Part shown: positions 1 through 64,000 of the stretch, piece by piece | Numbering within the stretch: position 1 is the first letter of the stretch | Layout of the letters: the number at the start of each line of letters is the position of its first letter | From: Desulfomonile tiedjei DSM 6799 | Lineage (GTDB): Bacteria; Desulfobacterota; Desulfomonilia; Desulfomonilales; Desulfomonilaceae | DNA: 64,000 bases | NCBI RefSeq assembly: GCF_000266945.1 | Contig: NC_018025.1 | Coordinates: 558,001 to 622,000 of the forward strand | Direction: 5' to 3' | Translations under genes and position numbers: made by a program | The notes under the pieces: model-generated | Seen by the model: only the letters and a program-made list of their open reading frames with translations | The model's database searches: none | What the model was told of the DNA's origin: nothing

Positions 1-885
1 GCTGGGATTGAACTCCACGATACGCTGGTCAAGATCGGTGGTAATTATCATATCTTCCGAGCATCTGAGAATGCCTTCCAGATACCCGGTCTCCTTTGCA
101 AGCGCCTCGGTTCTCGTCCACATTTCTTTGGCCAAGTTTCCGGCCAGTTTGCGGTATCGCTCCTCGGATTGTCTCAATCGAGCCCAGAGATCCGAGACTT
201 CCACTTGTCTGCCGATGAGGCCTGCGGACTCCTCGAGGAAATATGTCTCCTCCGGGATCTGTTTTCGAGTCTCGGGATATGAAGCAACCAGTCTTCCTCT
301 TACCTTGCCCTCGACCATTATTTCCTGGACAAACTCGGTTCCTGTTTCCTCGGGTTTGTCTCCGTAGACCTTGTCGTCAAGTTCGAGCCATACGTGTGTA
401 GAGCCCTCCAATCCGGAAATGACGTGTACCAGGGCACTATCCATTTTTTCTGCAAAAGGGGCGTTGCTCATAAGCTTGCGGCTCACGAGCAGCAACGAAG
501 AAAGCTTGTGGAGGAGTGGGGGACGCATCGATAGGTTATTTTTCTCAATCATTTCCGGAGTTCCATCGTTGACCGTACGGATAATTTCGAGAACCAGCCC
601 CTCTTGCTCGTCATGAAGGTGTTTAACGTCTATCAGGTACGAGCAACCGCATCGAGATTGCACCTGCCCTATTACGGGATCCCCGTAACCTCTGGATAAA
701 TCCTGAAAAGAACAAAACGGACAAATATCATCCAGCCCGGCCAGTGCTTTGTAACATTTCCGCCCCACCGCATTGCCGAACCGATTTACTGAACGACTGT
801 TCATGCATACTATTCTGGCGTCAGCACCAATGAGACACGCACAATCAGATATACTCTCAATAAGTGTCTCTGCTAAAACCCTCAC
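1..885 (-). CDS. PAS-domain sensor protein, N-terminal part (runs off the window)
   Basis: The minus frame is open from 885 to the window edge (295 codons, no stop), so only the N-terminal part is present. Start GTG at 885 is preceded by GAGGA six bases upstream and by an in-frame TGA five codons upstream. The first ~90 residues look like a PAS domain with an unusual cysteine set (CYK...ICPFC, then CGC). A middle region of about 110 residues (GAF-like or linker) and a short helical linker follow. A second PAS begins at the window edge (EGILRCSEDMIITTDLDQRIVEFN). Such proteins are usually cytoplasmic histidine kinases or PAS/sigma-54 regulators; the output domain lies outside the window, so kinase identity is inferred. 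Plus-strand ORFs over this stretch are shadows. Confidence 0.75.
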   Translation of the reverse strand, partial: MRVLAETLIESISDCACLIGADARIVCMNSRSVNRFGNAVGRKCYKALAGLDDICPFCSFQDLSRGYGDPVIGQVQSRCGCSYLIDVKHLHDEQEGLVLEIIRTVNDGTPEMIEKNNLSMRPPLLHKLSSLLLVSRKLMSNAPFAEKMDSALVHVISGLEGSTHVWLELDDKVYGDKPEETGTEFVQEIMVEGKVRGRLVASYPETRKQIPEETYFLEESAGLIGRQVEVSDLWARLRQSEERYRKLAGNLAKEMWTRTEALAKETGYLEGILRCSEDMIITTDLDQRIVEFNPS

Positions 886-1237
886 ACTGTATCCTCAACG
901 AATTGTTAAGTAAATCTACATTCTGGCCAAAGGGCCGCAAGGTCGTTCACTCGGGAAGAAAGGAGATCCCGCCCGCGAACATCGTTGAGAAGGCGCGCAC
1001 GCTTGGAAGAGTTCCGATTCAACACTTCAGTAGCTATCGCAAGTTGGCACGGAAGTCAACGGTTTCCACCCCTTGCTGCTGGAGGTGGAAGCAGCAATGA
1101 CATTTGCTTGCGACACCAAGGTATGTTCCATTGCTGAGATCCGATTTGTATTCACGCGAAATTTTTTGTTGCGGTTTGACTATCCCGTCTCCCCAATGCT
1201 AGATTACAGCTAATTGTTCTTCTGACCGGAGGGGCTG
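886..1237. other. Intergenic region, divergent promoters presumed
   Basis: This gap separates the PAS gene (minus) and rmlA (plus). A 78-codon plus ORF overlaps its left part but has no Shine-Dalgarno sequence or recognisable protein. Apart from the promoter-like boxes described separately I see no gene or repeat here. Confidence 0.5.
1176..1205 (+). promoter_or_regulatory. Candidate sigma-70 promoter of rmlA
   Basis: TTGACT at 1176-1181 and TAGATT at 1200-1205 are separated by 18 bases and lie about 30 bases before the rmlA start. The boxes are seen by eye; transcription from here is inference. Confidence 0.4.
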
Positions 1238-1966
1238 ATGAAAGGCGTTGTTCTAGCCGGAGGACTCGGGACGCGGTTATATCCGCTGACAAAAATAACA
1301 AATAAGCACTTACTCCCTGTTTATAACAGGCCTATGATAACGTATCCCATCGAATGCCTTGTCAAGGCCGGTATAAAGGATATTCTGGTGGTGACAGGCG
1401 GTAATAATCCGGGTGATTTTCTTCGACTCCTTGGAAATGGTAAGCAGTATGGCGTGGAGCAGATCAACTATGCATACCAGGAAGGAGAAGGCGGAATAGC
1501 AGAAGCTTTGGCGCTTGCCCAGGCGCATGCCGCTCGATCCAAGATCTGTGTAGTACTGGGTGACAATCTCATAGAGAAGAATATCATCCATGCAGTCCGG
1601 GATTTTGAGCAGCAGGAACAGGGGGCTAGAATACTTCTCAAAGAAGTGGATGACCCCCAGAGGTTTGGCGTACCCATATTTCAGGACGGCAGGCTGATAA
1701 AAATCGAGGAAAAACCGAAAAATCCGTCTTCCTCGTATGCTGTCACCGGTATCTATATGTACGATGGACAAGTTTTTGATTACATCGATACCTTAACTCC
1801 CTCTCAAAGAGGTGAATTGGAAATAACCGACGTAAATAACATCTACATAGACCGAAATGCCATGAGCTGGTCCATTCTGGACGGATGGTGGACAGATGCC
1901 GGAACCTTCGATTCTCTTTTGAGAGCATCCAACCTCGTAGCTCAGGGAGGCGCAAACAAGATTTGA
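1238..1966 (+). CDS. rmlA: Glucose-1-phosphate thymidylyltransferase, short form
   Basis: Makes dTDP-glucose from glucose 1-phosphate and dTTP, the first step to dTDP-deoxysugars. The N-terminus carries the nucleotidyltransferase signature GGLGTRLYPLT (residues 8-18), then the HLLPVYNRPMI sugar-nucleotide loop, the GDN metal-binding motif near residue 109 and EEKP near residue 156. At 242 residues it is about 50 shorter than classical RmlA and belongs to the short group that lacks the C-terminal allosteric extension. GGAGGGG precedes the ATG. The stop overlaps the proposed TTG start of the next gene, so rmlA and rmlC are probably translationally coupled. Other sugar-1-phosphate nucleotidyltransferases share the fold, but the rmlC/rmlB neighbours support thymidylyltransferase. 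Confidence 0.88.
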   Translation: MKGVVLAGGLGTRLYPLTKITNKHLLPVYNRPMITYPIECLVKAGIKDILVVTGGNNPGDFLRLLGNGKQYGVEQINYAYQEGEGGIAEALALAQAHAARSKICVVLGDNLIEKNIIHAVRDFEQQEQGARILLKEVDDPQRFGVPIFQDGRLIKIEEKPKNPSSSYAVTGIYMYDGQVFDYIDTLTPSQRGELEITDVNNIYIDRNAMSWSILDGWWTDAGTFDSLLRASNLVAQGGANKI

Positions 1967-2466
1967 CAGAGGAAATCACTCGAACGAAATTTCTGCAGCC
2001 GGAGAAGAAGCCCATCGATGGCGTGATAATTCACCCTCTACGGGTTATACCCGACGAACGTGGCCGTCTCATGGAAATAATGCGGAGGGACGATCCTTTC
2101 TTTAACGGTTTCGGCCAGGTATATATGACAACCGTATACCCCGGAGTCGTCAAGGCGTGGCATTATCATGCAGTTCAAGTTGACCGGTTCACCTGTATAA
2201 AAGGTATGATAAAGGCTGTCCTGTACGACGACCGCGAGAATTCTCCTACCCGCGGGGCTCTTAATGAAATTTTCATGGGTGAGCACAATCCATGCCTCGT
2301 GGTGATTCCGGCGGGAGTGTACCATGGGTGGAAATGTGTAGGCGAATCCGAAGCATATGTTGTTAATGTGCCTTCCGAACCGTACAATCGTACAGATCCT
2401 GACGAGTACCGTCTTGACCCGCATGTTGGGGGAATTCCGTACGATTGGTCCAGAGTTGACGGATAG
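1963..2466 (+). CDS. rmlC: dTDP-4-dehydrorhamnose 3,5-epimerase family protein (RmlC-like)
   Basis: Cupin-fold epimerase acting on dTDP-4-keto-6-deoxyglucose. Visible family features are WHYH (the position of the catalytic His in RmlC), IPAGVYHGW, the NVPSEPY strand, and a C-terminal PDEYRL...IPYDW resembling the family end. I place the start at TTG 1963, overlapping the rmlA stop (TTGA), with GGGAGG about 12 bases upstream, giving 167 residues. The frame stays open to 1885, but that extension lies wholly inside rmlA and reads as non-homologous. The sequence is divergent from classical RmlC (YH instead of the usual LHFQ), so it could be a related dTDP-keto sugar isomerase. Sits between rmlA and rmlB. 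Confidence 0.75.
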   Translation: MTEEITRTKFLQPEKKPIDGVIIHPLRVIPDERGRLMEIMRRDDPFFNGFGQVYMTTVYPGVVKAWHYHAVQVDRFTCIKGMIKAVLYDDRENSPTRGALNEIFMGEHNPCLVVIPAGVYHGWKCVGESEAYVVNVPSEPYNRTDPDEYRLDPHVGGIPYDWSRVDG

Positions 2467-2576
2467 GTCAGATTAGTCGGAAATAGATTATGTCCTGAGT
2501 TCATCTGAGAGTCAGTTAGAAATTCTGGTAATGGCTGTCCCTGGTCCTGCGGATCAGAGCAAGTGCAGATCGGGTA

Positions 2577-2646
2577 GTGTGGGTGCCCAGTAGCGACCGC
2601 CTCTGTGCCGGCCATCCGGGACGGGCAGGCACGAGACCTGCCTCTA
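2577..2646. repeat. Degenerate GTGCCGG-type repeat fragment
   Basis: The run from GGGTGCCCAGTAG through CTCTGTGCCGG to GGCAGGCACGAGACCTGCC closely matches the core of the 212-bp element at 35215-35426 (GGGTGCCCGGTAG, CTCCGTGCCGG, GGCAGGCACAAGACCTGCC). No clear terminal inverted repeats remain, so it is probably a decayed copy. It lies in the 326-base gap between rmlC and rmlB, which otherwise shows no gene. Confidence 0.55.
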
Positions 2647-2792
2647 CAAATTCGGAACCTAGCTAAGGGCATAATCTGTTCAGAAATAGAAGTGTGTCAA
2701 AGATTCTTGAGTCAGGATTCGGGGCAGAACTCGTGCAAGAAGTCCTGTCCTGATTTTCATTCCTTGAGGATACTGACTTCGCTGAGGTGTTG

Positions 2793-3836
2793 ATGAAACT
2801 CTTGGTCACAGGCGGGTGCGGATTCATTGGTTCAAATTTTGTCTTTCATATGCTCGAGTCCTACCCTGACGTGAGCATAGTCAATTTGGACCTGCTCACC
2901 TACGCAGGAAACCTGGAAAATTTACAGGACGTTACTTCGTATGGGGAACGCCATCGTTTCGTTCGAGGCGATATTTCCGATCCGGATATGGTGTGTAGCC
3001 TTATCTCGGAAAAGCCGGATGTGGTGGTGAACTTTGCCGCGGAATCGCATGTGGATCGTTCCATTATGGATTGTTGCGCCTTCATTCACACAAACATTCG
3101 AGGCACCCAGGTTTTGCTCGACGCATGTCGCCAGTACAAGATTCCCCGGTTCGTTCAGATTTCCACAGATGAAGTGTATGGTTCGCTGGCGCTCGACGAT
3201 CCTCCGTTCTGCGAAACAAACCAGATTTGCCCGAACAGTCCTTATGCAGCAAGCAAGGCATCTGCAGACCTTCTGGTGCGCTCGTACCATAAAACGTACG
3301 GGATGGATTGTGTTATCACGCGATGTTCGAACAACTACGGACCTTATCAGTTTCCTGAGAAACTCATCCCTCTGATGATCACCAATGCACTTCACGATTT
3401 TCAGCTTCCCGTTTATGGAGACGGACTGAATGTCCGGGATTGGATCCATGTGCAGGATCACTGCAGGGCCATCGATCTGGCGATCCGAAAAGGTCGGACC
3501 GGTGAGGTATACAATATAGGAGCGGATTCAGAGTTTCCGAACATCGAAATCGTGAAACATATTCTGGATCGCTTGTCAAAGTCACATTCGCTTATTACCT
3601 TTGTGAAGGATAGGCCCGGGCACGATCGCAGATACGCGATGAATGCAGCCAAAATGAGAAATGAGTTAGGCTGGCAACCTCTTGTGGACTTCAGAGAAGG
3701 TCTGAACCAGACCATTTCATGGTATATCGAACATGAAATGTGGTGGCAGCGAATCAAGAGCGGCCAATACCTCAATTACTATGAGGAATGGTACGGCAGT
3801 TCTTTGGGCGGTGCCGCAACAAAGACATCGTCCTGA
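2793..3836 (+). CDS. rmlB: dTDP-glucose 4,6-dehydratase
   Basis: Extended short-chain dehydrogenase converting dTDP-glucose to dTDP-4-keto-6-deoxyglucose. Rossmann motif GGCGFIGSNF lies at residues 7-16, followed by NLDLLTYAGN, the AAESHVDRS loop, STDEVYG with the catalytic Asp-Glu after the Thr, and the YAASK active-site Tyr/Lys, then NNYGPYQFPEKLIP. All are hallmarks of RmlB rather than GalE. ATG 2793 has GAGG five bases upstream; a GTG two codons earlier is possible. Length of 347 residues is typical. The 326-base gap from rmlC contains a repeat remnant, which may have split an originally tighter rmlA-C-B operon. No rmlD is present nearby. Confidence 0.93.
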   Translation: MKLLVTGGCGFIGSNFVFHMLESYPDVSIVNLDLLTYAGNLENLQDVTSYGERHRFVRGDISDPDMVCSLISEKPDVVVNFAAESHVDRSIMDCCAFIHTNIRGTQVLLDACRQYKIPRFVQISTDEVYGSLALDDPPFCETNQICPNSPYAASKASADLLVRSYHKTYGMDCVITRCSNNYGPYQFPEKLIPLMITNALHDFQLPVYGDGLNVRDWIHVQDHCRAIDLAIRKGRTGEVYNIGADSEFPNIEIVKHILDRLSKSHSLITFVKDRPGHDRRYAMNAAKMRNELGWQPLVDFREGLNQTISWYIEHEMWWQRIKSGQYLNYYEEWYGSSLGGAATKTSS

Positions 3837-3882
3837 ACCTCTGGAATAGTACAGCCGGCAAGATCGGCCGTGAACAATCCCT

Positions 3883-4950
3883 ATGATCCTACCGAGACGT
3901 AAAACCAGAAGAATTTCCATTGGAAATGTGCCCATAGGAGATTTCGCTCCTATCGCGGTCCAATCTATGACCAACACCGACACCCGGGATGCCAAAACCA
4001 CGTTGAGGCAAATCCGAAGGCTGGAAAAGGCCGGATGCGAGATCGTGCGGCTCGGCGTTCCCGATATGGATGCCGCCCGGAACCTGGGCACGATAAAGAA
4101 AGGCTCCAGCATTCCGATTATTGCTGATATTCATTTCGATTATCGGCTCGCACTGGAGGCACTCAAGCAAGGAGTCGACGGGCTCAGGCTGAATCCCGGC
4201 AACATTCGAGACGGGAAAAAAGTTCGTGAAGTCACGAAGGCAGCCCTTGAACGAAACGTGCCGATCCGCATCGGTGTCAATGCAGGTTCTTTGGATAAAG
4301 ATCTGATTGTCAAATATGGAGGCTCAACTCCCGAGGCAATGGTGGAAAGCGCTCTGAGCCACGTCGATATTTTGGAAAAAGCCGGTTTTTCTCTGATCAA
4401 AATATCTTTGAAAGCTTCCGATGTGCTGAGAACGGTTGCCGCATATAGCCTTCTGGCACAGAAGGTCGATTATCCGCTTCATGTAGGAATAACCGAAGCC
4501 GGAACTCTCTTGCCGGGTGCAATCAAATCCGGGGTGGGGATAGGGCTGATTCTCTCCGATGGAATAGGCGACACTATCCGCGTGTCTTTAACTGCTGCAC
4601 CGGAATACGAAATACAAGCTGCGTTTTCGCTGTTGAACGCTCTGGGATTGAGACGACGAGGGGTTGAGATAATTTCCTGTCCCACCTGCTCCAGGACGGA
4701 AATCGACCTCATCGGGTTGGCTCGGAAAGTGGAAAAGGCTCTGGCCGGAGTTCGCACGCCATTGAAAGTTGCGGTCATGGGGTGCACGGTCAATGGACCG
4801 GGTGAAGCGAAAGAAGCCGATATCGGCATTGCAGGCGGAAAAGGTCGAGGAATCATCTTCAAGGATGGAAAGATCCTCGGCACCTTTGATGAGAAAGATC
4901 TTTTCAGAGCACTTCTCGATGAAATACGGCATATGACCGGCGAACCGTAG
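3883..4950 (+). CDS. ispG: 4-hydroxy-3-methylbut-2-enyl diphosphate synthase (flavodoxin/ferredoxin type)
   Basis: Iron-sulfur enzyme of the MEP isoprenoid pathway, reducing MEcPP to HMBPP. It has the N-terminal TIM-barrel start VPIGDFAPIAVQSMTNTDTRD, ADIHFDYRLAL, RLNPGNI and RIGVNAGSL. The C-terminal [4Fe-4S] ligands occur as SCPTCSR (two Cys near residue 267) and MGCTVNGPGEAKEADIGIAGG. At 355 residues it is the short bacterial form without the plant/chlamydial insert. It follows rmlB by 46 bases but is functionally unrelated, so co-transcription is only possible. The start is the first ATG of the frame; the Shine-Dalgarno is weak. Confidence 0.95.
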   Translation: MILPRRKTRRISIGNVPIGDFAPIAVQSMTNTDTRDAKTTLRQIRRLEKAGCEIVRLGVPDMDAARNLGTIKKGSSIPIIADIHFDYRLALEALKQGVDGLRLNPGNIRDGKKVREVTKAALERNVPIRIGVNAGSLDKDLIVKYGGSTPEAMVESALSHVDILEKAGFSLIKISLKASDVLRTVAAYSLLAQKVDYPLHVGITEAGTLLPGAIKSGVGIGLILSDGIGDTIRVSLTAAPEYEIQAAFSLLNALGLRRRGVEIISCPTCSRTEIDLIGLARKVEKALAGVRTPLKVAVMGCTVNGPGEAKEADIGIAGGKGRGIIFKDGKILGTFDEKDLFRALLDEIRHMTGEP

Positions 4951-5015
4951 GACATTCCGCGTCAGGAGACGGTTTTCTTTAAGAAAGAATAGAAGTTTGC
5001 TCCACAATCATTTTG

Positions 5016-5209
5016 TTATATAGCAGTTGACACAATTTCTGACGTTTTGAACACCCTACCCCTTTATAAAGAACGGTAGGGCCCGGCGTCTCTGCCGGGC
5101 CGAACTGGTTGATTTGTTATGAAAAATGTGCCGGCACGGAGGCACGGCACCCACCGATTTTCGAGAAGCGCTTTTCGCAATCAGACAAAAATTTTGACAT
5201 TCGTTATAA
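5016..5209. repeat. Family A palindromic repeat (MITE-like), copy A1
   Basis: This 194-bp unit starts TTATATAGCAGTTGACACAA and ends, read inward on the other strand, TTATAACGAATGTCAAAAT, an imperfect terminal inverted repeat. The core carries two GC-rich hairpins (GGGCCCGGCG...GCCGGGCC and GTGCCGGCAC...GCACGGCAC) separated by a TTGATTTGT spacer. The same architecture recurs at 22968, 35103, 52326, 59555 and 63789. There is no ORF. Function is unknown; a non-autonomous transposable element is the simplest reading. Confidence 0.75.
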
Positions 5210-5380
5210 GTGTTCTGCCATTCGGAAATCCAGATACTCCAGGATATCGTAAAAGAGGACGGAAGCGATTCTACGCTTAACGCGGAATTCTCCTGATCAT
5301 GTGATTACTTTCATGGGTAATGAGATGGAGTCCGTTATCCTCTAGTAACTCAAAGGATTTCAGAACGATTGAGAACAAAA

Positions 5381-5410
5381 GTGACATTCGACCGCGGGCT
5401 GTGATATAGT
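5381..5410 (+). promoter_or_regulatory. Candidate promoter of the proline-rich exported protein
   Basis: GTGACA (5381-5386) and TATAGT (5405-5410) are 18 bases apart and lie 32 bases before the ATG at 5442. The match to sigma-70 consensus is good by eye; not tested. Confidence 0.45.
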
Positions 5411-5441
5411 CCCTTGCCAATTCTCGGGAGATTGGGGTTAA

Positions 5442-6005
5442 ATGGTTAGAGTAATTGCAGCAATTTTCTTTTGCGGGGTAATGGTGTGTACGGTCGTTCC
5501 GGTTTTCGGTCAGGATTTTCCGTACAGTGTTCCTCAGGCACCGGAGTTCGACGGCAGTTCACGATCGTCTGAAGCGGTTCCCAGAGCTCGTTCACGGCAG
5601 CAGCCCGAACACGATCAGGTTGATTACAGGAGCGTACGGCCGTATGCTCCGCAGGAGCCGGCGTCAATGCAACAACAACCGTACCGGGAAAATGGAAGCC
5701 GCGCGCCTCAAATCAGTCCCGCACCAGTGAATCCGTACGAAGCATCCCAGCAAGTCAGGCATGTTCCGCAGCAACCGGCGCCAATGAGACCGCCGGCAAA
5801 TGTCAGACAACCTCAACCGCAACAGGAGCAGCGACCCGACTGTTCCATGTACCCCATGATGATTGCACAGTCAAAATCGGAACCAGAAATGCAGATGGTT
5901 GCACGCCAGTATCTTACGTGTCTCATGAAAAGCGGGTGGAATCAGGATCAGGCTAAACAGCACGTCATAGCCACCATTGAGAGCACCTTCAGGTTGACCC
6001 GGTAG
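5442..6005 (+). CDS. Exported proline/glutamine-rich protein of unknown function
   Basis: 187 residues. Residues 1-23 form a signal peptide (hydrophobic IAAIFFCGVMVCTVV, cleavage expected near VFGQ). The middle, about residues 30-130, is low-complexity and rich in Pro, Gln, Arg and Ser (repeated QQP, PQP). The C-terminal ~55 residues are ordered-looking, with two cysteines and amphipathic helices (SEPEMQMVARQYLTCLMKSGW). I do not recognise a family. A sigma-70-like promoter lies directly upstream, and the convergent SEC-C gene begins 18 bases past the stop. It probably functions in the periplasm or at the outer membrane. The frame is supported by the signal peptide and by coding-like third-position use. 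Confidence 0.65.
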   Translation: MVRVIAAIFFCGVMVCTVVPVFGQDFPYSVPQAPEFDGSSRSSEAVPRARSRQQPEHDQVDYRSVRPYAPQEPASMQQQPYRENGSRAPQISPAPVNPYEASQQVRHVPQQPAPMRPPANVRQPQPQQEQRPDCSMYPMMIAQSKSEPEMQMVARQYLTCLMKSGWNQDQAKQHVIATIESTFRLTR

Positions 6006-6023
6006 GCGTGTTTCTGTCGAGTC

Positions 6024-6320
6024 TCAAGCCCCGCAGCAACGTTTGTATTTTTTCCCGGAACCGCACGGACAAGGTGCATTGAGAGCCGGTAAAACTGTTT
6101 TCGCAGGAGCTTGCGTTTTTTCAGTGACCCAGTTCCATCCGTGAACCTTCACGTATCGATAAATAACATACACTGTGGTGCCGATGAGAACTGCCCACAC
6201 AGCGATCAGCCCGATGCTTTCACGCTGGTCGAACGATCCGGATGACAAAAACCACCCGAGTGCAACAGTCCAAACCGCTATCCATCCAATACCGTACCAG
6301 GGGCTTTTGATCTTTTTCAT
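6024..6320 (-). CDS. Small membrane protein with C-terminal SEC-C zinc motif
   Basis: 98 residues. Two hydrophobic stretches (about residues 10-30 and 35-55) predict a membrane hairpin. The last 20 residues are a SEC-C motif, PCPCGSGKKYKRCC, the zinc-binding tail first known from SecA and also found on many small unrelated proteins. A basic/proline linker joins the two parts. Function is unknown; SEC-C motifs bind zinc and often contact ribosomes or nucleic acid. The gene is convergent with the proline-rich exported protein gene. The ribosome-binding site is weak. Confidence 0.7.
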   Translation of the reverse strand: MKKIKSPWYGIGWIAVWTVALGWFLSSGSFDQRESIGLIAVWAVLIGTTVYVIYRYVKVHGWNWVTEKTQAPAKTVLPALNAPCPCGSGKKYKRCCGA

Positions 6321-6453
6321 CCCATAGGAAATAACAGGTGAGGACTCCTGAGGTCAAGCTGATAGAGAATTCTTGACGCAGTCCGGAAATACGAGGTAAT
6401 CTCGGCTATTGTGAATTTCGGGTTGAACCTCTTCTTCATTGGAGCGGATTTTC

Positions 6454-8100
6454 ATGGCAAATAAAGCCGCTGGAACAATTGTCTTTTTCATTGTAATGGC
6501 ATGTCTTACGGGCTGCGATCCGGAAGCTCTCGTCAAGAGAAAGGTTCCTGAACCAATCCAGGATCTTCTCACCCTCGGTTCCGCTGCAAGCCTCAAAACG
6601 CCTTTGACACCTGAGGCAATTCAAATCGTTTCCCCAAAAAAGGATACCGTGTATCCGTCTCACCAACCGACGACATTTCAAGTAAACCTCAAAGCGCCTG
6701 GAGACAAGCCTTTTGAGGACCCGATTATAACGTGGACGCTTTTTCCGGAAGGAAAAGGTCAACAGCCTCTTGGTAACGGGTTGTCGCTCAAGAAGAAACT
6801 GGAACCCGGTAAATACAGAGTAGAAGTCACTCTGGCCGTGAAAGACCAAAAAGTCAGCCAGACCATAAATTTCCGACAAGCAATGATGATGAGAGGAAAG
6901 ACGGTCCTTGCTAACGGGAAACCGGTTGCAGGCGTTGAACTGGAACTGAAAGATCTGGATGAGAATTTGATCTCAAAGACTCAGTCTGGAGACAACGGCA
7001 CGTTTATCGTTGAAATCCCTTCAGATAATCCTTTCAGATTGTCTCCCTCGAAGAAAAAATTTTCCTTCAATCCACTGAGCAAAGTCATAAAATATAATCC
7101 TGAAGAACAAATAGATTTTACCGGATTTGAGGTGGAGATCTCCGACGTTCTCCTGGTAGCGTCCGTGGATGCGACAGAACCCGCATTAAGCATTTGCCCG
7201 TATCAGGAACTCTATCTGAAATACAAGCTTCAATCCGACACTCCGCCCAAAAAGATTGAAGCACAGCTTATTCAGCGGGAAAAAGAAAGCGAACGGCTTC
7301 ATTCTTTTGAGGATATCAGCACCACGGAAAAAATAGGCGAGCCCCTGAAGCTCAAAGCTCCCCTGCTTCACGGTCCTCTTGCTCCGCATTACAGACTTCG
7401 GCTAGTCGTGACGGACGAACACGGTCAGAAATTCTCAATGGAAAGCCGTGATCTGTATTCAATGGACATGGCCGCCTGCATCAAGAGCAAGATGGCTCAA
7501 GCCGTAGCATTGCAGACCAAAGGAGAATTGGAGCCGGCGATAAAAGAGTACAATCAGGTAGAAGAACTCTACAGAAACGTGCACGAACCAGCCTTATACA
7601 CATCGCTTATGGAGAAATTGTACTTCAATCGCGGCCTCGCGAGGCTTGCTCTTGCTCTGAATGCCGACTCCGGAAATAGACAGAGGTTCCTGAGCACGTC
7701 TTCCCAGGACTTCAATGCGGTCCTGAAACTTCACAAGAACGATATAGAAGCTTTATTCTACAGGGGGCTCATAAGCCATCTGGCGAAAGGATACGATCCG
7801 GCCATTCAGGACTATACGGATGTTCTGCAATCAGACCCGAATTATCCCCTGATTACGCAACTCCGCGGAATGGCATTTGTCGGTACCGGAGTGAAGAGGA
7901 ATCTCTTATCCGCAATATATGATTTTGGCGACGCTCTGCGGGCGAACTCGTCCAATAAAGACTTAAGAAAGATCCGAGCCGAAACCCTAAAGCTCTATGC
8001 TGAAAATCAAAATGAAAAAGACGATTCGGTGCTGGATTCGTCCCGCATTCGGCTTCCGAAACCTGAAGAGGGACTGGATCTACAGAAGATTCGCAAATAG
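6454..8100 (+). CDS. TPR-containing lipoprotein of unknown function
   Basis: 548 residues. The N-terminus is a lipoprotein signal: hydrophobic TIVFFIVMACLTGC with lipobox LTGC, modified Cys near residue 21. Residues ~50-330 contain beta-rich segments with a carboxypeptidase-regulatory-like motif (GKTVLANGKPVAGVELELKD). Residues ~345-500 hold TPR-like helices (ALQTKGELEPAIKEYNQVEELY; ALFYRGLISHLAKGYDPAIQDYTDVL). I choose ATG 6454 (GGAG ten bases upstream) over an in-frame TTG five codons earlier. It is probably anchored in the outer or inner membrane and makes protein contacts. A second lipoprotein follows, so the two may be co-transcribed and act together; this is inference. Confidence 0.75.
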   Translation: MANKAAGTIVFFIVMACLTGCDPEALVKRKVPEPIQDLLTLGSAASLKTPLTPEAIQIVSPKKDTVYPSHQPTTFQVNLKAPGDKPFEDPIITWTLFPEGKGQQPLGNGLSLKKKLEPGKYRVEVTLAVKDQKVSQTINFRQAMMMRGKTVLANGKPVAGVELELKDLDENLISKTQSGDNGTFIVEIPSDNPFRLSPSKKKFSFNPLSKVIKYNPEEQIDFTGFEVEISDVLLVASVDATEPALSICPYQELYLKYKLQSDTPPKKIEAQLIQREKESERLHSFEDISTTEKIGEPLKLKAPLLHGPLAPHYRLRLVVTDEHGQKFSMESRDLYSMDMAACIKSKMAQAVALQTKGELEPAIKEYNQVEELYRNVHEPALYTSLMEKLYFNRGLARLALALNADSGNRQRFLSTSSQDFNAVLKLHKNDIEALFYRGLISHLAKGYDPAIQDYTDVLQSDPNYPLITQLRGMAFVGTGVKRNLLSAIYDFGDALRANSSNKDLRKIRAETLKLYAENQNEKDDSVLDSSRIRLPKPEEGLDLQKIRK

Positions 8101-8136
8101 AAGATTCATTGGTAAAATGGAAATAGCTGCAAATTC

Positions 8137-8742
8137 ATGAGCAGGATGCCGCGATCATTCGTGTACAGATTGACTATAATCTCGTGGATTGTCGTAATCG
8201 CTTCTCTCTCAGGCTGTTTCTCGACTCGGGGTTTGATTGAACTAGAGGCACCGCCGTATCCGCTCTCGTACGAAGACGATTCCACCGCGCGATATGGGAA
8301 TCCGGACGATACCGTGTTCATAGAGGTGAGAAGGACGGAAGTACCGCGTCCTTTGGAAAACCTGGCAATTCGCTATGCCGCGCTTTTTCCCGGTGGCGAG
8401 ATAATCAGGCCGGGAGATACGGAAGAATACTCCACCGTAGAAGGGCGAAAAGCTTATAAGGTCATTTTTCAACCGTCATATGTTCGGTACAGAAAACGTA
8501 TCGATCCCAAGAAGAAGGAAGAACCGCCACCGCCAGGCTGGACGAGGGCTACCCTGGAAGACCCGGAAACCGGAAAGCCTTCAGAGGTGCTTTACGGTCC
8601 AACCGTACGGAGATATCGAGTCCTCTACCTTGTGGAAGGCAACTCCTACGTATATTATGTATTCATGCGTGCTGATGGAGAAATCATAGATTCTGCAAAA
8701 ACGAAGTTCGAAGAATTCGTTCGCAGGATCAAGTACAAGTAG
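8137..8742 (+). CDS. Lipoprotein of unknown function
   Basis: 201 residues with a clear lipoprotein signal: basic RSFVYR, hydrophobic LTIISWIVVIASLSGC, lipobox LSGC. The mature part is beta-rich, with a proline-rich loop (PKKKEEPPPPGW) and a C-terminal pattern RVLYLVEGNSYVYYVFMRADGEI of alternating hydrophobic strands. No family is recognised. It lies 36 bases after the TPR lipoprotein gene and shares its orientation, suggesting one transcript. The Shine-Dalgarno is weak, but the lipobox supports the ATG. Confidence 0.7.
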   Translation: MSRMPRSFVYRLTIISWIVVIASLSGCFSTRGLIELEAPPYPLSYEDDSTARYGNPDDTVFIEVRRTEVPRPLENLAIRYAALFPGGEIIRPGDTEEYSTVEGRKAYKVIFQPSYVRYRKRIDPKKKEEPPPPGWTRATLEDPETGKPSEVLYGPTVRRYRVLYLVEGNSYVYYVFMRADGEIIDSAKTKFEEFVRRIKYK

Positions 8743-8783
8743 AAATTCTCCTGATATTCAACAAAATTGCCAGAGGAAATCTC

Positions 8784-9656
8784 GTGAAATACATCGGTGC
8801 TGTTTATCGACCCCCAAGTGAAGCGCAAAGCCTTATTATTCAGGCTACCCTCGGATGTAATCATAATCAATGTACATTCTGCGGAAGCTATAGAGATAAA
8901 CGATTTACCATCAGAAGTCTTCAGGAAATCAAAGAGGATTTGGCAGATGCCCGTCATATGGGCCCGGTGGACAGAGTATTTTTGGCGGATGGAGATGCTC
9001 TGTGTATTCCACAGAAACGTCTGCTGGAGATAATCGAAGCGGTAAATGAAACGTTTCCGACATTGGAACGGATCGGAATTTATGCCAATGCGAAAAACAT
9101 ATTGCGCAAGTCACTCGACGATCTTCGGGAACTTCGCAAGCGAAAGCTCGGTATCATATATCTCGGCGTTGAAACAGGAGATGCTCCGCTCCTGGAGAAA
9201 ATCTGCAAAGGCGCAACATACGACGATCTCGTGGTTTCGGCACGGAGAGTCAAAGACGCAGGAATAACGCTTTCCGTTACCGTGTTGCTCGGAATCGGCG
9301 GGATTGAGGGCAGCCGCCAACATGCTCGAGAAACCGCTCGAATCCTGACCGATATGGACCCCGATTATGTTGGGGCTCTCAGCGTGATCGTGGTTCCCGG
9401 GACACCTCTTCATCAGGAGTATGTGGAAGGCAGATTTCACATACCCGATCCTTTCGATCTCATTGAAGAATTGAGAACCATGATTTCGGAATCCTCCTTT
9501 ACGCATTGTGTCTTCAGGTCTAACCACGCATCCAACTATCTACCCGTAAAGGCGACTCTTCCGAAAGACAAAGAACAGATATTACGCGCTATAGACCGGG
9601 TGCTGCAGACCCGAGACAAAAATATGTTGAGGCCGGAATTTCTCAGAGCACTGTAA
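8784..9656 (+). CDS. Radical SAM protein
   Basis: 290 residues. The cluster motif is CNHNQCTFC at about residues 29-37, a C-x4-C-x2-C spacing rather than the textbook C-x3-C-x2-C. This variant is known from an uncharacterised radical SAM group resembling Elp3/HemN-type enzymes. Further TIM-barrel markers are FLADGDAL, GIYANAKNI, GIYLGVETG (the GGE-equivalent and SAM-ribose region) and VTVLLGIGG. It has no C-terminal extra-cluster cysteines, so it is a minimal radical SAM core. Start is GTG 8784 with GAGGAA about six bases upstream. The substrate cannot be assigned. It is 41 bases downstream of the lipoprotein pair and upstream of the activase, with no clear functional link. Confidence 0.85.
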   Translation: MKYIGAVYRPPSEAQSLIIQATLGCNHNQCTFCGSYRDKRFTIRSLQEIKEDLADARHMGPVDRVFLADGDALCIPQKRLLEIIEAVNETFPTLERIGIYANAKNILRKSLDDLRELRKRKLGIIYLGVETGDAPLLEKICKGATYDDLVVSARRVKDAGITLSVTVLLGIGGIEGSRQHARETARILTDMDPDYVGALSVIVVPGTPLHQEYVEGRFHIPDPFDLIEELRTMISESSFTHCVFRSNHASNYLPVKATLPKDKEQILRAIDRVLQTRDKNMLRPEFLRAL

Positions 9657-9775
9657 CGAAATTAATGCACTGACAATACGACTGAATGAAACAGTCGTTA
9701 TAGAGAAAGCAATAAAAGCATGAGACACGCTGACATAGGTCAAATGTCTTGTACGTGATGTACGGGGGAATTGAC

Positions 9776-12700
9776 GTGAATAATTTTCTTGGAATTGACT
9801 GTGGTTCGGTCAGCCTTAATCTCGTTCTCCTTCGGGACAATTACGAGCCGGAATGTGTGTACTTGCGAACTCGCGGCCGCCCTCTCCAGGCATTCACGAG
9901 CGGTCTTAAGGAGCTCATGACCCGGTGCGATAACGATCCCGGAGCGGTTTGCGCGATTGTCACCGGCAGCGGCAGAGAACTCCTCTCCCAGGCGCTTGGA
10001 ATCCCTGCAGTAAACGAAATCACGGCTCATGCCACAGGCACTCATCGGATCGATCCCAGGGTGAGAACAATTGTGGAAATCGGGGGACAAGACGCCAAGT
10101 TCATGCGGATAGAGCCAATATCCGGAAGAATTACTCCCCGCATGCTCGTTTTCAGAATGAATGAAATCTGCGCTGCAGGTACGGGCGCATTTCTGGACGA
10201 ACAGGCACAAAGATTGGGGATCGAAATCGAATCTTTCGGCAGCATCGGGCTTAAGAGCACCCATCCCGCCCATATAGCCGGCAGATGTGCAGTCTTTGCG
10301 AAAACCGATATGATTCATCATGCTCAGGAAGGTACTCCTCTTCCGGACATTCTCATGGGCCTGGCCTATGCGTTGGCACGAAATTACATGGCCAGCCTGA
10401 TAAAAGGGGAGCATCTGGAACCGCCGGTGTCGTTGCAGGGCGGCGTCATGAGCAATGAAGCGGTTGTCCGAGCTCTTCGCGAATCGTTGGGTTTGCAGCC
10501 GGAGGAGATCATAGTGCCTCCCATGCACACGGTTTTGGGAGCGCTCGGTTGTGCCGTACTTGCAGCCCGCGATCACGGGAGTCTGTCCACCTCGCTTTCG
10601 GGACTGTGCAAACGAGCCGACGCATATATCGTCAATTCATCTGTGCGGCGTTTGCCGCAATTGGGAAGAAGCAAACCCTTCAAAGCGGAATACGCCGATT
10701 GTTCAGCGTCGGATATTCCGGAATTGCCCCTCATCTTGGGACTGGACATCGGGTCCGTGTCTGTCAAAGGCGTTGTCATCGACGCTCAAGGTCGCATCCT
10801 GAAACAGGATTATCGTTTATCGCATTCAGAATCAGTGCAGGCGGTTAGGGAAGTAGTGCAGGTTCTCACGGAAGAGGCCCCGTACCCGACCTATATTGCA
10901 GTGACCGGAAGCGGCAGAGAGCTTGTAGGGAAACTCCTGGACGCCGATCTGATCGTGAATGAAATTTCCGCCCAAGCCGCTGCTGCTCTGTTTTTCGATC
11001 CGAATGCCGATGCTGTGGTGGAAATAGGCGGCCAGGACTCCAAATGGATATCCCTTGCCGATGGCCATATTCAAGATTTCGAGATGAATCGGGTTTGCGC
11101 CGCGGGAACGGGAAGCTTCCTCATGGCCCAGGCGGAGCGGCTTGGTTTGACCATGGGGGATCCTTTTTCCGATGCGGCATTCAAGTCTGAAAATCCGGCA
11201 GATCTGGGAAACCGTTGCACAGTGTTCATGGAATCCGATCTCATTCATCATCAGAACACAGGTGCATCTATCGACGATCTCGCTGCAGGCGTTTGTGTCA
11301 GCATTGTACGGAACTATCTGGAGAGAGTGGCCGGCCACAAGACCCTGGGAAAACGAATCCTGTTCTTTGGCGGTGTTGCTGCGACGTCCGCGGTGAAGGC
11401 TGCTTTTGAACAATCGACAGGTAGAGAATTTCAAGTCCCTCCATTTCACAGAGTGTCGGGGGCGTACGGCTCCGCTTTGAAGCTGCTGGAACAGGTCAAG
11501 CAACAAGCACTCGTCCCGAATCGCGATCGAGTTTTCAAGTGGGACGACTCTGAAATCAGCGCTTCGTCGTTTTCCTGTAATAGATGCTCCAACACCTGCC
11601 GTATCGGAAAATACCTTTTTCGCAATAAGGTGGTTTTTCATGGAGGCATTTGTGAGCGATGGGAATCCGCTGGATTAGATTCCCGTAGACAATCGGCTGA
11701 CGATTTCTTCACTTTTCGCGTACAAATGCTCGAGAATCTCTGCGCAACCGACGACTCCAATGCTGCTAATGACAATACTTGGTTCATGCTGAGGCATCCG
11801 CAGTTCTATGAATGGTTTCCTTTCTGGCACAGCTTCTGCCGGGAATTGGGAATCACCCTGATTCCCGCGCCGAGAATCGATAGGGTCCAGTTTGAAGCAG
11901 GTGCAAAGAAGCTTTCCGTAGAAACGTGCATGCCCATAAAAGTCATGGCAGGCCAGCTCAAGAATCTGACTGAATCGGGTGCTCGAACGATTTTTCATCC
12001 AGCGGTTCTCGTGGAGCGATTTCAAGAAGAAGAACTACGGCCGGTTGATTTTTGCCCGTATATTCAAGCTTCCTCCCAGTTTTTCAAAGGAAGCTTCGAC
12101 GTGGATTGGAAAGAGCTTTTTATCCACGGGCGAATAGATCCTGACTCGTTTTTCCATGAGCATACGAAATTCGCCAAGGAATTGGGGTTTTCCGGACGAA
12201 AGGCACGAACGGCATTTGAATCGGCAATGGATGTTCAGAGATCTTTTTCCGATAGCTTATTTGATGGAGGCAAGAGATTCCTGGAATCTCTCGGGCCAGA
12301 TGAAAAAGCCATCGTCCTCTTGGGAAAACCGTACCATGTTTCAGACCCCTTCCTGAACATGAATATCGGGAACATTTTCCATCGTTTGAATATCAGGGCA
12401 TTGCCGGGCGATCTCTTTCCGCTCGGTCCTGAATTCGGAGAGAGAAGCGTTTCCTGGAAGCATCATTGGCAAACGGTCCGGGTGGCACAGGCAATCGCAA
12501 CGGACCCGAGGCTTTTTCCGGTATTGCTGACTTTTTTCGGGTGCGGACCGGATGCATTCACGTATCGTCATATTCATCAGGCATTGAAGGGAAAACCGCT
12601 GTTAATGCTTGAAATGGACGAACATACGTCCAAGGCGGGAATCATAACTCGGGTTGAAGCATTTCTCGATCGCATTCGGAATGTAAGCCGCAAGACCGCA

Positions 12701-13990
12701 AAGGACCAAGACGCGACAGCAGTAAAACGAAGACCGCCTGACCCGGGAATCGAATGCCTGTCCGGACGGCTGGATGAAAAGAGAACTTCGCCGATAAAAA
12801 AAGTGTACGTGCCGTACATGAGCGACCATTCCTTCGCATTTTCTGCTGCAGCTCAATCCATCGGCATAGAGGCCGAAGTGCTTCCTCCTCCTGATGAAGA
12901 TTCCGAACAGCTCGGAAGGCCCCATACTATGGGAGGTGAATGTCATCCGTTCGTCCTGATTCTCGGAGATTACTTGAAGATGGCCGCTCGATGCCCATCG
13001 CACGAAGCCAGAAAATCGATGTTCTACATTATCGGCCCTGATGCATGCAGGGTGGGCCAATATCCGGTATATATCGGTAAGATCGGACGGCAGCTCGGTT
13101 TTGAGATAGAAGTGATCGAAAATGTCGGTCAGGTGCTCACGCGATTAGGGCTCAGTAGATGGGCTGAACAACGAATCCTCCTAAGACTCTGGGAAGGTCT
13201 GAATGCATACGATGTTCTGTTACAGGCATTCCTGGCTATTCGGCCTTTTGCACAAGATCACCAAGCGTTGAACGCGAATTATTTCGCTGCAAGAGACATC
13301 CTTTTCCGTGCCCTATGTGACGGACACGTTCGTCAGGGAGTGGAAGACGCTTTCAATACGCTTTATCAGTCAGCAGTAAGAGAATCGGAATCGAAACCGG
13401 TAATCGCCGTTACGGGTGATTACTATACAAGAATTGTCTCGTATGCGAATAATGGAGTGTACAAAGAGATAGAATCTTTGGGCGGAATTCTCTGGTCTCC
13501 GCCGATGTTTTCCGATTCGTTGAAGCTGGGATATTTGAGAAATTTGGTTTGGAGCCTACTAAGCGGCAGATCGAAATCGGCGGCAGGGAACGGTCTTTTA
13601 TTTGCGCTCCTGAGTCTGCTCGAGTTCCGGATCAAGAGCCCGGACATCGTAAAACGATCCTTATCAGTGCCCTCAGATCTTGCGGGACTCGACCTCTGGC
13701 GCAAAGTGTCGCCCCATGCCAGCACAAAACTCCCCACCGGAATAATTGCGCCTCTTGGAACCGCCCTGCAGCAAGTGGATTCCGGTGCTCATGGCATTCT
13801 CAATCTTATGGCTCTGAATTGTGCTTACGGGACGGTTATTACCACTGCGCTGCTCCGAACGCTCAGAAACCATGTCAATACGCCAATGCTTACTCTCGTC
13901 TATGACGGTCTGAAAAAGACAAATGAGAAAACCAGACTGGAAGCTTTTATGGACCAGGTATGGCAACATTTTAGAGCAAAAACAGGGTAG
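9776..13990 (+). CDS. Tandem acyl-CoA dehydratase/benzoyl-CoA reductase-type activase (BadF/BadG/BcrA/BcrD family, fused)
   Basis: 1404 residues. Two ASKHA ATPase modules lie in tandem (about residues 1-270 and 315-600), each with DCGSVS/DIGSVS phosphate loops, VTGSGREL, EIGGQD and CAAGTG. Each also has a cysteine pair spaced 40 residues (C132/C171 and C441/C481 from the GTG), matching the inter-subunit [4Fe-4S] ligands of HgdC activases. A Cys-rich linker (CNRCSNTCRIGKYLF) and a long C-terminal region of the CoA-activase/DUF2229 and HgdB-like type follow. By family, ATP hydrolysis drives one-electron reduction of a partner dehydratase. I chose GTG 9776 (GGGGGA seven bases upstream) over ATG 9749. 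No dehydratase subunit is adjacent, so the partner is unknown. Confidence 0.88.
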   Translation: MNNFLGIDCGSVSLNLVLLRDNYEPECVYLRTRGRPLQAFTSGLKELMTRCDNDPGAVCAIVTGSGRELLSQALGIPAVNEITAHATGTHRIDPRVRTIVEIGGQDAKFMRIEPISGRITPRMLVFRMNEICAAGTGAFLDEQAQRLGIEIESFGSIGLKSTHPAHIAGRCAVFAKTDMIHHAQEGTPLPDILMGLAYALARNYMASLIKGEHLEPPVSLQGGVMSNEAVVRALRESLGLQPEEIIVPPMHTVLGALGCAVLAARDHGSLSTSLSGLCKRADAYIVNSSVRRLPQLGRSKPFKAEYADCSASDIPELPLILGLDIGSVSVKGVVIDAQGRILKQDYRLSHSESVQAVREVVQVLTEEAPYPTYIAVTGSGRELVGKLLDADLIVNEISAQAAAALFFDPNADAVVEIGGQDSKWISLADGHIQDFEMNRVCAAGTGSFLMAQAERLGLTMGDPFSDAAFKSENPADLGNRCTVFMESDLIHHQNTGASIDDLAAGVCVSIVRNYLERVAGHKTLGKRILFFGGVAATSAVKAAFEQSTGREFQVPPFHRVSGAYGSALKLLEQVKQQALVPNRDRVFKWDDSEISASSFSCNRCSNTCRIGKYLFRNKVVFHGGICERWESAGLDSRRQSADDFFTFRVQMLENLCATDDSNAANDNTWFMLRHPQFYEWFPFWHSFCRELGITLIPAPRIDRVQFEAGAKKLSVETCMPIKVMAGQLKNLTESGARTIFHPAVLVERFQEEELRPVDFCPYIQASSQFFKGSFDVDWKELFIHGRIDPDSFFHEHTKFAKELGFSGRKARTAFESAMDVQRSFSDSLFDGGKRFLESLGPDEKAIVLLGKPYHVSDPFLNMNIGNIFHRLNIRALPGDLFPLGPEFGERSVSWKHHWQTVRVAQAIATDPRLFPVLLTFFGCGPDAFTYRHIHQALKGKPLLMLEMDEHTSKAGIITRVEAFLDRIRNVSRKTAKDQDATAVKRRPPDPGIECLSGRLDEKRTSPIKKVYVPYMSDHSFAFSAAAQSIGIEAEVLPPPDEDSEQLGRPHTMGGECHPFVLILGDYLKMAARCPSHEARKSMFYIIGPDACRVGQYPVYIGKIGRQLGFEIEVIENVGQVLTRLGLSRWAEQRILLRLWEGLNAYDVLLQAFLAIRPFAQDHQALNANYFAARDILFRALCDGHVRQGVEDAFNTLYQSAVRESESKPVIAVTGDYYTRIVSYANNGVYKEIESLGGILWSPPMFSDSLKLGYLRNLVWSLLSGRSKSAAGNGLLFALLSLLEFRIKSPDIVKRSLSVPSDLAGLDLWRKVSPHASTKLPTGIIAPLGTALQQVDSGAHGILNLMALNCAYGTVITTALLRTLRNHVNTPMLTLVYDGLKKTNEKTRLEAFMDQVWQHFRAKTG

Positions 13991-14079
13991 ACGGCGCGGG
14001 TCTGTTCGTTTTCGACAGAGTGTTCCGGAAACCCACTCGTTTGCAATATATGCGGGTATCGGCCGACCTCCGTGCCGAC

Positions 14080-14266
14080 TATACCGATTCTCGAAAGTAA
14101 TCACGGATTGTGAAGAGGAGTTCCCAGCACTTGGTAGCGCCGGCCTCCGTGCCGGCGAACAATTCACCAAACAAATCAATAAGTTCTCGCCGGCAGGGAC
14201 GCCGGCGCTACTGATTCTTCCCATTGCAGGCATTGGATTCCGTCAAGACTTTCGATAACCGCTATA
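14080..14266. repeat. Family C palindromic repeat (MITE-like), copy C1
   Basis: This 187-bp intact unit has terminal inverted repeats TATACCGATTCTCGAAAGTA (left) and TATAGCGGTTATCGAAAGTC (right, other strand). The core is two hairpins, GCGCCGGCCTCCGTGCCGGCG and CGCCGGCAGGGACGCCGGCG, joined by an AT-rich spacer. Copy C2, interrupted by an IS, is at 31278-32990 in opposite orientation. There is no ORF. Confidence 0.8.
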
Positions 14267-14273
14267 ATAGACT

Positions 14274-14417
14274 TTGCATTCAAGACGCTAACGACACTGA
14301 CCTGACTGCGCAGGTCAGTGGCACCCCTTGTATCCGGGATTGATGCGGTTTTGGGTGCCACGGACCTGCCCTGCAGGTCCGTGCTGTCGCCTCAATGAGA
14401 ACTATCTTGATGGCTTG
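14274..14417. repeat. Family B palindromic repeat (MITE-like), copy B1
   Basis: Begins TTGCATTCAAGACGCTAACG and ends near ATCTTGATGGCTTGTCC. Internal hairpins are ACTGACCTGACTGCGCAGGTCAGT and CACGGACCTGCCCTGCAGGTCCGTG. Two further copies lie at 45177 and 54786. It lies 7 bases from the family C copy, so two unrelated repeats sit side by side. The following ~280 bases up to 14696 show nothing recognisable. Confidence 0.75.
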
Positions 14418-14696
14418 TCCGTATAGAGCGAATCAGCGTTGTCCATCCGGATCTTATTGTATCGCTTGAGCCGAAATGTGAAGACTAAATATAGCCCTAC
14501 TTCTTCTAATCTTCTGCAAGCATCTGGTCGCAGACACGTCTCAACTTCGCTTGCCATCGTTTCTGTTTTACGATAAGCTCTATGATCGGATTTTTCCCTG
14601 TCCGTAAGCTGAACCCGAAATCCTCGATCCGGATATAATCAGCTACCACTCGAAACGCTCACATTTGTGGAGCTTCCGATGAAAGGAGTTCAATTG

Positions 14697-14945
14697 ATGC
14701 GAGTGATTACCGTCTGCGTGGGGAGCGCTTGCCATCTGAAAGGTTCCCACGAGATAATCGATTATTTCAAGAAAGCAATCAAGGATGCTCGTCTTGATAG
14801 CGAAGTGGAACTCAAGGGCACTTTCTGCATGGACAAATGCACCGAGGGTGTGAACATTCTGATAGACGAGGATCCGTTTCACGCGAGTTCAGTTGATGAC
14901 GCGCATCAAATATTTCAGACGGAAATACTCCAAAAGCGCAAATAA
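14697..14945 (+). CDS. [2Fe-2S] thioredoxin-fold ferredoxin (NuoE/HydC-like)
   Basis: 82 residues. It starts MRVITVCVGSACHLKG, with CVGSAC (C-x4-C) and a later FCMDKC (C-x3-C), the four-cysteine set of thioredoxin-like [2Fe-2S] proteins such as the NuoE C-terminal domain and the small subunits of [FeFe]-hydrogenases. ATG 14697 has AGGAG eight bases upstream; the frame also opens ten codons earlier but without a better site. The next gene starts 12 bases after the stop, giving a three-gene operon with a sensor and a SpoIIE phosphatase. It probably acts as an electron relay or redox ligand for the sensor; that is inferred from context only. Confidence 0.88.
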   Translation: MRVITVCVGSACHLKGSHEIIDYFKKAIKDARLDSEVELKGTFCMDKCTEGVNILIDEDPFHASSVDDAHQIFQTEILQKRK

Positions 14946-14957
14946 GAAGGTGACCTC

Positions 14958-17246
14958 ATGGATCCCGTTACCTCAAAACGCGTACCCTGGAAGAGCTGGA
15001 ACGATTTTACCGGATGGGCCCAAGATTTTTCTCTGAAGAAGAAAGTCCTGGGAGGATTCCTCGGAGTGGTGATCCTGGTAGGGCTGGTCACCAGTCTCAT
15101 CGGAACGAGACTTGCCAGAGAAACCATTCTGGAACGTGCCAGAATAAGGCTTTTCAGCGATTTGGCAACCGCAGGTTTCATCTTGAGGAGTTCACAGGAA
15201 ACCCTGGAGCTCAAGATTCGCCTCGTCACGGGATCGGACAAACTACGGGACCTGATCGAAAAGAAAGATCTGAAGGGGCTTCGAGAACGGCTCTCCATAA
15301 TTGCAGTGGAAAACGATTTGGATTTTCTTTCGGTGATCGACGCGAACGGAAAGCTGCTCGCCAGAGCTTTTGTAGAGGAGGGAACGCCTGCAAAGATTGC
15401 CGATGATGCACTCTTGACTGCGGCAATGGGGGGAAAAGAAGCGTCAGGTCTCATGCTTGTTTCCACCCAGAGACTCGCTCTCGAGAATCCAACCCTTCTA
15501 CAAAAACTCGATTCCAAAAACGGAATGATCATGGAGGCGGCGCATCCTCTGGTCATCGATTCCAAGACGAACGCCGTGTTGTACGGAGGGACACTACTCA
15601 ATAATAACAATCTCATTGTAGATCGTATTTCTCATAGACTGTTCAGAGGTGAAGTCTACAACAGAAGAGAATTAGGCTATGTAGCAATCTATCAGCACGA
15701 TCGTGCAATCAGCTCCACGCTTAAGACCAGAGAAGGGCTTCCGGTGATCGGGTTCATCGCCGATCCCCGGATTCGGGAAGAAGTATTACAAAAAGGACAG
15801 TCTGAGATTACCTGGGAATCTCAGATGGGAGCCAAGTATCTTTCTGCAACGGAACCTGTAAAGGATTGGGAAAACAAGATAATCGGTGCCATTCAGGTGG
15901 CTACTCTGGAACAACCCATAACTCTGGTTATAGATCAGCTTGTTGCGACGTTTCTCATTGTGGGGTTTTTGGGCGTTCTATTGATGGCTGCAATTTCCTA
16001 TTATCTCGTTCAATGGATCAATAGACCTCTCGAACAAATGCTTTATGCTGCACGAGGCGCTGCGGAAGGGGATTTAAGCCGCGAAGTGCCGGTCGTGGCA
16101 CGGGATGAAATCGGAGAATTAGCTGCAACGTTTAATCTCATGATCCGAAATCTCGCGGAATCAAGGAACAAATTGGAAGACTGGGGCAAGCAGCTTGCTT
16201 CCAAAGTGGCCGAGCAAACGGGAGAACTCAATCAGGCAAGGGAACAGGTTGCACGCGTCAAGAAGCTTGCCTCACTGGAAAAAATGGCTGACGGCATGGC
16301 GCATATAATGCAACACATTTCGGATCCCCTCCTGATTTTTCCCAGCTCCGAGGACGAATCAGGTGCAACCAGCCGTATTCTGGTGCTGGACACCGATGAA
16401 AAGGTCTTGGAAATATGTCAACGAATCCTGGAGAGTGAAGGATTCGACGTGAAGACCACAAGATCGGTGAATGAGGCATTGAATGCCCTGGAACAACAGT
16501 TCTTCGACATTGTGGTCGCGGACATTGACATGCCTGAAATGGGAGGCCAGGAACTCCTCAAGGAAATCAAATACCGGCAGCCGGAAGTGCTCGTCATCAT
16601 GACCGCTTCGTTCAAAGCCACTGAAGAAGCCGTCGAGACCGTAAAACTCGGAGCCTTCGACTACATACCTAAACCATTCGGTCCGCATCAAATACTCTTG
16701 ATGATCTATACCGCTCTGCAAACCAGGGAGATGCTCAAAAAAACTCGTAAACAGCATGCGGAACGAAGAGCCGAGACCATATTCCAGCGATTGCCCGTAG
16801 CAATAGCACTGGCGGATGAAGCTCACCGTGTTGTGTATCACAACAATGCTTTCATTGAACTTGCTGCTCCTGACGGACACGAACCGATTCAGGGAAAGAC
16901 TTTTCGGCAGCTCTTCGGGGTGGATCCTCTTGATAAGGATGAAGAAGATTCCAGCTCAAGATGGCTGCAATTGGAGAAAGTGGGGAGGACGGCGAAGTTG
17001 TACAATTTCGAGTTGCCCGAAGAGGATCTCCGGGTATTGATGCTTCTCGACATCACGGAAACTGTCATGAAAGACCAGCAGGCAGACGTCTTCAAAGCCG
17101 AAACTATTTCCAAAGCACAACAGGTGATACATCAACAGATGCGGGTTGCCCAGGAAATCGCCGGGCTCCTCGGTGAAACCACTGCTGAAACCAAAGCTGC
17201 ACTCTTCGAATTGATCAAGCTCGCCGGAGAGGGAGAGTCGAGATGA
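14958..17246 (+). CDS. Membrane sensor with HAMP, receiver and PAS domains, no kinase domain
   Basis: 762 residues. TM1 is at residues 31-49 and an extracytoplasmic sensing region (dCACHE-like) covers ~50-320. TM2 is at ~325-347, followed by HAMP (INRPLEQML...DEIGEL) and a coiled coil. A receiver domain starts near 473 with phosphoacceptor D522 in VVADIDMP, T of MTAS and K of YIPKPFG. A PAS-like domain (~595-710) ends in a conserved tail, QQVIHQQMRVAQEIAGLLGE. No HisKA/HATPase domain is present, so it cannot be a complete histidine kinase. PAS proteins with this tail occur, from memory, beside SpoIIE-type phosphatases and [FeFe]-hydrogenase genes in anaerobes. It overlaps the SpoIIE gene by 4 bases (ATGA), indicating translational coupling. 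Confidence 0.85.
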   Translation: MDPVTSKRVPWKSWNDFTGWAQDFSLKKKVLGGFLGVVILVGLVTSLIGTRLARETILERARIRLFSDLATAGFILRSSQETLELKIRLVTGSDKLRDLIEKKDLKGLRERLSIIAVENDLDFLSVIDANGKLLARAFVEEGTPAKIADDALLTAAMGGKEASGLMLVSTQRLALENPTLLQKLDSKNGMIMEAAHPLVIDSKTNAVLYGGTLLNNNNLIVDRISHRLFRGEVYNRRELGYVAIYQHDRAISSTLKTREGLPVIGFIADPRIREEVLQKGQSEITWESQMGAKYLSATEPVKDWENKIIGAIQVATLEQPITLVIDQLVATFLIVGFLGVLLMAAISYYLVQWINRPLEQMLYAARGAAEGDLSREVPVVARDEIGELAATFNLMIRNLAESRNKLEDWGKQLASKVAEQTGELNQAREQVARVKKLASLEKMADGMAHIMQHISDPLLIFPSSEDESGATSRILVLDTDEKVLEICQRILESEGFDVKTTRSVNEALNALEQQFFDIVVADIDMPEMGGQELLKEIKYRQPEVLVIMTASFKATEEAVETVKLGAFDYIPKPFGPHQILLMIYTALQTREMLKKTRKQHAERRAETIFQRLPVAIALADEAHRVVYHNNAFIELAAPDGHEPIQGKTFRQLFGVDPLDKDEEDSSSRWLQLEKVGRTAKLYNFELPEEDLRVLMLLDITETVMKDQQADVFKAETISKAQQVIHQQMRVAQEIAGLLGETTAETKAALFELIKLAGEGESR

Positions 17247-18400
17247 ACGAAGCTCTCTTCATTGAATCCGGGGGTGCCCACGTCTGCAAACACGGCGAAA
17301 TTCTCTGTGGCGATTCCCTCGGTGTGGCTCCCATCGATCACGGAAAGCTCATGGTCTTGTCTGACGGACTCGGAAGCGGTGTGAAGGCCAATATTTTGGC
17401 CACACTTACCACCAAGATAGCCATGCGGCTCATGGAAAGAGGTCTGCCTCTGGAAGAGGTTGTGGAAACGCTCACGGATACCCTTCCTGAATGTAAGGTG
17501 AGAAAAATCGCGTACAGTACGTTCACCCTGGTTAAGGTCATGGAAGACGGCAGCGTGTATCTCGCCGAATTCGATAACCCACCTACTTTTTTTCTCAAAC
17601 GCGGTTATGTGAGCGAACTTAAATACCGGGACCGTGTAATTGGGACACGAAAGATTCGTGAAGCCCGAGTCCGCGTTGAAGCAGGCGACTGGCTAGTAAC
17701 CGTGAGCGATGGCGAGATTCACGCAGGAATCGGGGGCTTGCTTAATCTTGGCTGGGATTGGGAAAAGATAGCCAAATTTCTCGAAACTCAGGTCTACGAT
17801 GAGGTGTCGGCTCAAAAAGTAGCCCAGATCCTGGTGGATCAGGCGAAACAACTGTACGAGGGACGTCCGGGCGACGATACGACCGTCGGGGTGCTCAAGA
17901 TTCGTCCGAAGCGTTTCGCCTCCTTCATGATCGGTCCGCCGGTAAAGCGAGAAGAAGACGAGACAGTGGTGAATCTGTTCCTTTCGTTGCCGGGCAGAAA
18001 GATCGTGAGTGGCGGAACGACGGCTGGTATTGTTGGCAAGTTGCTCGGCAAGGACGTGGTAGTCGACTTATCCACCATGACAAACAAAATCCCGCCCACA
18101 GGAAAACTCGAAGGAATAGAGCTGGTAACCGAAGGAGTGCATACGGTAAATCATGCTCTGGAAATACTGGAGAATATCACCGACATTGAGGAATTGGTCG
18201 GCAAGCGGGATGGAGCCAGCAAACTTGCCTGGGAATTCCTCTATGCCGATTCCATAAGCATATTTCTCGGTCAGGCCATCAACCCTGCACACCTGAATCC
18301 CAACTTGCCCCAGGAAATGGGATTCAAGAGCCGCAGTATTCAGGCAATTACCAATCTATTGCGCGAGAGGGGCAAGGAAGTAAAACTCGAGATCCATTGA
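17243..18400 (+). CDS. SpoIIE-family PP2C-type serine phosphatase
   Basis: 385 residues. The N-terminal ~220 residues are a PP2C/SpoIIE domain: SLGVAPIDHGKLMVLSDGLGSGVKA (metal-binding Asp in SDGLGSG), VSDGEIHAGIGG, and PGDDTTVGVLKIRP with the C-terminal Asp pair. The last ~150 residues form a conserved extension (GGTTAGIVGKLLGKDVVVDL) seen in the hydrogenase-associated SpoIIE group. In that group it is thought to dephosphorylate a partner regulator, but no STAS anti-sigma antagonist or anti-sigma kinase gene is in the window. ATGA overlap with the sensor gene argues that sensor and phosphatase act as one unit. Nothing follows in the operon; the next gene is convergent. Confidence 0.88.
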   Translation: MNEALFIESGGAHVCKHGEILCGDSLGVAPIDHGKLMVLSDGLGSGVKANILATLTTKIAMRLMERGLPLEEVVETLTDTLPECKVRKIAYSTFTLVKVMEDGSVYLAEFDNPPTFFLKRGYVSELKYRDRVIGTRKIREARVRVEAGDWLVTVSDGEIHAGIGGLLNLGWDWEKIAKFLETQVYDEVSAQKVAQILVDQAKQLYEGRPGDDTTVGVLKIRPKRFASFMIGPPVKREEDETVVNLFLSLPGRKIVSGGTTAGIVGKLLGKDVVVDLSTMTNKIPPTGKLEGIELVTEGVHTVNHALEILENITDIEELVGKRDGASKLAWEFLYADSISIFLGQAINPAHLNPNLPQEMGFKSRSIQAITNLLRERGKEVKLEIH

Positions 18401-18451
18401 ACCTCAAAAGCAATATTCTCCCGATTCCCAGGTATGCCGAACCACATGATG

Positions 18452-18871
18452 TTACAAATTGTCCAGTTTCGGCTTCAAATATCGGCTATATTCCTGGTCC
18501 ATTCCTCGAATGTGTCCGCGAGTCCAATCACCTAACTTGTTCAACACGGAAATAATCAGCGAAGAGTTAACTTCCTGCGTTTTGTACGTCTGAATAAATG
18601 TTTGGACTTCATTCACCAGATCTTCGTGGGCTTTTTTGTGAGCTGCGAGTGCTGGATATTTATAGGTAGCCATCAATGCTTCTTCGTCTCCAAAATGTCT
18701 AATCGTATAATTTGCCAGAAAATCCAAAAGTTCCCCGACCGCTTCTTTGCCTTTGCCGTCCCAGACTGCATCTCCTAAGACATTAAAACGTCGAAACAAC
18801 TCTCTATGCTGTTCATCTATCATAGCGATGTTGCAGTTAAGATCGTCTGACCACGGTATCCAATCCGCCAT
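18452..18871 (-). CDS. Bacteriohemerythrin
   Basis: 139 residues, a single hemerythrin four-helix domain binding a non-heme diiron centre and O2. All ligands are visible: H22, H59 and E63 (RHFGDEE), H78 and H82 (HKKAHE), H120 and D125 (GHIRGMD). The N-terminal IPWSDDLNCNIAMIDEQH is characteristic. No transmembrane or signalling domain is fused, so it is a soluble cytoplasmic O2 scavenger, carrier or sensor. AAGGTGAG precedes the ATG. In anaerobes such proteins protect O2-sensitive iron-sulfur enzymes. It is convergent with the redox-sensing operon, so any functional tie is speculative. Confidence 0.93.
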   Translation of the reverse strand: MADWIPWSDDLNCNIAMIDEQHRELFRRFNVLGDAVWDGKGKEAVGELLDFLANYTIRHFGDEEALMATYKYPALAAHKKAHEDLVNEVQTFIQTYKTQEVNSSLIISVLNKLGDWTRGHIRGMDQEYSRYLKPKLDNL

Positions 18872-19401
18872 TGTCTCTCACCTTTCATAATGCATTCAGA
18901 ACTACGTCGTCCGATACATTTCGGAAGCAGTTCTAAAGCTATCTAACAAATTACATACTATACACAAGATGAAAAACATAATGAACGGTAGAGAGCAAGT
19001 CAAGAGGCAACAGTTCGTTTTCTCATCCTAGCCGTCAATGCTTTCGGTACATTTGACTACGGATTGACACCAATCCTGGGCTTTGTTACATAGGAGACGT
19101 CAACACGTTGTACCGATGCGCGTCCAAAGAAGTGACATTGGATGAAGCCGGCCCTGGCAAATCTCCTCCGCTACGAACGGCGCAGCCTGACTTCGCTTCG
19201 GAGACCTGTCAGGGCCGGCAATGAACAAGCCTCTTGATGTTACTTGCATGAAAGCGCATTGGTGTTACTCTCGACTGTATCGAAAGAGTATCATCCAATT
19301 CGGCAGCAAGACCACACTGCCTGATATTGGGAAATCTCCCGTCACACGTCCGAGATCATCATCGTGGAACATCATTCATTTCGCAAACGAGGTAAACCAG
19401 C
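18872..19401. other. Intergenic region with one long palindrome
   Basis: 530 bases between the bacteriohemerythrin gene (minus) and the aldolase gene (plus). The only clear structure is the palindrome at 19147-19219. A 62-codon plus ORF from 19221 lacks a Shine-Dalgarno and any recognisable feature. Divergent promoters should lie here, but I see no convincing box pair. Confidence 0.4.
19147..19219. repeat. 73-bp palindrome
   Basis: GCCGGCCCTG at 19147-19156 is exactly complementary to CAGGGCCGGC at 19210-19219, and inside these CTCCTCCG faces CGGAGAC. It resembles the dispersed CCGGC hairpins of this genome but lacks the family A-C termini. No T-tract follows, so it is not an obvious terminator. 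Confidence 0.55.
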
Positions 19402-20292
19402 ATGGCTGATATGGAAGGATTCAAGGAAGCACGCAATATAGCGCTCGCGGGAAATCGAAGAGCAGCAGATTTTCATCTGAAGGGAAGTTCACATCTGGAC
19501 TGGGGAATGAAGAACCGGATGTCCAGAATCATAAAGGCCGATACAGGCCGTACTGTCATGCTGGCTGTCGATCACGGCTATTTTCAGGGACCCACCTCCG
19601 GCCTGGAAAATATGGAAGACACTCTGGCTCCACTTCTGGACTATGCAGATTGTCTCATGCTCACTCGAGGAATATTGAGAACCTCCGTTCCGCCGGGATG
19701 CGAAGTTCCCATCGTACTGCGAGTGTCCGGAGGTCAGAGCGTACTCACGGAATTGTCAAACGAGACCCTCACGGTTTCCGCTGAAGATTGCATGCGCCTC
19801 AATGCCTGCGGTATGGCTTTCTCCATCTACATCGGGGCACCTCACGAGCATCAGACTTTGGCGGCTTTTGCAGATCTCATTGATGCAGGTTATGCCGCAG
19901 GAATTCCCGTGCTTGCAGTTACCGCAGTGGGTCGCGATATGGCCAGAGACGCTCGTTACCTTTCGCTTTCGTCCCGCATGGCTGCCGAGATGGGTGCCAA
20001 TATCGTTAAAACGTATTATTGCGAAAACTTCGAGCGCGTGACAGGCACATGCCCGGTTCCGATTGTTATGGCAGGTGGAAAGAAGATTGCTGAATTGGAT
20101 GCTCTCACCATGGCGTACAATGCTGTGACCGAAGGGGCAGTGGGCGTGGATATGGGCCGCAACATTTTTCAGTCTGACTGCCCGGTTGGAATGATAAAAG
20201 CGGTACGGGCCGTGGTCCATTATAACGAAAAACCCGAGTCCGCTCTGAAAATCTATGAAGACGAAAAGAAAGCCGCTCGAAAAGCCTCTTAA
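19402..20292 (+). CDS. DhnA/LsrF-type class I aldolase or thiolase
   Basis: 296 residues. It has the AVDHGYFQGPTSGLEN motif of the DeoC/LacD/DhnA barrel group, especially close to LsrF (3-hydroxy-5-phosphonooxypentane-2,4-dione thiolase of AI-2 breakdown). Further on are the catalytic-Lys region GANIVKTYYCENFERV, VIMAGGKKI and a phosphate-binding GAVGVDMGRNIFQ near the end. GAGG lies nine bases before the ATG. The lsr transporter, kinase and isomerase genes are absent. The next genes encode a zinc dehydrogenase and an M24 peptidase-family protein, so a different phosphosugar or dione substrate is likely. A 2-amino-3,7-dideoxyheptulosonate or fructose-bisphosphate aldolase role is a less likely alternative. 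Confidence 0.8.
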   Translation: MADMEGFKEARNIALAGNRRAADFHLKGSSHLDWGMKNRMSRIIKADTGRTVMLAVDHGYFQGPTSGLENMEDTLAPLLDYADCLMLTRGILRTSVPPGCEVPIVLRVSGGQSVLTELSNETLTVSAEDCMRLNACGMAFSIYIGAPHEHQTLAAFADLIDAGYAAGIPVLAVTAVGRDMARDARYLSLSSRMAAEMGANIVKTYYCENFERVTGTCPVPIVMAGGKKIAELDALTMAYNAVTEGAVGVDMGRNIFQSDCPVGMIKAVRAVVHYNEKPESALKIYEDEKKAARKAS

Positions 20293-20369
20293 ACCGCTGA
20301 GTTTTCAAAGCAGAAAACCGGGGAAACCCTTCTTGTAAGACGGATTGCTCCTTTAGCTGAACTGTCGTG

Positions 20370-20645
20370 TGGCTGAGACGTGCCGGCCGGAGCCCCAGCG
20401 GGGCGATCCAAATGGTAGCCATGGGTGTAACCCATGGAAAAGAAAGATAACAAAACCAAGCGGTGAAGACCCTGGCGGGGTCTAACATCGTTCAACTTGA
20501 ACTTAGATGGACCCAATGCTGGACCCCTTTCAGGGTCCAATCCTTTATGATATGGCGCGCTGCCCACGGGATGCACCCGTGGCTACTCAGGGTTCGTCCC
20601 TCCGGGACTCTAGAGCGTTGGGTCGAGTGGCGCCCAAGGGGTGGA
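20370..20645. repeat. Cluster of short hairpins (REP-like, multi-stem)
   Basis: A series of small palindromes occurs in one stretch: GCCCCAGCGGGGC, CCATGGGTGTAACCCATGG, ACCCTGGCGGGGT, GGACCCCTTTCAGGGTCC, GCCCACGGGATGCACCCGTGGC and GTCCCTCCGGGAC. Such arrays recur at many loci in some bacterial genomes. It fills the gap before the dehydrogenase gene, and the long in-frame extension of that gene across it is not coding. Confidence 0.6.
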
Positions 20646-20689
20646 TGCCCGGGATTCATGTTTCGGACATCCTTTTGCACGGAGATGTT

Positions 20690-21715
20690 ATGCGAGTAGC
20701 AATGTATTACAACAACAATGACGTCAGAGTCGAAGACATGCCTGTGCCTGTCATCGGCCCGAACGAATTGTTGGTAAAAGTATGGTCCAGCGGGATTTGT
20801 GGAAGCGATGTCCTTGAATGGTACAGATTACCCAAGGCTCCTTTGGTTCTCGGTCACGAAATAGCAGGCGAAATTGTGGAAACCGGCGACACGGTCAATG
20901 GCTGGAAGAAGGGCGATCGTGTTTTCGTATCTCATCACGTTCCCTGTAACATGTGTCGTTACTGCATTTCCGGTCATCATTCCACGTGCGACACCCTTGC
21001 CGCTACTACATTCGATCCCGGTGGATTTGCGGAATTTCTGAGGGTCCCGGCAATAAACGTTACAAACGGAACATACCGTCTCCCGGATACTATGCTGTAC
21101 GATGAGGGAGTGTTCATCGAGCCGCTTGCTTGTGTAATTCGCGGTCAGGAGCATGCTGGTTGGCAGCCGGGAAGAAGAGTCCTGGTCATTGGAGCTGGCA
21201 TAGCTGGTCTCATGCACATCCAGATGGCAAGGATTTCAGGGGCGAGTCGCATCATAGCCGTCGACATTGCGGAATCCAGGTTGAATACGGCCATAAAATT
21301 GGGAGCTGACATAGCCATCACAGCGAGCGAGAATTTGCCGCAACAGGTCATGGAGCACAATGAAGGCCGTCTCGCTGAACTGGTCATTATTTCGACCGGA
21401 GCGCCGTCTGCAATTGCCCAGGGAATGCGTTCCGTGGATCGAGGTGGAACAATCCTGTTTTTTGCCCCTTCAGACCCGGGAGCAAAGGTGGAAATACCGT
21501 TTAACGAACTCTGGCGCAAAGAAATCACCACGACTTCTTCGTATGCAGGTTCTCCCCGCGATATTCTGGCTGCAATCGAGTTGATAGCGTCAGGCAGGGT
21601 GAACGTGAAGGATATGATCACCCATATACTGCCCCTGTCGAGAACCGCTGACGGATTCAGGCTTGTTGCGGAAGCCCGGGAATCCATGAAGGTAATTGTT
21701 CGCCCTCAGGAATAA
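20690..21715 (+). CDS. Zinc-dependent medium-chain dehydrogenase
   Basis: 341 residues, MDR superfamily, threonine/sorbitol dehydrogenase-like. Catalytic zinc site: C of GICGSDV and GHE of VLGHEIAGE. Structural zinc lobe: CNMCRYC and a fourth Cys in HHSTC. NAD(P)-binding: VLVIGAGIAGLMHIQMAR, with an Asp at the end of strand 2 (AVDIAESR) favouring NAD. ATG 20690 has GGAG five bases upstream; the frame extends to 20507, but that part is repeat DNA. It lies ~400 bases after the LsrF/DhnA-type gene and 45 bases before an M24 peptidase-family gene in the same orientation. It probably oxidises a secondary alcohol of a polyol or phosphosugar; substrate unknown. Confidence 0.85.
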   Translation: MRVAMYYNNNDVRVEDMPVPVIGPNELLVKVWSSGICGSDVLEWYRLPKAPLVLGHEIAGEIVETGDTVNGWKKGDRVFVSHHVPCNMCRYCISGHHSTCDTLAATTFDPGGFAEFLRVPAINVTNGTYRLPDTMLYDEGVFIEPLACVIRGQEHAGWQPGRRVLVIGAGIAGLMHIQMARISGASRIIAVDIAESRLNTAIKLGADIAITASENLPQQVMEHNEGRLAELVIISTGAPSAIAQGMRSVDRGGTILFFAPSDPGAKVEIPFNELWRKEITTTSSYAGSPRDILAAIELIASGRVNVKDMITHILPLSRTADGFRLVAEARESMKVIVRPQE

Positions 21716-21760
21716 CGCGCACAATAGTACGCTCAACAAGAGAATAACGAGCGGGTCAAT

Positions 21761-22945
21761 ATGTATTCTACTCCGAAAGAAGAAATAGAATCTCGCATTT
21801 CAGCGCTCCAGAGCCTAATGAGGCAAAACGGCTTCGAGGGAGCCATCATTCTCCAGCGCGCGGATTTGTTCTATTACTCCGGAACAGGCCAGGATGCGCA
21901 TTTGTTTGTTCCGGTAGAAGGCGATCCTCTCCTCCTCGTGAGAAAAAGTTTTGAAAGAGCAGTGGCGGATTCGCCCCTTCAGCACATTTCGGAAGTGAAG
22001 AGTTTCTCGCAGTTGAAGCAGTCTATCAACGGAACCGGTCACGGAATCAAGAAATTAGGAATGGAACTGGACGTGCTTCCGGTGAACAATTTCCGAATCT
22101 ACGAAGACCTTTTCCCCGGAACCGAGATCGCAGACGTGTCGCCGCTCGTCAAGATCAACAGAATGGTCAAATCTCCGTACGAGCTTGCAATTATGAAGCG
22201 GGCTGCGGAGTTGAACACCCGTATGTTTTCGTTCGTCCTGGAAGTTCTCAAGGAAGGCATGACCGAGATGGAGCTTTCTGCTCACCTGGAGGCATTCTAT
22301 AGACAAAACGGCCATCAGGGGTTCGTTCGAGTCAGAAGCTTTAATCAGGAAGTTTTCTACGGGCATGTCATGTCCGGCAGCAATTTGGCTGTGCCGAGCT
22401 GTTCCGTGGGACCGACCGGCGGACCGGGCACTAATGCTTCCATGCCTCAAGGCGCGGGACTAAAGCCGATCGGAAGACACGAGCCGGTATCTATCGATTA
22501 CGTCGGCAGTGTTGACGGTTACATAGTGGATCAAGCGAGAACCTTCTATGTGGGCGAGCCACCTGAAAAATTCGTTCGCGCTCACAACGTTGCGATCGCC
22601 ATTCAGGAAGCTGTCGTTAAAAGAGGCCTTCCGGGTACCGCTGCTGAGGAATTGTACGACATTTCATTGGAAATGGCGAAAGAAGCGGAACTCCTGGAAG
22701 GATTTCAGGGATATCCGCCTGTCCCCTTTCTCGGCCATGGAGTGGGCCTTGAACTGGATGAGTTTCCCGTCATCGGCAGGAAATCCCCACACATTCTTCA
22801 GGAAAATATGGTGGTGGCCATTGAACCGAAGTTTATTTTCCCCGGCGAAGGAATGGCAGGGATCGAAAATACTTTTGTAGTGACAGCCTCAGGTTTGAAG
22901 AGAATTACGCATTTTGACGATTCCATTCAAGTCGTGCCGTGTTGA
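21761..22945 (+). CDS. M24-family aminopeptidase-like protein (Xaa-Pro peptidase or creatinase type)
   Basis: 394 residues: N-terminal creatinase-like domain (~1-145), then a pita-bread catalytic domain. Metal ligands are visible: Asp in VSIDYVGSVDG and in IVDQARTF, His in FLGHGVGLELDE, Glu in VAIEPKFIFP and Glu in AGIENTFVV. The five-ligand set is intact, so hydrolase activity (Xaa-Pro dipeptides or N-terminal Xaa-Pro bonds) is plausible. It starts with the MYSTPKEEIESRISALQSLM helix; the Shine-Dalgarno is weak. It sits downstream of the aldolase and dehydrogenase genes, an unusual partner for a peptidase. In such contexts the fold may act on non-peptide C-N bonds, as creatinase does; this is inference. 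Confidence 0.87.
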   Translation: MYSTPKEEIESRISALQSLMRQNGFEGAIILQRADLFYYSGTGQDAHLFVPVEGDPLLLVRKSFERAVADSPLQHISEVKSFSQLKQSINGTGHGIKKLGMELDVLPVNNFRIYEDLFPGTEIADVSPLVKINRMVKSPYELAIMKRAAELNTRMFSFVLEVLKEGMTEMELSAHLEAFYRQNGHQGFVRVRSFNQEVFYGHVMSGSNLAVPSCSVGPTGGPGTNASMPQGAGLKPIGRHEPVSIDYVGSVDGYIVDQARTFYVGEPPEKFVRAHNVAIAIQEAVVKRGLPGTAAEELYDISLEMAKEAELLEGFQGYPPVPFLGHGVGLELDEFPVIGRKSPHILQENMVVAIEPKFIFPGEGMAGIENTFVVTASGLKRITHFDDSIQVVPC

Positions 22946-22967
22946 GGTCACAATGGGCCTTGTCCTC

Positions 22968-23161
22968 TTATAAGTCAGTGCCAAAAATTGTGTCATTTAT
23001 CCCTCGTGTGAATTACCAGGATATTGGTAGGGACCGGCGTCCCTGCCGGTCCATTCTATCGATATCATTGATCATGTTGAAGATGTGCCGGCACGGAGGC
23101 ACGGCACCCACCAATATTCCTAAATCTTCAATCGGTCACTAATTTTGGCAACTGGTTATAA
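22968..23161. repeat. Family A palindromic repeat (MITE-like), copy A2
   Basis: This 194-bp intact copy starts TTATAAGTCAGTGCCAAAAA and ends (other strand) TTATAACCAGTTGCCAAAAT, the clearest terminal inverted repeats of the family. Core hairpins are GGGACCGGCGTCCCTGCCGGTCC and GTGCCGGCACGGAGGCACGGCAC. It is exactly as long as copy A1. Confidence 0.82.
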
Positions 23162-23284
23162 TCTTAGAGTTGAGTTATTGCTCTCGACACACTAACAGCA
23201 TATGAATTGTTGCATTCCAGGATATTTTTTCCCTGGCGAGGTGAGAGCAGTGCTATACTTCAGCAAATGGCACAAGGAGTCCTC

Positions 23285-24019
23285 ATGCGCGATTATACAT
23301 TATTGGCCCGGCAGATTCTTGAGGATCTTCGTGAGGAAGTGGATGAAGAGACTCTCAGGAATAAATACAATCTTGCTCCGGAAAGTTTATTAAATATTCT
23401 CCTAACCTTGGAAGAGCAAGGACTCATTTTTAAAATTGATGGACGTTTCATTGCGCCGGATATGCGAAGTATCTCTGCAATCGATATGGTTCGCGATATT
23501 CAAAACGGTATGGATGAAGCAAAGCTACAGGAAAAATATGGACTCAGTTTACAGGGTCTCGCGAGTTCCATAAGACTGCTGGTCGAAGGAAACCATTTGA
23601 CGCGTTCCGATCTGGCCGAGCGAGACCTATTGTTTCAGGAAGTCATGGACCCGGGCCTTGCGAGGGAGTCTCGCAGGTACTATCTGGATTTCGATCTTCC
23701 CATTTTCGATATGGGAACGCCCATGTTGAGGGGGAGGGTGAACGATCTTACGGAAAAAGGCCTGGGGACTATAGGGATTCCTTCGCGCCCTGATGAAATC
23801 AAGCACTTCATGATTAATCACGAGAAGTTCGTCTTGCTAAAACCCTTCGCTTTCCAGGCACGCTGCCGATGGTCTCGTCAGAACGCGGCTTCAGGTGATT
23901 TCATTGCGGGCTTTGAGATTTCGGAGATTTCGCCTGAGGATTTTGCCGAATTGCGCAAACTGTGCAAGATGGTCACTTTTTACGTGTCCCCCGAAACACC
24001 GGTGAAATTTGGTTCATAA
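23285..24019 (+). CDS. PilZ-domain protein with N-terminal winged-helix-like repeats
   Basis: 244 residues. The N-terminal ~130 residues contain two or three related helical units (ARQILEDLREEVDEETLRNKYNL; MVRDIQNGMDEAKLQEKYGLS) that look like small winged-helix or saposin-like repeats. The C-terminal ~100 residues resemble a PilZ domain (FQARCRWSRQN...SGDFIAGFEISEIS), a fold that can bind cyclic di-GMP. The canonical RxxxR is not clearly present, so nucleotide binding is uncertain. ATG 23285 has AGGAG six bases upstream; the frame extends 26 codons further without a better start. Deltaproteobacteria carry many such cytoplasmic PilZ proteins. Targets are unknown. Confidence 0.7.
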   Translation: MRDYTLLARQILEDLREEVDEETLRNKYNLAPESLLNILLTLEEQGLIFKIDGRFIAPDMRSISAIDMVRDIQNGMDEAKLQEKYGLSLQGLASSIRLLVEGNHLTRSDLAERDLLFQEVMDPGLARESRRYYLDFDLPIFDMGTPMLRGRVNDLTEKGLGTIGIPSRPDEIKHFMINHEKFVLLKPFAFQARCRWSRQNAASGDFIAGFEISEISPEDFAELRKLCKMVTFYVSPETPVKFGS

Positions 24020-24136
24020 AATTGTCGATGTTTGCACGTGATCCGTTGTCCAAGTACTCGAGAGATCGCTACGAGGACACAACACGCTGTCCACGGCAAC
24101 TGACATAATATCAATTTGCATTCAAAACTCCCCCAT

Positions 24137-24161
24137 TCCCCCTTTAATAAAGGGGGGTAAG
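24137..24161. terminator. Hairpin, possible terminator or repeat
   Basis: CCCCCTTTAATAAAGGGGGG forms a strong stem in the gap between the PilZ gene and the DUF2905 gene, but no uridine run follows immediately. The flanking CCCCCATTCCCCC suggests it is part of a dispersed repeat rather than a dedicated terminator. Confidence 0.35.
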
Positions 24162-24212
24162 AGGGGATTTTTCGTCTCACTTTGAAAGCAAATTGGCATA
24201 AGGTACTAGTAC

Positions 24213-24446
24213 ATGGATCCGGGTACAATCGGCAAATGGATAATCATTTCAGGCCTTGTTCTTGCCGCGGTGGGAGGAATCATCTGGATTGCGGGAAAGA
24301 TGGGTATTCCTTTCGGCAGCCTTCCAGGGGATATTTCAATTGACCGTCCAGGATTCTCGTTCAGGTTTCCTTTAGGAACGAGCATCCTGGTGAGTATTAT
24401 TCTCACCATACTGCTGAATGTGATCATTTGGATATTTCGGAAATGA
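24213..24446 (+). CDS. DUF2905 small membrane protein
   Basis: 77 residues with two transmembrane helices (about residues 8-28 and 55-74) joined by the conserved loop GKMGIPFGSLPGDISIDRPGFSFRFPLGTS, the signature of DUF2905. The GDI.I.R pattern is typical of the family, which is widespread in bacteria and has no known function. Its 3' end overlaps the 3' end of the convergent archaemetzincin gene by 23 bases. No good Shine-Dalgarno is seen. Confidence 0.85.
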   Translation: MDPGTIGKWIIISGLVLAAVGGIIWIAGKMGIPFGSLPGDISIDRPGFSFRFPLGTSILVSIILTILLNVIIWIFRK

Positions 24447-25047
24447 TTACGTCCTCGTCGGAGGAATTTGACACGAGGGCTCGTTCCACGGCCTCATGGA
24501 GAAAGAGTTCGCAGTAATCACAGAGATAATTGAGCTTCTCGTCCACCTCGTTTAGATTATGCGACGCCCGCATTACGCATCGTCCTGTATGACAATGGGA
24601 AAGACCGAATGTGTGGCCGATCTCGTGGAGCGCGACTTTGACCACGCGGTCCAGGAATTGTTCTCTGGAAACCGGATCTCCGCCGGGTCCCTGATGCAGC
24701 CGATGATACGACATGACTGCGCTTGCACCGTCCATGTATGCTTCACCGAAGACATACGTCAATATGGGATTACAAAGGTCTTTCCCGGTGATGCCGATCG
24801 TTTTCATGCTCTTCGTATGGTTTTCCTTTATGAATCGTATGATTGTCATGGCATTGTACTGATTCCTGGATTCCATGTATGCATCATCCGGCATGGGAAT
24901 GGCTGCGAGCAGGTCCACCGGCAGCCTGAGCGATCCCTGGAGGCTGTCCGCTACAACACGAAGAATGTCCTGTCCGACATTCCCTAACGGTAATACCGCG
25001 ATTATTCCTCCACGTTGCGGTTCAGGCTGGGATTTCTTTTTTTTCAC
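24424..25047 (-). CDS. Archaemetzincin-type zinc metalloprotease
   Basis: 207 residues. The core motif is HEIGHTFGLSHC followed by C-x4-C and then CDYC, i.e. HExxHxxGxxHC plus the second four-cysteine zinc site that defines archaemetzincins. The preceding region has the family strand EAYMDGASAVMSYHRLH. Start GTG 25047 overlaps the stop of the upstream regulator (GTGA), so translation is coupled; an upstream extension of the frame lies inside that gene. Archaemetzincins act as aminopeptidase-like metalloproteases in the cytoplasm and their cellular role in bacteria is unknown. Being third in an operon with a histidine kinase and NtrC-type regulator, it may be a target or modulator of that system; this is inference. 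Confidence 0.9.
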   Translation of the reverse strand: MKKKKSQPEPQRGGIIAVLPLGNVGQDILRVVADSLQGSLRLPVDLLAAIPMPDDAYMESRNQYNAMTIIRFIKENHTKSMKTIGITGKDLCNPILTYVFGEAYMDGASAVMSYHRLHQGPGGDPVSREQFLDRVVKVALHEIGHTFGLSHCHTGRCVMRASHNLNEVDEKLNYLCDYCELFLHEAVERALVSNSSDEDVIISEISK

Positions 25048-26429
25048 CGTGATCCGCCTGCCCCGTCTTTGGAGTTTTGCTGTTGAATTCCGTATTTGCG
25101 GATTTTCTTGTGGAGCGTGGTTCGATCTACCTCGAGAATCTTGGCAGCTCGAGTGATATTCCAACCGGTATCCGCCAGGACATGTGCGATGTGGTCCGAT
25201 TCCGCCGATTGAAGAGACCTGGAAAATCCCTTGACCGGAATGCATATCTCTTCGGGTGCGAGATACGCGAATGACTCCGCAGTGATCATGCGTTTACGAG
25301 CAGTCACCACCGCGCGTTCAATCACGTTTTCCAATTCCCGTACGTTTCCCGGCCATGTATAGTCCTGGAGAATTTTTACGGCACCCTCGTCTATGGAATC
25401 GACGCTCCTATTGGTTTCCATGGCAAACCGTTTCACAAAGTGCTTGGCAAGAAGCGCAATGTCTTCTTTTCTCTCTCTCAGAGGAGGGACGCGGAGCGTG
25501 ATCACGTTGATCCGATAGAAGAAGTCCTGTCGAAAACTTCCATTGGCGATCATTTTGTTGAGATCCTGGTGCGTTGCGCTTATCAGCCGAAAATCCGCCT
25601 TGATCGGTTCCACCGAGCCCACTCTATAGAATTTCCTGTCTTGAATGACTCGAAGCAAGTCCACTTGCATTTTCGGCGTTATCTCACCTACTTCATCGAG
25701 GAACAAGGTGCCGGTTTCCGCAACCTCAATGAGGCCTCTTTTCGGTCGAATCGCTCCGGTAAAAGAGCCTTTTTCATATCCGAAGATTTCACTTTCAATG
25801 AGTGATTCCGGAATTGCTCCGCAATTTATGGGAACAAAAGGGCCGCCCATCCTCTTGCTCAGGGCATGAATTGCCCGGGCAATCAGCTCCTTTCCTGTGC
25901 CGGTCTCACCCAGGATGAGGATAGACGACTCACTTCCTGCAACCTCGCTCACTGTTTCAAAAAGTTCGCTCATGGCCGGCGATGTTCCGATGATCTCATC
26001 CAATCCGCCCTTGCATCGATTCACTTCAGCCCGTAAATACTCTGTTTCTTCTACCAATCTCCGATGTTCGAGCAGCTTTGCTACGAGCAGCCCCAAGCCC
26101 TCAGGATCGAAAGGTTTGATGAGAAAATCGTTTGCACCGAGTCTGAGTGCCTGCACAGCGTGATCGACAGTACCGTACGCAGTAATTATCACCACAAGCG
26201 TGGTTGGAAAGAGTTCCTTGACTTTCTCGAGCAGACCGAAGCCTCCCATTCCCGGCATCTTTATGTCCACAAACAGAATGTCATAGAAGCTCTGTTCCAT
26301 AAGCTTCAGAGCATCTTCTGCCGATTCCGCCTTGTGTACCACCGAGCCCTCTTGTTCCAACCACGCCGAGAGCGACTCTCTGACGATCAGTTCGTCATCA
26401 ACCACCATGAATCTGTGTCTTCGGCTCAT
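25044..26429 (-). CDS. Sigma-54-dependent response regulator (NtrC/AtoC type)
   Basis: 461 residues: receiver (1-120) with phosphoacceptor D55 in ILFVDIKMPG, then an AAA+ domain with Walker A GETGTGKE. It carries the sigma-54 contact loop GSFTGA, a conservative variant of GAFTGA, followed by Walker B-type LFLDEVGE. The C-terminal Fis-type helix-turn-helix is HIAHVLADTGWNITRAAKILEVDRTTLHKKI. It activates sigma-54 promoters when phosphorylated. The kinase gene lies 15 bases upstream, and the archaemetzincin start overlaps the stop codon by four bases. Target promoters are not visible; I found no convincing -24/-12 pair in the immediate neighbourhood. Confidence 0.95.
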   Translation of the reverse strand: MSRRHRFMVVDDELIVRESLSAWLEQEGSVVHKAESAEDALKLMEQSFYDILFVDIKMPGMGGFGLLEKVKELFPTTLVVIITAYGTVDHAVQALRLGANDFLIKPFDPEGLGLLVAKLLEHRRLVEETEYLRAEVNRCKGGLDEIIGTSPAMSELFETVSEVAGSESSILILGETGTGKELIARAIHALSKRMGGPFVPINCGAIPESLIESEIFGYEKGSFTGAIRPKRGLIEVAETGTLFLDEVGEITPKMQVDLLRVIQDRKFYRVGSVEPIKADFRLISATHQDLNKMIANGSFRQDFFYRINVITLRVPPLRERKEDIALLAKHFVKRFAMETNRSVDSIDEGAVKILQDYTWPGNVRELENVIERAVVTARKRMITAESFAYLAPEEICIPVKGFSRSLQSAESDHIAHVLADTGWNITRAAKILEVDRTTLHKKIRKYGIQQQNSKDGAGGSR

Positions 26430-26444
26430 GGAACATCGCCTCCC

Positions 26445-28019
26445 TTATTCAGAGCATTGCGGAAGTTTGTTCTTCGGAATCGATCTTCTGAAAACGGGGA
26501 GAGTTATCACGAAAGTAGCGCCCTCATCCGCATCCTTCTGGAGCTCGATAGTGCCTTCGTGCTGGATAACGATCCCGTATACCACGCTCAATCCCAAACC
26601 CGTTCCTTTTCCGAATTCTTTTGTCGTGACAAAAGGTTCGAAAAGATTTTCCTGCAAGCTTTTCGGAATACCCGATCCCGTGTCGCTGATTCTAATCTGT
26701 ACGCCGTCCGCATCCGGTTTATAGTAAGCTTGAACGGTAATAGAACCTCCCCTCGGCATCGCTTCCACGGAATTCAGCACCAGATTGAGAATTGCCTGCT
26801 TCACTTGATTACGATCTCCCCGCAAAGGTGGAAGGTCTTCGCTCAGATCCTTATGAAATGATATGCCCTGAAGCTCCATACGATTGCCCACCAAAAGCTC
26901 GACCTCATCCAGCACTGAATTTAAGTGCACCGGTGTTTTCTCCAGAGTTCCAAGACGGGCAAAAGACAGGAGACTTCGCATGATATCTCCGCATCGCGCG
27001 GATTCCCCTGCTATGAGATCCAGGTACATACGAAACTTGTCAATCTGTTTTGCATCCAGGTTGCCGGAATCCAGGGACGATTTCATCAGCTTGGAAAAGG
27101 TGAGAATTCCCTGAATGGGGTTATTGATATCATGCACAGCCGCAGCAGCGAGTTTGCCGAGAGCCGCCATTTTATCATGGTGCAGGATTTGGGAGAAATC
27201 ATGCTTCATGGACCGCGCCTGGCGGTCGAGAACCGGAGCAAAACCTCTGGTCACATCTTTCCAGACCATCAGAACACATTTCTTGCCTGATTCATCCAAA
27301 CCCAGAGGATAGGCACTGATTGTAAAATAACGGTTGCGATGTTCTCTTCGTTCTTCTCTGACCAAATGAGTGGAGTGGCCGGTAAGGAAAACTTGTGAAG
27401 CAGGACAGCCGGCAATCTCGCATGGTTCCATTCGACGGTGAATTACCCAGTGGCACGGACGGCCCAAACACCCTTTCTTCGACATTTTCGTCCGACTTAG
27501 AATGGCATTGTTGATATCAAGCACGCGAAAATCTTCATCAATAACCAGGATACTCACGCCGGAACCTGCCATGAGCACCTCTTTGATCAATTCCACATTG
27601 CGCAGCTTGGTCTGGGTGGTTCCAAGTTGTCCCGAAACTCTCTTGAGGGCTCGCAGAGCTTCCACATCAAACGGTCCCATGATCTGTACTTCTTCTGGTA
27701 CTGTATTCAGTAATTCCCGGTGAAATCTTCTGTTGTCGGACGTGAGAACGATGATTTCCGGACTGCATTCTTCCATGGCAATCCGGTAATCCGTATAAAG
27801 AGGGACTCTGCACGCCTTTTTCGTGAGCCTGGCAGTGGTCTCGTCGTAGGCAAGTATGATAATCCCCGCAAGTTTCAGTTTGTAGCCGAGAGTTTTCAGG
27901 GAATCGATTGTTTCACTGATAAGAGACGGAAGGGGAGTATCCACCACGACCAGGGCTCTAAGGTGTCTTTTCCGCGAAGCCTCTGCATTACGCTTCTGGG
28001 ATCGGCCGTCTTGATTCAT
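26445..28019 (-). CDS. PAS-domain sensor histidine kinase
   Basis: 524 residues, apparently cytoplasmic (no transmembrane segment). Residues ~15-130 resemble a degenerate receiver (ALVVVDTPLPSLISETI...EIIVLTSDNRRF) lacking a clear phospho-Asp pocket. A PAS domain (~150-270) contains an unusual four-cysteine set (CLGRPC...EPCEIAGC). HisKA has H296 in VHDINNPIQG. The HATPase has the N-box NLVLNSVEA, DTGSGIP, and TGLGLSVVYGI. I chose ATG 28019 (GGATGG seven bases upstream) over TTG 28055. Cognate of the NtrC-type regulator gene 15 bases downstream. The cysteines suggest sensing of redox, metal or an iron-sulfur cofactor, but this is not shown. Confidence 0.93.
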   Translation of the reverse strand: MNQDGRSQKRNAEASRKRHLRALVVVDTPLPSLISETIDSLKTLGYKLKLAGIIILAYDETTARLTKKACRVPLYTDYRIAMEECSPEIIVLTSDNRRFHRELLNTVPEEVQIMGPFDVEALRALKRVSGQLGTTQTKLRNVELIKEVLMAGSGVSILVIDEDFRVLDINNAILSRTKMSKKGCLGRPCHWVIHRRMEPCEIAGCPASQVFLTGHSTHLVREERREHRNRYFTISAYPLGLDESGKKCVLMVWKDVTRGFAPVLDRQARSMKHDFSQILHHDKMAALGKLAAAAVHDINNPIQGILTFSKLMKSSLDSGNLDAKQIDKFRMYLDLIAGESARCGDIMRSLLSFARLGTLEKTPVHLNSVLDEVELLVGNRMELQGISFHKDLSEDLPPLRGDRNQVKQAILNLVLNSVEAMPRGGSITVQAYYKPDADGVQIRISDTGSGIPKSLQENLFEPFVTTKEFGKGTGLGLSVVYGIVIQHEGTIELQKDADEGATFVITLPVFRRSIPKNKLPQCSE

Positions 28020-28119
28020 GTGTGCACCATCCGCGATGCTGATTAATTCTAGCAAAAAAAGGTTTTCTTACAAAGAAGGTTAATGAGTAAGTGAGAAGAA
28101 GCGACCGCAAAGAATACTA

Positions 28120-29054
28120 CTAAACAGGTTCGACGGATTGCTTACTCTCCTTTCTCGAACCATAACGCATTGCGTACACTTTCGTAAGCTCTGCCCCGAA
28201 AAAAAACACTTGAGCGGAATAGTACACCCAAAGAATAAGAACCACGAGCGATCCTGCCGCCCCGTACACGGAGAGAATCACGCTCATTCGCGGTACATCC
28301 CAAAAGCGAATTTGCCCACAAGAAAGAGCAGCGTGGCCACAGCCGAACCAAGCCATACGTCTTTCCACGCGATGGGTGTTTCGGGGACCAGCTTATAGGT
28401 AAGTGCAAGAAGTGCCGGAATCACGGCAAATGTGACCAGCACGTTAAGACCTTCGATCAGGTACGCGGGAATATGAACTAATCCTTCGAGAATAGCATTC
28501 GCCCCGGCAAGTACCGCCGATGCCGTTATCGAAAAGATCAGAAGAACGCCAAAACTTACCACGAAAATAAAGGAAACCGCTCGTTCGTAAAGGATGCGAA
28601 ACCCTCCCTTGCTGTGCACCCCCCAAATGTTGTTGAGCGAACTCTGTAGTTCCACAAAAACCGCTGTCGCAGATAATAATGCGGCTCCGAAGCCGATTAT
28701 CGGGAGCCGATTTCCTTTTAATTCTCCCCAGAAACTGTCCAGCACAGCAAACAGGTAATCTGCAGAATCCGGGCTGATCATTCGTTGGATTTGATGCGTT
28801 AGCTCCGATTTCGCCGTTGCGGCGCCTACGAATAACCCTGCGATCCAGAGGCCGAACAAGAGCACGGGACCTACGGAAAAGGTCGTATAAAACGCAAGTG
28901 CCGCAGCCATTCTCATTGCATTATCGTGGCTCCAATGCTCAAACGTTTCGACAAGGACAGCCCATATTTCACTCAGCACAAAACGGAATTTAGACACCGC
29001 ACGCTCACTTCGGTCGACTCGGACAACCGGCAGGAATTTGCCGCTCAGTTCCAA
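28120..29054 (-). pseudogene. yihY: YihY/virulence factor BrkB-family inner-membrane protein, frameshifted
   Basis: The first frame (29054-28284, 256 residues) has the YihY start WSHDNAMRMAAALAFYTTFSVGP, several transmembrane helices and LVPETPIAWKDVWLGSAVATLLF. It stops right after KFAFGMYRE. The missing C-terminus (SVILSVYGAAGSLVVLILWVYYSAQVFFFGAELTKVYA) continues in another frame down to 28120. Adding one base near 28296-28300 restores a normal protein of about 311 residues. So the gene is either truncated by a one-base deletion or the read has an error. YihY was once called RNase BN, but that activity belongs to another gene; its function is unclear. The N-terminus is near 29054; the Shine-Dalgarno is weak. 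Confidence 0.8.
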
Positions 29055-29203
29055 CTCAGTGTAGCAGGGCTGTAAGTTTTGTGAAAGTCAGGACTTCCAT
29101 CCGCTTGATAGATGCGAAGCAACGTTCCTGGTTCATTACTAATATATGGAAGAGCGCCGACTGCCGATGAAGTGGACGAAAGAGTCAATTTCTGGAGCAC
29201 ATC

Positions 29204-29902
29204 ATGATCTTCAAAGATAGAATAGATGCCGGTAAGCAACTTGCTAAAGCTTTGGTCCAGTATGCGAACCAAGCGGATCTGGTGGTGTTGGCACTGCCGC
29301 GAGGCGGTGTTCCCGTAGCTTATGAAATTGCCGAGGCTCTAAACGCGTCGCTTGACGTATTTGTTGTAAGGAAGCTGGGGGTTCCAACTCATGAAGAATT
29401 AGCCATGGGTGCCATTGCTTCCAGGGGAACTCTCATCGTCAATCGCAACGTCGTGGAGGCATTTGGCATTGACGAGTCACGCCTGGAACAGGTGGCGCAA
29501 CGCGAGTTAATGGAACTCACCCGGAGAGAGAAAGCATATCGGGGGGAACGAGAACCACTCGCTGTCAAGGGCAAGAAAGTAATACTCGTGGATGACGGCT
29601 TGGCAACAGGTGCAAGCATGCGAGCTGCAATTGCGGCGCTGAAAACCCTAAGCCCTGCCTCGTTGATCGTAGCGGTTCCGACAGGGCCACGGGATGTGTG
29701 CCGGAAAATCGAGGGTGAGGTCGATGAACTTGTATGCTTGACTCAGCCTGAACCGTACGAATCAGTGGGCACGTGGTACGTCGATTTTTCTCAAACCGAC
29801 GATGACGAGGTCCGAGAACTTCTCTCCCGGGCAGAGATGCGATTTATGCGGTCTCGTCATGCGGAAACGGAAAAAGGAACAAGCTATGAGCACGTTTTCT
29901 GA
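29204..29902 (+). CDS. Phosphoribosyltransferase-domain protein
   Basis: 232 residues. Type I PRTase fold with the PRPP loop VILVDDGLATGASM near residue 127 and an early LALPRGGVPVAYEIA substrate or PPi loop. ATG 29204 has GGAG six bases upstream. Proteins of this family are often fused to, or encoded beside, an alpha/beta hydrolase; here the hydrolase gene overlaps its end by 17 bases. The substrate base is unknown; it is not one of the named purine or pyrimidine salvage enzymes. The pair probably works as one complex or pathway. Confidence 0.87.
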   Translation: MIFKDRIDAGKQLAKALVQYANQADLVVLALPRGGVPVAYEIAEALNASLDVFVVRKLGVPTHEELAMGAIASRGTLIVNRNVVEAFGIDESRLEQVAQRELMELTRREKAYRGEREPLAVKGKKVILVDDGLATGASMRAAIAALKTLSPASLIVAVPTGPRDVCRKIEGEVDELVCLTQPEPYESVGTWYVDFSQTDDDEVRELLSRAEMRFMRSRHAETEKGTSYEHVF

Positions 29903-30602
29903 GAAAACCATTCGTGTCCCGGCCGGACCTCACGTACTTGAAGCAAATTTGAACATTCCGGATGAAGCTCAAGGCGTGGTGGTTTTTGCACATGGAAGCG
30001 GAAGCGGAAGGCTGAGTACCCGGAATAGATCGGTTGCCCGAACACTCTTCGACCAGGGCATGGGAACACTTCTTATCGATCTTCTTACGGAATCTGAAGA
30101 AAAAATTGACTTTCTTACAAGACAATATCGATTCGATATCGATTTACTGGCAAAGCGCCTGATCAAGATTATTGACTGGCTCGTCTCTTACTCGGAAACC
30201 GACAAACTCCGCATAGGATGCTTCGGATCGAGCACGGGCGCAGCGGCCGCTCTCATTGCTGCGGCAGAACGCCCCAGGAATGTCTGTGCCGTGGTTTCAC
30301 GTGGTGGACGGCCTGATATGGCACTGCATGTGCTGTCTGAAGTGAGAGCGCCTACGCTGTTCGTTGTGGGAGGCAACGATCGTACAGTTTTGCAACTGAA
30401 CGAAACCGCGTATAACCAGCTTCAAACGAAAAAGCGCCTGGAAATTGTTCCGGGAGCATCGCACCTGTTCGAAGAACCCGGAGCCCTCGAAACAGTTGCT
30501 TCACTGGCTGCAGAATGGTTTTCCATTCACCTGAATCGTGATGAATCATATCCTGCGAATGAACGCTCGTGCGACTTTCATTCGGAGCAACAGTCTCTTT
30601 GA
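29886..30602 (+). CDS. Dienelactone hydrolase-like alpha/beta hydrolase
   Basis: 238 residues. It has an oxyanion region VVVFAHGSGSGR, the nucleophile elbow CFGSSTGAAAA (Ser in G-x-S-x-G), a later Asp in VVGGNDRTV and the catalytic His in PGASHLFEEPG. The triad order and spacing fit the DLH-like family that accompanies or is fused to phosphoribosyltransferase domains. ATG 29886 lies inside the preceding gene (17-base overlap), with AAGGA upstream, which indicates coupled translation. The frame is open to 29802, but that extension overlaps the PRTase gene. Substrate unknown. Confidence 0.87.
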   Translation: MSTFSEKTIRVPAGPHVLEANLNIPDEAQGVVVFAHGSGSGRLSTRNRSVARTLFDQGMGTLLIDLLTESEEKIDFLTRQYRFDIDLLAKRLIKIIDWLVSYSETDKLRIGCFGSSTGAAAALIAAAERPRNVCAVVSRGGRPDMALHVLSEVRAPTLFVVGGNDRTVLQLNETAYNQLQTKKRLEIVPGASHLFEEPGALETVASLAAEWFSIHLNRDESYPANERSCDFHSEQQSL

Positions 30603-30816
30603 TACTCTGAGATGAACAAGAAGCAAAATCAGTTATCGTGCCTGTTGTGGAAATACCAAGACAGGGACATGCAATCTGCTGTGCCGTCAACTTAGCCGTG
30701 AGAATCAGATTGCAGGCTCCGATTCAATGTGCTAACGTTTGACGGATTGTTGTGTTTTCCGGTTCCGAGTGTCAAATCGTCAGGGATTTCTGGTTATTCT
30801 CAAGGAGGCGTTCTTC

Positions 30817-31152
30817 ATGGGCGGCGAATTCAAAGTGAAATGCACAGCTTGCGGCTTCCCCAACCGACTGAAAATAGGTCGAGTATATCAACGATTATTG
30901 TGCGAACAGTGCAATGCGGAAATAGATATGGACGCTTCAGGCACGCTGGAACTTATCATGGACCCCAAACCGGTGACTCTTCGCAGAGACACTGTTGTAG
31001 TAGGATTTCGCTCTCGGGAAGACGAGGATCACACGAAGTGCCCTTTCTGTGGTTCCGAGGCAGACCTGGAATTCGAAGACGTTTTGGGAAGCAAACAGCG
31101 ATTTCGCTGCAAGAAATGCCAGAAAACATATGAAGCAAACCCGAAAGATTGA
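30817..31152 (+). CDS. Protein with two zinc ribbons, unknown function
   Basis: 111 residues with four CxxC pairs: KCTACG, LCEQCN, KCPFCG and RCKKCQ. These make two zinc-ribbon modules separated by a short linker (residues ~40-65). The start at ATG 30817 is fixed by AAGGAGG eight bases upstream; the frame extends 26 codons earlier without a signal. No enzymatic domain is visible. Zinc ribbons of this kind bind nucleic acid or protein. The gene stands alone between the hydrolase gene and the family C repeat. Confidence 0.78.
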   Translation: MGGEFKVKCTACGFPNRLKIGRVYQRLLCEQCNAEIDMDASGTLELIMDPKPVTLRRDTVVVGFRSREDEDHTKCPFCGSEADLEFEDVLGSKQRFRCKKCQKTYEANPKD

Positions 31153-31396
31153 CCCGCAGTCTGTAATGATTCGGTGACAGATCACCCCCACTGCTATTGT
31201 TAGAGCACCGGAAAAGCGATCTCGTATAGTACCTAATTCCGGACTGTCATATTATTCCTCAACAACTTTCCCAGTACTATAACTGTTATCGAAAGTCTTG
31301 ACGGAATCCCAATGCCTGCAATGGGAAGAATCAGTAGCGCCGGCGTCCCTGCCGGCGATAACTTATTGCTTTGTTTGGTGAATTGTTTGCCGGCAC

Positions 31397-31407
31397 GGAG
31401 GCCGGCG
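31397..31407 (+). repeat. Target-site duplication, left
   Basis: GGAGGCCGGCG directly before the IS left end; the identical 11 bases follow the right end at 32922-32932. A 10-13 bp duplication is usual for several IS4-family groups. Confidence 0.92.
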
Positions 31408-32921
31408 CAATGCTGTTGAATTAAGGAAAGGGTTCTTGATTTTTCACGTTTAACCTCCGAGAATTCAGAAGGAATTGTGTTGACATGCGGGTAGTTACGC
31501 GCGATAAATTCTTTCAAAACAAGCTGCTGAAAGGATTTTATTATGGCACGCATTATGCTTTGAAGAACCATGCCAACTTAGCGCGTACGCTGAAAAATTT
31601 CTTCACATTATTCCCGGACAAATCGACCCTTCCAAGAAACGCTCGCCTCAGGACTTTACTCGAAACAGAAAACTCGCCTTTGGAAAGCTTATCACCTTCA
31701 TCTTGTCCATTGCCGCCAGTGGAAAGGGTAAAGGAGTGGACATGAAATCCGGTGAATTCTTTCGACATGCCAGAATTCTTGGCCTTTGGCCTGACGCCGA
31801 GGCGATCCATCGAAGCGCGCTCACCAAGGCGCGCAAAAAGGTGGATTGGAGGATCTTTCGGCAAATACTCGATGATGCGGTTGGTCTGGCTTATGAGTGT
31901 TGGCCTAAGAGCCCGAAGGACGAGTGGCATGGTATGTCCACTCATGCGATAGATGGCTCCGACTATACGCTTCCAGCCGCCGATGAGCTCAGGGCCGAGT
32001 TTGATCCTGAGAGCGGACTTGGGCAAGCGGGCAAAGGACATTATCCTCAGTGTCTTGTATGCACGCTCTATGACGTCTTCAGACGTCTGCCCATCGCAAG
32101 AACTGTGGTCCCGGTGAATTCTTCGGAGCGGGACCAAGCCAAACATCTCCTGCCCCTCGTGCCTGAGGGAAGTGTCTTGCTCCTGGATCGAGGTTACCCA
32201 GGATATGAATTTCTCAGCTACCTTTTGGACAAGTTCAAAGGCTATTTCGTGATACGTTGCCCCGCAACGTCCACCTTCGCCACAGTAAAGGAATTCATTC
32301 GGAGCGGGAAGAGCGAAGCCGAAATCGTGATTCCTCCGACATCGAACTATCTCAGCCAGGTGACGGCTGAACAACGAAAGGCCGCCAAGCCCATCAGAGT
32401 GAGAGTCATCAGACTGTCCAATCCTGACGGAACCCTCTCGGTTCTCCTGACGAATCTTTACGACAAGGTGGAGTTTCCGAGACAGGAGATCACTGACCTC
32501 TATTTCAGGCGATGGGAAATCGAGAGCTATTTCCGGGATGAAAAGATTGGGCTCGAAATCGAAAAATTTCATGGCAAAACCTGCAACAGCGTCCTGCAAG
32601 AACTCTTTGCAGCTGCGATCATGGCTGTGATCTCAAGAACTCTCATGGCCATTTCCACCCAGTTACTCGGTGGAGAGCTCGGAGAACCTCAGTTCAAGAA
32701 TGCGGTCATGACGCTCGCGTCTGAAGCCGCCGTGCTCGCCGCAGACGATCCTGAAAGAGCCATCGAAATCTTTCAGGATATTCTCAAAGAAATCTATCGT
32801 GTCAAATACTATCGACCAAACAGTCAGCGACCACCCCAACCAAGGGTGAACAAGCAAAGCAAAAACAAATGGCTTTACCGCAGGTACAAAAATGTCCCCG
32901 CAGCTTAAGTCAACAGCATTG
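31408..32921 (+). mobile_element. IS4-family insertion sequence, 1514 bp
   Basis: Terminal inverted repeats are 18 bp with one mismatch: CAATGCTGTTGAATTAAG (31408-31425) and, on the other strand, CAATGCTGTTGACTTAAG (32904-32921). The element is flanked by a perfect 11-bp duplication and carries one DDE transposase reading frame with the IS4 YREK signature. The left ~75 bases are non-coding. It inserted into a family C repeat in a hairpin arm. The transposase N-terminus seems frameshifted, so the copy may be inactive. Confidence 0.93.
31485..32908 (+). CDS. IS4-family DDE transposase, N-terminus apparently frameshifted
   Basis: The main frame, open from 31508, runs to 32908. Its only usual start codon is TTG 31703, giving 401 residues. 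Catalytic residues: D84 in AIDGSDYTLP, D162 in LLDRGYPGYE, and the YREK motif YFRRWEIESYFRDEK with the third acidic residue. Upstream of 31703 the same frame still reads as transposase (FTRNRKLAFGKLITFIL) but lacks a start codon. A different frame from ATG 31485 covers the beginning (ARTLKNFFTLFP). One indel near 31540-31620 would explain this. The C-terminus ends 13 bases before the right inverted repeat ends, as usual for compact IS. Alternatively frameshifting is programmed. Confidence 0.85.
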
Positions 32922-32932
32922 GGAGGCCGGCG
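32922..32932 (+). repeat. Target-site duplication, right
   Basis: GGAGGCCGGCG immediately after the IS right end, identical to 31397-31407. Confidence 0.92.
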
Positions 32933-33236
32933 CTACCAATTGCTGGGAACTGCTTTTCACAATCCGTGATTACTTTCGAGAATCGGTATAACAACTTCGT
33001 TTTTTTCCTGCCACGCGTATGTCTGATTTCCAACAAACCGATCCTTTACAGACTGTAAAAAAAGTGACATCACGCGATTGCAGGCGATCAATTCGTGTGC
33101 CGAAGTGTACCGGGGGAATCTCTCTTCCTGGGCGATAACCAAGATTCTGACCCATGGCATAGACATTGCAAATTTGGCTGCGAGTCGTAAGCAAAAAGTC
33201 GAAGGACTTTGTAACACGATAAGGAGGTTGTGTGGA

Positions 33237-33536
33237 ATGAAACGGATCTATGCCATTTGGCCTGCGGTACTAGCATTCCTATTGCTGTTGGTGCCTGAAT
33301 TGGTCATGGCCGCAGGCGGTAAGGCGGAGATGCTCATAGTCGTGGCCGACAATCGTGTTGTCGACTGGAGTGTGAGCAAATGGTGGGTGAATCTGTACAA
33401 CACCGATCCATTCATGTTCGGCCTATGGTGCACGGTTTTCACCGCTTTCCTGGGTGTCTCATTGGGATTCATTACTGACCGGATCATGTCACATACCGGT
33501 CTGGATCTCACATCCAGAAAGATCGTAGAGCATTAA
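33237..33536 (+). CDS. Small membrane protein preceding a TauE/SafE permease
   Basis: 99 residues. An N-terminal signal or membrane segment (IWPAVLAFLLLLVPELVMAAGG) is followed by a short periplasmic-looking stretch with tryptophans (VVDWSVSKWWVNLYNTDP). A second membrane helix (FMFGLWCTVFTAFLGVSLGFI) and the tail DRIMSHTGLDLTSRKIVEH follow. AAGGAGG lies eight bases before the ATG. The frame extends further upstream, but without ribosome-binding signal. The permease gene starts 30 bases after the stop. It has no named family that I recognise; the constant neighbour relation suggests an accessory subunit of the permease. Confidence 0.75.
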   Translation: MKRIYAIWPAVLAFLLLLVPELVMAAGGKAEMLIVVADNRVVDWSVSKWWVNLYNTDPFMFGLWCTVFTAFLGVSLGFITDRIMSHTGLDLTSRKIVEH

Positions 33537-33566
33537 GCCAGGATAGCAAGTAAGGAGGACTGACTC

Positions 33567-34598
33567 ATGGATTTTTGGTACATGTATATGCCCATAGCCG
33601 GACTTGACATATTCTGGCCGGGTCTGCTGTTGATCGGATTCTCCGTCGGCGTAATCGGAGGATTCTTCGGAATGGGCGGGGCATGGATGGTCACCCCCGG
33701 TTTGAACATACTTGGCTTCCCCATGGCCTTCGCAATTGGAACGGATATCGCACATATCGCCGGAAAATCGATGGTGTCCACATTCAGGCACTCAAAATTC
33801 GGCAATGTCGATTACAAACTTGGGATCGTCATGGTTGTCGGCACCGTTATAGGTATTGAATGCGGTGCCCAGATCGTCATGTGGCTGGAGCGGATCGGCA
33901 AAGTCGGACCGGTAGTCCGCTGGGTCTATGTGATTGTGCTCGCCCTTATAGCCCTCATGGTTTTCGCCGATTATCGGAAAGCAATTCAGAAGAAGAAATC
34001 CGGCATCGTAGACGAGCATGGGGCAGTGGGGTACACGTGGTACAAAACTCTCCATAAAATAAAGATCCCTCCGATGATGCACTTCCATGCAGCAGGGATT
34101 TATTGCTCTGCATGGCTTCCCATCATGGTGAGCTTTCTCACAGGCGTGCTTGCCGGTTTTCTCGGAATCGGCGGTGGATTGCTCCGCATGCCCGCACTGG
34201 TATATCTCATCGGATGTCCCACGCATATTGCTGTTGGCACGGACTTGTTTGAGGTCATGATCTCCGGACTCTACGGAACGTTCACCTACGGTGTCAAAGG
34301 CCGTATCGAAGTCTGGGCAGTGTTCGTGATGCTCTCCGGAGCAGCCATCGGTGCACAGATCGGAACCGTTGCAACCAAGTACGCAAAAGGATACGGAATC
34401 CGTGTTGCTTTCGGTCTCGCAGTTGTCGCCTGTATGATCTCGATCATCCTGAAGCAGTTCAAAATCGACGCGGCTGCTACAGTGGTCATCCTAGGCGCGG
34501 TCGGTTCTATCTGCGTTTACATCTGCGGCATCATGTTCAAAGGTGCTGCCAATGAACTCCGAGAAAAGAAAGCCGAAGCGGGTCGCGCGGCCGCATAA
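33567..34598 (+). CDS. TauE/SafE-family (sulfite exporter type) permease
   Basis: 343 residues, about eight transmembrane helices in two halves. Each half carries the family motif: VGVIGGFFGMGGAWMVTPGLNILGFPMAFAIGTD (N-half) and VLAGFLGIGGGLLRMPALVYLIGCPTHIAVGTDL (C-half), an internal duplication. A longer cytoplasmic loop (~residues 135-170) lies between. The family moves sulfite, sulfonates, thiosulfate or other anions across the inner membrane. Flanking genes encode a small membrane protein and a small exported protein. In a sulfate/sulfite-metabolising anaerobe a sulfur oxyanion is the likely substrate, which is inference. AAGGAGG precedes the ATG. Confidence 0.9.
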   Translation: MDFWYMYMPIAGLDIFWPGLLLIGFSVGVIGGFFGMGGAWMVTPGLNILGFPMAFAIGTDIAHIAGKSMVSTFRHSKFGNVDYKLGIVMVVGTVIGIECGAQIVMWLERIGKVGPVVRWVYVIVLALIALMVFADYRKAIQKKKSGIVDEHGAVGYTWYKTLHKIKIPPMMHFHAAGIYCSAWLPIMVSFLTGVLAGFLGIGGGLLRMPALVYLIGCPTHIAVGTDLFEVMISGLYGTFTYGVKGRIEVWAVFVMLSGAAIGAQIGTVATKYAKGYGIRVAFGLAVVACMISIILKQFKIDAAATVVILGAVGSICVYICGIMFKGAANELREKKAEAGRAAA

Positions 34599-34629
34599 GT
34601 CGACGGATCAAAAGAGAGGAGAGATGTGC

Positions 34630-34965
34630 ATGAAGACCAGGATTTTTTGTTGCATTGCCGTGTTTCTGCTGGTCGTCGCTCTCGCCCCGTCTACTATGGC
34701 GGCGAGCGTGAGCCACGGGAAAACCGTCAATTACGACGAAGGAAAAAAACAGATAACCATAGAAGAATACGACACCAAATATACCAAAGAGAACAAGTAT
34801 GGTAACTCCACAGGGAAGCAGTCAACATTCGATCTATCGAATGCTCTTGTAGGAATTACCCCCAAGCCGGGTGACGTGGTCAGGATCGCTTACGAAGAGA
34901 AGGACGGCAAGAAACAAGCGATTCGCATGATGAACATGACAAGACAGGACCTCATGAAACGATAA
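34630..34965 (+). CDS. Small exported protein downstream of the TauE/SafE permease
   Basis: 111 residues. Residues 1-25 are a signal peptide (KTRIFCCIAVFLLVVALAPSTMAA). The mature part (~85 residues) is charged and beta-like: KTVNYDEGKKQITIEEYDTKYTKE, then PKPGDVVRIAYEEKDGKKQAIRMMNMT, reminiscent of a small OB/SH3-like barrel. ATG 34630 has GAGGAG eight bases upstream; ATG 34624 two codons earlier is too close to it. It begins 31 bases after the permease stop and probably shares its mRNA. The role is unknown; a periplasmic binding or accessory protein for the permease is a guess. Confidence 0.7.
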   Translation: MKTRIFCCIAVFLLVVALAPSTMAASVSHGKTVNYDEGKKQITIEEYDTKYTKENKYGNSTGKQSTFDLSNALVGITPKPGDVVRIAYEEKDGKKQAIRMMNMTRQDLMKR

Positions 34966-34969
34966 ATCG

Positions 34970-35060
34970 CAAACCGGGCAGTTCCTTCATGCCCCGGTTG
35001 CGGTCCCCAACAATCCGACTACCGAGGCCGGTTATGAAATGCGTAGCCGGCTTTTCCTTT
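34970..35060 (+). terminator. Two successive hairpins, second terminator-like
   Basis: AACCGGGCA...TGCCCCGGTT lies just after the stop at 34965. GCCGG (35027-35031) pairs with CCGGC (35047-35051) and is followed by TTTTCCTTT, which resembles an intrinsic terminator for the permease operon. Confidence 0.5.
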
Positions 35061-35102
35061 GGTCTGGACGAACTTCCCCATTTATTCCGAGATTCCACCG
35101 CG

Positions 35103-35517
35103 TTATATAAGTTGCCAAAATTAATGTTCGATTAAGGACAGGAGTAGGTGCCGGCCTCCGTGTCGGCACATCTTCAATATAATAAATGATATCAATATAA
35201 TGGGCCGGCAGGGAAAGGCTGTCTCAAAAGTCGAAATCTATCCTGGATCGTGGCACGAAATTCTCATCATCTTCACGGCCTGATTGTAGGGGCGCCCCTC
35301 GTGGGTGCCCGGTAGTGACCGGCCTCCGTGCCGGTCATTGCGGGATGGCAGGCACAAGACCTGCCCCCACAGGGATGATGAATCGTGGCACGATGTTTGT
35401 GCATTCGAGAATTTTGAGACAGCCTCGGGACGTGGGGCGCCGGTCCCCAGTGATATCTTGAATTTGAGCGTAAGATAAAATGTCAGAATTTTTGACAATC
35501 AGTCTAAGCAAAACCAA
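35103..35517. repeat. Family A palindromic repeat, copy A3, interrupted by a second element
   Basis: The left end TTATATAAGTTGCCAAAATT and right end (other strand) TTAGACTGATTGTCAAAAAT are family A termini. The unit is in reverse orientation relative to A1/A2. Its second hairpin is split after GGGCCGGCAGGGA by the 212-bp element at 35215-35426 and resumes as GGGACGTGGGGCGCCGGTCC. Without the insert it would be about 199 bp, close to the 194 bp of A1 and A2. Confidence 0.8.
35215..35426. mobile_element. 212-bp non-autonomous element nested in family A copy A3
   Basis: Inverted ends AGGCTGTCTCAAAA (35216-35229) and TTTTGAGACAGCCT (35412-35425) match over 14 bases without mismatch. GGGA at 35211-35214 and 35427-35430 is the likely 4-bp target duplication. 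The interior has hairpins of the type GACCGGCCTCCGTGCCGGTC and GGCAGGCACAAGACCTGCC and no ORF. A transposase from an unlinked IS with GGCTGTCTC ends presumably mobilised it. Confidence 0.8.
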
Positions 35518-35627
35518 TCGCATTCAAAATCCCCTCATTTTCCATGAATCTCTGCATTGCAGGCGATTCACGGATCTGGTATCAAGAAGATCGCCCATAA
35601 AGGTACAAGTAAGAGAAAGGAGCCGCC

Positions 35628-36194
35628 ATGCTTCAGGACTATCCCAAAGCTGTAGTTACCAGCGACGGAACGTCATTACTGTTGCGGCCGGTCCAGGTGT
35701 GGGATGAAAATGGTTTGAGAGAATTCTTCGCCAAGATACCTGAACCCGAGCAGTGGTTCCTGAGAGAAAAGCTTACAGATCCCGAACAGCTCCACAAATG
35801 GCTCATGAAGATAGATCAAAGGTTTATCCTTCCCATTGTAGCTGTAAAAGAAGACGATGGATCGATTGTGGCGAATCTGAGGCTCTACCGGCCCGCAGCA
35901 GAATCCCTACGTCACATCGCACATTTGAGGGTTATGGTGCTTCCGGATTATCGTCATCTGAAAGTCGGAAGCTGGATGATTCTTGACTCCATGAAATTGG
36001 CAATGGACCTCGGGATCGAGCAGCTCATCGCCGAATTCATTGACGGCCTGGAACAGGCTGCGATACAAGCGGCACTCAAGCTCGATTTCGTCCGACAAGC
36101 CGTATTACCCAATTATGTGAAGGATAGACAGGGGAAATACCGCGATCTCATTATCATGGTCAGAAATCTTCAGAGAGAATGGAGTGATTTTTGA
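35628..36194 (+). CDS. GNAT-family N-acetyltransferase
   Basis: 188 residues. GNAT fold: beta strands LLLRPVQVWDENGLREFF, then IVAVKEDDGSIVANLRLYRP, the acetyl-CoA region HLRVMVLPDYRHLKVGSWMILDSM (motif A, Q/RxxGxG-like but with K-V-G-S) and a C-terminal AALKLDFVRQAVLPNYV. AAAGGAG precedes the ATG. The AcuA-like gene starts 21 bases after the stop. It may be a partner acetyltransferase acting on the same target; the substrate is not predictable from sequence. Confidence 0.85.
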   Translation: MLQDYPKAVVTSDGTSLLLRPVQVWDENGLREFFAKIPEPEQWFLREKLTDPEQLHKWLMKIDQRFILPIVAVKEDDGSIVANLRLYRPAAESLRHIAHLRVMVLPDYRHLKVGSWMILDSMKLAMDLGIEQLIAEFIDGLEQAAIQAALKLDFVRQAVLPNYVKDRQGKYRDLIIMVRNLQREWSDF

Positions 36195-36215
36195 CGGCAA
36201 ACTCGGGGAACAGCC

Positions 36216-36857
36216 GTGAATTGGAATTCCAACGGTAAGACCATACAGCGCGAGACCGATAGGGGAACGGTAACCGTGAGGACCAAGTGTCCACCGGGAT
36301 TTTTCGGTAATCTGAAACTTGAAGAAGGTTTGGGCAGCTTTGCCCACTATTCGTCCATAATCAAGAATGTGGGTGCATTTGAGACTATTGCCAATAAGAA
36401 GCACGGTATAGTCACACTGAGTCTCAAAGAACCGGATGAAATCGTGGGGTATTGTGTCGGTTGGTATCCCGGTACGGATGAACGATGGAGTTCCCTGGGT
36501 GAGTTGATGTACGAAATAGCCGCTATAGAGGTTAGTCGCAACTACCGGGGGGCAAACCTTGCCGGACTTATGCTCGGAAGCATGCTGGACGACGATTTCT
36601 TCGAAGATAAGATAGCCTATATGGTAGGATTCTCGTGGCATTGGGACCTGGAAGGTGCAGGGCTTACCGCCAGCCAATATAGGAACAAGATGATGGCACT
36701 CTACAGTCGGTTCGGCTTTCGGGAAGTGTACACGAATGAACCGAATGTGGCACTGAGAGTCGAAAACTTGATGATGATTCGTGTAGGCTCCAGAGTTGCG
36801 CCGGAAGATCAAAAACGATTCCGATACCTCCGTTTTGGGATAAAATCACCAAAATAA
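36216..36857 (+). CDS. AcuA-like acetyltransferase
   Basis: 213 residues. The C-terminal half matches the pattern I recall for Bacillus AcuA: EIAAIEVSRNYRGANLAG (acetyl-CoA loop), then a WHWDLEG motif, YR-x4-M, a TNEPNVALRVENLMM segment corresponding to TDEP...NCLM, and RIGSRV...RFRYLRF. AcuA acetylates a lysine of acetyl-CoA synthetase and so switches it off. Start GTG 36216 has GGGGAA five bases upstream. It follows another GNAT gene by 21 bases. No acuB, acuC deacetylase or acs gene is in the window, so the target must be encoded elsewhere. Confidence 0.8.
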   Translation: MNWNSNGKTIQRETDRGTVTVRTKCPPGFFGNLKLEEGLGSFAHYSSIIKNVGAFETIANKKHGIVTLSLKEPDEIVGYCVGWYPGTDERWSSLGELMYEIAAIEVSRNYRGANLAGLMLGSMLDDDFFEDKIAYMVGFSWHWDLEGAGLTASQYRNKMMALYSRFGFREVYTNEPNVALRVENLMMIRVGSRVAPEDQKRFRYLRFGIKSPK

Positions 36858-36956
36858 AAATTTTCGCGTTCCCCGTCGGATCTCGTGCAGGCGAAGGAAT
36901 CGGGTTGAGAAGAAAAGTGAATCAGTAGGTTGGCACAAAAAAACATGGAGGCGTTT

Positions 36957-37673
36957 ATGAAAAAGATTGCAGTGCTATTCTCGGTTATATGTATGTTGGG
37001 ATCGGTTTTTTCCTGGGCAGCAGATCCGGCTGCAACCGTATCTCCGGAAGAAGCCGTCAAGCTTCTCAAAGAGGGGAACGGCAGGTTCATCGCGGGTACA
37101 TCTCAACATCCAAACAACGACTTGCAGCGTCGCAACACTACTGCTGCCCAAGGACAACACCCCTTCGTGACCGTTCTGTCCTGCTCGGATTCCAGGGTTC
37201 CTGTAGAAGTGCTTTTCGACAGAGGCGTCGGCGATATATTCGTGATTCGCGTGGCAGGAAATGTCGCCAACGGTGATGAAGTCGGTTCCATCGAGTACGC
37301 TGTCGATCATTTGGGAACGCCGTTGCTTGTGATTTTGGGTCATACGAAATGTGGGGCTGTCACAGCAGTTGTGCAATCTGCGGAATTGCTCGGAAACATA
37401 ATACCTATTGGGAAAAGCATATTTCCGGCTGTAGTCGCTGCAAAGAAATCGAATCCCAAGGCATCCGGAGATGCGCTTATTAACGATGCGATTAAAGCAA
37501 ATGTGTGGCAAGCCATTGAAGATATCTACAGAACGAGCCCGATAACCGCAGCGAGAGTGAAATCGGGAAAGCTCAAAGTAGTCGGCGCTCTCTATGACAT
37601 TGAAAGCGGAAATGTCTCTTGGCTCGGATCCCACCCGAAAGAAGGAGGACTGCTGTCCGATAAAGGGCACTAG
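36957..37673 (+). CDS. Exported beta-class carbonic anhydrase
   Basis: 238 residues. Residues 1-21 form a signal peptide (KKIAVLFSVICMLGSVFSWAA). The mature enzyme has the zinc ligands C76 and D78 with R80 (SCSDSR) and H129/C132 (GHTKCGAV), plus the beta-CA start AVKLLKEGNGRFIAG. Catalyses CO2/bicarbonate interconversion in the periplasm. Most beta enzymes are cytoplasmic, so the export signal is notable but known. ATG 36957 has GGAGG six bases upstream; an upstream in-frame extension to 36930 is unlikely. An imperfect hairpin follows at 37700-37760. Confidence 0.92.
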   Translation: MKKIAVLFSVICMLGSVFSWAADPAATVSPEEAVKLLKEGNGRFIAGTSQHPNNDLQRRNTTAAQGQHPFVTVLSCSDSRVPVEVLFDRGVGDIFVIRVAGNVANGDEVGSIEYAVDHLGTPLLVILGHTKCGAVTAVVQSAELLGNIIPIGKSIFPAVVAAKKSNPKASGDALINDAIKANVWQAIEDIYRTSPITAARVKSGKLKVVGALYDIESGNVSWLGSHPKEGGLLSDKGH

Positions 37674-37699
37674 CACGCAACCTCAACTTTTTGGAGTAG

Positions 37700-37760
37700 A
37701 GCGGGGCTGGTGTGGCCGTAAATCTGCATCCATTGCATTAGAAGACTGCTCCACCCCGCT
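37700..37760 (+). terminator. Imperfect hairpin after the carbonic anhydrase gene
   Basis: AGCGGGGCTGGTG pairs imperfectly with CTCCACCCCGCT about 45 bases later. No T-tract follows, so the terminator call is weak. Confidence 0.3.
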
Positions 37761-37875
37761 GACTTTACGACATCGCTATAAAGGAACGAACCGCGGAACT
37801 CCTTAGTTGCAGGAAGTGTCTTCCGAAACTCCTCAATAGTCTTTCAAAACGCTCGCCGAGCCAATGATGGACTTA

Positions 37876-38100
37876 TCAAACCGAAGCAGGCGCAGTGGGG
37901 CAAGCAGTGTCTCCGCAGGTGTCACAGGACGAGCACAGCGCTCGTTTCAGCACTGTTCCATCATCGACAAAAGCCGGACCCAATTCCTTTATATCGTTCT
38001 TCCCGCACACAGGGCATTTGCTAGGAGCGTGCAAAGGACTTACAAGAAGTTTGGCAAACTCTTTTCCACATACTCCGCATTTGTAGTTCATTACGGCCAT
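37876..38100 (-). CDS. Zinc-ribbon protein (FmdB-like N-terminus)
   Basis: 74 residues with CGVCG, CPVCG, CSSCDTCG and one more Cys near the end. The first half (YKCGVCGKEF...SKCPVCGKND) is a standard rubredoxin-like zinc ribbon. The tail has four further cysteines, possibly a second metal site. GAGGAGG precedes the ATG. The stop of the 38112-38474 gene is 12 bases upstream, so the two form a minus-strand operon. Function unknown. Confidence 0.75.
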   Translation of the reverse strand: MAVMNYKCGVCGKEFAKLLVSPLHAPSKCPVCGKNDIKELGPAFVDDGTVLKRALCSSCDTCGDTACPTAPASV

Positions 38101-38111
38101 AGGACCCCTCC

Positions 38112-38474
38112 TCAGCTTTCGGAAGTCTCTTCATTGTGGGAAGCGCCACTCAGTTCTAACTCGGCCATTCGCTCCTTATGAAGCTCGTTCACCGCGAGTT
38201 CATGACGCGCCGCTATTTTGAGACGTTTCTTCCATTTGGGATCTTCGTCGAAAATCTCAAGATCCGCAGCAGATGCAATCAGGTCATGTCGGGTTGGTTT
38301 CCCGAGTTTTTCCCAAACAGCCAAGTTGATGAATTCCCACAGCTTCATGCCATTTTTGAGCGATTCCTCCCCGGCCATGGCCAGGATGTAGGGGCTCATC
38401 GTGAGTTTGGCAGATATCAGGCCTTCCGGCCAATTTTCAGCTTCACGGGAAATAGTTATCTGACATTCGGACAT
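38112..38474 (-). CDS. Conserved-looking hypothetical protein
   Basis: 120 residues, no signal peptide or membrane segment, mostly helical. It starts MSECQITISREAENWPEG and has the segment LKNGMKLWEFINLAVWEKLGKPTRHDL. A charged C-terminal helix ends in HNEETSES. I do not recognise the family. GGAGG lies five to six bases before the ATG, which supports the start. The zinc-ribbon gene follows 12 bases downstream, so the products may work together. Confidence 0.6.
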   Translation of the reverse strand: MSECQITISREAENWPEGLISAKLTMSPYILAMAGEESLKNGMKLWEFINLAVWEKLGKPTRHDLIASAADLEIFDEDPKWKKRLKIAARHELAVNELHKERMAELELSGASHNEETSES

Positions 38475-38928
38475 AGCTTCCTCCTATTACGGTATATAGA
38501 TGCGCGCACCGATCAAAAAATTCAAGGTCGTCGGCAGGACTCCACCGTATACGATTGAGCTCGGATTACCAGCCTGAAATTCTGATGTTTCCCCTTCATG
38601 GGCGGCGGCCAAAGCGTATGAAAGATTGAAAAGGAGAAAGTATCCAGTCATAAGGCTTTCGTTTCGGCTCAGAGAGGAAAGAAAGATGCAGCGCGACGCG
38701 CTAAGTAACTCAGATTGCGACCAGGATAGACCGCGATCAGAGAGACTCGTACAGGGACTTTCTCACTGTATTGGACGTTACTTCTGAGTTATTACTGCAA
38801 TCATCGGAAAAGTTAAATAACGGGATCTCTCAAGCGGAAAGCGAATGCTAACTCCAAGGAGTAAGGGCATCGCTTTCCGCTTGATGAAAGAGCGGACCGC
38901 ACTTGGCAGTATGTGGCTAGACTGGTAT
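38475..38928. other. Intergenic region with one strong hairpin
   Basis: 454 bases between two minus-strand genes. I find no ORF with support. The right part holds the long hairpin at 38830-38884. The left part should hold the promoter for the 38112-38474 gene, but no clear boxes stand out. Confidence 0.4.
38830..38884. terminator. Long hairpin downstream of hup
   Basis: TCAAGCGGAAAGCGA-ATGC pairs with GCATCGCTTTCCGCTTGA over about 18 bases; CTCC/GGAG makes a small inner stem. It begins 45 bases past the hup stop on the minus strand. There is no uridine run, so an mRNA-stabilising element or small RNA is as likely as a terminator. Confidence 0.45.
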
Positions 38929-39201
38929 CTATTTGACCGATTCTTTGAGCGCCTTGGCTGCTGAAAACTTGGGAGCATTTGTGGCTTTGATCTTGATTTT
39001 CTTCTTGGTCCGCGGGTTGATGCCGGTTCGAGCGGCTCTTTTCACCACCGAGAACTTCCCGAATCCGGGAACGGAGATCTGTTCGCCCTTTTTCAGCTCC
39101 TCTGATATCGTGCTGAACACCAAATCTAGTGCTTCAGCCGCCTGCCTCTTGGTGGTTTCGCCCTTGAGCGCCAGTTTTTCGATGAATTCGGCCTTTGTCA
39201 T
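38929..39201 (-). CDS. hup: HU-family DNA-binding protein
   Basis: 90 residues, the full HU/IHF length. The N-terminal helices are MTKAEFIEKLALKGETTKRQAAEALDLVF. The dimer body is ISVPGFGKFSVVKRAARTGINPRTKKKIKI, with the DNA-intercalating Pro arm at RTGINPRT and the C-terminal APKFSAAKALKESVK. A homodimeric nucleoid protein; HU rather than IHF is suggested by the solitary gene and arm sequence. AAGGAGG precedes the ATG, and a TTGACT box lies ~75 bases upstream on the minus strand. A long hairpin follows the gene. Confidence 0.95.
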   Translation of the reverse strand: MTKAEFIEKLALKGETTKRQAAEALDLVFSTISEELKKGEQISVPGFGKFSVVKRAARTGINPRTKKKIKIKATNAPKFSAAKALKESVK

Positions 39202-39717
39202 GATGCCTCCTTGATTTTCTGCAGGTTAATTGTTCAGAGGTGATGTTGTAGTTCTATAAACATCTCAATGCAAAGCTAGTCAAGAAAAATTCGCAGTACT
39301 TTTTTCTGTATTTTCAGAGCTTAAGACCATTCTGGTGAGTAGACGAGACTATGAATGATAAGAATATCAATGAGTTATGGTAAAGTTGTTTATCTGAGCC
39401 GTTCCCGTGACCCTTTAATATTTTCTTGTTCAAGTTGCTATTGTACGCGAAATCCGACGTAAAATTACGCGCAGTAAACGTTTCTGGGTAATATAAAATT
39501 GCTTAAATCGGCCGTACAGGGGGGATTGAACATCGGGTGACCCCTGCCGTTTTAGCAGATAGGCGAAAAATTTCCATCGGGGAACTCGCCGCATTTCGAT
39601 ATTCCCCAAGGAGTCGCGAGAAATATAGGTGTTGACTCGGAAAAGAGGACGTTGTAAATCAAACAATCAACGTGCGAAAAATTTCCTCAACAGAAGAGAT
39701 TAAGGAAAGGAGAGACA
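39202..39717. other. AT-rich divergent intergenic region
   Basis: 516 bases between hup (minus) and the ferredoxin gene (plus). A TTGACT box for hup lies near its left end and promoter boxes for the ferredoxin near its right end. The middle is AT-rich (ATGAATGATAAGAATATCAATGAG) with no supported ORF. An internal block around 39515-39620 has several short complementary C/G runs (CATCGGGTGACCCC, CCATCGGGGAACTC, TTCCCCAAGG) that could fold, but I cannot assign an RNA family. Confidence 0.45.
39632..39660 (+). promoter_or_regulatory. Candidate promoter of the ferredoxin gene
   Basis: TTGACT (39632-39637) and TAAATC (39655-39660) with a 17-base spacer, 57 bases before the ATG. The -35 box is good and the -10 box weak. 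Confidence 0.35.
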
Positions 39718-39912
39718 ATGGCCAGAAAACCTGTCATCGATGAAGAAGCTTGCACCGGTTGCGGTACTTGCGCTGCAATAGCAGAAGATTGTTTCGCTCT
39801 TAATGAAGAGACGGAAAAGGCACAAGTAACAGACCCGACCGCGTGTTCCGAAGATGACATCCAGGAAGCAATTGACACATGCCCGGAAGAGGCGATTTCC
39901 TGGCAGGACTGA
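39718..39912 (+). CDS. Monocluster [4Fe-4S] ferredoxin
   Basis: 64 residues, like the small single-cluster ferredoxins of Desulfovibrio. Cluster ligands are C12, C15 and C18 (CTGCGTC) and C55 in DTCPEEAI. Two more cysteines, C25 and C43, could make a disulfide in place of the lost second cluster, as in Desulfovibrio ferredoxins. Highly acidic, as expected for an electron carrier. AAAGGAGAG precedes the ATG. A YkgJ-like gene starts about 115 bases downstream. Confidence 0.93.
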   Translation: MARKPVIDEEACTGCGTCAAIAEDCFALNEETEKAQVTDPTACSEDDIQEAIDTCPEEAISWQD

Positions 39913-40026
39913 TCGAACAGCTGTCAGGATGCCGTACAGCTTTCCAAATTCCTATTGCCCGGTTCAGTGGCCGGGAATAGCTTACATACGTGCGCGGATG
40001 CTGTGGAAACATCCTGGAATCAGTTC

Positions 40027-40614
40027 ATGCTAACCGGGGAACAATTGATACCCCGTCTTGCAGAGCTTTACGATACTATAGACTCCACGTATAAAGCCGC
40101 TATCGATCAGGCCGGGTTTTCTTGTGCCGGCTGTGATGGAGTAAAATGCTGTACAGTGGATCTTGTACTGCACACTTCTATCGAAATGCTCTATCTGAGA
40201 CGGGGTTTCAACACCCTGGAACCTCACATTCGTACGCAAATAGCGCAACGATCCGATCGAATCGTCAGGTACAAACGCCAGAACCCTCTGGGAGAGGAAT
40301 ACCGATCTGCCGTTTGTGCAGCCAATTTCGACGGCCTGTGTTCACTCTACCGGCATAGACCCATGATATGCCGACTGGCGGGAATACCCCATATCATATT
40401 TCGACCGGACGGAAGAGCCGTAGAAAGCGGAGGGTGTACCAGGTACGAACAGGATATTCGCCCTGGTTGTCCGGGTTTACAGTTGGACAGGACTCCCTTC
40501 TACCGGGAACTGGCCCGGATGGAAATGGAGATGATTGAAGCGCGAGGTAGCCGCACGCCTGCTCGTACCATTGCAGAAGTATTGGCAGGCAATTCCGAAC
40601 ATTTTCTCTTCTGA
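40027..40614 (+). CDS. YkgJ-like cysteine-cluster protein
   Basis: 195 residues from ATG 40027; the frame opens earlier (TTG 39955, GTG 40003), so the start is uncertain. The core is FSCAGCDGVKCCTVDL (C-x2-C-x4-CC), then CAANFDGLCSLYRHRPMICRLAG and a late GGC. This is the layout of the YkgJ/UPF0153 family, thought to bind zinc or an iron-sulfur cluster. Function is not established. It lies between the ferredoxin and a glycosyltransferase gene; the latter starts 46 bases after its stop. Confidence 0.75.
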   Translation: MLTGEQLIPRLAELYDTIDSTYKAAIDQAGFSCAGCDGVKCCTVDLVLHTSIEMLYLRRGFNTLEPHIRTQIAQRSDRIVRYKRQNPLGEEYRSAVCAANFDGLCSLYRHRPMICRLAGIPHIIFRPDGRAVESGGCTRYEQDIRPGCPGLQLDRTPFYRELARMEMEMIEARGSRTPARTIAEVLAGNSEHFLF

Positions 40615-40660
40615 TCGAACCTCATTCTGCAGCCGGATCACCTGTCCTCGGTTGGTATTC

Positions 40661-42421
40661 ATGGACGAAAACAATTCCGGCGTCGAAATAACTCCTACAT
40701 CAAAACAATCGTATACTATTGCAGAAATCCGGTATGATCTTCTGCTCATTCTGGTGTGGTGCGCAGCAATTGTTCTGGTGAATCCTCTCGGGGATTTCAT
40801 GATAAACGATGACTGGGCGTTCACTCGAGCAATGGAGCGTTTCGTTTCGGAGGGGTCAATCGGCTCGACCGGCTGGGGACCGAGTTGGGCTCCAGGCGGA
40901 CCTTCGCTCCTGGCCCACTTGCTCTGGGCTCGTTTGTTTACGTTTCTTCTGGGACTCTCGCCGACTGTTCTCAGAATTTCGGTTCTCGTTGCCGGAATTC
41001 TCGGATCTCTCGCGTTTTACAGGTTGGCACTTGTTGCCGGAGTTTCAAGAAGCACTTCTCTTTTTGCCACATTTACGCTCATCTTCAATCCGCTCTTCTT
41101 TTCACAGTGTTTCACGTTCATGACCGACGTCACTTTTATCTTATTCGCGACCGCGTCAATGCTGTTCTTGTACCTCGGTCATAAGAAGAATACTCGGACG
41201 TTCACTGTACTAGGATTTGCATTTGCTTTGAGTTCCGTACTTACTCGTCAGATAGGTTTGGTCGTCCCGATAGCGTTCCTTCTTGTGTCAGGTCTGCAGA
41301 ACTCATTTCGCGACCGTAGATGGAGAGAGAATTTTTTCTATTGCCTTGCATTCGTTGTGCTTCCTTGGATTTTGTATGAAATATTTCTCTTTCGAGCTGG
41401 CGGCACACCGTTTACCGAACACCAGGTTATCCATGAAATCTTTCGCCGTCCTCTCACAAAAGGATTATTCGATTACTCCATGAAGGTTGTCGCCGAATTG
41501 GGCATCGGGATTCTGTATGTAGGGATTTTGACATCTCCGATCATTGTGATCCTTAAAGGGCATTTCCTGAGCTTGAAGACTTACAGAATCTTCGCCCTTA
41601 CAATGGCCGCGATATTTGTTGCATTGTACGCAGGTCGACTTACCGGGTGGATCTATTTTCCAGAGATTTTCCACAGAAATGTCATCTACAACTTGGGCAT
41701 AGGGCCTGTTCTACTAAAGGACGTATATATCCTCGGGATGCACAGCAATTGTACCTTGCCGCTTTTTCTTTATCTCATCCTGCTGTATTGGGCGACATTG
41801 TCCGGAGGAGGTTTGCTGTGCCTTGCATGGATCTCGTGCGGGAGGCTATTTTCACGGCATAAAGTGCAGGGCCGTCAGTCGGATTTTCTTCCGGCATTCG
41901 CGGCTGTCGCTGCACTCTTGTACACAGCGATCATACTCCTCACGGGATTTCACGATCGATATTTGATATCGGTGTGCGTGCTCGTTCTTATCTGGTTAAT
42001 TTCCGATCCCTCGCTGCAGTTCAAGAACAATATGCGATTGAAGAGCATAGTACCAGGTCTTACTATTCTCGTCTTGATGACAGGCTTCTCAATCGCAGGA
42101 ACGCACGATTTTCTCGCATTGAAACGCAGCTTGAAACAGGCACAAGATTACGTCATGCTCGGCCTGGGAAGCACACCGTGCACGTTTGACGGAGGATTGG
42201 AGTTTAACGGATATCATTGCTATAAATCCGATGCAAAATCAGGTGAGGGGTTGAGCTGGTGGTGGGTCGAACGAGAGGATTACCTCCTGACCCTGAATCC
42301 GTTAGCAGGATACGAGAGCATAAAACAGTTTCCATTCAAACGGTACCTTGGTGTTGACGGTCAGATCCACGTTCTTGTACGAAAAGACAGCTCTCTTCCG
42401 GACCCCAAAGGCAGTCCGTGA
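40661..42421 (+). CDS. Polytopic GT-C-type glycosyltransferase (family 39/83-like)
   Basis: 586 residues with about 11-13 transmembrane helices. The first extracytoplasmic loop contains NPLGDFMINDDWAF, an acidic DD motif typical of the GT-C catalytic loop. Later helices and PTVLRISVLVAGILGSLAFY resemble the ArnT/PMT group. Such enzymes move a sugar from a polyprenyl phosphate donor to lipid A, glycans or proteins on the periplasmic face. ATG 40661 is chosen because the upstream frame lies inside the YkgJ-like gene. The C-terminal ~100 residues are soluble and periplasmic. Acceptor and donor unknown. Confidence 0.75.
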   Translation: MDENNSGVEITPTSKQSYTIAEIRYDLLLILVWCAAIVLVNPLGDFMINDDWAFTRAMERFVSEGSIGSTGWGPSWAPGGPSLLAHLLWARLFTFLLGLSPTVLRISVLVAGILGSLAFYRLALVAGVSRSTSLFATFTLIFNPLFFSQCFTFMTDVTFILFATASMLFLYLGHKKNTRTFTVLGFAFALSSVLTRQIGLVVPIAFLLVSGLQNSFRDRRWRENFFYCLAFVVLPWILYEIFLFRAGGTPFTEHQVIHEIFRRPLTKGLFDYSMKVVAELGIGILYVGILTSPIIVILKGHFLSLKTYRIFALTMAAIFVALYAGRLTGWIYFPEIFHRNVIYNLGIGPVLLKDVYILGMHSNCTLPLFLYLILLYWATLSGGGLLCLAWISCGRLFSRHKVQGRQSDFLPAFAAVAALLYTAIILLTGFHDRYLISVCVLVLIWLISDPSLQFKNNMRLKSIVPGLTILVLMTGFSIAGTHDFLALKRSLKQAQDYVMLGLGSTPCTFDGGLEFNGYHCYKSDAKSGEGLSWWWVEREDYLLTLNPLAGYESIKQFPFKRYLGVDGQIHVLVRKDSSLPDPKGSP

Positions 42422-42517
42422 TGGAACGGGTAGGGGTCTTTCCAATAAAAGTATGGAAGACTACATTCAATCTTAAAGGATTCGATCTCGTTTCGATTCC
42501 CGGAATAAAGGCAAAGC

Positions 42518-43006
42518 ATGCAAAGCAAGACAGTACGTGAAACCAGCATAACTATGGCAGTGCAGATGAATCCCGAGGACACCAATCCTGTCGGCCACGT
42601 ACATGGAGGAGTGATCATGAAGTACGTGGACACTGCCGCGGGAGTGGTTGCCATTCGCCATGCACGGAATAATGCCGTCACCGCGTCCATTGACCGGCTG
42701 GACTTCCATTATCCGGTTTTCGTCGGAGATTTACTCATCCTGAAGGCCTCGCTGAATTATGTGGGTAAATCCTCGATGGAAGTCGGAGTAAGAGTTGAGG
42801 CAGAGAATCTGCTGACCGGAGAGGTCCGTCATACTGCTTCTGCCTATCTTACGTTTGTGGCACTGGACAAAAACGGCAAGCCCATTCCTGTGCCCGCTCT
42901 GCAGCCGGAAACCGAAGAAGAACGTCGCCGTAATTGCGAGGCTGTTGTCCGCAGGAAGCATCGGATGGAGCAGAAGCTACGGGAAGAAAAAAACTGCCTC
43001 GCGTAA
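42518..43006 (+). CDS. Acyl-CoA thioesterase, hotdog fold (YciA/BACH-like)
   Basis: 162 residues. A single hotdog domain: MAVQMNPEDTNPVGHVHGGVIMKYVDTAAGVVAIRHAR, where Asn/His and the GHVHGG helix start mark the active site. Strands SIDRLDFHYPVFVGDLLILKASLNYVGKSSMEVGVRV follow. A charged tail (ETEEERRRNCEAVVRRKHRMEQKL) is typical of this group. Hydrolyses acyl-CoA to free acid and CoA; chain-length preference unknown. The ATG has an AAAGG-type site upstream. A rho-independent terminator follows at 43100. Confidence 0.9.
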   Translation: MQSKTVRETSITMAVQMNPEDTNPVGHVHGGVIMKYVDTAAGVVAIRHARNNAVTASIDRLDFHYPVFVGDLLILKASLNYVGKSSMEVGVRVEAENLLTGEVRHTASAYLTFVALDKNGKPIPVPALQPETEEERRRNCEAVVRRKHRMEQKLREEKNCLA

Positions 43007-43099
43007 TGAGCAGCTCGACATGCCGCCTGCGGTCGATGAGCGATAGGCAGAGAGAAATAAGACTGGAGACCGCCCACAGGCGCTAACAGAAATAAATAA

Positions 43100-43127
43100 G
43101 CCCCCGGCTTTGCCGGGGGTCATTTAA
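43100..43127 (+). terminator. Intrinsic terminator after the thioesterase gene
   Basis: CCCCCGGCTTTGCCGGGGG forms a perfect 8-bp GC stem with a short loop followed by TCATTT. Confidence 0.75.
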
Positions 43128-43169
43128 CTTAGGCTTCATCTGGCTGTTTGTTCCAGAGGAACAGCAGAT

Positions 43170-43385
43170 AATAGGCCGGCGATTCATCGCCGGTAAATGG
43201 GTCAAATTTAGGATTTTTGAGTTCCGGAGGAACGGCTGATCCGCAAATGGGACAATCTGATCTGTCAATTGTCCCTCTGGGACGACGAAGTCTGTTTGAT
43301 GAGCTTTCCCGGCGATGAATCGTCGGGCTATTTTCTTTTCGTCCCGTCGGGACGAAGGAGACTGGACAGCAAGGTTAGTGCATAT
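43170..43385. repeat. Multi-hairpin repeat cluster
   Basis: Contains CCGGCGATTCATCGCCGG, GTCCCTCTGGGACGACGAAG, CCCGGCGATGAATCGTCGGG and CGTCCCGTCGGGACG: several short palindromes of related sequence in one block. Similar in style to 20370-20645 but of different sequence. No ORF. Confidence 0.55.
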
Positions 43386-43496
43386 GCGGAGACCCCCCCT
43401 TCTCCAAAGAAAAGGTTCCCCGACTCTTATTGCTTTGAAAGCGCATGATGATGTGACCATCGATCCGGAATGTGAACGTCACTCGTGGAGTTCCCG

Positions 43497-45170
43497 ATGA
43501 GCATGCGGCATATTCTCTTTACCTCCACGATCGTTTTTTTCGCAGCAGCGTTTGCTGTAATTGCCTCTGCTTACGCCTCTGCCACGGATGACGAGCGCAA
43601 TCTGCAGGAAATACAACAATACCAAGAACGTGTTGCTTCCGCGGAGATCGATCTTAACCAGAGATTTCTCGATCGGGCACGCCAAGAGTGGCTTTCCGTT
43701 TACAGAACCGTTTGGCAGTCAAGGCGTATGGATGAAGTCCTGAAGAGACAGGTGCGTGAAGCAGTGACCGAAAATATCCATAAGACGCCTTATCTCGAGC
43801 GAATCCGCGGTATCTGGGACGAAGAAGTAATCGGCAAGATTCTCAAAGAGTCGGTCACGGATGCCCAAGAGAAGTTCGGGCCCGAATACCGAGCATTTCT
43901 CGACGATCTTGACAAGCCCTATTCCGAACAGTTGAGCCTGCTGCTCTCCAATCTTGCAAAAGACCTCGGAGAAGTGCGTAAAGAGGCTGCTAAATCGCTC
44001 CCCGGATATCAATCCCTGGTCACGATTTCTTTGGAACCCCTCATAAACGAAATTCAAACGAGATTTCAGATCCCCGAAGCTCAGGCTCCGGTTCGCATCG
44101 AGAGTAGTTCCGGTCTTGCTGCAGGAGTCGGTGTGCTCGCCGTTCGGAAGCTGCTCCAGAAGAAAGTTATTGACAGTCTGGCAAAACGAGTGTTGGGGGC
44201 AGCGGGGAGAAAGGTATTTTTTGTATTCGAGGGGCCTCTTGGTTGGGCGATCGGGGTGGGACTCATTGCCCATGACGTGTACACCATCGGTCGAGAAATC
44301 AAAGATGTTCCGGAAAAGATAGAGACTTCGGTTTACGACAGTGCGCGAACGCTTTTCTACTCCCAGGCACCGGATGCTGCGTGGTCTGAAGATTTAAAGC
44401 AACAAGTTCAAGCTCAGATGAAAGATGTTCGGGATTTAGTGGGCGGATCATTCGATGCCGTGTTCGCAGAATTTCGATCGTGCGGCTCGTACGGGACTAT
44501 TGCGTCCGGACTTAGCGAAAAAGAGCAAAACGAACTCCTGATGAAACTGTACGTGCTCCGCTCCGGCACATCGCTCAATCTTTGCCGTCTTTCCGATAGT
44601 CTCGCACCAATGATACTTCAAGTGGGAACCGAGCAACTCACGTGCATCCAGAAGGCTATCAAACAGCTCGGTCTTGCATGGGCTACAGAGTGGCTTAATC
44701 TCAGCCGCTCGAAAATGTGCGATCTCATGCAAATTCCTCCGGAGTATTTGGCCAGGTATGAAGCCAATGGGCAGAACCTTACGTTTCTCTCCTGGTTGGC
44801 ATATTTGCCGGATCGACAGAGAAGTATTGTCATGCGATTGGACCGAGACGCCGCGGAATGGATTCAAGGTCTGACCAGGGAAAAGCAGGTTCAGCTTCTC
44901 CGGAATAGCACGAAGGAACAGGTCCTCGAGGAGATGAATCGCATGCGGTTCGGCACGCAGTCGGCACGCAGCCAGGATTCAGAAGGATACCTGACCCGAG
45001 TGACGGAAACTCTGGACAAGATCTCGGAATCATTTATTCCGAAGGAACTGAAACTCATCGGTCTGCTGATCGTTCTCGTTCTCGGCGCGGTAATTGTAAT
45101 CCTGTTTATTCTTTTGGCAGTGCGAGTGTTCAGGTTCTTCTTGCGGGTAGGAGGGACTTCGCGGAAGTGA
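43497..45170 (+). CDS. Exported/membrane protein of unknown function
   Basis: 557 residues. Signal peptide at residues 1-25 (MRHILFTSTIVFFAAAFAVIASAYA). A long helical, probably coiled-coil domain (residues ~28-190) is followed by a hydrophobic glycine-rich stretch (VFFVFEGPLGWAIGVGLIAHDVYTI, ~240-270) and a further helical domain to ~510. A C-terminal membrane anchor (LIGLLIVLVLGAVIVILFILLAVRVFRFFL) ends in a short basic tail. No family is recognised. ATG 43497 has GGAG six bases upstream; GTG 43485 is possible. The gene stands alone between repeats. It might span the periplasm as a scaffold, but this is only suggested by the topology. Confidence 0.65.
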   Translation: MSMRHILFTSTIVFFAAAFAVIASAYASATDDERNLQEIQQYQERVASAEIDLNQRFLDRARQEWLSVYRTVWQSRRMDEVLKRQVREAVTENIHKTPYLERIRGIWDEEVIGKILKESVTDAQEKFGPEYRAFLDDLDKPYSEQLSLLLSNLAKDLGEVRKEAAKSLPGYQSLVTISLEPLINEIQTRFQIPEAQAPVRIESSSGLAAGVGVLAVRKLLQKKVIDSLAKRVLGAAGRKVFFVFEGPLGWAIGVGLIAHDVYTIGREIKDVPEKIETSVYDSARTLFYSQAPDAAWSEDLKQQVQAQMKDVRDLVGGSFDAVFAEFRSCGSYGTIASGLSEKEQNELLMKLYVLRSGTSLNLCRLSDSLAPMILQVGTEQLTCIQKAIKQLGLAWATEWLNLSRSKMCDLMQIPPEYLARYEANGQNLTFLSWLAYLPDRQRSIVMRLDRDAAEWIQGLTREKQVQLLRNSTKEQVLEEMNRMRFGTQSARSQDSEGYLTRVTETLDKISESFIPKELKLIGLLIVLVLGAVIVILFILLAVRVFRFFLRVGGTSRK

Positions 45171-45176
45171 TGTCAT

Positions 45177-45317
45177 TTGCATTTAAGATGCTATAACTGC
45201 ACTGACCTGGCTCCGCAGGTGTGGCACCCTTGTGTCCGGATCGAATGTGATCGTGGGTGCCACGGACCTGCCCTGTAGGTCCGTGTTATTGCCTCAATAA
45301 GAATCGTCTGACTGCAA
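45177..45317. repeat. Family B palindromic repeat (MITE-like), copy B2
   Basis: 141 bp, beginning TTGCATTTAAGATGCTATAA and ending (other strand) TTGCAGTCAGACGATTCTTA. Shares CACGGACCTGCCCTGTAGGTCCGTG and CACTGACCTG...GTGGCACCC with B1 and B3. It begins six bases after the stop codon of the preceding gene. Confidence 0.75.
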
Positions 45318-45344
45318 GTCCTTTATGAACAACTCATGAGAGTC

Positions 45345-46190
45345 TTACTCCCTCAAATGCAAACCACGGGATGTAATTTCAAGGAACGTCTCGTACGCCT
45401 GCGATTTCCTTACACCGTATCGCTGGTGCGCTTCGTTCGCCAGGCGTTTCCCGGAAAATCCTTCGCTCATAAGAGTCTCGACGATCTGTTGCAGGTCCGG
45501 GACTTCGACAGTCGGTGTGCCGCCTTCCACCACGAGTACGATTTCCCCTTTCACGGTTTCTCGTTGCTGCAAGGTAGCGAGAATTTCCGCTGCCGTTCCG
45601 GTCAGAGTCTCTTCGTGGATTTTGGTCAGTTCCCGCATCAAGCTGATTCTGCGGGTTCCCAGAATATCTGCGGCAATCTTGAGCGTCTGCCCGATGCGAT
45701 GAGGAGTCTCGAAGAAGACTGACGTGTATCCCGATTTAGCCACGGTTTCAAAGAAAGCGCGGCGTTCCTCGTCTTTTCTGGGGACAAAACCCAGGTAATG
45801 AAAGGTAGAACAGTCAACTCCGGAAACGGAAAGCGCTGCAGCCACGGCTGACGGTCCCGGAATAGGGACTACTTTGTAGCCTGCATCGAGTGCCGCCCGG
45901 ACCACCCGAGCTCCAGGGTCGGCTATACCGGGAGTGCCCGCGTCGGAAACGATCGCAACATTCTGACCCTGTTCCAATCGATCTAAAACGAGCTGCATTT
46001 TTCGAGCTTCGCTGAATTTGTGGAAACTCAGCAATCGCTGCCGAATTCCCCACCGTTGCAGCAGAATTCTACTTTTGCGGGTATCCTCGCACGCAATGAC
46101 GTGCACATTGCGAAGCACTTCCAACGCGCGCATGGTAATATCTTCAAGATTGCCGATGGGCGTTGCTACGACAAAAAGTGTTCCTGCCAC
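45345..46190 (-). CDS. rsmI: 16S rRNA (cytidine1402-2'-O)-methyltransferase
   Basis: 281 residues. SAM-dependent tetrapyrrole-methylase fold: TLFVVATPIGNLEDITMRALEVL, ACEDTRKSR, VSDAGTPGIADPGARVV (SAM site) and PIPGPSAVAAALSVSG, followed by FHYLGFVPRK, ETPHRIGQTL and the C-terminal LVVEGG. Methylates C1402 in the ribosomal decoding centre. Start GTG 46190, with GAGGAA about eight bases upstream. It is last in the four-gene minus operon, 10 bases after the permease gene. Confidence 0.95.
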   Translation of the reverse strand: MAGTLFVVATPIGNLEDITMRALEVLRNVHVIACEDTRKSRILLQRWGIRQRLLSFHKFSEARKMQLVLDRLEQGQNVAIVSDAGTPGIADPGARVVRAALDAGYKVVPIPGPSAVAAALSVSGVDCSTFHYLGFVPRKDEERRAFFETVAKSGYTSVFFETPHRIGQTLKIAADILGTRRISLMRELTKIHEETLTGTAAEILATLQQRETVKGEIVLVVEGGTPTVEVPDLQQIVETLMSEGFSGKRLANEAHQRYGVRKSQAYETFLEITSRGLHLRE

Positions 46191-46200
46191 GCAACATTCC

Positions 46201-47289
46201 TCATTCGCTTACATGGTCGGTGTACAACTGAGAATTGCGATAAGCCTGCACCGCCGCGACAAGCAGCACTTTGAGGATTGCGGTAACGGGAATCGCCACC
46301 AGCATGCCTACCAGGCCGAAAAGATTTCCCCCCACGATCAAAGCCAGTATGTACACCACAGGGTTTAGCCCGATAGCACTACCCACAACCCTCGGAGTGA
46401 TCAGATTGCCCTCGGCAAGCTGAACGACTGCAATCCATCCAAGCACGTAAAGCACGTGCTTTAAGTCTCCGAACTTTGCCAGTGCCATGAGCGATCCGCC
46501 GATAATTCCTATCAATGTCCCGAAATAGGGAATGATGAAGAGAAGCCCCGAAGTCACCCCCAGCACAATGGCAAGATCGATTCCTATGAAAACAAAGCCT
46601 ATGCTGTACAACACTGCCAAGATGAGACTGACCGTTACCTGGCCTCGTACGAATGCCGACAGCGCGATATCGATTTCATTCAGTCGACTCAGCACCACAG
46701 GCCGCGAGTATGGAGGAATCAGCTCTTTTACCCCCGCCCTGATATTCTCGAAAGAGACCATCAAATAATAGGTCAATATGGGAACCAGGAGAGCGTAGAA
46801 GACGAAGGATATAATGCCCATCGTAGAAGAGAATATCGTAGAGGCAATTTTAGCTGCAGGATTAGCGATTTTGGGGAGCACCTGTTGCCACTGCTCAAGA
46901 ATCAGTTGTTTAATCTCGTCCGGAGTTGAAGGAATAGTAATACCGAAATATTTGATCGCTTCTTCAAGGGAATTTTCCAAAGACTTCAAATAAGAAGGGG
47001 CATACTTCCCGAAGGATGCAATTTCCCGAAAGACGGCAGGCACAAAGAATACAAGAAACAAAACAAAGAACATGATCACCGAAAAGACAATAATGACTGC
47101 TGCGAGAGACCTGCTCAATCCCCAGGATTCCAACTTATTCACTACGGGATTAACCATGTAGGCCAGAATCAAGGAGATCATCAGCACCGTGGTGACCGTC
47201 TCCATGACGCTCATGAGCCACAGCAGCACATAAGCCAGAATCAAACCGGCAGCTATTCTTACCAGTGCTCGTTTCGTCACCGGTTTCAT
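46201..47289 (-). CDS. AI-2E family (PerM/YdiK-type) membrane protein
   Basis: 362 residues with about eight transmembrane helices. Family signs: an N-terminal pair of helices with LILAYMVNPVVNKLESWGLSRSLAAVI, a soluble central helical domain (~residues 75-140) and FVRGQVTVSLILAVLYSIGF. The C-terminal glycine-rich IPYFGTLIGIIGGSLMAL and TPRVVGSAIGLNPVVYILALIVGGNLFGLVGMLVAIP are also typical. The family includes the AI-2 exporter TqsA but mostly members of unknown substrate, some linked to Na+/H+ exchange. No AI-2 role should be assumed. Third in the corC-lnt operon. Confidence 0.9.
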   Translation of the reverse strand: MKPVTKRALVRIAAGLILAYVLLWLMSVMETVTTVLMISLILAYMVNPVVNKLESWGLSRSLAAVIIVFSVIMFFVLFLVFFVPAVFREIASFGKYAPSYLKSLENSLEEAIKYFGITIPSTPDEIKQLILEQWQQVLPKIANPAAKIASTIFSSTMGIISFVFYALLVPILTYYLMVSFENIRAGVKELIPPYSRPVVLSRLNEIDIALSAFVRGQVTVSLILAVLYSIGFVFIGIDLAIVLGVTSGLLFIIPYFGTLIGIIGGSLMALAKFGDLKHVLYVLGWIAVVQLAEGNLITPRVVGSAIGLNPVVYILALIVGGNLFGLVGMLVAIPVTAILKVLLVAAVQAYRNSQLYTDHVSE

Positions 47290-47351
47290 GGATACCTCCC
47301 CAGGACACTGTGAGATAACTATTGCAGACAGTTATACTTGAAAACCAGTGT

Positions 47352-48890
47352 TCAATGCACAGAAATGAAGAATTTGCTCAAATCCGACACGGCAAATCCG
47401 AGAATCCCAATAAATCCAAGGCATCCCATCGCGAAGACATCCCCGAATTTCGTGTAGAAGCTTCCTGTATTATTGGTTGGCTGAAGGAAGACCACTGCAG
47501 TTCCTTCCTTTCCAAGGGGAATTTCTGTAATCGTCCGACCTGCAGGGTCGAAAACCGCGCTTATGCCTGTGTTTGCACAGCGCACCACCCATGTCCTGGT
47601 TTCGATGCTGCGAATTTTGGCCATGGCCAAATGCTGATACGGAGCCGCTGTCTCGCCGAACCAGCCATCGTTGGTGATATTGATCAACAGGCGGGCGCCG
47701 TTTGCCACAGCTATTCTGGAGAGTTCCGGAAAAATCGCTTCATAGCAGATTAAAACGCTGAAAGGAGGGCCGTTCGGCGGTTGCATTACCCGCATGACAG
47801 TGCCGGGAGTGTAATCGGCTTCCCTTGCTGCAATTCCTGGTCCCAGCGGCAGAAGCCACGACAGAGGCATGTATTCACCGAAAGGCACGAGATGCATCTT
47901 GTCATAGCGCTCCTGCAAGATCCCGTCATGAACGAGAAAGGCGCTATTATAGAAATGGACTTCATTCGCAATCATCTCCGCAGACGGTGCTCCGATGAGC
48001 ATGGGAGTTCCAAGGGTTTGAGAAATCCTGCCGGGACGCTTCCAATCTTCATTCTTTTCGCCGAAAACGACCGGCACGCTCGTCTCTGGCCACACGAGCA
48101 ACTGTGCTCCTTTCGCTACAGCTTCCGCTCCAAGGCGCTCGTATGTCGCGAAAGTATACTCCCTTGCTCGTTCGTCCCATTTGATTTCTTGCGGGATATT
48201 GCCCTGAAGAATGCCAATCCCGAATCCCTGTTCGGTATGACGACGATCCGGAATTGCGGCCAGAACAAAGTAACCGTAACCTAATGCGAGCCCCAACAGA
48301 ACGAGAGAAGAAGCGGCAAAACGGAAAGGAACAGGCTTCCGCTGAGCAAAGGAATGTACCACTTCCCATACCGTCGCATTCAGGAGCACGATCAGGAAGG
48401 AAACGCCATAAACCCCGGTGATATCGACTATCTGCATGAGCGCAGTCCAGTTTGCCTGCGAATATCCCGCAAGATCCCAAGGAAATCCGGTGAGGGAAAT
48501 CGCTCGCAAATATTCGATGCCAATCCAGAGAAACGGCGCACACAAGGTGAAACGATGGATTTTCTTGCCGGCGAGGGAAAGCAGGAAACCGAATAGTGCA
48601 GTGAAAAGGGAAAGTACTGCGATCAGTCCGACAAAGGTGAAGAAAGCAAGAACAGGATGAAAATGTCCATGGACCACCAGGGTCCTGTAGATCCAGGATA
48701 CGTCAACCGCAAAGAACACCGCGCCGAAACAAGCGCCGTTCAATGCAGCGATCGCAGGACGCTCGTCACGATGAATAGCTGCAAAGAGAGGAACAAATGC
48801 TATCCAGGCCAGGATCGATAAGTTATAAGGAGGAAATGCAAGAGCCAGAAACAGGCCGCCGGACGCAGACAGCGCAATGCTTCCAATCAT
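47352..48890 (-). CDS. lnt: Apolipoprotein N-acyltransferase
   Basis: 512 residues. N-terminal membrane domain (about six helices to residue ~215) and a periplasmic nitrilase-type domain with the full triad: E269 (LVWPETSVP), K331 (YDKMHLVPFGEY) and C382 (LICYEAIFPEL), matching E. coli E267/K335/C387. Transfers the third acyl chain to the N-terminal Cys of lipoproteins. The start ATG overlaps the stop of the corC-like gene by four bases. The many lipoproteins in this window fit an active Lnt. Confidence 0.96.
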   Translation of the reverse strand: MIGSIALSASGGLFLALAFPPYNLSILAWIAFVPLFAAIHRDERPAIAALNGACFGAVFFAVDVSWIYRTLVVHGHFHPVLAFFTFVGLIAVLSLFTALFGFLLSLAGKKIHRFTLCAPFLWIGIEYLRAISLTGFPWDLAGYSQANWTALMQIVDITGVYGVSFLIVLLNATVWEVVHSFAQRKPVPFRFAASSLVLLGLALGYGYFVLAAIPDRRHTEQGFGIGILQGNIPQEIKWDERAREYTFATYERLGAEAVAKGAQLLVWPETSVPVVFGEKNEDWKRPGRISQTLGTPMLIGAPSAEMIANEVHFYNSAFLVHDGILQERYDKMHLVPFGEYMPLSWLLPLGPGIAAREADYTPGTVMRVMQPPNGPPFSVLICYEAIFPELSRIAVANGARLLINITNDGWFGETAAPYQHLAMAKIRSIETRTWVVRCANTGISAVFDPAGRTITEIPLGKEGTAVVFLQPTNNTGSFYTKFGDVFAMGCLGFIGILGFAVSDLSKFFISVH

Positions 48891-49792
48891 GGACCGGTCC
48901 CGCGTTGAACCGTAGGGACCTCCGGCTGTTCGGATTCATCAAGACGCGTTACCTTCACTCGAGTGATTCTTTTCTCGTCTCCGCCCTGTATCTTCATATG
49001 CAGACTCCCAAGGGTAATTTCCTCGTCTTTCTTCGGGACCCTGCCCATGAGTTGAATGATGAGCCCACCCAGAGTGTCGTATCCGCCCCTCGGGAAGGAT
49101 ACTCCGAAGTATTCCTCGCAATCATCCAAATTCGCCAGGGCTTTCACCATGACAGAACCGTCTTCCTGCGGGACGAATTCTTCTTCCTCGATATCGTGCT
49201 CGTCTCTAATTTCGCCAATGATCTCTTCGATAATATCTTCTATTGTTACGATACCCGCAGTTCCGCCGTATTCGTCCACAACAACTGCCAGATGACACTT
49301 TTTCGAGCGCAGTTCCTGGAGCAGATCTTTAATGCGTTTTGTTTCGGGGACAAAAAAAGGCTCCCTCATGATTCGTTCAAATTGCAGCTCTTTTGCTCCA
49401 TCCAGCCACAACGGCAACAGATCTTTGGCATTCAGTATTCCGATCACATGATCGATATTTCCATTGTAAACGGGGATTCGGGAGTGGCCCGATTGAATGA
49501 CGGTCTGCAAGACTTCTTCTAATTTGCTGTCTTTTGATACAGAAACAATGTGTGTTCGAGGGATCATAATTTCCCGGGCAACTGTCATCTTCAGATCGAA
49601 GATTCCTTCGATCATGTCGCCCTCGTCTTCGTCTATGAGGCCCTGTTCCTCACTTTCATCAATAGCTTCTTGAATGACATCATGAATTTGCTTGGGCTTT
49701 CGCTCAAGGCCTACTTTTAACTTCAACCACCGCACTAGACTTGGCTGCGATTCTTCCAAGAAGAATGATGCTCCCTTCGTTTTTATACTCAT
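48887..49792 (-). CDS. corC: CorC/HlyC-type CBS-pair protein
   Basis: 301 residues, soluble. A charged N-terminal part (VIQEAIDESEEQGLIDEDEGDMIEGIFDL) leads into the CBS pair: VAREIMIPRTHIVSVSKDSKL...HSRIPVYNGNIDHVIGILNAKDLL, then CHLAVVVDEYGGTAGIVTIEDIIEEIIGEI. The C-terminal CorC/HlyC transporter-associated domain includes LANLDDCEEYFGVSFP and GGYDTLGGLI. It lacks the membrane DUF21 domain, so it is the short CorC (YbeX) type, commonly next to lnt as here. Proposed roles are in Mg2+/Co2+ efflux and ribosome assembly. First gene of the operon. Confidence 0.93.
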   Translation of the reverse strand: MSIKTKGASFFLEESQPSLVRWLKLKVGLERKPKQIHDVIQEAIDESEEQGLIDEDEGDMIEGIFDLKMTVAREIMIPRTHIVSVSKDSKLEEVLQTVIQSGHSRIPVYNGNIDHVIGILNAKDLLPLWLDGAKELQFERIMREPFFVPETKRIKDLLQELRSKKCHLAVVVDEYGGTAGIVTIEDIIEEIIGEIRDEHDIEEEEFVPQEDGSVMVKALANLDDCEEYFGVSFPRGGYDTLGGLIIQLMGRVPKKDEEITLGSLHMKIQGGDEKRITRVKVTRLDESEQPEVPTVQRGTGP

Positions 49793-49972
49793 AATGTAAT
49801 CACTGATACGGCTCTACCCTGCTGATCACATAGCAATAGACCGGACGACTGTCAAGAATTTGCAGGACCGGAGGTAGGTCAAGACACTGTTGAATGGGCT
49901 TTCTTGCGGGTTCATTCGACTTTGTGCAAACTCGTGCTGCTGATGAAGAAAAGCAACTGGTATCCTCGAATC

Positions 49973-50128
49973 TTAGAGAAGCCATTTCACCAGCAGGCTC
50001 ACTCCAATTATCGCAGCAGCGGCGAACACAAGATACGGGCCTGCCTTTATCTCTTCCATGGTTTGCTCGTGGGTATGTCGTCCTGTGCACCCGCTGCACT
50101 GTTCACATGAACGGATTTCAGGTTCCAT
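49973..50128 (-). CDS. Small cysteine-containing membrane protein
   Basis: 51 residues. Start fixed by AAGGAGG six bases before ATG 50128. The N-terminal half has CEQCSGCTG plus HTHEQ, a possible metal site, and the C-terminal half one membrane helix (GPYLVFAAAAIIGVSLLVKWLL). Unknown function. Too short for confident homology, but the ribosome-binding site and the clean helix support it as real. Confidence 0.6.
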   Translation of the reverse strand: MEPEIRSCEQCSGCTGRHTHEQTMEEIKAGPYLVFAAAAIIGVSLLVKWLL

Positions 50129-50201
50129 GATCTTCCTCCTTGCCATCAATATAATTATACCACATTCATGAATTGGCAAGTAAAGGAATGTAACTGATCA
50201 A

Positions 50202-50645
50202 TTAGCCTGCAAGGCCGCCGTCTATAGATTCGGACAGCGCCTTGTTCTTTTTTCTGCTCAGGCGTAGTCCCAGATAACAGATTCCCACAGCTATAGCCGG
50301 TACGATCATAAAATGGAGCATAAAGGAGAGTACGCCTTGACCGCTGAGTCCCACGAATCCCAGCATCAACAGGTACACGCATACGGCAATGCCGGCCGGC
50401 ACTTCCCATTGAATGTAGGAAGGGGCGAGCTTGCCAATGATCATTCCTGTAAAAAAATAACCGGTAAACGTGGTTGGAATCCCAAAATATGCCGGAACCT
50501 GTAGGCCCATATATCCGAGAAGAGCAGCAATAAGTAAAGTATCTACGAAGCCCAGAAAAAAACCGAGCACCACACTACCCCCTATCCATTGCAGCCGGCT
50601 CATCCGGCTTATTACGGGGGTGACCAATTCTTCTGTTAAGCTCAT
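50202..50645 (-). CDS. Four-helix membrane protein, unknown
   Basis: 147 residues with four hydrophobic segments (~residues 22-43, 52-73, 82-104, 108-128) and a basic C-terminal tail (LSRKKNKALSES). Contains glycine-rich helices (GGSVVLGFFLGFVDTLLIAALLGYMG). I recognise no family. The ribosome-binding site is weak (GGAAC directly before ATG). It stands between two other small minus-strand genes. Confidence 0.6.
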   Translation of the reverse strand: MSLTEELVTPVISRMSRLQWIGGSVVLGFFLGFVDTLLIAALLGYMGLQVPAYFGIPTTFTGYFFTGMIIGKLAPSYIQWEVPAGIAVCVYLLMLGFVGLSGQGVLSFMLHFMIVPAIAVGICYLGLRLSRKKNKALSESIDGGLAG

Positions 50646-50722
50646 GTTCCGTTATTTAACCATAGTTTCGGATGTTTGCGGGGTCAAAATAAGACCCTGA
50701 ATCGCTGAAATTCTTCTCGATC

Positions 50723-50935
50723 TCATTGCGTCAGCGCATTGGCATCGATTCTGTAACGATGTTTCCGGGAAGGATATCCGCTCGGATCGCTCCAAGCAAG
50801 ACTAACGTAATCCTCCTCGAATCCCACGATCACATAATCGCCATCAGGCAGAGTACACGAGGAGAATCGATCCTTTCCAAAGAGACTGTACTCAGCTTTT
50901 ATCCCGTCTAAATGAACAACGTCTCCGATCTGCAT
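50723..50935 (-). CDS. Small hypothetical protein
   Basis: 70 residues starting MQIGDVVHLDGIKAEYSLFGK. AAGGAGG lies five bases before ATG 50935 and decides this start over the longer frame to 51022. The protein looks like a small beta barrel: GDVVHLDG, DGDYVIVGFEEDYVSLAW, then a basic C-terminus. Cytoplasmic; family unknown. Confidence 0.6.
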   Translation of the reverse strand: MQIGDVVHLDGIKAEYSLFGKDRFSSCTLPDGDYVIVGFEEDYVSLAWSDPSGYPSRKHRYRIDANALTQ

Positions 50936-51109
50936 GACATCCTCCTTACCGTCAACCAGAGCATTCATAAGAAATGGAACCGATTTTTTGAAATTCCGAT
51001 TGTTCTTAGATGAACGGGGCACCGTTCACCGCAGAATTTCCTTGACTCAAGTGTTGTTTATAAGGAATAAAGAAAAGTTTGTCTAGAAATATTCTTCCCC
51101 GCGAATTCT

Positions 51110-52213
51110 TCATACGCGGTAGCCGTACTGTTCGTAAATTTCTGACCAATTGGCTCGAACCTTGTCTCGCACTGCGTCACTTATCTGAAATTTGTTCTTC
51201 CGATAGTCTCGTATTGATTCAAGATAGGCCGTAATCCTCGGTGTCAATTTTTCAAAATCGGGAAGCTGCAATTTGTCGTACATGGTTCCAAGGGTTTCCA
51301 ACGGAGCAGCCTCGAGATCCTCGTAGGTCAGCTCATGGAGTTGCCCCGCAGGAATTTTGTCGCGGTCCCTGAAATAGAGAGCAAACAGCTCCTTGTACCA
51401 AGACAGGATCAAATCGTCCACGAGTTCGGGCGAAGGCACCTGAAGATGGGCATGGGCGAGAGAATCCCTCCACAACTTGTGGGTTGACAGGTACACCATG
51501 CAGGGATCTCTCATAATGTGGACGAACTGTGCCTTGGGAAAAAGCTCCAGAAGTGTCGCCACTCGTCCGAGATGCGGAGGAGATTTCAGGGTGATTCTCC
51601 CTCCCTCCGAGAGAGTCAATTTTTTGATAAACAGGATCAGCGACGCCTTCCATCGTTCAAGATTCCTGGAGGTTAGCCGTCTGCAGTCCAATTCCGTGAA
51701 TCCTCTGTCTCCTGTTACGGGAAAGAGAATTCTCATGTACGGGGATACGGTTGAATCCGCTGCAAGAGCGAATTCATCTTCATGAGGCGTACTCGAAGAG
51801 AAAGCCATGTTATCCATGGGGCGTTTCTTCGGAGCAATGAGGTCGAAGATGGGACTGCCTGCCTGTGAGAAAATGAAGTGACCGGGAAAAGACGCCTGAT
51901 ACGCAGTAGGACAGGTGAGATTCTCATCAAGGCTCAGGAGATTGTGCAGATGCGTCGTACCGCTTCGCCAGTGACCGATGACGAATAAAGGAGGCTCCTG
52001 AATTTCAAGAGATTCGATTTCTCGTGAATTAAAGAATTCTTCGCACGTCGCATACATGGAGTTCAAAACACCCAAAACCGCGAGATGTGCGAGCCTTCCG
52101 AGACAGGGCGTATCGACCCGAAATCCGTTCCGCGCCAATACTCGCAACAACGTTGGCAACGTCATGCCCGGAATAATTTGAGGGCGTTTTCTCATGCGCT
52201 CCAACAGACCCAT
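51110..52213 (-). CDS. Sulfotransferase-family protein
   Basis: 367 residues. The PAPS 5'-phosphosulfate loop is PPLFVIGHWRSGTTHLHNLL (residues ~75-94). The 3'-phosphate motif is FVHIMRDPCMVYLSTHKLW, with Arg and a downstream Ser. The C-terminus has HELTYEDLEAAPLETLGTMYDKLQLP, typical of the Sulfotransfer_3/Stf0-like group. It transfers sulfuryl from PAPS to an unknown hydroxyl or amine, perhaps a lipid or glycan. GGAGAG precedes the ATG. A sulfate reducer mainly uses APS, so a PAPS-dependent enzyme would need APS kinase, not seen here. Confidence 0.85.
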   Translation of the reverse strand: MGLLERMRKRPQIIPGMTLPTLLRVLARNGFRVDTPCLGRLAHLAVLGVLNSMYATCEEFFNSREIESLEIQEPPLFVIGHWRSGTTHLHNLLSLDENLTCPTAYQASFPGHFIFSQAGSPIFDLIAPKKRPMDNMAFSSSTPHEDEFALAADSTVSPYMRILFPVTGDRGFTELDCRRLTSRNLERWKASLILFIKKLTLSEGGRITLKSPPHLGRVATLLELFPKAQFVHIMRDPCMVYLSTHKLWRDSLAHAHLQVPSPELVDDLILSWYKELFALYFRDRDKIPAGQLHELTYEDLEAAPLETLGTMYDKLQLPDFEKLTPRITAYLESIRDYRKNKFQISDAVRDKVRANWSEIYEQYGYRV

Positions 52214-52325
52214 CTAGTGCTCTCCACAATTCCGACCGCAAAAAAATTTCCAGCCGGGACATTCTTGCAGGAACGGGCACCAAAGCTGGCAATCCGTGTA
52301 GCCATCTTGAACCCAAGGACCTTGC

Positions 52326-52495
52326 AATAAGTTTCGGATAATGTCACAAATTTCATCGAACGAAAAGTGCCGGCAGACAGGCACGCATGTTGATACCGAT
52401 TCGCTTTTATGAGCCTAATTCGGCTCGCACGGAGGCCGGTCGCCACCAGCTTTTGGTAGGGGCCGGCCGTGACTCCGGACCGATTATAACTTATT
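52326..52495. repeat. Degenerate family A-like repeat, copy A6
   Basis: Starts AATAAGTTTCGGATAATGTCACAAATTTC and ends GGACCGATTATAACTTATT, so AATAAGTT is inverted at both ends. The core has GTGCCGGCAGACAGGCAC and GCACGGAGGCCGG, then GGTAGGGGCCGGC. It is more diverged than the other copies. Confidence 0.5.
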
Positions 52496-52551
52496 AGCGA
52501 AATGGTGTGATGTGCAGCTTGAGCCGGAAAAACAGATTACCTGGAGGCATG

Positions 52552-53064
52552 ATGGTTTTCAAAGGCCGGACATGGAAGTTTGGTGACGACGTGAACACGG
52601 ATGAGATTATTCCGGCGCGATATTTGAGTCTTTCGCATCCGACAGAACTGGCCGAACACGTGATGGAGGATGCTGACCCGGAATTCCCTTCCAAAGTGAA
52701 GCCGGGGGATATCATTGTAGCGGGGAAGAATTTCGGATGCGGTTCATCGAGAGAACACGCGCCGGTTGCCATAAAGGGAGCAAAGGTGTCTTGTGTCATA
52801 GCAAAGAGTTTTGCGCGGATTTTCTTCCGGAATGCGTTCAACACCGGATTGTTGATCTTTGAGGCTCCTGGAGCTGCGGACGCCATTCAGGAAGGGCATG
52901 AGGTTGAAGTGGACCCGGATCAGGGGATAATTCGCAACCTCAGCACGGGCGAAGTATTCAAGGTTGCAGCTATTCCGCCTTTTATGAAAGAGCTCCTCGA
53001 TGACGGTGGACTCATTGCTCATATCAAGAAAAGAACTGATGTGACAGAAAACGCATCCGAATAA
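52552..53064 (+). CDS. leuD: Aconitase-family small subunit (LeuD-like)
   Basis: 170 residues. Swivel-domain markers: FGDDVNTDEIIPARYLS, GDIIVAGKNFGCGSSREHAPVAIKGA (substrate loop) and SFARIFFRNAFNTGLLIFE. This short ~165-residue form is the archaeal/LeuD2 type used in isopropylmalate or related hydro-lyases. ATG 52552 has GGAGG four bases upstream; ATG 52549 and an earlier frame start are less likely. No large subunit (LeuC) is adjacent, so the catalytic partner is encoded elsewhere, and homoaconitase or citraconate-type substrates cannot be excluded. Confidence 0.87.
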   Translation: MVFKGRTWKFGDDVNTDEIIPARYLSLSHPTELAEHVMEDADPEFPSKVKPGDIIVAGKNFGCGSSREHAPVAIKGAKVSCVIAKSFARIFFRNAFNTGLLIFEAPGAADAIQEGHEVEVDPDQGIIRNLSTGEVFKVAAIPPFMKELLDDGGLIAHIKKRTDVTENASE

Positions 53065-53194
53065 ACTTTGCTCGAAGAAAGCTGCACGTTAGAATTGGTT
53101 GAAGGGCATAGGTACACATAGGTTTTCACCTGAAGCATGCATCGGATACAGTGTACCTATGTATAAAGCGGGTAAATTCCGGAGGATATAACAA

Positions 53195-54676
53195 GTGCAT
53201 GTCTTAATGGTAACACCTGAGGCTACGCCGTTTGCCCAGACCGGGGGGTTGGGCGAAGTCATGTCCGCTCTGCCGGCTGAACTGATCAGTCTGGGGGCGG
53301 ATGTAGAAGTTTTCATGCCCAAATACCGCAATATCACTCCTGAAAAGTTCCCCAACCTCAAGAAAACCGATTTCACGGTGGAAATCTCCCTGAATGCAAA
53401 ACCAGTAAAGGGACGCATTTGGGAACTCATCGACGAACGCAAGACGCGGTATTTGTTTCTCGAATGTGACGAGTTCTTCGATAGAGATTATCTATACGGG
53501 ACTCCGGATGGCGATTACGAAGATAATGCAGAGCGCTTTGTATTTCTTACCCGAGCGGCATTGGAGATGGCACTGCTGAGACGCAAGCATTTCGACATTT
53601 ACCATGTGCACGATTGGCAAGCTGCTTTGACGCCTGTTTATCTTCGGACTCTGTACGCAGGAGAAAAGCTTTTCGAAGACAGCGCAGCAATCATGACCAT
53701 ACACAATCTGGGGTACCAGGGGATCTTCTGGCATCTGGATATGCCTCTGGTTGGTGTAGGCTGGGAATTCTTCACTCCCAAGCACATGGAATTTTATGGG
53801 AAACTGAATTTCCTCAAGAGCGGTATAGTATTTTCTGATGAAGTGAACACCGTCTCACCAGGGTATCGCAACGAAATACTAACTCCTGAATTTGGATTCG
53901 GCCTGGAAGGCGTACTTCAGGAGAAGGGAGCTCGACTCTCGGGCATTCTCAATGGTGTTGATTATTCCATCTGGAATCCGGAAACGGACCAGTTCATTGC
54001 AGCTCGGTACGGGGCTGACGACCTCTCCGGTAAAGCCCTCTGCAAGGCGGATCTTCAGAACATTGCAGGATTGCCCGAGTTGCCGGATGTGCCGGTAATC
54101 AGCATGGTTACCAGGCTATCGAGCCAAAAGGGAGTGGACATTCTTGCCGCAGCATTACCGACCCTGATTGAGAGAGATCTGCAATTCGTGCTCCTCGGCT
54201 CGGGAGATGCACGCTATCAGCAATCGTTTCAAGAGTTTGCACGAGATTACCCCGACAAGATCGCCGCTTTTCTCGCGTATGATTACAGGTTGTCTCACAA
54301 GATTTTTGCAGGATCGGACATCCTCCTTGTGCCATCTCGCTATGAGCCCTGCGGTCTCAACCAACTGTACGGCTTAAAATATGGCACCGTGCCTATAGTT
54401 AGAGTCACAGGAGGGCTCACTGATACGGTGGAACAGTTCAATCCGGAAATGGACACAGGTACGGGGTTCAGGTTTGTTCCCCCTGACTCGGATGCTCTCA
54501 TCGACGCCATTTCCAAAGCTGTCAACGTGTACACGGATATGCCGGACGCATGGACAAAGCTCATGCGCCGCGGCATGGCCCGCGATTTTTCCTGGAAACG
54601 CTCCGCGCATGAGTATCTCAAATTGTATGAACGTGCCAGGACCGCGAGAATGGACTATCTCAACCAATTTGCTTAG
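53195..54676 (+). CDS. glgA: Glycogen synthase, ADP-glucose type
   Basis: 493 residues, GT5. N-terminal donor loop FAQTGGLGEVMSALP, where Gln 15 replaces the Lys of the usual KTGGL. Then ECDEFFDRDYLYG, HVHDWQAALTPVYLR, TIHNLGYQGIFW and the C-domain motif PSRYEPCGLNQLYGLKYGTVPIVRVTGGLTDTV, all typical. Elongates alpha-1,4-glucan from ADP-glucose. Start is GTG 53195, with GGAGG nine bases upstream; a later ATG would remove the first strand. No other glg gene lies nearby. Confidence 0.93.
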   Translation: MHVLMVTPEATPFAQTGGLGEVMSALPAELISLGADVEVFMPKYRNITPEKFPNLKKTDFTVEISLNAKPVKGRIWELIDERKTRYLFLECDEFFDRDYLYGTPDGDYEDNAERFVFLTRAALEMALLRRKHFDIYHVHDWQAALTPVYLRTLYAGEKLFEDSAAIMTIHNLGYQGIFWHLDMPLVGVGWEFFTPKHMEFYGKLNFLKSGIVFSDEVNTVSPGYRNEILTPEFGFGLEGVLQEKGARLSGILNGVDYSIWNPETDQFIAARYGADDLSGKALCKADLQNIAGLPELPDVPVISMVTRLSSQKGVDILAAALPTLIERDLQFVLLGSGDARYQQSFQEFARDYPDKIAAFLAYDYRLSHKIFAGSDILLVPSRYEPCGLNQLYGLKYGTVPIVRVTGGLTDTVEQFNPEMDTGTGFRFVPPDSDALIDAISKAVNVYTDMPDAWTKLMRRGMARDFSWKRSAHEYLKLYERARTARMDYLNQFA

Positions 54677-54785
54677 CAATCTGAGCGATAACATCAGGAC
54701 CCATACCAAAGAAGTAAGTTGAAACAATCGAGCTTCGAGGATGCTTTTTCCTACATTCAAAGCATCCTACATGCGTGATACGGAC

Positions 54786-54921
54786 TTGCAATCAAGATAG
54801 TTCTTGCTGAGGGAAGCACGGACCTGCAGGGCAGGTCCGTGGCACCCAAAACCGCTGTCGGTATCGGTACGGGGGTGCCACTGACGAGCACAGGTCAGTG
54901 TAGTTCGCATCTTGAATGCAA
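54786..54921. repeat. Family B palindromic repeat (MITE-like), copy B3
   Basis: 136 bp in reverse orientation relative to B1 and B2. Ends TTGCAATCAAGATAGTTCTT (left) and, other strand, TTGCATTCAAGATGCGAACT (right): 12 of the first 13 bases match. Core hairpin CACGGACCTGCAGGGCAGGTCCGTG. The rest of the gap, 54922-55045, shows no feature. Confidence 0.78.
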
Positions 54922-55045
54922 AATGGTATGAGCCAATATGTGTGGCACTGACGACAATATTGTGCTTTGACTCTGACTGCCGCGAAGGAGCTTAGCGGAC
55001 GGAAAAGCCTGTGGAGCTATATCGCTTGGATCCGACTGCGCAGGG

Positions 55046-55777
55046 ATGGAGAAAATTGTGACAGAGCCCGATACCACAGTGCTGTATTCCGTGCAATCCG
55101 TGAGTAAAGTTTACAAAATGGGGGAAGTGGATGTATGGGCTCTCCGGGAGGCGTCCTTGGAGGTGCTGGATAGTGAATTTCTGATCATTGTGGGTCCCAG
55201 CGGATCGGGCAAGAGTACGTTGCTGAACCTCATTGGTGGTATGGATCGCCCGACGTCCGGAAGGCTCCTGTACCTGGGACGAGATCTGTCACAGGCGACT
55301 GATGCCGAGCTGACCGAGTTTCGGAGAGATGAGGTGGGGTTCGTGTTTCAGTTCTACAATCTGGTGCCGACATTGACCGCCCTGGAGAATGTCCAGGTTT
55401 CCGTGGAACTGTCAGCGGATCCAATGGACGCGGCCGAAGCGCTGCGTATGGTGAATCTCGCAGATAAGGCGGACAATTTTCCGTCCCAACTGAGTGGTGG
55501 CGAGCAGCAGCGTGTTGCCATCGCGAGAGCTTTGGCAGGCAACCCTCGATTGCTCCTGTGCGACGAACCCACGGGGGCGCTTGACCTGGAAACGAGCAGA
55601 CAGGTGCTCGGTTTACTCGCCGGTCTCAGGCGGGATTTTAAAAAGACCGTCATTCTGATAACCCATAACGGTGCCGTAGCGGGTATAGGCCAAAGAGTAG
55701 CGATCATCCGGGATGGTACCATCGATTCCATTCGAGTCAACGAAAGGCCGGTTCCGGCTGAAGAGGTTCGGTGGTGA
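55046..55777 (+). CDS. ABC transporter ATPase, LolD/MacB type
   Basis: 243 residues. Walker A GPSGSGKSTLL (residues 50-60), Q-loop in FVFQFYNLVPTLTALENV, signature LSGGEQQRVAIARAL (~149-163), Walker B LLCDEPTGALD and switch His in LITHNG. The FQFYNL...PTLTALENV pattern marks the LolD/MacB/FtsE branch that works with FtsX-like permeases. ATG 55046 is listed; GTG 55058 has a better-placed GGAG. The stop overlaps the start of the permease gene, so the two are coupled. Confidence 0.93.
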   Translation: MEKIVTEPDTTVLYSVQSVSKVYKMGEVDVWALREASLEVLDSEFLIIVGPSGSGKSTLLNLIGGMDRPTSGRLLYLGRDLSQATDAELTEFRRDEVGFVFQFYNLVPTLTALENVQVSVELSADPMDAAEALRMVNLADKADNFPSQLSGGEQQRVAIARALAGNPRLLLCDEPTGALDLETSRQVLGLLAGLRRDFKKTVILITHNGAVAGIGQRVAIIRDGTIDSIRVNERPVPAEEVRW

Positions 55778-58155
55778 GCCGAGTTCTTACACGAAAACTC
55801 CTGAGGGACCTTTGGCAGCGCAGGAGGTCCCTGATAGCCCTCATAGCGATTGTCACCGTTGGCGTGGGCGTGTACGTAACCCTGGCGTCGGTGCACCTGG
55901 ATCTTGATGGAGCGAGAATCCGCTATTACGACCGCTATCGCTTGTCCGATTTCACGGTGGATGTCAAGCGTGCTCCGGAATGGACCATAGAAGTCGTACG
56001 TACACTGCCCAACGTCAAAGAGGCTCGAGGCAGAGTGTACTTGCAGGTGCTGCTGGATCTGAAATCTGCACAGCGGCCGATCCCGGGCGTGGCGCTGTCG
56101 ATGCCCGGACACAGGGCGGACGTAATTGACGGAATTATGATGCGCTCCGGAGCGTGGTTCTCTTCGGACAATTCGGCAGAGGCCATCCTCGAGCATCAAT
56201 TTGCCGAAGCAAACCACATCGGCCCCGGCGATCGGATAAAGGTGACATTGCTGGATAAACAGCACAATCTCCTGGTGGTGGGCACTGCTATGTCGCCGGA
56301 GTTTGTCTACTTGATTCCTCCAGGCGGAGGCCTGTCACCCGACCCTGCGGGTTACGGAGTTATGTTCCTGCCTCAGAGATTCCTTCAAGACGCCGCGGAC
56401 CTGAGCGGCGCGTACAATCAGGTGGTGGGACTGGCGGCAGATAATTCCCGTAACGCTCTGGAAGATACACTAAAAGTTATCAAGAGTGAGCTCGATGAAT
56501 ACGGAGTCACCAACACAACTCCAATCCAGGATCAGCCCTCGGCAAGCATTATCAGGGATGAGCTGCAAAACCTTAAAACCACCGCTGCCATATATCCCAC
56601 CATATTTCTCGGATTTGCAGCATTAATACTGAACATTTTAGTCTCCCGGATGGTGATTCAACAAAGGGTTGTGGTAGGCACTCTGAGAGCTCTGGGGTTT
56701 TCCGCCGGAGCTGTCACCAGACATTTCCTGGGCTACGGTCTGATAATCGGGATACTGGGCGGGATCGGTGGATTGGTGTTTGGCTGGTGGCTCCAGAACG
56801 CTATGCTCGGGATGTATCGGCAGTTCTTTGCCATGCCCGGGATCGTCGGTCGTTTCCATTGGCACATCCATTTGCAGGGATTGGCCATAGCCGTTGTCTT
56901 TGCCTTGTTGGGAGCTTGGAGAGGAAGTCGCAGGGCAGCCGGACTTGAGCCCGCTGAAGCCATGCGTCCTCCGCCCCCTGAAAAGGGAGGCCGGATTCTG
57001 CTCGAAAGGATATCGGTTCTCTGGGGCCCTCTTTCATTCCACTGGAAGATGATCTTGAGAGCTGTGTTTCGGAACCCGTTTCGCAGCTCGGTATCTATTC
57101 TCGCTGCCGCAGTCGCAACCGCGATCATGCTAACCTCCTTCAGCACGTACGATTCCACGTACTTCTTGATGAACTACCATTTCAAGAAGCTTTCTCACTA
57201 CGATCTCATCATATCGCTACGCGATCCGAAGGGGATGTCAGCGCGATCCGAGGCTCAGAATTTACCTGGAGTCTCCTTTGCCGAGCCGCAACTGGATGTC
57301 TTATGCGATCTGAAGAACGGTCCGTACGAGAAGCGTACTGCCGTGACGGGATTGCCGCCGAAGCATATGCTTTTCACGCCGCTGGATCGGTCGGGCAGGG
57401 ATCTGGTCGTTCCGGATGAAGGGATAATCCTTACAGAAAAATTGGCCGAGATTCTCCATGTCCACGTTGGGGACAAGATTCGGCTGCGACCGCTCATTGC
57501 ACGGCGGACCGAGGTTGAGGCTCCTGTGATGGGCGTCGTACATACGTTTCTCGGACTCTCGGCTTACTGCAATCTCCATTATCTGAGCGGGCTTCTCGGC
57601 GAGTACCAGGTGACCGGCTCGTTCCTCGTCAAAGAGTACCCCGGAGCGCCGGAGAGGCCTTTGATGAAGCAGATCGGGATCCGACCAGCAGTCACGAGCG
57701 TGACCGAGCGGCTTAGGGCGCTCCACCAGATGGAGGCGACCATGGCCCAGTTCATTGGCGCCATGTTCGGCATCACGGTCCTATTCGCGGGTGTCATAGC
57801 GTTCGGAAGCCTGCTAAACACTGCTCTGGTTTCGCTGAGCGAACGTGAGCGCGAGGTAGGCACGCTCCGGGTGCTCGGCTACACGTCTGCGCAGGTCGCG
57901 AAAATCTTCGCTTGGGAAAGCATCCTTCTCAATGCGGTGGGAACGATCTTGGGGCTGGGCCTTGGAGTGGGACTGGCTCATCTGATCTCGCTGGCGTTTG
58001 ACACCGAGCTTTATCGTTTTCCCGCTGTCATCCTTCCGTCCAAGGTGTTGATCTCAGTTGCGGCCATGGCCCTGTTCGTCGCAGTGGGCCAACTCATCGT
58101 GTACCGAATGATCCGAAGCCTCCCCTGGCTGGATGTGCTCAAAGTGAAGGAGTGA
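55771..58155 (+). CDS. FtsX-like (MacB/LolE superfamily) ABC permease
   Basis: 794 residues. A duplicated layout: TM1 near residue 20-42 (SLIALIAIVTVGVGVYVTLAS), a periplasmic domain, then three helices (~270-390, including the FtsX core LNILVSRMVIQQRVVVGTLRALGFS). The second half repeats this: TM near 440, periplasmic domain, LLNTALVSLSEREREVGTLRVLGYTSAQVAKIF and final helices to VLKVKE. Start GTG (55771 or 55774) overlaps the ATPase stop. With the ATPase and the downstream lipoprotein adaptor it forms an exporter or mechanotransmission complex; substrate unknown. Such trios handle lipoproteins, lipids, peptides or drugs. Confidence 0.9.
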   Translation: MVSRVLTRKLLRDLWQRRRSLIALIAIVTVGVGVYVTLASVHLDLDGARIRYYDRYRLSDFTVDVKRAPEWTIEVVRTLPNVKEARGRVYLQVLLDLKSAQRPIPGVALSMPGHRADVIDGIMMRSGAWFSSDNSAEAILEHQFAEANHIGPGDRIKVTLLDKQHNLLVVGTAMSPEFVYLIPPGGGLSPDPAGYGVMFLPQRFLQDAADLSGAYNQVVGLAADNSRNALEDTLKVIKSELDEYGVTNTTPIQDQPSASIIRDELQNLKTTAAIYPTIFLGFAALILNILVSRMVIQQRVVVGTLRALGFSAGAVTRHFLGYGLIIGILGGIGGLVFGWWLQNAMLGMYRQFFAMPGIVGRFHWHIHLQGLAIAVVFALLGAWRGSRRAAGLEPAEAMRPPPPEKGGRILLERISVLWGPLSFHWKMILRAVFRNPFRSSVSILAAAVATAIMLTSFSTYDSTYFLMNYHFKKLSHYDLIISLRDPKGMSARSEAQNLPGVSFAEPQLDVLCDLKNGPYEKRTAVTGLPPKHMLFTPLDRSGRDLVVPDEGIILTEKLAEILHVHVGDKIRLRPLIARRTEVEAPVMGVVHTFLGLSAYCNLHYLSGLLGEYQVTGSFLVKEYPGAPERPLMKQIGIRPAVTSVTERLRALHQMEATMAQFIGAMFGITVLFAGVIAFGSLLNTALVSLSEREREVGTLRVLGYTSAQVAKIFAWESILLNAVGTILGLGLGVGLAHLISLAFDTELYRFPAVILPSKVLISVAAMALFVAVGQLIVYRMIRSLPWLDVLKVKE

Positions 58156-58158
58156 GGC

Positions 58159-59502
58159 ATGTCGTTTTGGCTCACATTATCGTTCAAGTCGTATCGCACG
58201 CGACTCATGTGCATTCCGTTGTTGTTGGCATTTCTGATTACGGGCTGCGCCTCACAACCTGTTGTTACTGTCTCGGCTCATCGCGGCAAGATTCAGGAAA
58301 CGTTCACCGAGCCGGCTCGCACCAGGTTGTCAAGAACGTATCCCATCAGCACCCCTGTGGAAGGCCGCGTCATGAGAATCGCTCTGGAGCCTAAGGACAA
58401 GGTTGAACGAGGACAATTGCTGGTGCAGTACGACCTGGTACCTTTCGAGGAAGCGGTAAAAGAGGCTCGAGCGAGGGTTTTGGAGCTCAAGGCGAATCTT
58501 GTGGTGCATGACGACAACAGATTAGAGAATACTGCACTGGTGGAAGCCAAATCTGCTATTCAAGCGGCGGAAGAAGCACTCAAAGCGTCTCAGGCTCAGG
58601 TGGCTGCGGAGAAAGCACGCTGGGAGCGAGCGGACAAGGAGCTCAAGCGCATGACCCAACTGCTAGCTCAACAGGCTATCCCGCAGACAAAAATGGACGA
58701 CGTGAGCCTTGCGGCCGAAACAGCGCTGATCGAGCTCAAGCAGCAAGAATTCTATCTCGCTGCCATGAAAGCCATTGTTTTCGCTGTCCACCTAGGGCCT
58801 TTGTACGTGACCCGATACCTTGAGAGAAAGGAGCTCGAGCGATCGGCAATCGAGCATCAATTGGCTCAGGCAGCGGCACGCCTTGCCCTGGCAGAGCATA
58901 ATTTCAAGCTGACGAACGTGCGCTCACCGGTCACTGGGCTTGTGTTGGAGAAGCACGAAGAGGGGGACAGCACTCTGCAGGCAGGGAAGCAGTTGCTCCT
59001 GCTGGGTGATCTCAAGGACCTGGAAGTCGTGGCGGATGTGCTCACTCAAGATGCTCTCAGGCTTTCTGCAGGCACTCAGGTTCAGCTCCAGCCCGCCATA
59101 GCCGCTGCTTCGATCCCCGGCAAGGTAAAGCGTATAGACCCTTCCGGATTCACCAAACTGTCTTCCCTGGGAGTGGAGCAGCAGCGTGTCAATGTCATAG
59201 TCTCATTTGCCGGCGATCATCAGGACCTCGGCGTGGGATACCGGGTGCAGGCACGATTCATAACGGGCTCCAAACCTGACGCGCTGATCGTTTCTCGATT
59301 CAGTGTAATGCAGGAGCCGGATGGCTCATACTATGTCCTTAAGGTTGAGGACGGCCGGCTGCAAAAGCAGAAAGTCCAGCTCGGGCTGCGCAATGACCTG
59401 GAGCTGGAGATCGTCAGCGGTCTCACGGAGAAAGATGTTATCGTGGCCCGTCCCGATACGACCATGGAAGTAGGCTCGAAGGTGAGCAGCCGAGAACGAT
59501 AG
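58159..59502 (+). CDS. HlyD/MFP-type periplasmic adaptor lipoprotein
   Basis: 447 residues. Lipoprotein signal with lipobox LITGC (modified Cys ~32). Lipoyl/barrel-sandwich halves surround a long alpha-helical hairpin (~95-260: RARVLELKANLVVHDDNRLENTALVEAKSAIQAAEEALKASQAQ...). Beta-barrel domain VRSPVTGLVLEKHEEGDSTLQAGKQLLLLGDLKDLEVVADV and membrane-proximal C-terminal domain. It links the inner-membrane exporter to an outer-membrane channel. The gene starts three bases after the permease stop with GGAG/GAGG upstream. No TolC gene is adjacent. Confidence 0.9.
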   Translation: MSFWLTLSFKSYRTRLMCIPLLLAFLITGCASQPVVTVSAHRGKIQETFTEPARTRLSRTYPISTPVEGRVMRIALEPKDKVERGQLLVQYDLVPFEEAVKEARARVLELKANLVVHDDNRLENTALVEAKSAIQAAEEALKASQAQVAAEKARWERADKELKRMTQLLAQQAIPQTKMDDVSLAAETALIELKQQEFYLAAMKAIVFAVHLGPLYVTRYLERKELERSAIEHQLAQAAARLALAEHNFKLTNVRSPVTGLVLEKHEEGDSTLQAGKQLLLLGDLKDLEVVADVLTQDALRLSAGTQVQLQPAIAAASIPGKVKRIDPSGFTKLSSLGVEQQRVNVIVSFAGDHQDLGVGYRVQARFITGSKPDALIVSRFSVMQEPDGSYYVLKVEDGRLQKQKVQLGLRNDLELEIVSGLTEKDVIVARPDTTMEVGSKVSSRER

Positions 59503-59554
59503 AATGTCGGTGCGGAGGCCGTCAACACCGACAGTCCTATCCTGAACTCGTACA

Positions 59555-59735
59555 TTATAGCAGATGACAAAATTCCTGACCTTTTGAACACATTGTGCCT
59601 TAAATGAATGGTAGGGGCCGGCGTCCCTGCCGGCCCGAACTGGTTGATTTGTACTTGAAAAATGTGCCGGTACGGAGGCACGGCACCTACCAATTGCTGA
59701 GAAGTGCTTTTCGCAATTGGACACTGTTTCATACA
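59555..59735. repeat. Family A palindromic repeat (MITE-like), copy A4
   Basis: Left end TTATAGCAGATGACAAAATTCC. Core GGGGCCGGCGTCCCTGCCGGCCC and GTGCCGGTACGGAGGCACGGCAC, with the same spacer (GAACTGGTTGATTTGT) as A1. The right terminus is eroded, so the end is approximate. It touches the 3' side of recD2. Confidence 0.75.
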
Positions 59736-59759
59736 CTTGCTCTAATTCTGGCATTACCC

Positions 59760-61922
59760 CTAGATCTTCGCCGCAAGATGCGTGAACCGCGGTTCGACGA
59801 TACGGTTCTCTACAGCCATTTGAAGCGCCTTAAGGCTCCCTATCACCACCACAAGCGATTTTCCTCTCGTAAGAGCGGTGTACAACAAGTTTCTACGCAA
59901 AAGCACATAGTGTTGAGTGGTCATAGGAATTATTACACACGGATATTCGCTGCCCTGGGCTTTGTGGATCGTAACTGCATAAGCCAGCGCTATCTCATCC
60001 AATTCAGAAATGTGATAGATCACGGATCGGCCGTCGAATTCGATGAGAGCTTCTTCCTCTTCCGTATTGTAGTTTTCGATTCGGCCTATATCTCCGTTGA
60101 AGACTTCTTTATCGTAATTATTCCGAGTCTGCATCACCCGGTCGCCGACACGAAACCGATCTCCACGTATTTTGGTCCCGTACGGGTTGAGAACTTCGCG
60201 TAATTCACGATTAAGGTTTTCCGTTCCCAAGCTTCCTTTGTGCATCGGGCTGAGAATCTGCAGATCGTTCACCGGATCGAACCCGAAACGTCCGGGGATT
60301 CGGTTGCTCACCATTTCTTTTATTAATCGGACACATTCGTCCGGATCGTCTTTCTCGATGAAATAGAAATCCGAAAGCGCATTGGCGTCTCCTGTAGGAG
60401 CTGGAAGCAATCCCTGATTGATACGATGCGCATTCATGACGATCATGCTTTCGCTGGCTTGTCTGAACACCGTTTGCAGTCTTACGACGTGAATCTTCCC
60501 GGATTCGATGAGATCGCCAAGTACGTTTCCCGGTCCTACCGAGGGTAGTTGATCTGCGTCGCCCACCAGGATCAGCGTTGTCTGCGGATGTATGGCTCCC
60601 AGAAGATAGTACATGAGGGAAATGTCTACCATGGACGTCTCGTCCACAACGACTGCCTCTGCTTCAAGAGGCCGTGACGGTCCTCGCTGAAATCCACCCT
60701 CAGAAGGCGAATATTCCAGAAGACGATGAACTGTACGCGCTTCCCGACCTGTAGCTTCCGCGAGCCTCTTTGCAGCCCTCCCGGTGGGAGCGCAGAGGAG
60801 CACTCGCAACTTCTTGCGCTCCAAAATTTCAATGAGCGATTTGAGCAGTGTTGTCTTTCCTGTTCCAGGACCCCCTGTAACGATCAACACCTTGTATTCG
60901 ACCACCGCATGCAATGCTTCGCACTGGGCTTCCGAAAGCGTTAACCCCTGCTGCTGCTGAACCCATTGAATTGCAGCGTCGATTTTGATTCCCGGCAGAA
61001 ACCGGGCTGCAATCATGAGTTCGCGCATATTCCTGGCTACCGCATTTTCTCGTGCAGCCATTGCGGCCAGATACACTCGATCATCGCCTTCGATAACAAC
61101 GGTCCCTGAAACCGCGAGATTCTCTACGCATTTTTCGAGAGTATGATTATCGATTCCCAGAAGCTCCCGGGATTTTTGCAGAAGCGTGGGCAGCGGATAA
61201 TAGACGTGACCCTCGGCTTGAGCGGTATCCAACACGTGCAGAATTCCGGCATTCGCCCTTAGAGGGGAACGCATGTCTATTCCGATGCTGCCCGCAATCT
61301 TGTCCGCAGATCTGAATCCGATGCCGCGTATATCAGTTGCGAGCACGTACGGATTTTCACTCACTACCCGAGCAGACTTGTTCCCGTATCGCTTGAAAAT
61401 CTTGTACGCGTACGTGGTGGAAACACCATGGGTCTGGAGAAAGAGCATCACGTCCCTGATGCTTTTCTGCTCGACAAAAGCTTCCGAAATCTTCTCCGCG
61501 CGTACGGGACCGATTCCGGGAACATTTCTGAGCTTTTCCGGTTTTTTTTCGATAATGTCGAGCGTCTTTTCCCCAAATACGGCGGTTATGCGTTTCGCCA
61601 TCTCAGGGCCGATTCCCTTGATGAGATCTGATGAGAGATATTTTTCTATGCCTTGAATCGTGGAAGGCACCCGGGCTTCTGCAGTTTCGAATCTGAACTG
61701 TTCGCCGAATTTCTTGTCGAACTCCCATTGTCCCTGAAGCAGGAGAGTCTCACCGGGCCGAGGTTTCGGGAGCAATCCGACAATAGTGACCGGATCTCTC
61801 CGACCGCGTACAGTTAATCGTCCTACAATGAACTCACTGGAGTCAGAAGCAAAGACGAGCCTGTCCAGCACCCCTTCAAGAGCAATCGCACGTTCCGCAT
61901 GTTTTTTCTCATTGCCGGCCAT
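59760..61922 (-). CDS. recD2: RecD2-type DNA helicase
   Basis: 720 residues. N-terminal region with helix-hairpin-helix motifs (LIKGIGPEMAKRITAVFG; NVPGIGPVRAEKISEAF; DIRGIGFRSADKIAG). Helicase core: Walker A VTGGPGTGKTTLLKSL (K356), VLLCAPTGRAAKRLAEATG, the DETSM box, QTTLILVGDADQLPSVGPGNVL and a C-terminal AYAVTIHKAQGSEYP motif with LLYTALTRGK. This layout defines RecD2 (YrrC), a 5'-3' superfamily 1B helicase found where RecB/RecC are absent. Start ATG 61922. Nearest gene upstream is unrelated. Confidence 0.94.
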   Translation of the reverse strand: MAGNEKKHAERAIALEGVLDRLVFASDSSEFIVGRLTVRGRRDPVTIVGLLPKPRPGETLLLQGQWEFDKKFGEQFRFETAEARVPSTIQGIEKYLSSDLIKGIGPEMAKRITAVFGEKTLDIIEKKPEKLRNVPGIGPVRAEKISEAFVEQKSIRDVMLFLQTHGVSTTYAYKIFKRYGNKSARVVSENPYVLATDIRGIGFRSADKIAGSIGIDMRSPLRANAGILHVLDTAQAEGHVYYPLPTLLQKSRELLGIDNHTLEKCVENLAVSGTVVIEGDDRVYLAAMAARENAVARNMRELMIAARFLPGIKIDAAIQWVQQQQGLTLSEAQCEALHAVVEYKVLIVTGGPGTGKTTLLKSLIEILERKKLRVLLCAPTGRAAKRLAEATGREARTVHRLLEYSPSEGGFQRGPSRPLEAEAVVVDETSMVDISLMYYLLGAIHPQTTLILVGDADQLPSVGPGNVLGDLIESGKIHVVRLQTVFRQASESMIVMNAHRINQGLLPAPTGDANALSDFYFIEKDDPDECVRLIKEMVSNRIPGRFGFDPVNDLQILSPMHKGSLGTENLNRELREVLNPYGTKIRGDRFRVGDRVMQTRNNYDKEVFNGDIGRIENYNTEEEEALIEFDGRSVIYHISELDEIALAYAVTIHKAQGSEYPCVIIPMTTQHYVLLRRNLLYTALTRGKSLVVVIGSLKALQMAVENRIVEPRFTHLAAKI

Positions 61923-62264
61923 GCATATACCAGTCGATCGTCATGGACTCAGAACCTGCGAAATCAAGCGGAGGTCTTTTTAGCCGTATATCCGATTACT
62001 TGCTGGAAAAATTCTCATCCTGCAATTTCCATGATGGGCAGTTTGCCGTGCTTTGGCGTGGTCGGATAAGCTGCTTTGATTTCCGGAACACCGAGTTTTC
62101 ACCGAACACGTCAACTATACCATCTTTAAGGCATTCTTCAGAATCGTGGTTGATAAAAGCGTGTTGGCATGAATCCAGGGAAAGAACGGAGCTTCAGGCC
62201 CAATAAGTACAAAAAAAACGGGGACCGAAGTCCCCGAACTGCAAGGATTGGGGTTAGGGTAGCA
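61923..62264. other. Intergenic region, no supported gene
   Basis: 342 bases between recD2 (start at 61922, minus) and the 3' end of the 62265-62753 gene. An 87-codon plus ORF (61943-62206) lacks a ribosome-binding site and recognisable sequence. The left part should hold the recD2 promoter. The right end holds an intrinsic terminator. Confidence 0.45.
62211..62240 (-). terminator. Intrinsic terminator for the 62265-62753 gene
   Basis: On the minus strand CGGGGACTTCGGTCCCCG is a perfect stem with a TTCG tetraloop followed by eight T residues. A very strong rho-independent terminator, 25 bases past the stop. Confidence 0.88.
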
Positions 62265-62753
62265 TTAGTAAAAAATTCCGGTTCCCGAGCCAAAACCCAA
62301 AAGGCTCGCGCACAGCTCGAAACAGGGGAGCCCGCCCAGAATTCCACCACTACCGGCCGCTGCGCCATAGCCAGGGCCGCATGCAGGGGGATAAGCCGGT
62401 GGATAAGGCTTAGGATAGGCCGGGGGGCAAGGGACAGGGGCAGGAGCAGCATACTTCGGAGGGTACGCAGCCGGAGCATATCTGGGGCCATACGTCGGAG
62501 CATACGGCACCGCGGAATTCCCGCCGAGAAGACTGCCGCAAACGAGAAACGGAAGAGCGATAATCCCGCCACATATGCCAGGAATCGGCGCATCGCCCCA
62601 GTACGCTGAAGACGGGCCGGCCGCCGGTCCGCACGGTTGGGCAGGATAGCAGGCAGGCGGTGCCATGGGGGCCGGAGGTCCTCCGGCCAAACTCAGGGAT
62701 GCGGATGTCAGCATCAGAACACAAAGAAACACACTCACAACTCTTTTTACCAT
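62265..62753 (-). CDS. Exported Pro/Ala/Gly/Tyr-rich low-complexity protein
   Basis: 162 residues. Signal peptide residues 1-23 (KRVVSVFLCVLMLTSASLSLAGG). Mature protein rich in Pro, Ala, Gly and Tyr, with repeats of the form YxP/PxYP (YAPTYGPRYAPAAYPPKYAAP; PPAYPKPYPPAYPP). It has several cysteines and a central glycine-rich hydrophobic segment (GICGGIIALPFLVCGSLLGG). GGAGG lies five bases before the ATG, and a strong terminator follows the gene, so it is expressed as a single unit. Composition resembles surface or spore-coat-like structural proteins. No homologue recognised. Confidence 0.72.
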   Translation of the reverse strand: MVKRVVSVFLCVLMLTSASLSLAGGPPAPMAPPACYPAQPCGPAAGPSSAYWGDAPIPGICGGIIALPFLVCGSLLGGNSAVPYAPTYGPRYAPAAYPPKYAAPAPVPCPPAYPKPYPPAYPPACGPGYGAAAGSGGILGGLPCFELCASLLGFGSGTGIFY

Positions 62754-63136
62754 TATACCCTCCTTTTATTGAGTCAGCTCTGTAAACAGTAGCGGTCTGC
62801 CGTAGGGAAGCACCATCGGGGCAATTCCTATTCGGTTCTGGGGCCCCGAGGTATCATGCCCCTTGAAGTGTGTCAAGCAAAATATTCAAATGTTGGTATG
62901 TTAGAGAATAGTTGCCATAACGACAATCAATTAAAAACAACAACATACTGATAGCACAGAATAAAACTACAACCAAATTTGAGAGTGGCACGGTTTTGTC
63001 TTGACTCAAAAGGGTTAAGCAGGAATCATAAAGAAGCGCTTGTCCTCCGTGCCGGAACCCGCGCGCTATAGTTGGAAAATCGCTTTTCAGGATTTTTATG
63101 CTAGACTTATCAGCTCAGGAATTTGGTGGAGGATTT
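62754..63136. other. Divergent intergenic region
   Basis: 383 bases between two divergently transcribed exported-protein genes. AT-rich around 62875-62990 (AATATTCAAATGTTGG, AACAACATACTG). A fragment CCTCCGTGCCGG at 63043-63054 resembles a piece of the palindromic repeats. A TTGACT box lies at about 63002, but its -10 box is weak. Confidence 0.4.
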
Positions 63137-63694
63137 ATGAAGAGGTATTTCAAAGATCTTTTTTTTAAGCTGGAAAATCGCTTAATGCCGATATACGAGC
63201 TTGACCGATCTCCTTCTGTAGTCATCGGATCCCCTGTTCCGGCTTCCGGCATGCGATCCGGCAGGTCATGGATTGTGCCTTTTGCACGAATTATGATCGT
63301 GGCGATGCTGTTGTGGGCAGTCCCCGGCAGCTCCATGGGGAATGGAATCACTCCGGAGCAGATTTATCAGCCCGAGATAAAATTGAACCATCTCATTGGG
63401 ACATGGGAAATTTTGCCTGAGAATAACCCCCTGGCAGAAGCAACGAAGACTAATCCCCAGGCTTCTCAGCGCACACTTATGACTCTCAGGGTAGACGGAA
63501 CCTGCAGAATATTCGATAAAGCGCACCCGGAAGGTTCGGACGGTTTGTGGACTCTCGAAGATCACGCAATGTTTATTACCTTCAAGAGTGCACCGGGAAT
63601 CGAATTCTACGTGTACGGTGTGAAAGCTGATTTCATGGTCACTCGTAGTCCGATCAAACAAGGCAAAGATCAACTCTGGTCAAAAATAAAATAA
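63137..63694 (+). CDS. Exported or membrane-anchored protein of unknown function
   Basis: 185 residues. ATG 63137 has GGAGG five bases upstream. The first ~50 residues are polar/basic, then a membrane or signal segment (WIVPFARIMIVAMLLWAVPGSSMG, ~54-77). The C-terminal ~105 residues form a small lipocalin-like domain: KLNHLIGTWEILPENN, then LMTLRVDGTCRIF, GLWTLEDHAMFITFKSA, alternating strands typical of DUF4923/lipocalin-like folds. The long polar leader before the helix is unusual for a signal peptide. Function unknown. Confidence 0.62.
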   Translation: MKRYFKDLFFKLENRLMPIYELDRSPSVVIGSPVPASGMRSGRSWIVPFARIMIVAMLLWAVPGSSMGNGITPEQIYQPEIKLNHLIGTWEILPENNPLAEATKTNPQASQRTLMTLRVDGTCRIFDKAHPEGSDGLWTLEDHAMFITFKSAPGIEFYVYGVKADFMVTRSPIKQGKDQLWSKIK

Positions 63695-63788
63695 CGGCAC
63701 TGCACTATTGCTCGTAGAACAATCGCTATTGACCGAATTTGTCGTGCGTTCGGACGGTCGCATTGCGACCGAATTTTGCCTCGGATTC

Positions 63789-63975
63789 TTCTGGGATTGC
63801 CAAAAACTCTGATGTTTATCCCGTGCTCGAATACACATAGTAATGGGGACCGGCGTCCCAGCCGGTCCATTTGATTGATATGATTGATTATATTGAATAT
63901 GTGCCGGCACGGAGGCACGGCACCCACCAACATCTATTTTTTAATCGCACACTAATTTTGTCCAATTGCCATAAA
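63789..63975. repeat. Family A palindromic repeat (MITE-like), copy A5
   Basis: Core GGGGACCGGCGTCCCAGCCGGTCC and GTGCCGGCACGGAGGCACGGCAC. Left flank GGGATTGCCAAAAACTCTGATG and right flank (other strand) TTTATGGCAATTGGACAAAA resemble the A2 termini. Ends are approximate. The remainder of 63695-64000 shows no gene. Confidence 0.72.
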
Positions 63976-64000
63976 TTTTTGCAGTGAACTCGCCGCTCCT

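Follow-up and report, generated by a model that had tools for sequence, protein, structure and literature searches.

The 64-kb stretch of Desulfomonile tiedjei DSM 6799 analyzed here (C1:558001-622000; hereafter the window) carries on its forward strand a three-gene module coding, in order, for an 82-aa thioredoxin-fold [2Fe-2S] protein (14697-14945, its ATG preceded by AAAGGAG), a 762-aa membrane sensor (14958-17246), and a SpoIIE-type phosphatase (17243-18400). Direct reading of the ORFs, along with Pfam profiles, bears out the gene set and tight coupling described in an earlier note, with 12 bases separating the first two genes and a 4-base ATGA overlap joining the last two. This overlap was found again in all 15 orthologous loci in which the junction is covered, and the sensor is present in 17 of the 18 Desulfomonilaceae genomes (11/11 genera); therefore, the arrangement is not due to chance. 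The operon starts 706 bases after an upstream gene for a BcrAD-type activase. Pfam profiles for Fe_hyd_lg_C, STAS, and HATPase_c_2 found no match in the window at E<=0.001, which extends to the whole 64 kb the earlier claim that no hydrogenase, anti-sigma, or STAS gene is adjacent, and the module's phosphatase is the sole SpoIIE match in the window at the same threshold. A promoter and terminator scan gave 4 and 4 sites, no more than the shuffle means of 4.3 and 4.6, and an Rfam scan of the window returned nothing at gathering scores.

The 82-aa protein (14697..14945, +) matches PF01257 (2Fe-2S_thioredx) at 7.3e-8, and its nearest solved relatives are the thioredoxin-like parts of HydA, HydC, and NuoE. 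Four residues, Cys7, Cys12, Cys44, and Cys48, are likely to be the cluster ligands and are kept in 7/7 aligned homologues, three of which are from Bacillota. A small protein of this type upstream of the sensor is a feature shared with the HydS/HfsB modules of sensory hydrogenases, albeit not a universal one; among the related modules, 66 of the 92 frames in longer loci have an upstream protein of <140 aa within 300 bases.

The sensor (14958..17246, +) is chimeric, with the order TM1, Cache region, TM2, HAMP, DHp remnant, receiver, PAS, and tail. Its hydropathy profile peaks over residues 26-53 and 319-354, marking the two TM segments, between which lies a predicted periplasmic ligand-binding region with a double-PDC (dCache-like) fold (residues 60-320; 15135..15917, +). 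Here, the sCache_3_3 profile matches residues 213-326 at 1.8e-11, the strands of the structure model can be read as two alpha/beta cores, and Foldseek retrieves the sensor domains of MkcA, DctB, and TlpQ. A HAMP domain (PF00672, 1e-12; 16005..16157, +) is followed by a segment, KKLASLEKMADGMAHIMQHISDPL (16236..16328, +), that aligns with DHp helix 1 of histidine kinases. Its alignment partners are 14 intact kinases among our loci L225-L240 with the H-box AHEIN.P, L236 and L240 being short and without the H-box. Relative to these, the window sensor has a 3-residue insertion and lacks the Glu after the His, such that the H-box is disrupted, and no ATP-binding domain follows. HisKA and HATPase_c are detected in kinase L225 and not in the window sensor; a HisKA profile run on the DHp stretch gave nothing at E<=10, and the kinship of this helix is drawn from the alignment to intact kinases. 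Hence, the sensor has neither the HATPase_c domain nor the intact H-box of a histidine kinase, and the earlier statement that it is free of any kinase domain stands insofar as its Pfam matches (sCache_3_3, HAMP, Response_reg, and PAS_8) include no kinase family, whereas it overlooked the DHp remnant. The input half as a whole matches kinases of the intact Cache-HAMP-HisKA-HATPase type, starting at position 2-5 and running to 434 of 456 (311-333 bits), and the match stops at the H-box. At the level of sequence, these alignments demonstrate that the input half derives from a histidine kinase whose catalytic parts were lost. A search of the same genome for the donor returned 20 places, including the sensor itself, with the rest 25-38% identical over parts of a 132-residue fragment; among the matches listed, with the best 5 candidates per genome scored, closer relatives come from other Desulfobacterota families.

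Beyond the kinase-derived part lie a receiver domain (residues 474-583; 16377..16706, +; PF00072, 2.3e-25) and a PAS domain (residues 598-697; 16749..17048, +; PAS_8, 4.8e-5) that is homologous to the PAS of HydS. The latter leads into a tail (residues 698-757; 17049..17228, +), recognized by a dedicated profile, with 26 invariant columns in 7 sequences; it is the slowest-evolving part of the sensor in terms of dN. In a BLAST comparison within a small set, residues 598-752 are 36% identical to the HydS of Acidaminobacter sp. JC074 (L031; E 2e-17), and a C-terminal PAS with this conserved tail is likewise a feature of HydS/HfsB modules. The structure model is poor in this part (pLDDT <50 for residues 600-742); co-occurrence and conservation suggest that the tail contacts the phosphatase. 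The tail resembled by eye a linker from the same genome, ELGVAASIQKSMLP, as though it were a detached form of the pre-SpoIIE helix of fused phosphatases. This reading was dropped: a 123-row tail profile (the window plus 122 loci, one locus being repeated) gave the fused phosphatase only E 7, and the one better match ran through PAS ends.

The phosphatase comprises a SpoIIE/PP2C domain (residues 1-222; 17243..17908, +; PF07228, 1.1e-17) and a C-terminal domain (residues 223-385; 17909..18397, +). The former has a likely metal site formed by Asp24, Asp41, Asp156, Asp211, and Asp212, all five kept in 18/18 aligned rows, and structure comparison pairs its model with 5ucg and 3pu9 (Z 21.6); a PP2C phosphatase with metal-binding Asp is also what an RsbU/SpoIIE partner switch employs. 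The C-terminal domain has no Pfam match at E<=10 and a mostly confident alpha/beta model, while the fold-search lists for the protein are filled by matches to its PP2C domain. This domain is common to HydS-linked phosphatases: three Bacillota homologues are 38-48% identical to the window phosphatase over the full length, C-terminal domain included, and matches to its profile (spoC) adjoin HydS in Desulfobacterota. A phosphatase with this module-specific domain directly downstream of the sensor is thus a further feature of HydS/HfsB modules found here.

Surveys with the tail profile covered two phyla. In Desulfobacterota, it was found in 19 of 395 genomes, 5 of those in Desulfomonilaceae, and in the phylum of Acidaminobacter sp. 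JC074, it was found in 93 of 299 genomes, at 109 places. Outside Desulfomonilaceae, every tail protein (123/123; 14/14 in Desulfobacterota and 109/109 in the other phylum) has an Fe_hyd domain, the count being 13 plus 108 in the main scans with L082 and L194 scanned separately. SpoIIE follows immediately downstream in 120 of the 121 distinct frames, the remaining frame ending at a contig end. Within Desulfomonilaceae, all 17 tail proteins have the kinase-derived input and receiver, with no Fe_hyd in the part present, and an Fe_hyd_lg_C match occurs in just 1 of the 18 genomes. The genome under study has one such match at E<=0.001, outside the window; the window sensor itself has neither the H-cluster hydrogenase domain nor the FeS domains of HydS/HfsB. 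In a quick, midpoint-rooted tree with long branches, the Desulfomonilaceae phosphatases form one clade (SH-aLRT 100) among the hydrogenase-linked rows.

Taking these findings together, we consider it quite probable that the operon is a HydS/HfsB-type module in which the hydrogenase part of the sensor has been replaced by the receptor half of a kinase plus a receiver. Judged by their sequences, the phosphatase, PAS, and tail are homologous to those of the hydrogenase-linked sets, as the earlier note had surmised in relating the operon to [FeFe]-hydrogenase loci; what it missed is that the central protein is a direct replacement of HydS/HfsB that keeps the PAS and tail. Most simply, the hydrogenase part was swapped once, in the ancestor of Desulfomonilaceae. 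Because the replacement is seen in 17/17 tail proteins (17/18 genomes) and a hydrogenase in 1/18, the operon is a conserved and selected module with a swapped input, which agrees with its earlier description as stand-alone and sets aside a decayed duplicate. A decaying leftover of a hydrogenase regulon, to which the lost hydrogenase domain and lack of a linked hydrogenase might point, is almost certainly not what we see, given its retention across 11/11 genera, a sensor dN of 0.11-0.24 in the family against synonymous sites that are saturated or nearly so (such that dN/dS is not computable for most domains), and the phosphatase Asp and cluster Cys residues retained in the aligned rows.

In this reading, the replacement parts are the periplasmic Cache, TM, HAMP, and DHp helix of a histidine kinase, along with the receiver. 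In the proposed mechanism, a periplasmic ligand, or a redox state that the [2Fe-2S] protein relays, would alter the HAMP/DHp coiled coil; the change would travel via the receiver and PAS to the tail, which would switch the PP2C phosphatase, and this in turn would dephosphorylate Ser/Thr of an unlinked protein. As for that target, one possibility, which we regard as unlikely, is a partner switch in which the phosphatase dephosphorylates a STAS antagonist, thereby releasing an anti-sigma-like kinase. Foremost among the candidates is an unlinked pair of STAS (122 aa) and HATPase_c_2 (140 aa) proteins at C1:1861.6-1862.4 kb, with the STAS protein at 1862.0-1862.4 kb and no SpoIIE match nearby; the other stand-alone STAS already adjoins its own dCache-HAMP-SpoIIE. 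The pair adjoins a BcrAD-type activase gene, and the window operon follows such a gene at a distance of 706 bases. However, the pair is not linked to the module, so that the partners sought by the earlier note exist as an orphan pair in the genome and none is linked within the window; Pfam likewise found no STAS or HATPase_c_2 in the portion of the neighbors scanned, which comprised 14 proteins from 7 family loci and 6 from 3 Bacillota loci.

A rather improbable alternative is the phosphorelay of the earlier note, in which an unlinked histidine kinase phosphorylates D522, the phospho-site position of the receiver, and together with periplasmic sensing controls the phosphatase. The receiver scores well, and D478 and K572 are kept in 14/14 and D522 in 12/14 aligned orthologues, but position 479 is acidic in 0/14, such that the full set of two acidic pocket residues, phospho-Asp, and Lys is missing; further, L016 has Glu and L018 has Ala in place of D522, although both retain the tail and phosphatase, and the operon has no coupled kinase gene. 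Phosphoryl input is doubtful because of this missing pocket residue and the loss of Asp522 in two orthologues, and the most likely role of the receiver is that of a spacer, either structural or independent of phosphorylation.

Returning to the module with a replaced sensor, we find it reasonably likely that a kinase became a phosphatase controller by discarding its catalytic domain and having its receptor half grafted via a receiver onto the HydS PAS-tail. The tail would then be a portable plug that lets unrelated sensors control a single PP2C family, and a hydrogenase-born output would have survived in a lineage nearly devoid of [FeFe]-hydrogenase. In the parts of the literature consulted, the output of sensory [FeFe]-hydrogenases is a proposal only, in which the PAS domain relays H2 sensing to a downstream Ser/Thr phosphatase (PMC6776011). 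A natural input swap that leaves just the PAS, tail, and phosphatase in place isolates the connector on the output side and points to this short tail as what joins sensors to the phosphatase. It also offers a sensor free of the oxygen-sensitive chemistry of the H-cluster, in which the step from sensor to phosphatase is directly assayable. In addition, nature here provides a clear example of a kinase receptor that seems to have been rewired from phosphorylating His to dephosphorylating Ser/Thr. The HydS/HfsB module was known already, and the kinase-derived membrane receptor in place of the hydrogenase sensor appears to be new; the open-access portions of the literature searched, mostly without subscription papers, contained no description of it.

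Several parallels are suggested by known systems. The hfsABC(D) operon of Thermoanaerobacterium saccharolyticum and the hydS set of Ruminococcus albus combine a group C sensory [FeFe]-hydrogenase with a Ser/Thr phosphatase and, like the window module, have the order small protein, PAS-tailed sensor, and serine phosphatase (HfsC). The 82-aa protein is the equivalent of HfsA by position, HfsA being described as aligning poorly with known proteins (PMC11837493). The homology of PAS, tail, and full-length phosphatase holds with the hydrogenase-linked sets, the link to hfs/hydS themselves being drawn from architecture and the papers. Unlike hfs/hydS, the window module has a membrane receptor half instead of the H-cluster hydrogenase and [4Fe-4S] domains and no linked hydrogenase gene. 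In one report (PMC5707799), deletion of hfsA or hfsB raised ethanol yield ~1.8-fold, with higher adhE expression, deletion of hfsC or hfsD did not, and the hfsA deletion was polar (downstream genes 2-6-fold lower); the same source names a Ser/Thr protein kinase rather than a phosphatase as the proposed recipient of the R. albus signal. In Acidaminobacter sp. JC074, an AdhE-type gene precedes the module by 9 bases. The earlier suggestion of "electron flow" as the controlled process would be only an analogy to the hfs mutants and this gene beside one Bacillota set. For Actinobacteria, nuoE-like, phoR, and spoIIE genes are named in hydrogenase loci (PMC7325909); therefore, other sensors may occur there.

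A second parallel is the dCache-HAMP-SpoIIE protein with STAS in the same genome (L084), in which, as proposed for the window module, membrane Cache/HAMP input controls a SpoIIE-type PP2C domain. We take this comparison class to be the HAMP-PP2C phosphatases of the SiaA/RsbU type. These unite sensor and phosphatase in one chain with a linked STAS, whereas the window module, with no linked STAS, has two chains, the HydS tail, and the extra C-terminal phosphatase domain. Finally, the sensor is homologous to the Desulfobacterota Cache-HAMP-HisKA-HATPase kinases (L225-L230) from TM1 through DHp helix 1; unlike these, which keep AHEIN.P and HATPase_c, it has a disrupted H-box and, in place of the ATP-binding domain, the receiver, PAS, and tail.

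The operon consists of three plus-strand genes, which code for an 82-aa thioredoxin-fold [2Fe-2S] protein (14697-14945; Pfam 2Fe-2S_thioredx), a 762-aa membrane sensor (14958-17246; sCache_3_3, HAMP, Response_reg, and PAS_8), and a 385-aa phosphatase (17243-18400; SpoIIE), with 12 bases between the first and second and a 4-base ATGA overlap between the second and third. Direct reading of the open reading frames and Pfam agree with the earlier note on the genes and their spacing, as well as on the lack of an adjoining hydrogenase, STAS, or anti-sigma (HATPase_c_2) gene, none of which was matched anywhere in the 64-kb window. The operon is real, conserved, and under selection, and is a homologue of a known hydrogenase-linked module in which the sensor has been replaced.

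A search of species genomes with the phosphatase recovered 20 loci. Of these, 17 come from genomes or bins that resemble Desulfomonile (77-91% identity; a single bin supplied L029 and L033, each as a part), and the three others are from Bacillota (38-47% identity over near full length, including the C-terminal 165 residues, for which no Pfam family was found). The Bacillota loci (L030, L031, and L032) have the gene order of the window, namely, small [2Fe-2S] protein, larger protein, and phosphatase, but the middle protein is a sensory [FeFe]-hydrogenase instead of a Cache-HAMP-receiver-PAS sensor. In L030 and L031 it contains the Pfam domains Fer4, Fe_hyd_lg_C, and FeS, with a PAS domain above the cut-off in L031 and under it in L030; its counterpart in L032 aligns as these two do. 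After the module comes a second [FeFe]-hydrogenase gene in L031 and in L032, whereas in L030 it is NuoE/NuoF-type hydrogenase partners that follow. The window sensor can be aligned with these hydrogenases only in its last part, the PAS domain and the tail (residues 698-757), at 36% over residues 598-752 for L031 and 54% over 688-755 for L030. Seven tail sequences drawn from both groups share 26 invariant columns.

With a profile of this tail, 19 of 395 Desulfobacterota genomes gave a match, and five of these belong to Desulfomonilaceae, the window's family; in the phylum of L031 (Acidaminobacter sp. JC074), 93 of 299 genomes did so, with matches at 109 places. For the matches beyond the family, all 14 + 109 places were fetched and their tail-bearing frames classed with local profiles; the 124 loci yielded 125 rows, 123 of them with a tail above the cut-off. 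In a separate set of 123 tail rows (the window and 122 loci, one of which is a repeat), the commonest letter in the stretch QMRVAQEIAGLLGETTAETK occupies from about 50 to >90% of rows, depending on the column. Removal of repeats from the classed frames (L195 equals L095, and one L165 frame equals L104) left 121 distinct ones (13 + 108). Five of these are short, at 246-454 aa: two lie at contig ends, and the rest show apparent frame breaks or late starts. All 121 carry an Fe_hyd domain. Since the proteins of L082 and L194, with tails under the local cut-off, also proved to be hydrogenases in a separate check, the tail outside the family belongs to a hydrogenase in 14/14 Desulfobacterota places and 109/109 in the phylum of L031. 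The phosphatase gene lies directly downstream of 120 of the 121 distinct frames, as it also does in L082 and L194; the single exception, in L166, stops at a contig end. A small thioredoxin-fold gene (<140 aa, within 300 bases) precedes 66 of the 92 frames in longer loci, some of which lack a full flank; upstream of several others is a hydrogenase subunit with a thioredoxin-fold domain, and some have neither.

In the family itself, 17 of 18 genomes, representing 11/11 genera, have a match to the tail profile, and the genome without one is 82% complete. The Cache-HAMP input and receiver profiles match all 17 tail frames; the hydrogenase profile matches none of them over the part covered, roughly the C-terminal 565 residues (466 in L207). 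Fe_hyd_lg_C was found in just one of the 18 genomes, the window's own (6,527,027 bases in two contigs), at a distant site, and its lone 416-aa product has no PAS match in Pfam. Given this count against 17 of 18 for the tail, the module is independent of [FeFe]-hydrogenase in this family, as the suggestion of a stand-alone module had anticipated. A rapidly built tree of 133 phosphatase sequences, rooted at its midpoint and containing long branches, unites the 16 family rows in a single clade (SH-aLRT 100), and hydrogenase-linked rows lie on either side of the root. One family clade among hydrogenase-linked rows is most simply explained by a single replacement of the sensor in an ancestor of the family.

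The source of the new input half was sought with a profile of sensor residues 20-470 (E<=1e-15), which matched 116 of 297 Desulfobacterota genomes, many via HAMP and the DHp helix only. Among the matches listed, those that score best beyond the family (302-334 bits) are 671-718 aa long and align up to position 434 of 456. The top one, L225, is an sCache_3_3-HAMP-HisKA-HATPase_c kinase by Pfam, and L226-L230 have the same C-terminal kinase sequence. The similarity stops at the H-box, which reads GVAHEIN(G or S)PL in these kinases and GMAHIMQHISDPL in the window sensor, where there is a three-residue insertion, the Glu is missing, and no ATP-binding domain follows; among aligned orthologues, His449 is kept in 13/14 and His453 in 14/14. 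Judged by alignment with intact kinases through to the H-box, much of the sensor derives from a histidine kinase. Its predicted structure, poor over the PAS domain and tail, has a long first helix and two Cache-like cores (strands read by eye), and the Foldseek hits of the model include the double-Cache sensor domains of MkcA, DctB, and TlpQ.

The receiver was earlier credited with accepting a phosphoryl group at D522. The sensor does have D522 and K572. By comparison with CheY, however, the pocket should have its second acidic residue at position 479, where 14/14 rows carry T, S, P, V, Q, or H instead, and D522 itself has given way to Glu in L016 and to Ala in L018, both family loci. Phosphoryl input is for these reasons unlikely to be a general feature.

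The phosphatase is expected to be an active enzyme. Its PP2C domain model superimposes on 3pu9 (213 residues, rmsd 3.1, Z 21.6) and SpoIIE 5ucg (210 residues, rmsd 3.0, Z 21.6), and Asp24, 41, 156, 211, and 212 are conserved in 18/18 rows. The region at 17909-18397 encodes a C-terminal domain (GPP...D...GGTT..I...; INPAH.NP) without a Pfam family that is common to the hydrogenase-linked phosphatases aligned. In three pairs (window versus L014, L015, and L017), sensor dN is 0.11-0.24 with synonymous sites at or near saturation; the Cache region is fastest (0.24-0.45) and the tail slowest (0-0.04), the pattern that changing ligands and an unchanging output contact would be expected to give.

As to targets, Pfam found no STAS or HATPase_c_2 domain among 14 further neighbour proteins from seven family loci or six from the three Bacillota loci (part of the neighbours in each case). 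We tentatively regard as the best candidate an orphan pair elsewhere on the chromosome (6,500,104 bases), STAS (122 aa) plus HATPase_c_2 (140 aa) at L253:8600-11505 (1861.6-1864.5 kb), which adjoins BcrAD activase and HGD-D dehydratase genes and has no SpoIIE match nearby. A separate pair that is complete in itself occurs at L084:7841-10130 (4548.8-4551.1 kb), where a stand-alone STAS comes first and then a dCache-HAMP-SpoIIE phosphatase in one chain.

Of the genes upstream of the module, the one that recurs most regularly in the family is a radical-SAM gene (8784-9656, plus strand; MKYIGAVYRPPSEA...), whose homologue is present in 12 of 13 orthologous loci with enough flank, L016 being the one without; L025 was not judged, and L066-L068, repeats of L026, L023, and L022, were uncounted. 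Between this gene and the operon, the window has a 1413-aa protein of the acyl-CoA dehydratase activase type (9749-13990, plus strand; two BcrAD_BadFG ATPase halves and DUF2229). A homologue occupies this place in L018, L019, L026, L033, and L065, and in L025 the operon is directly preceded by a BcrAD-type activase gene; the other seven loci with the radical-SAM gene lack the activase, and there the radical-SAM gene stands immediately before the operon. Downstream, a hemerythrin-like gene (18452-18871, minus strand) converges on the phosphatase gene, 51 bases past its end. Farther on, similar spurious translations (...DRRPCRSIL.IS...LKMCRHGG...) at unrelated places, 22939-23142 and L253:4861-5085, point to a dispersed intergenic repeat of this genome; a second recurring translation (FKVRRKIPS...) is found at 23980-24228 and L084:14107-14418.

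Several parallels are offered by known systems. Group C hydrogenases, which have a PAS domain, possess a subunit described as a putative Ser/Thr phosphatase and are regarded as possible H2 sensors (PMC6776011); HydS of Thermotoga maritima, with its PAS domain, is assumed to control another hydrogenase in the same operon (PMC10055695); and in group C and D enzymes, the C-terminal cluster has been proposed, though not tested, to take part in sensing or signal transfer (PMC13104023). In Thermoanaerobacterium saccharolyticum, where HfsC is serine-phosphatase-like (PMC11837493), deletion of hfsA or hfsB raises ethanol yield about 1.8-fold together with adhE expression, and deletion of hfsC or hfsD leaves the yield as in the wild type with flux moved to lactate (PMC5707799). 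Subject to polar effects and to the partner being named as a kinase in R. albus (PMC5707799), these data fit a path from sensor through phosphatase to adhE. In Acidaminobacter (L031:5495-12593), genes for an AdhE-type enzyme, the thioredoxin-fold protein, HydS, the phosphatase, and an [FeFe]-hydrogenase stand in one row. There, 9 bases separate the end of the bifunctional aldehyde/alcohol dehydrogenase gene from the module, a neighbourhood that fits the adhE link reported for the hfs mutants.
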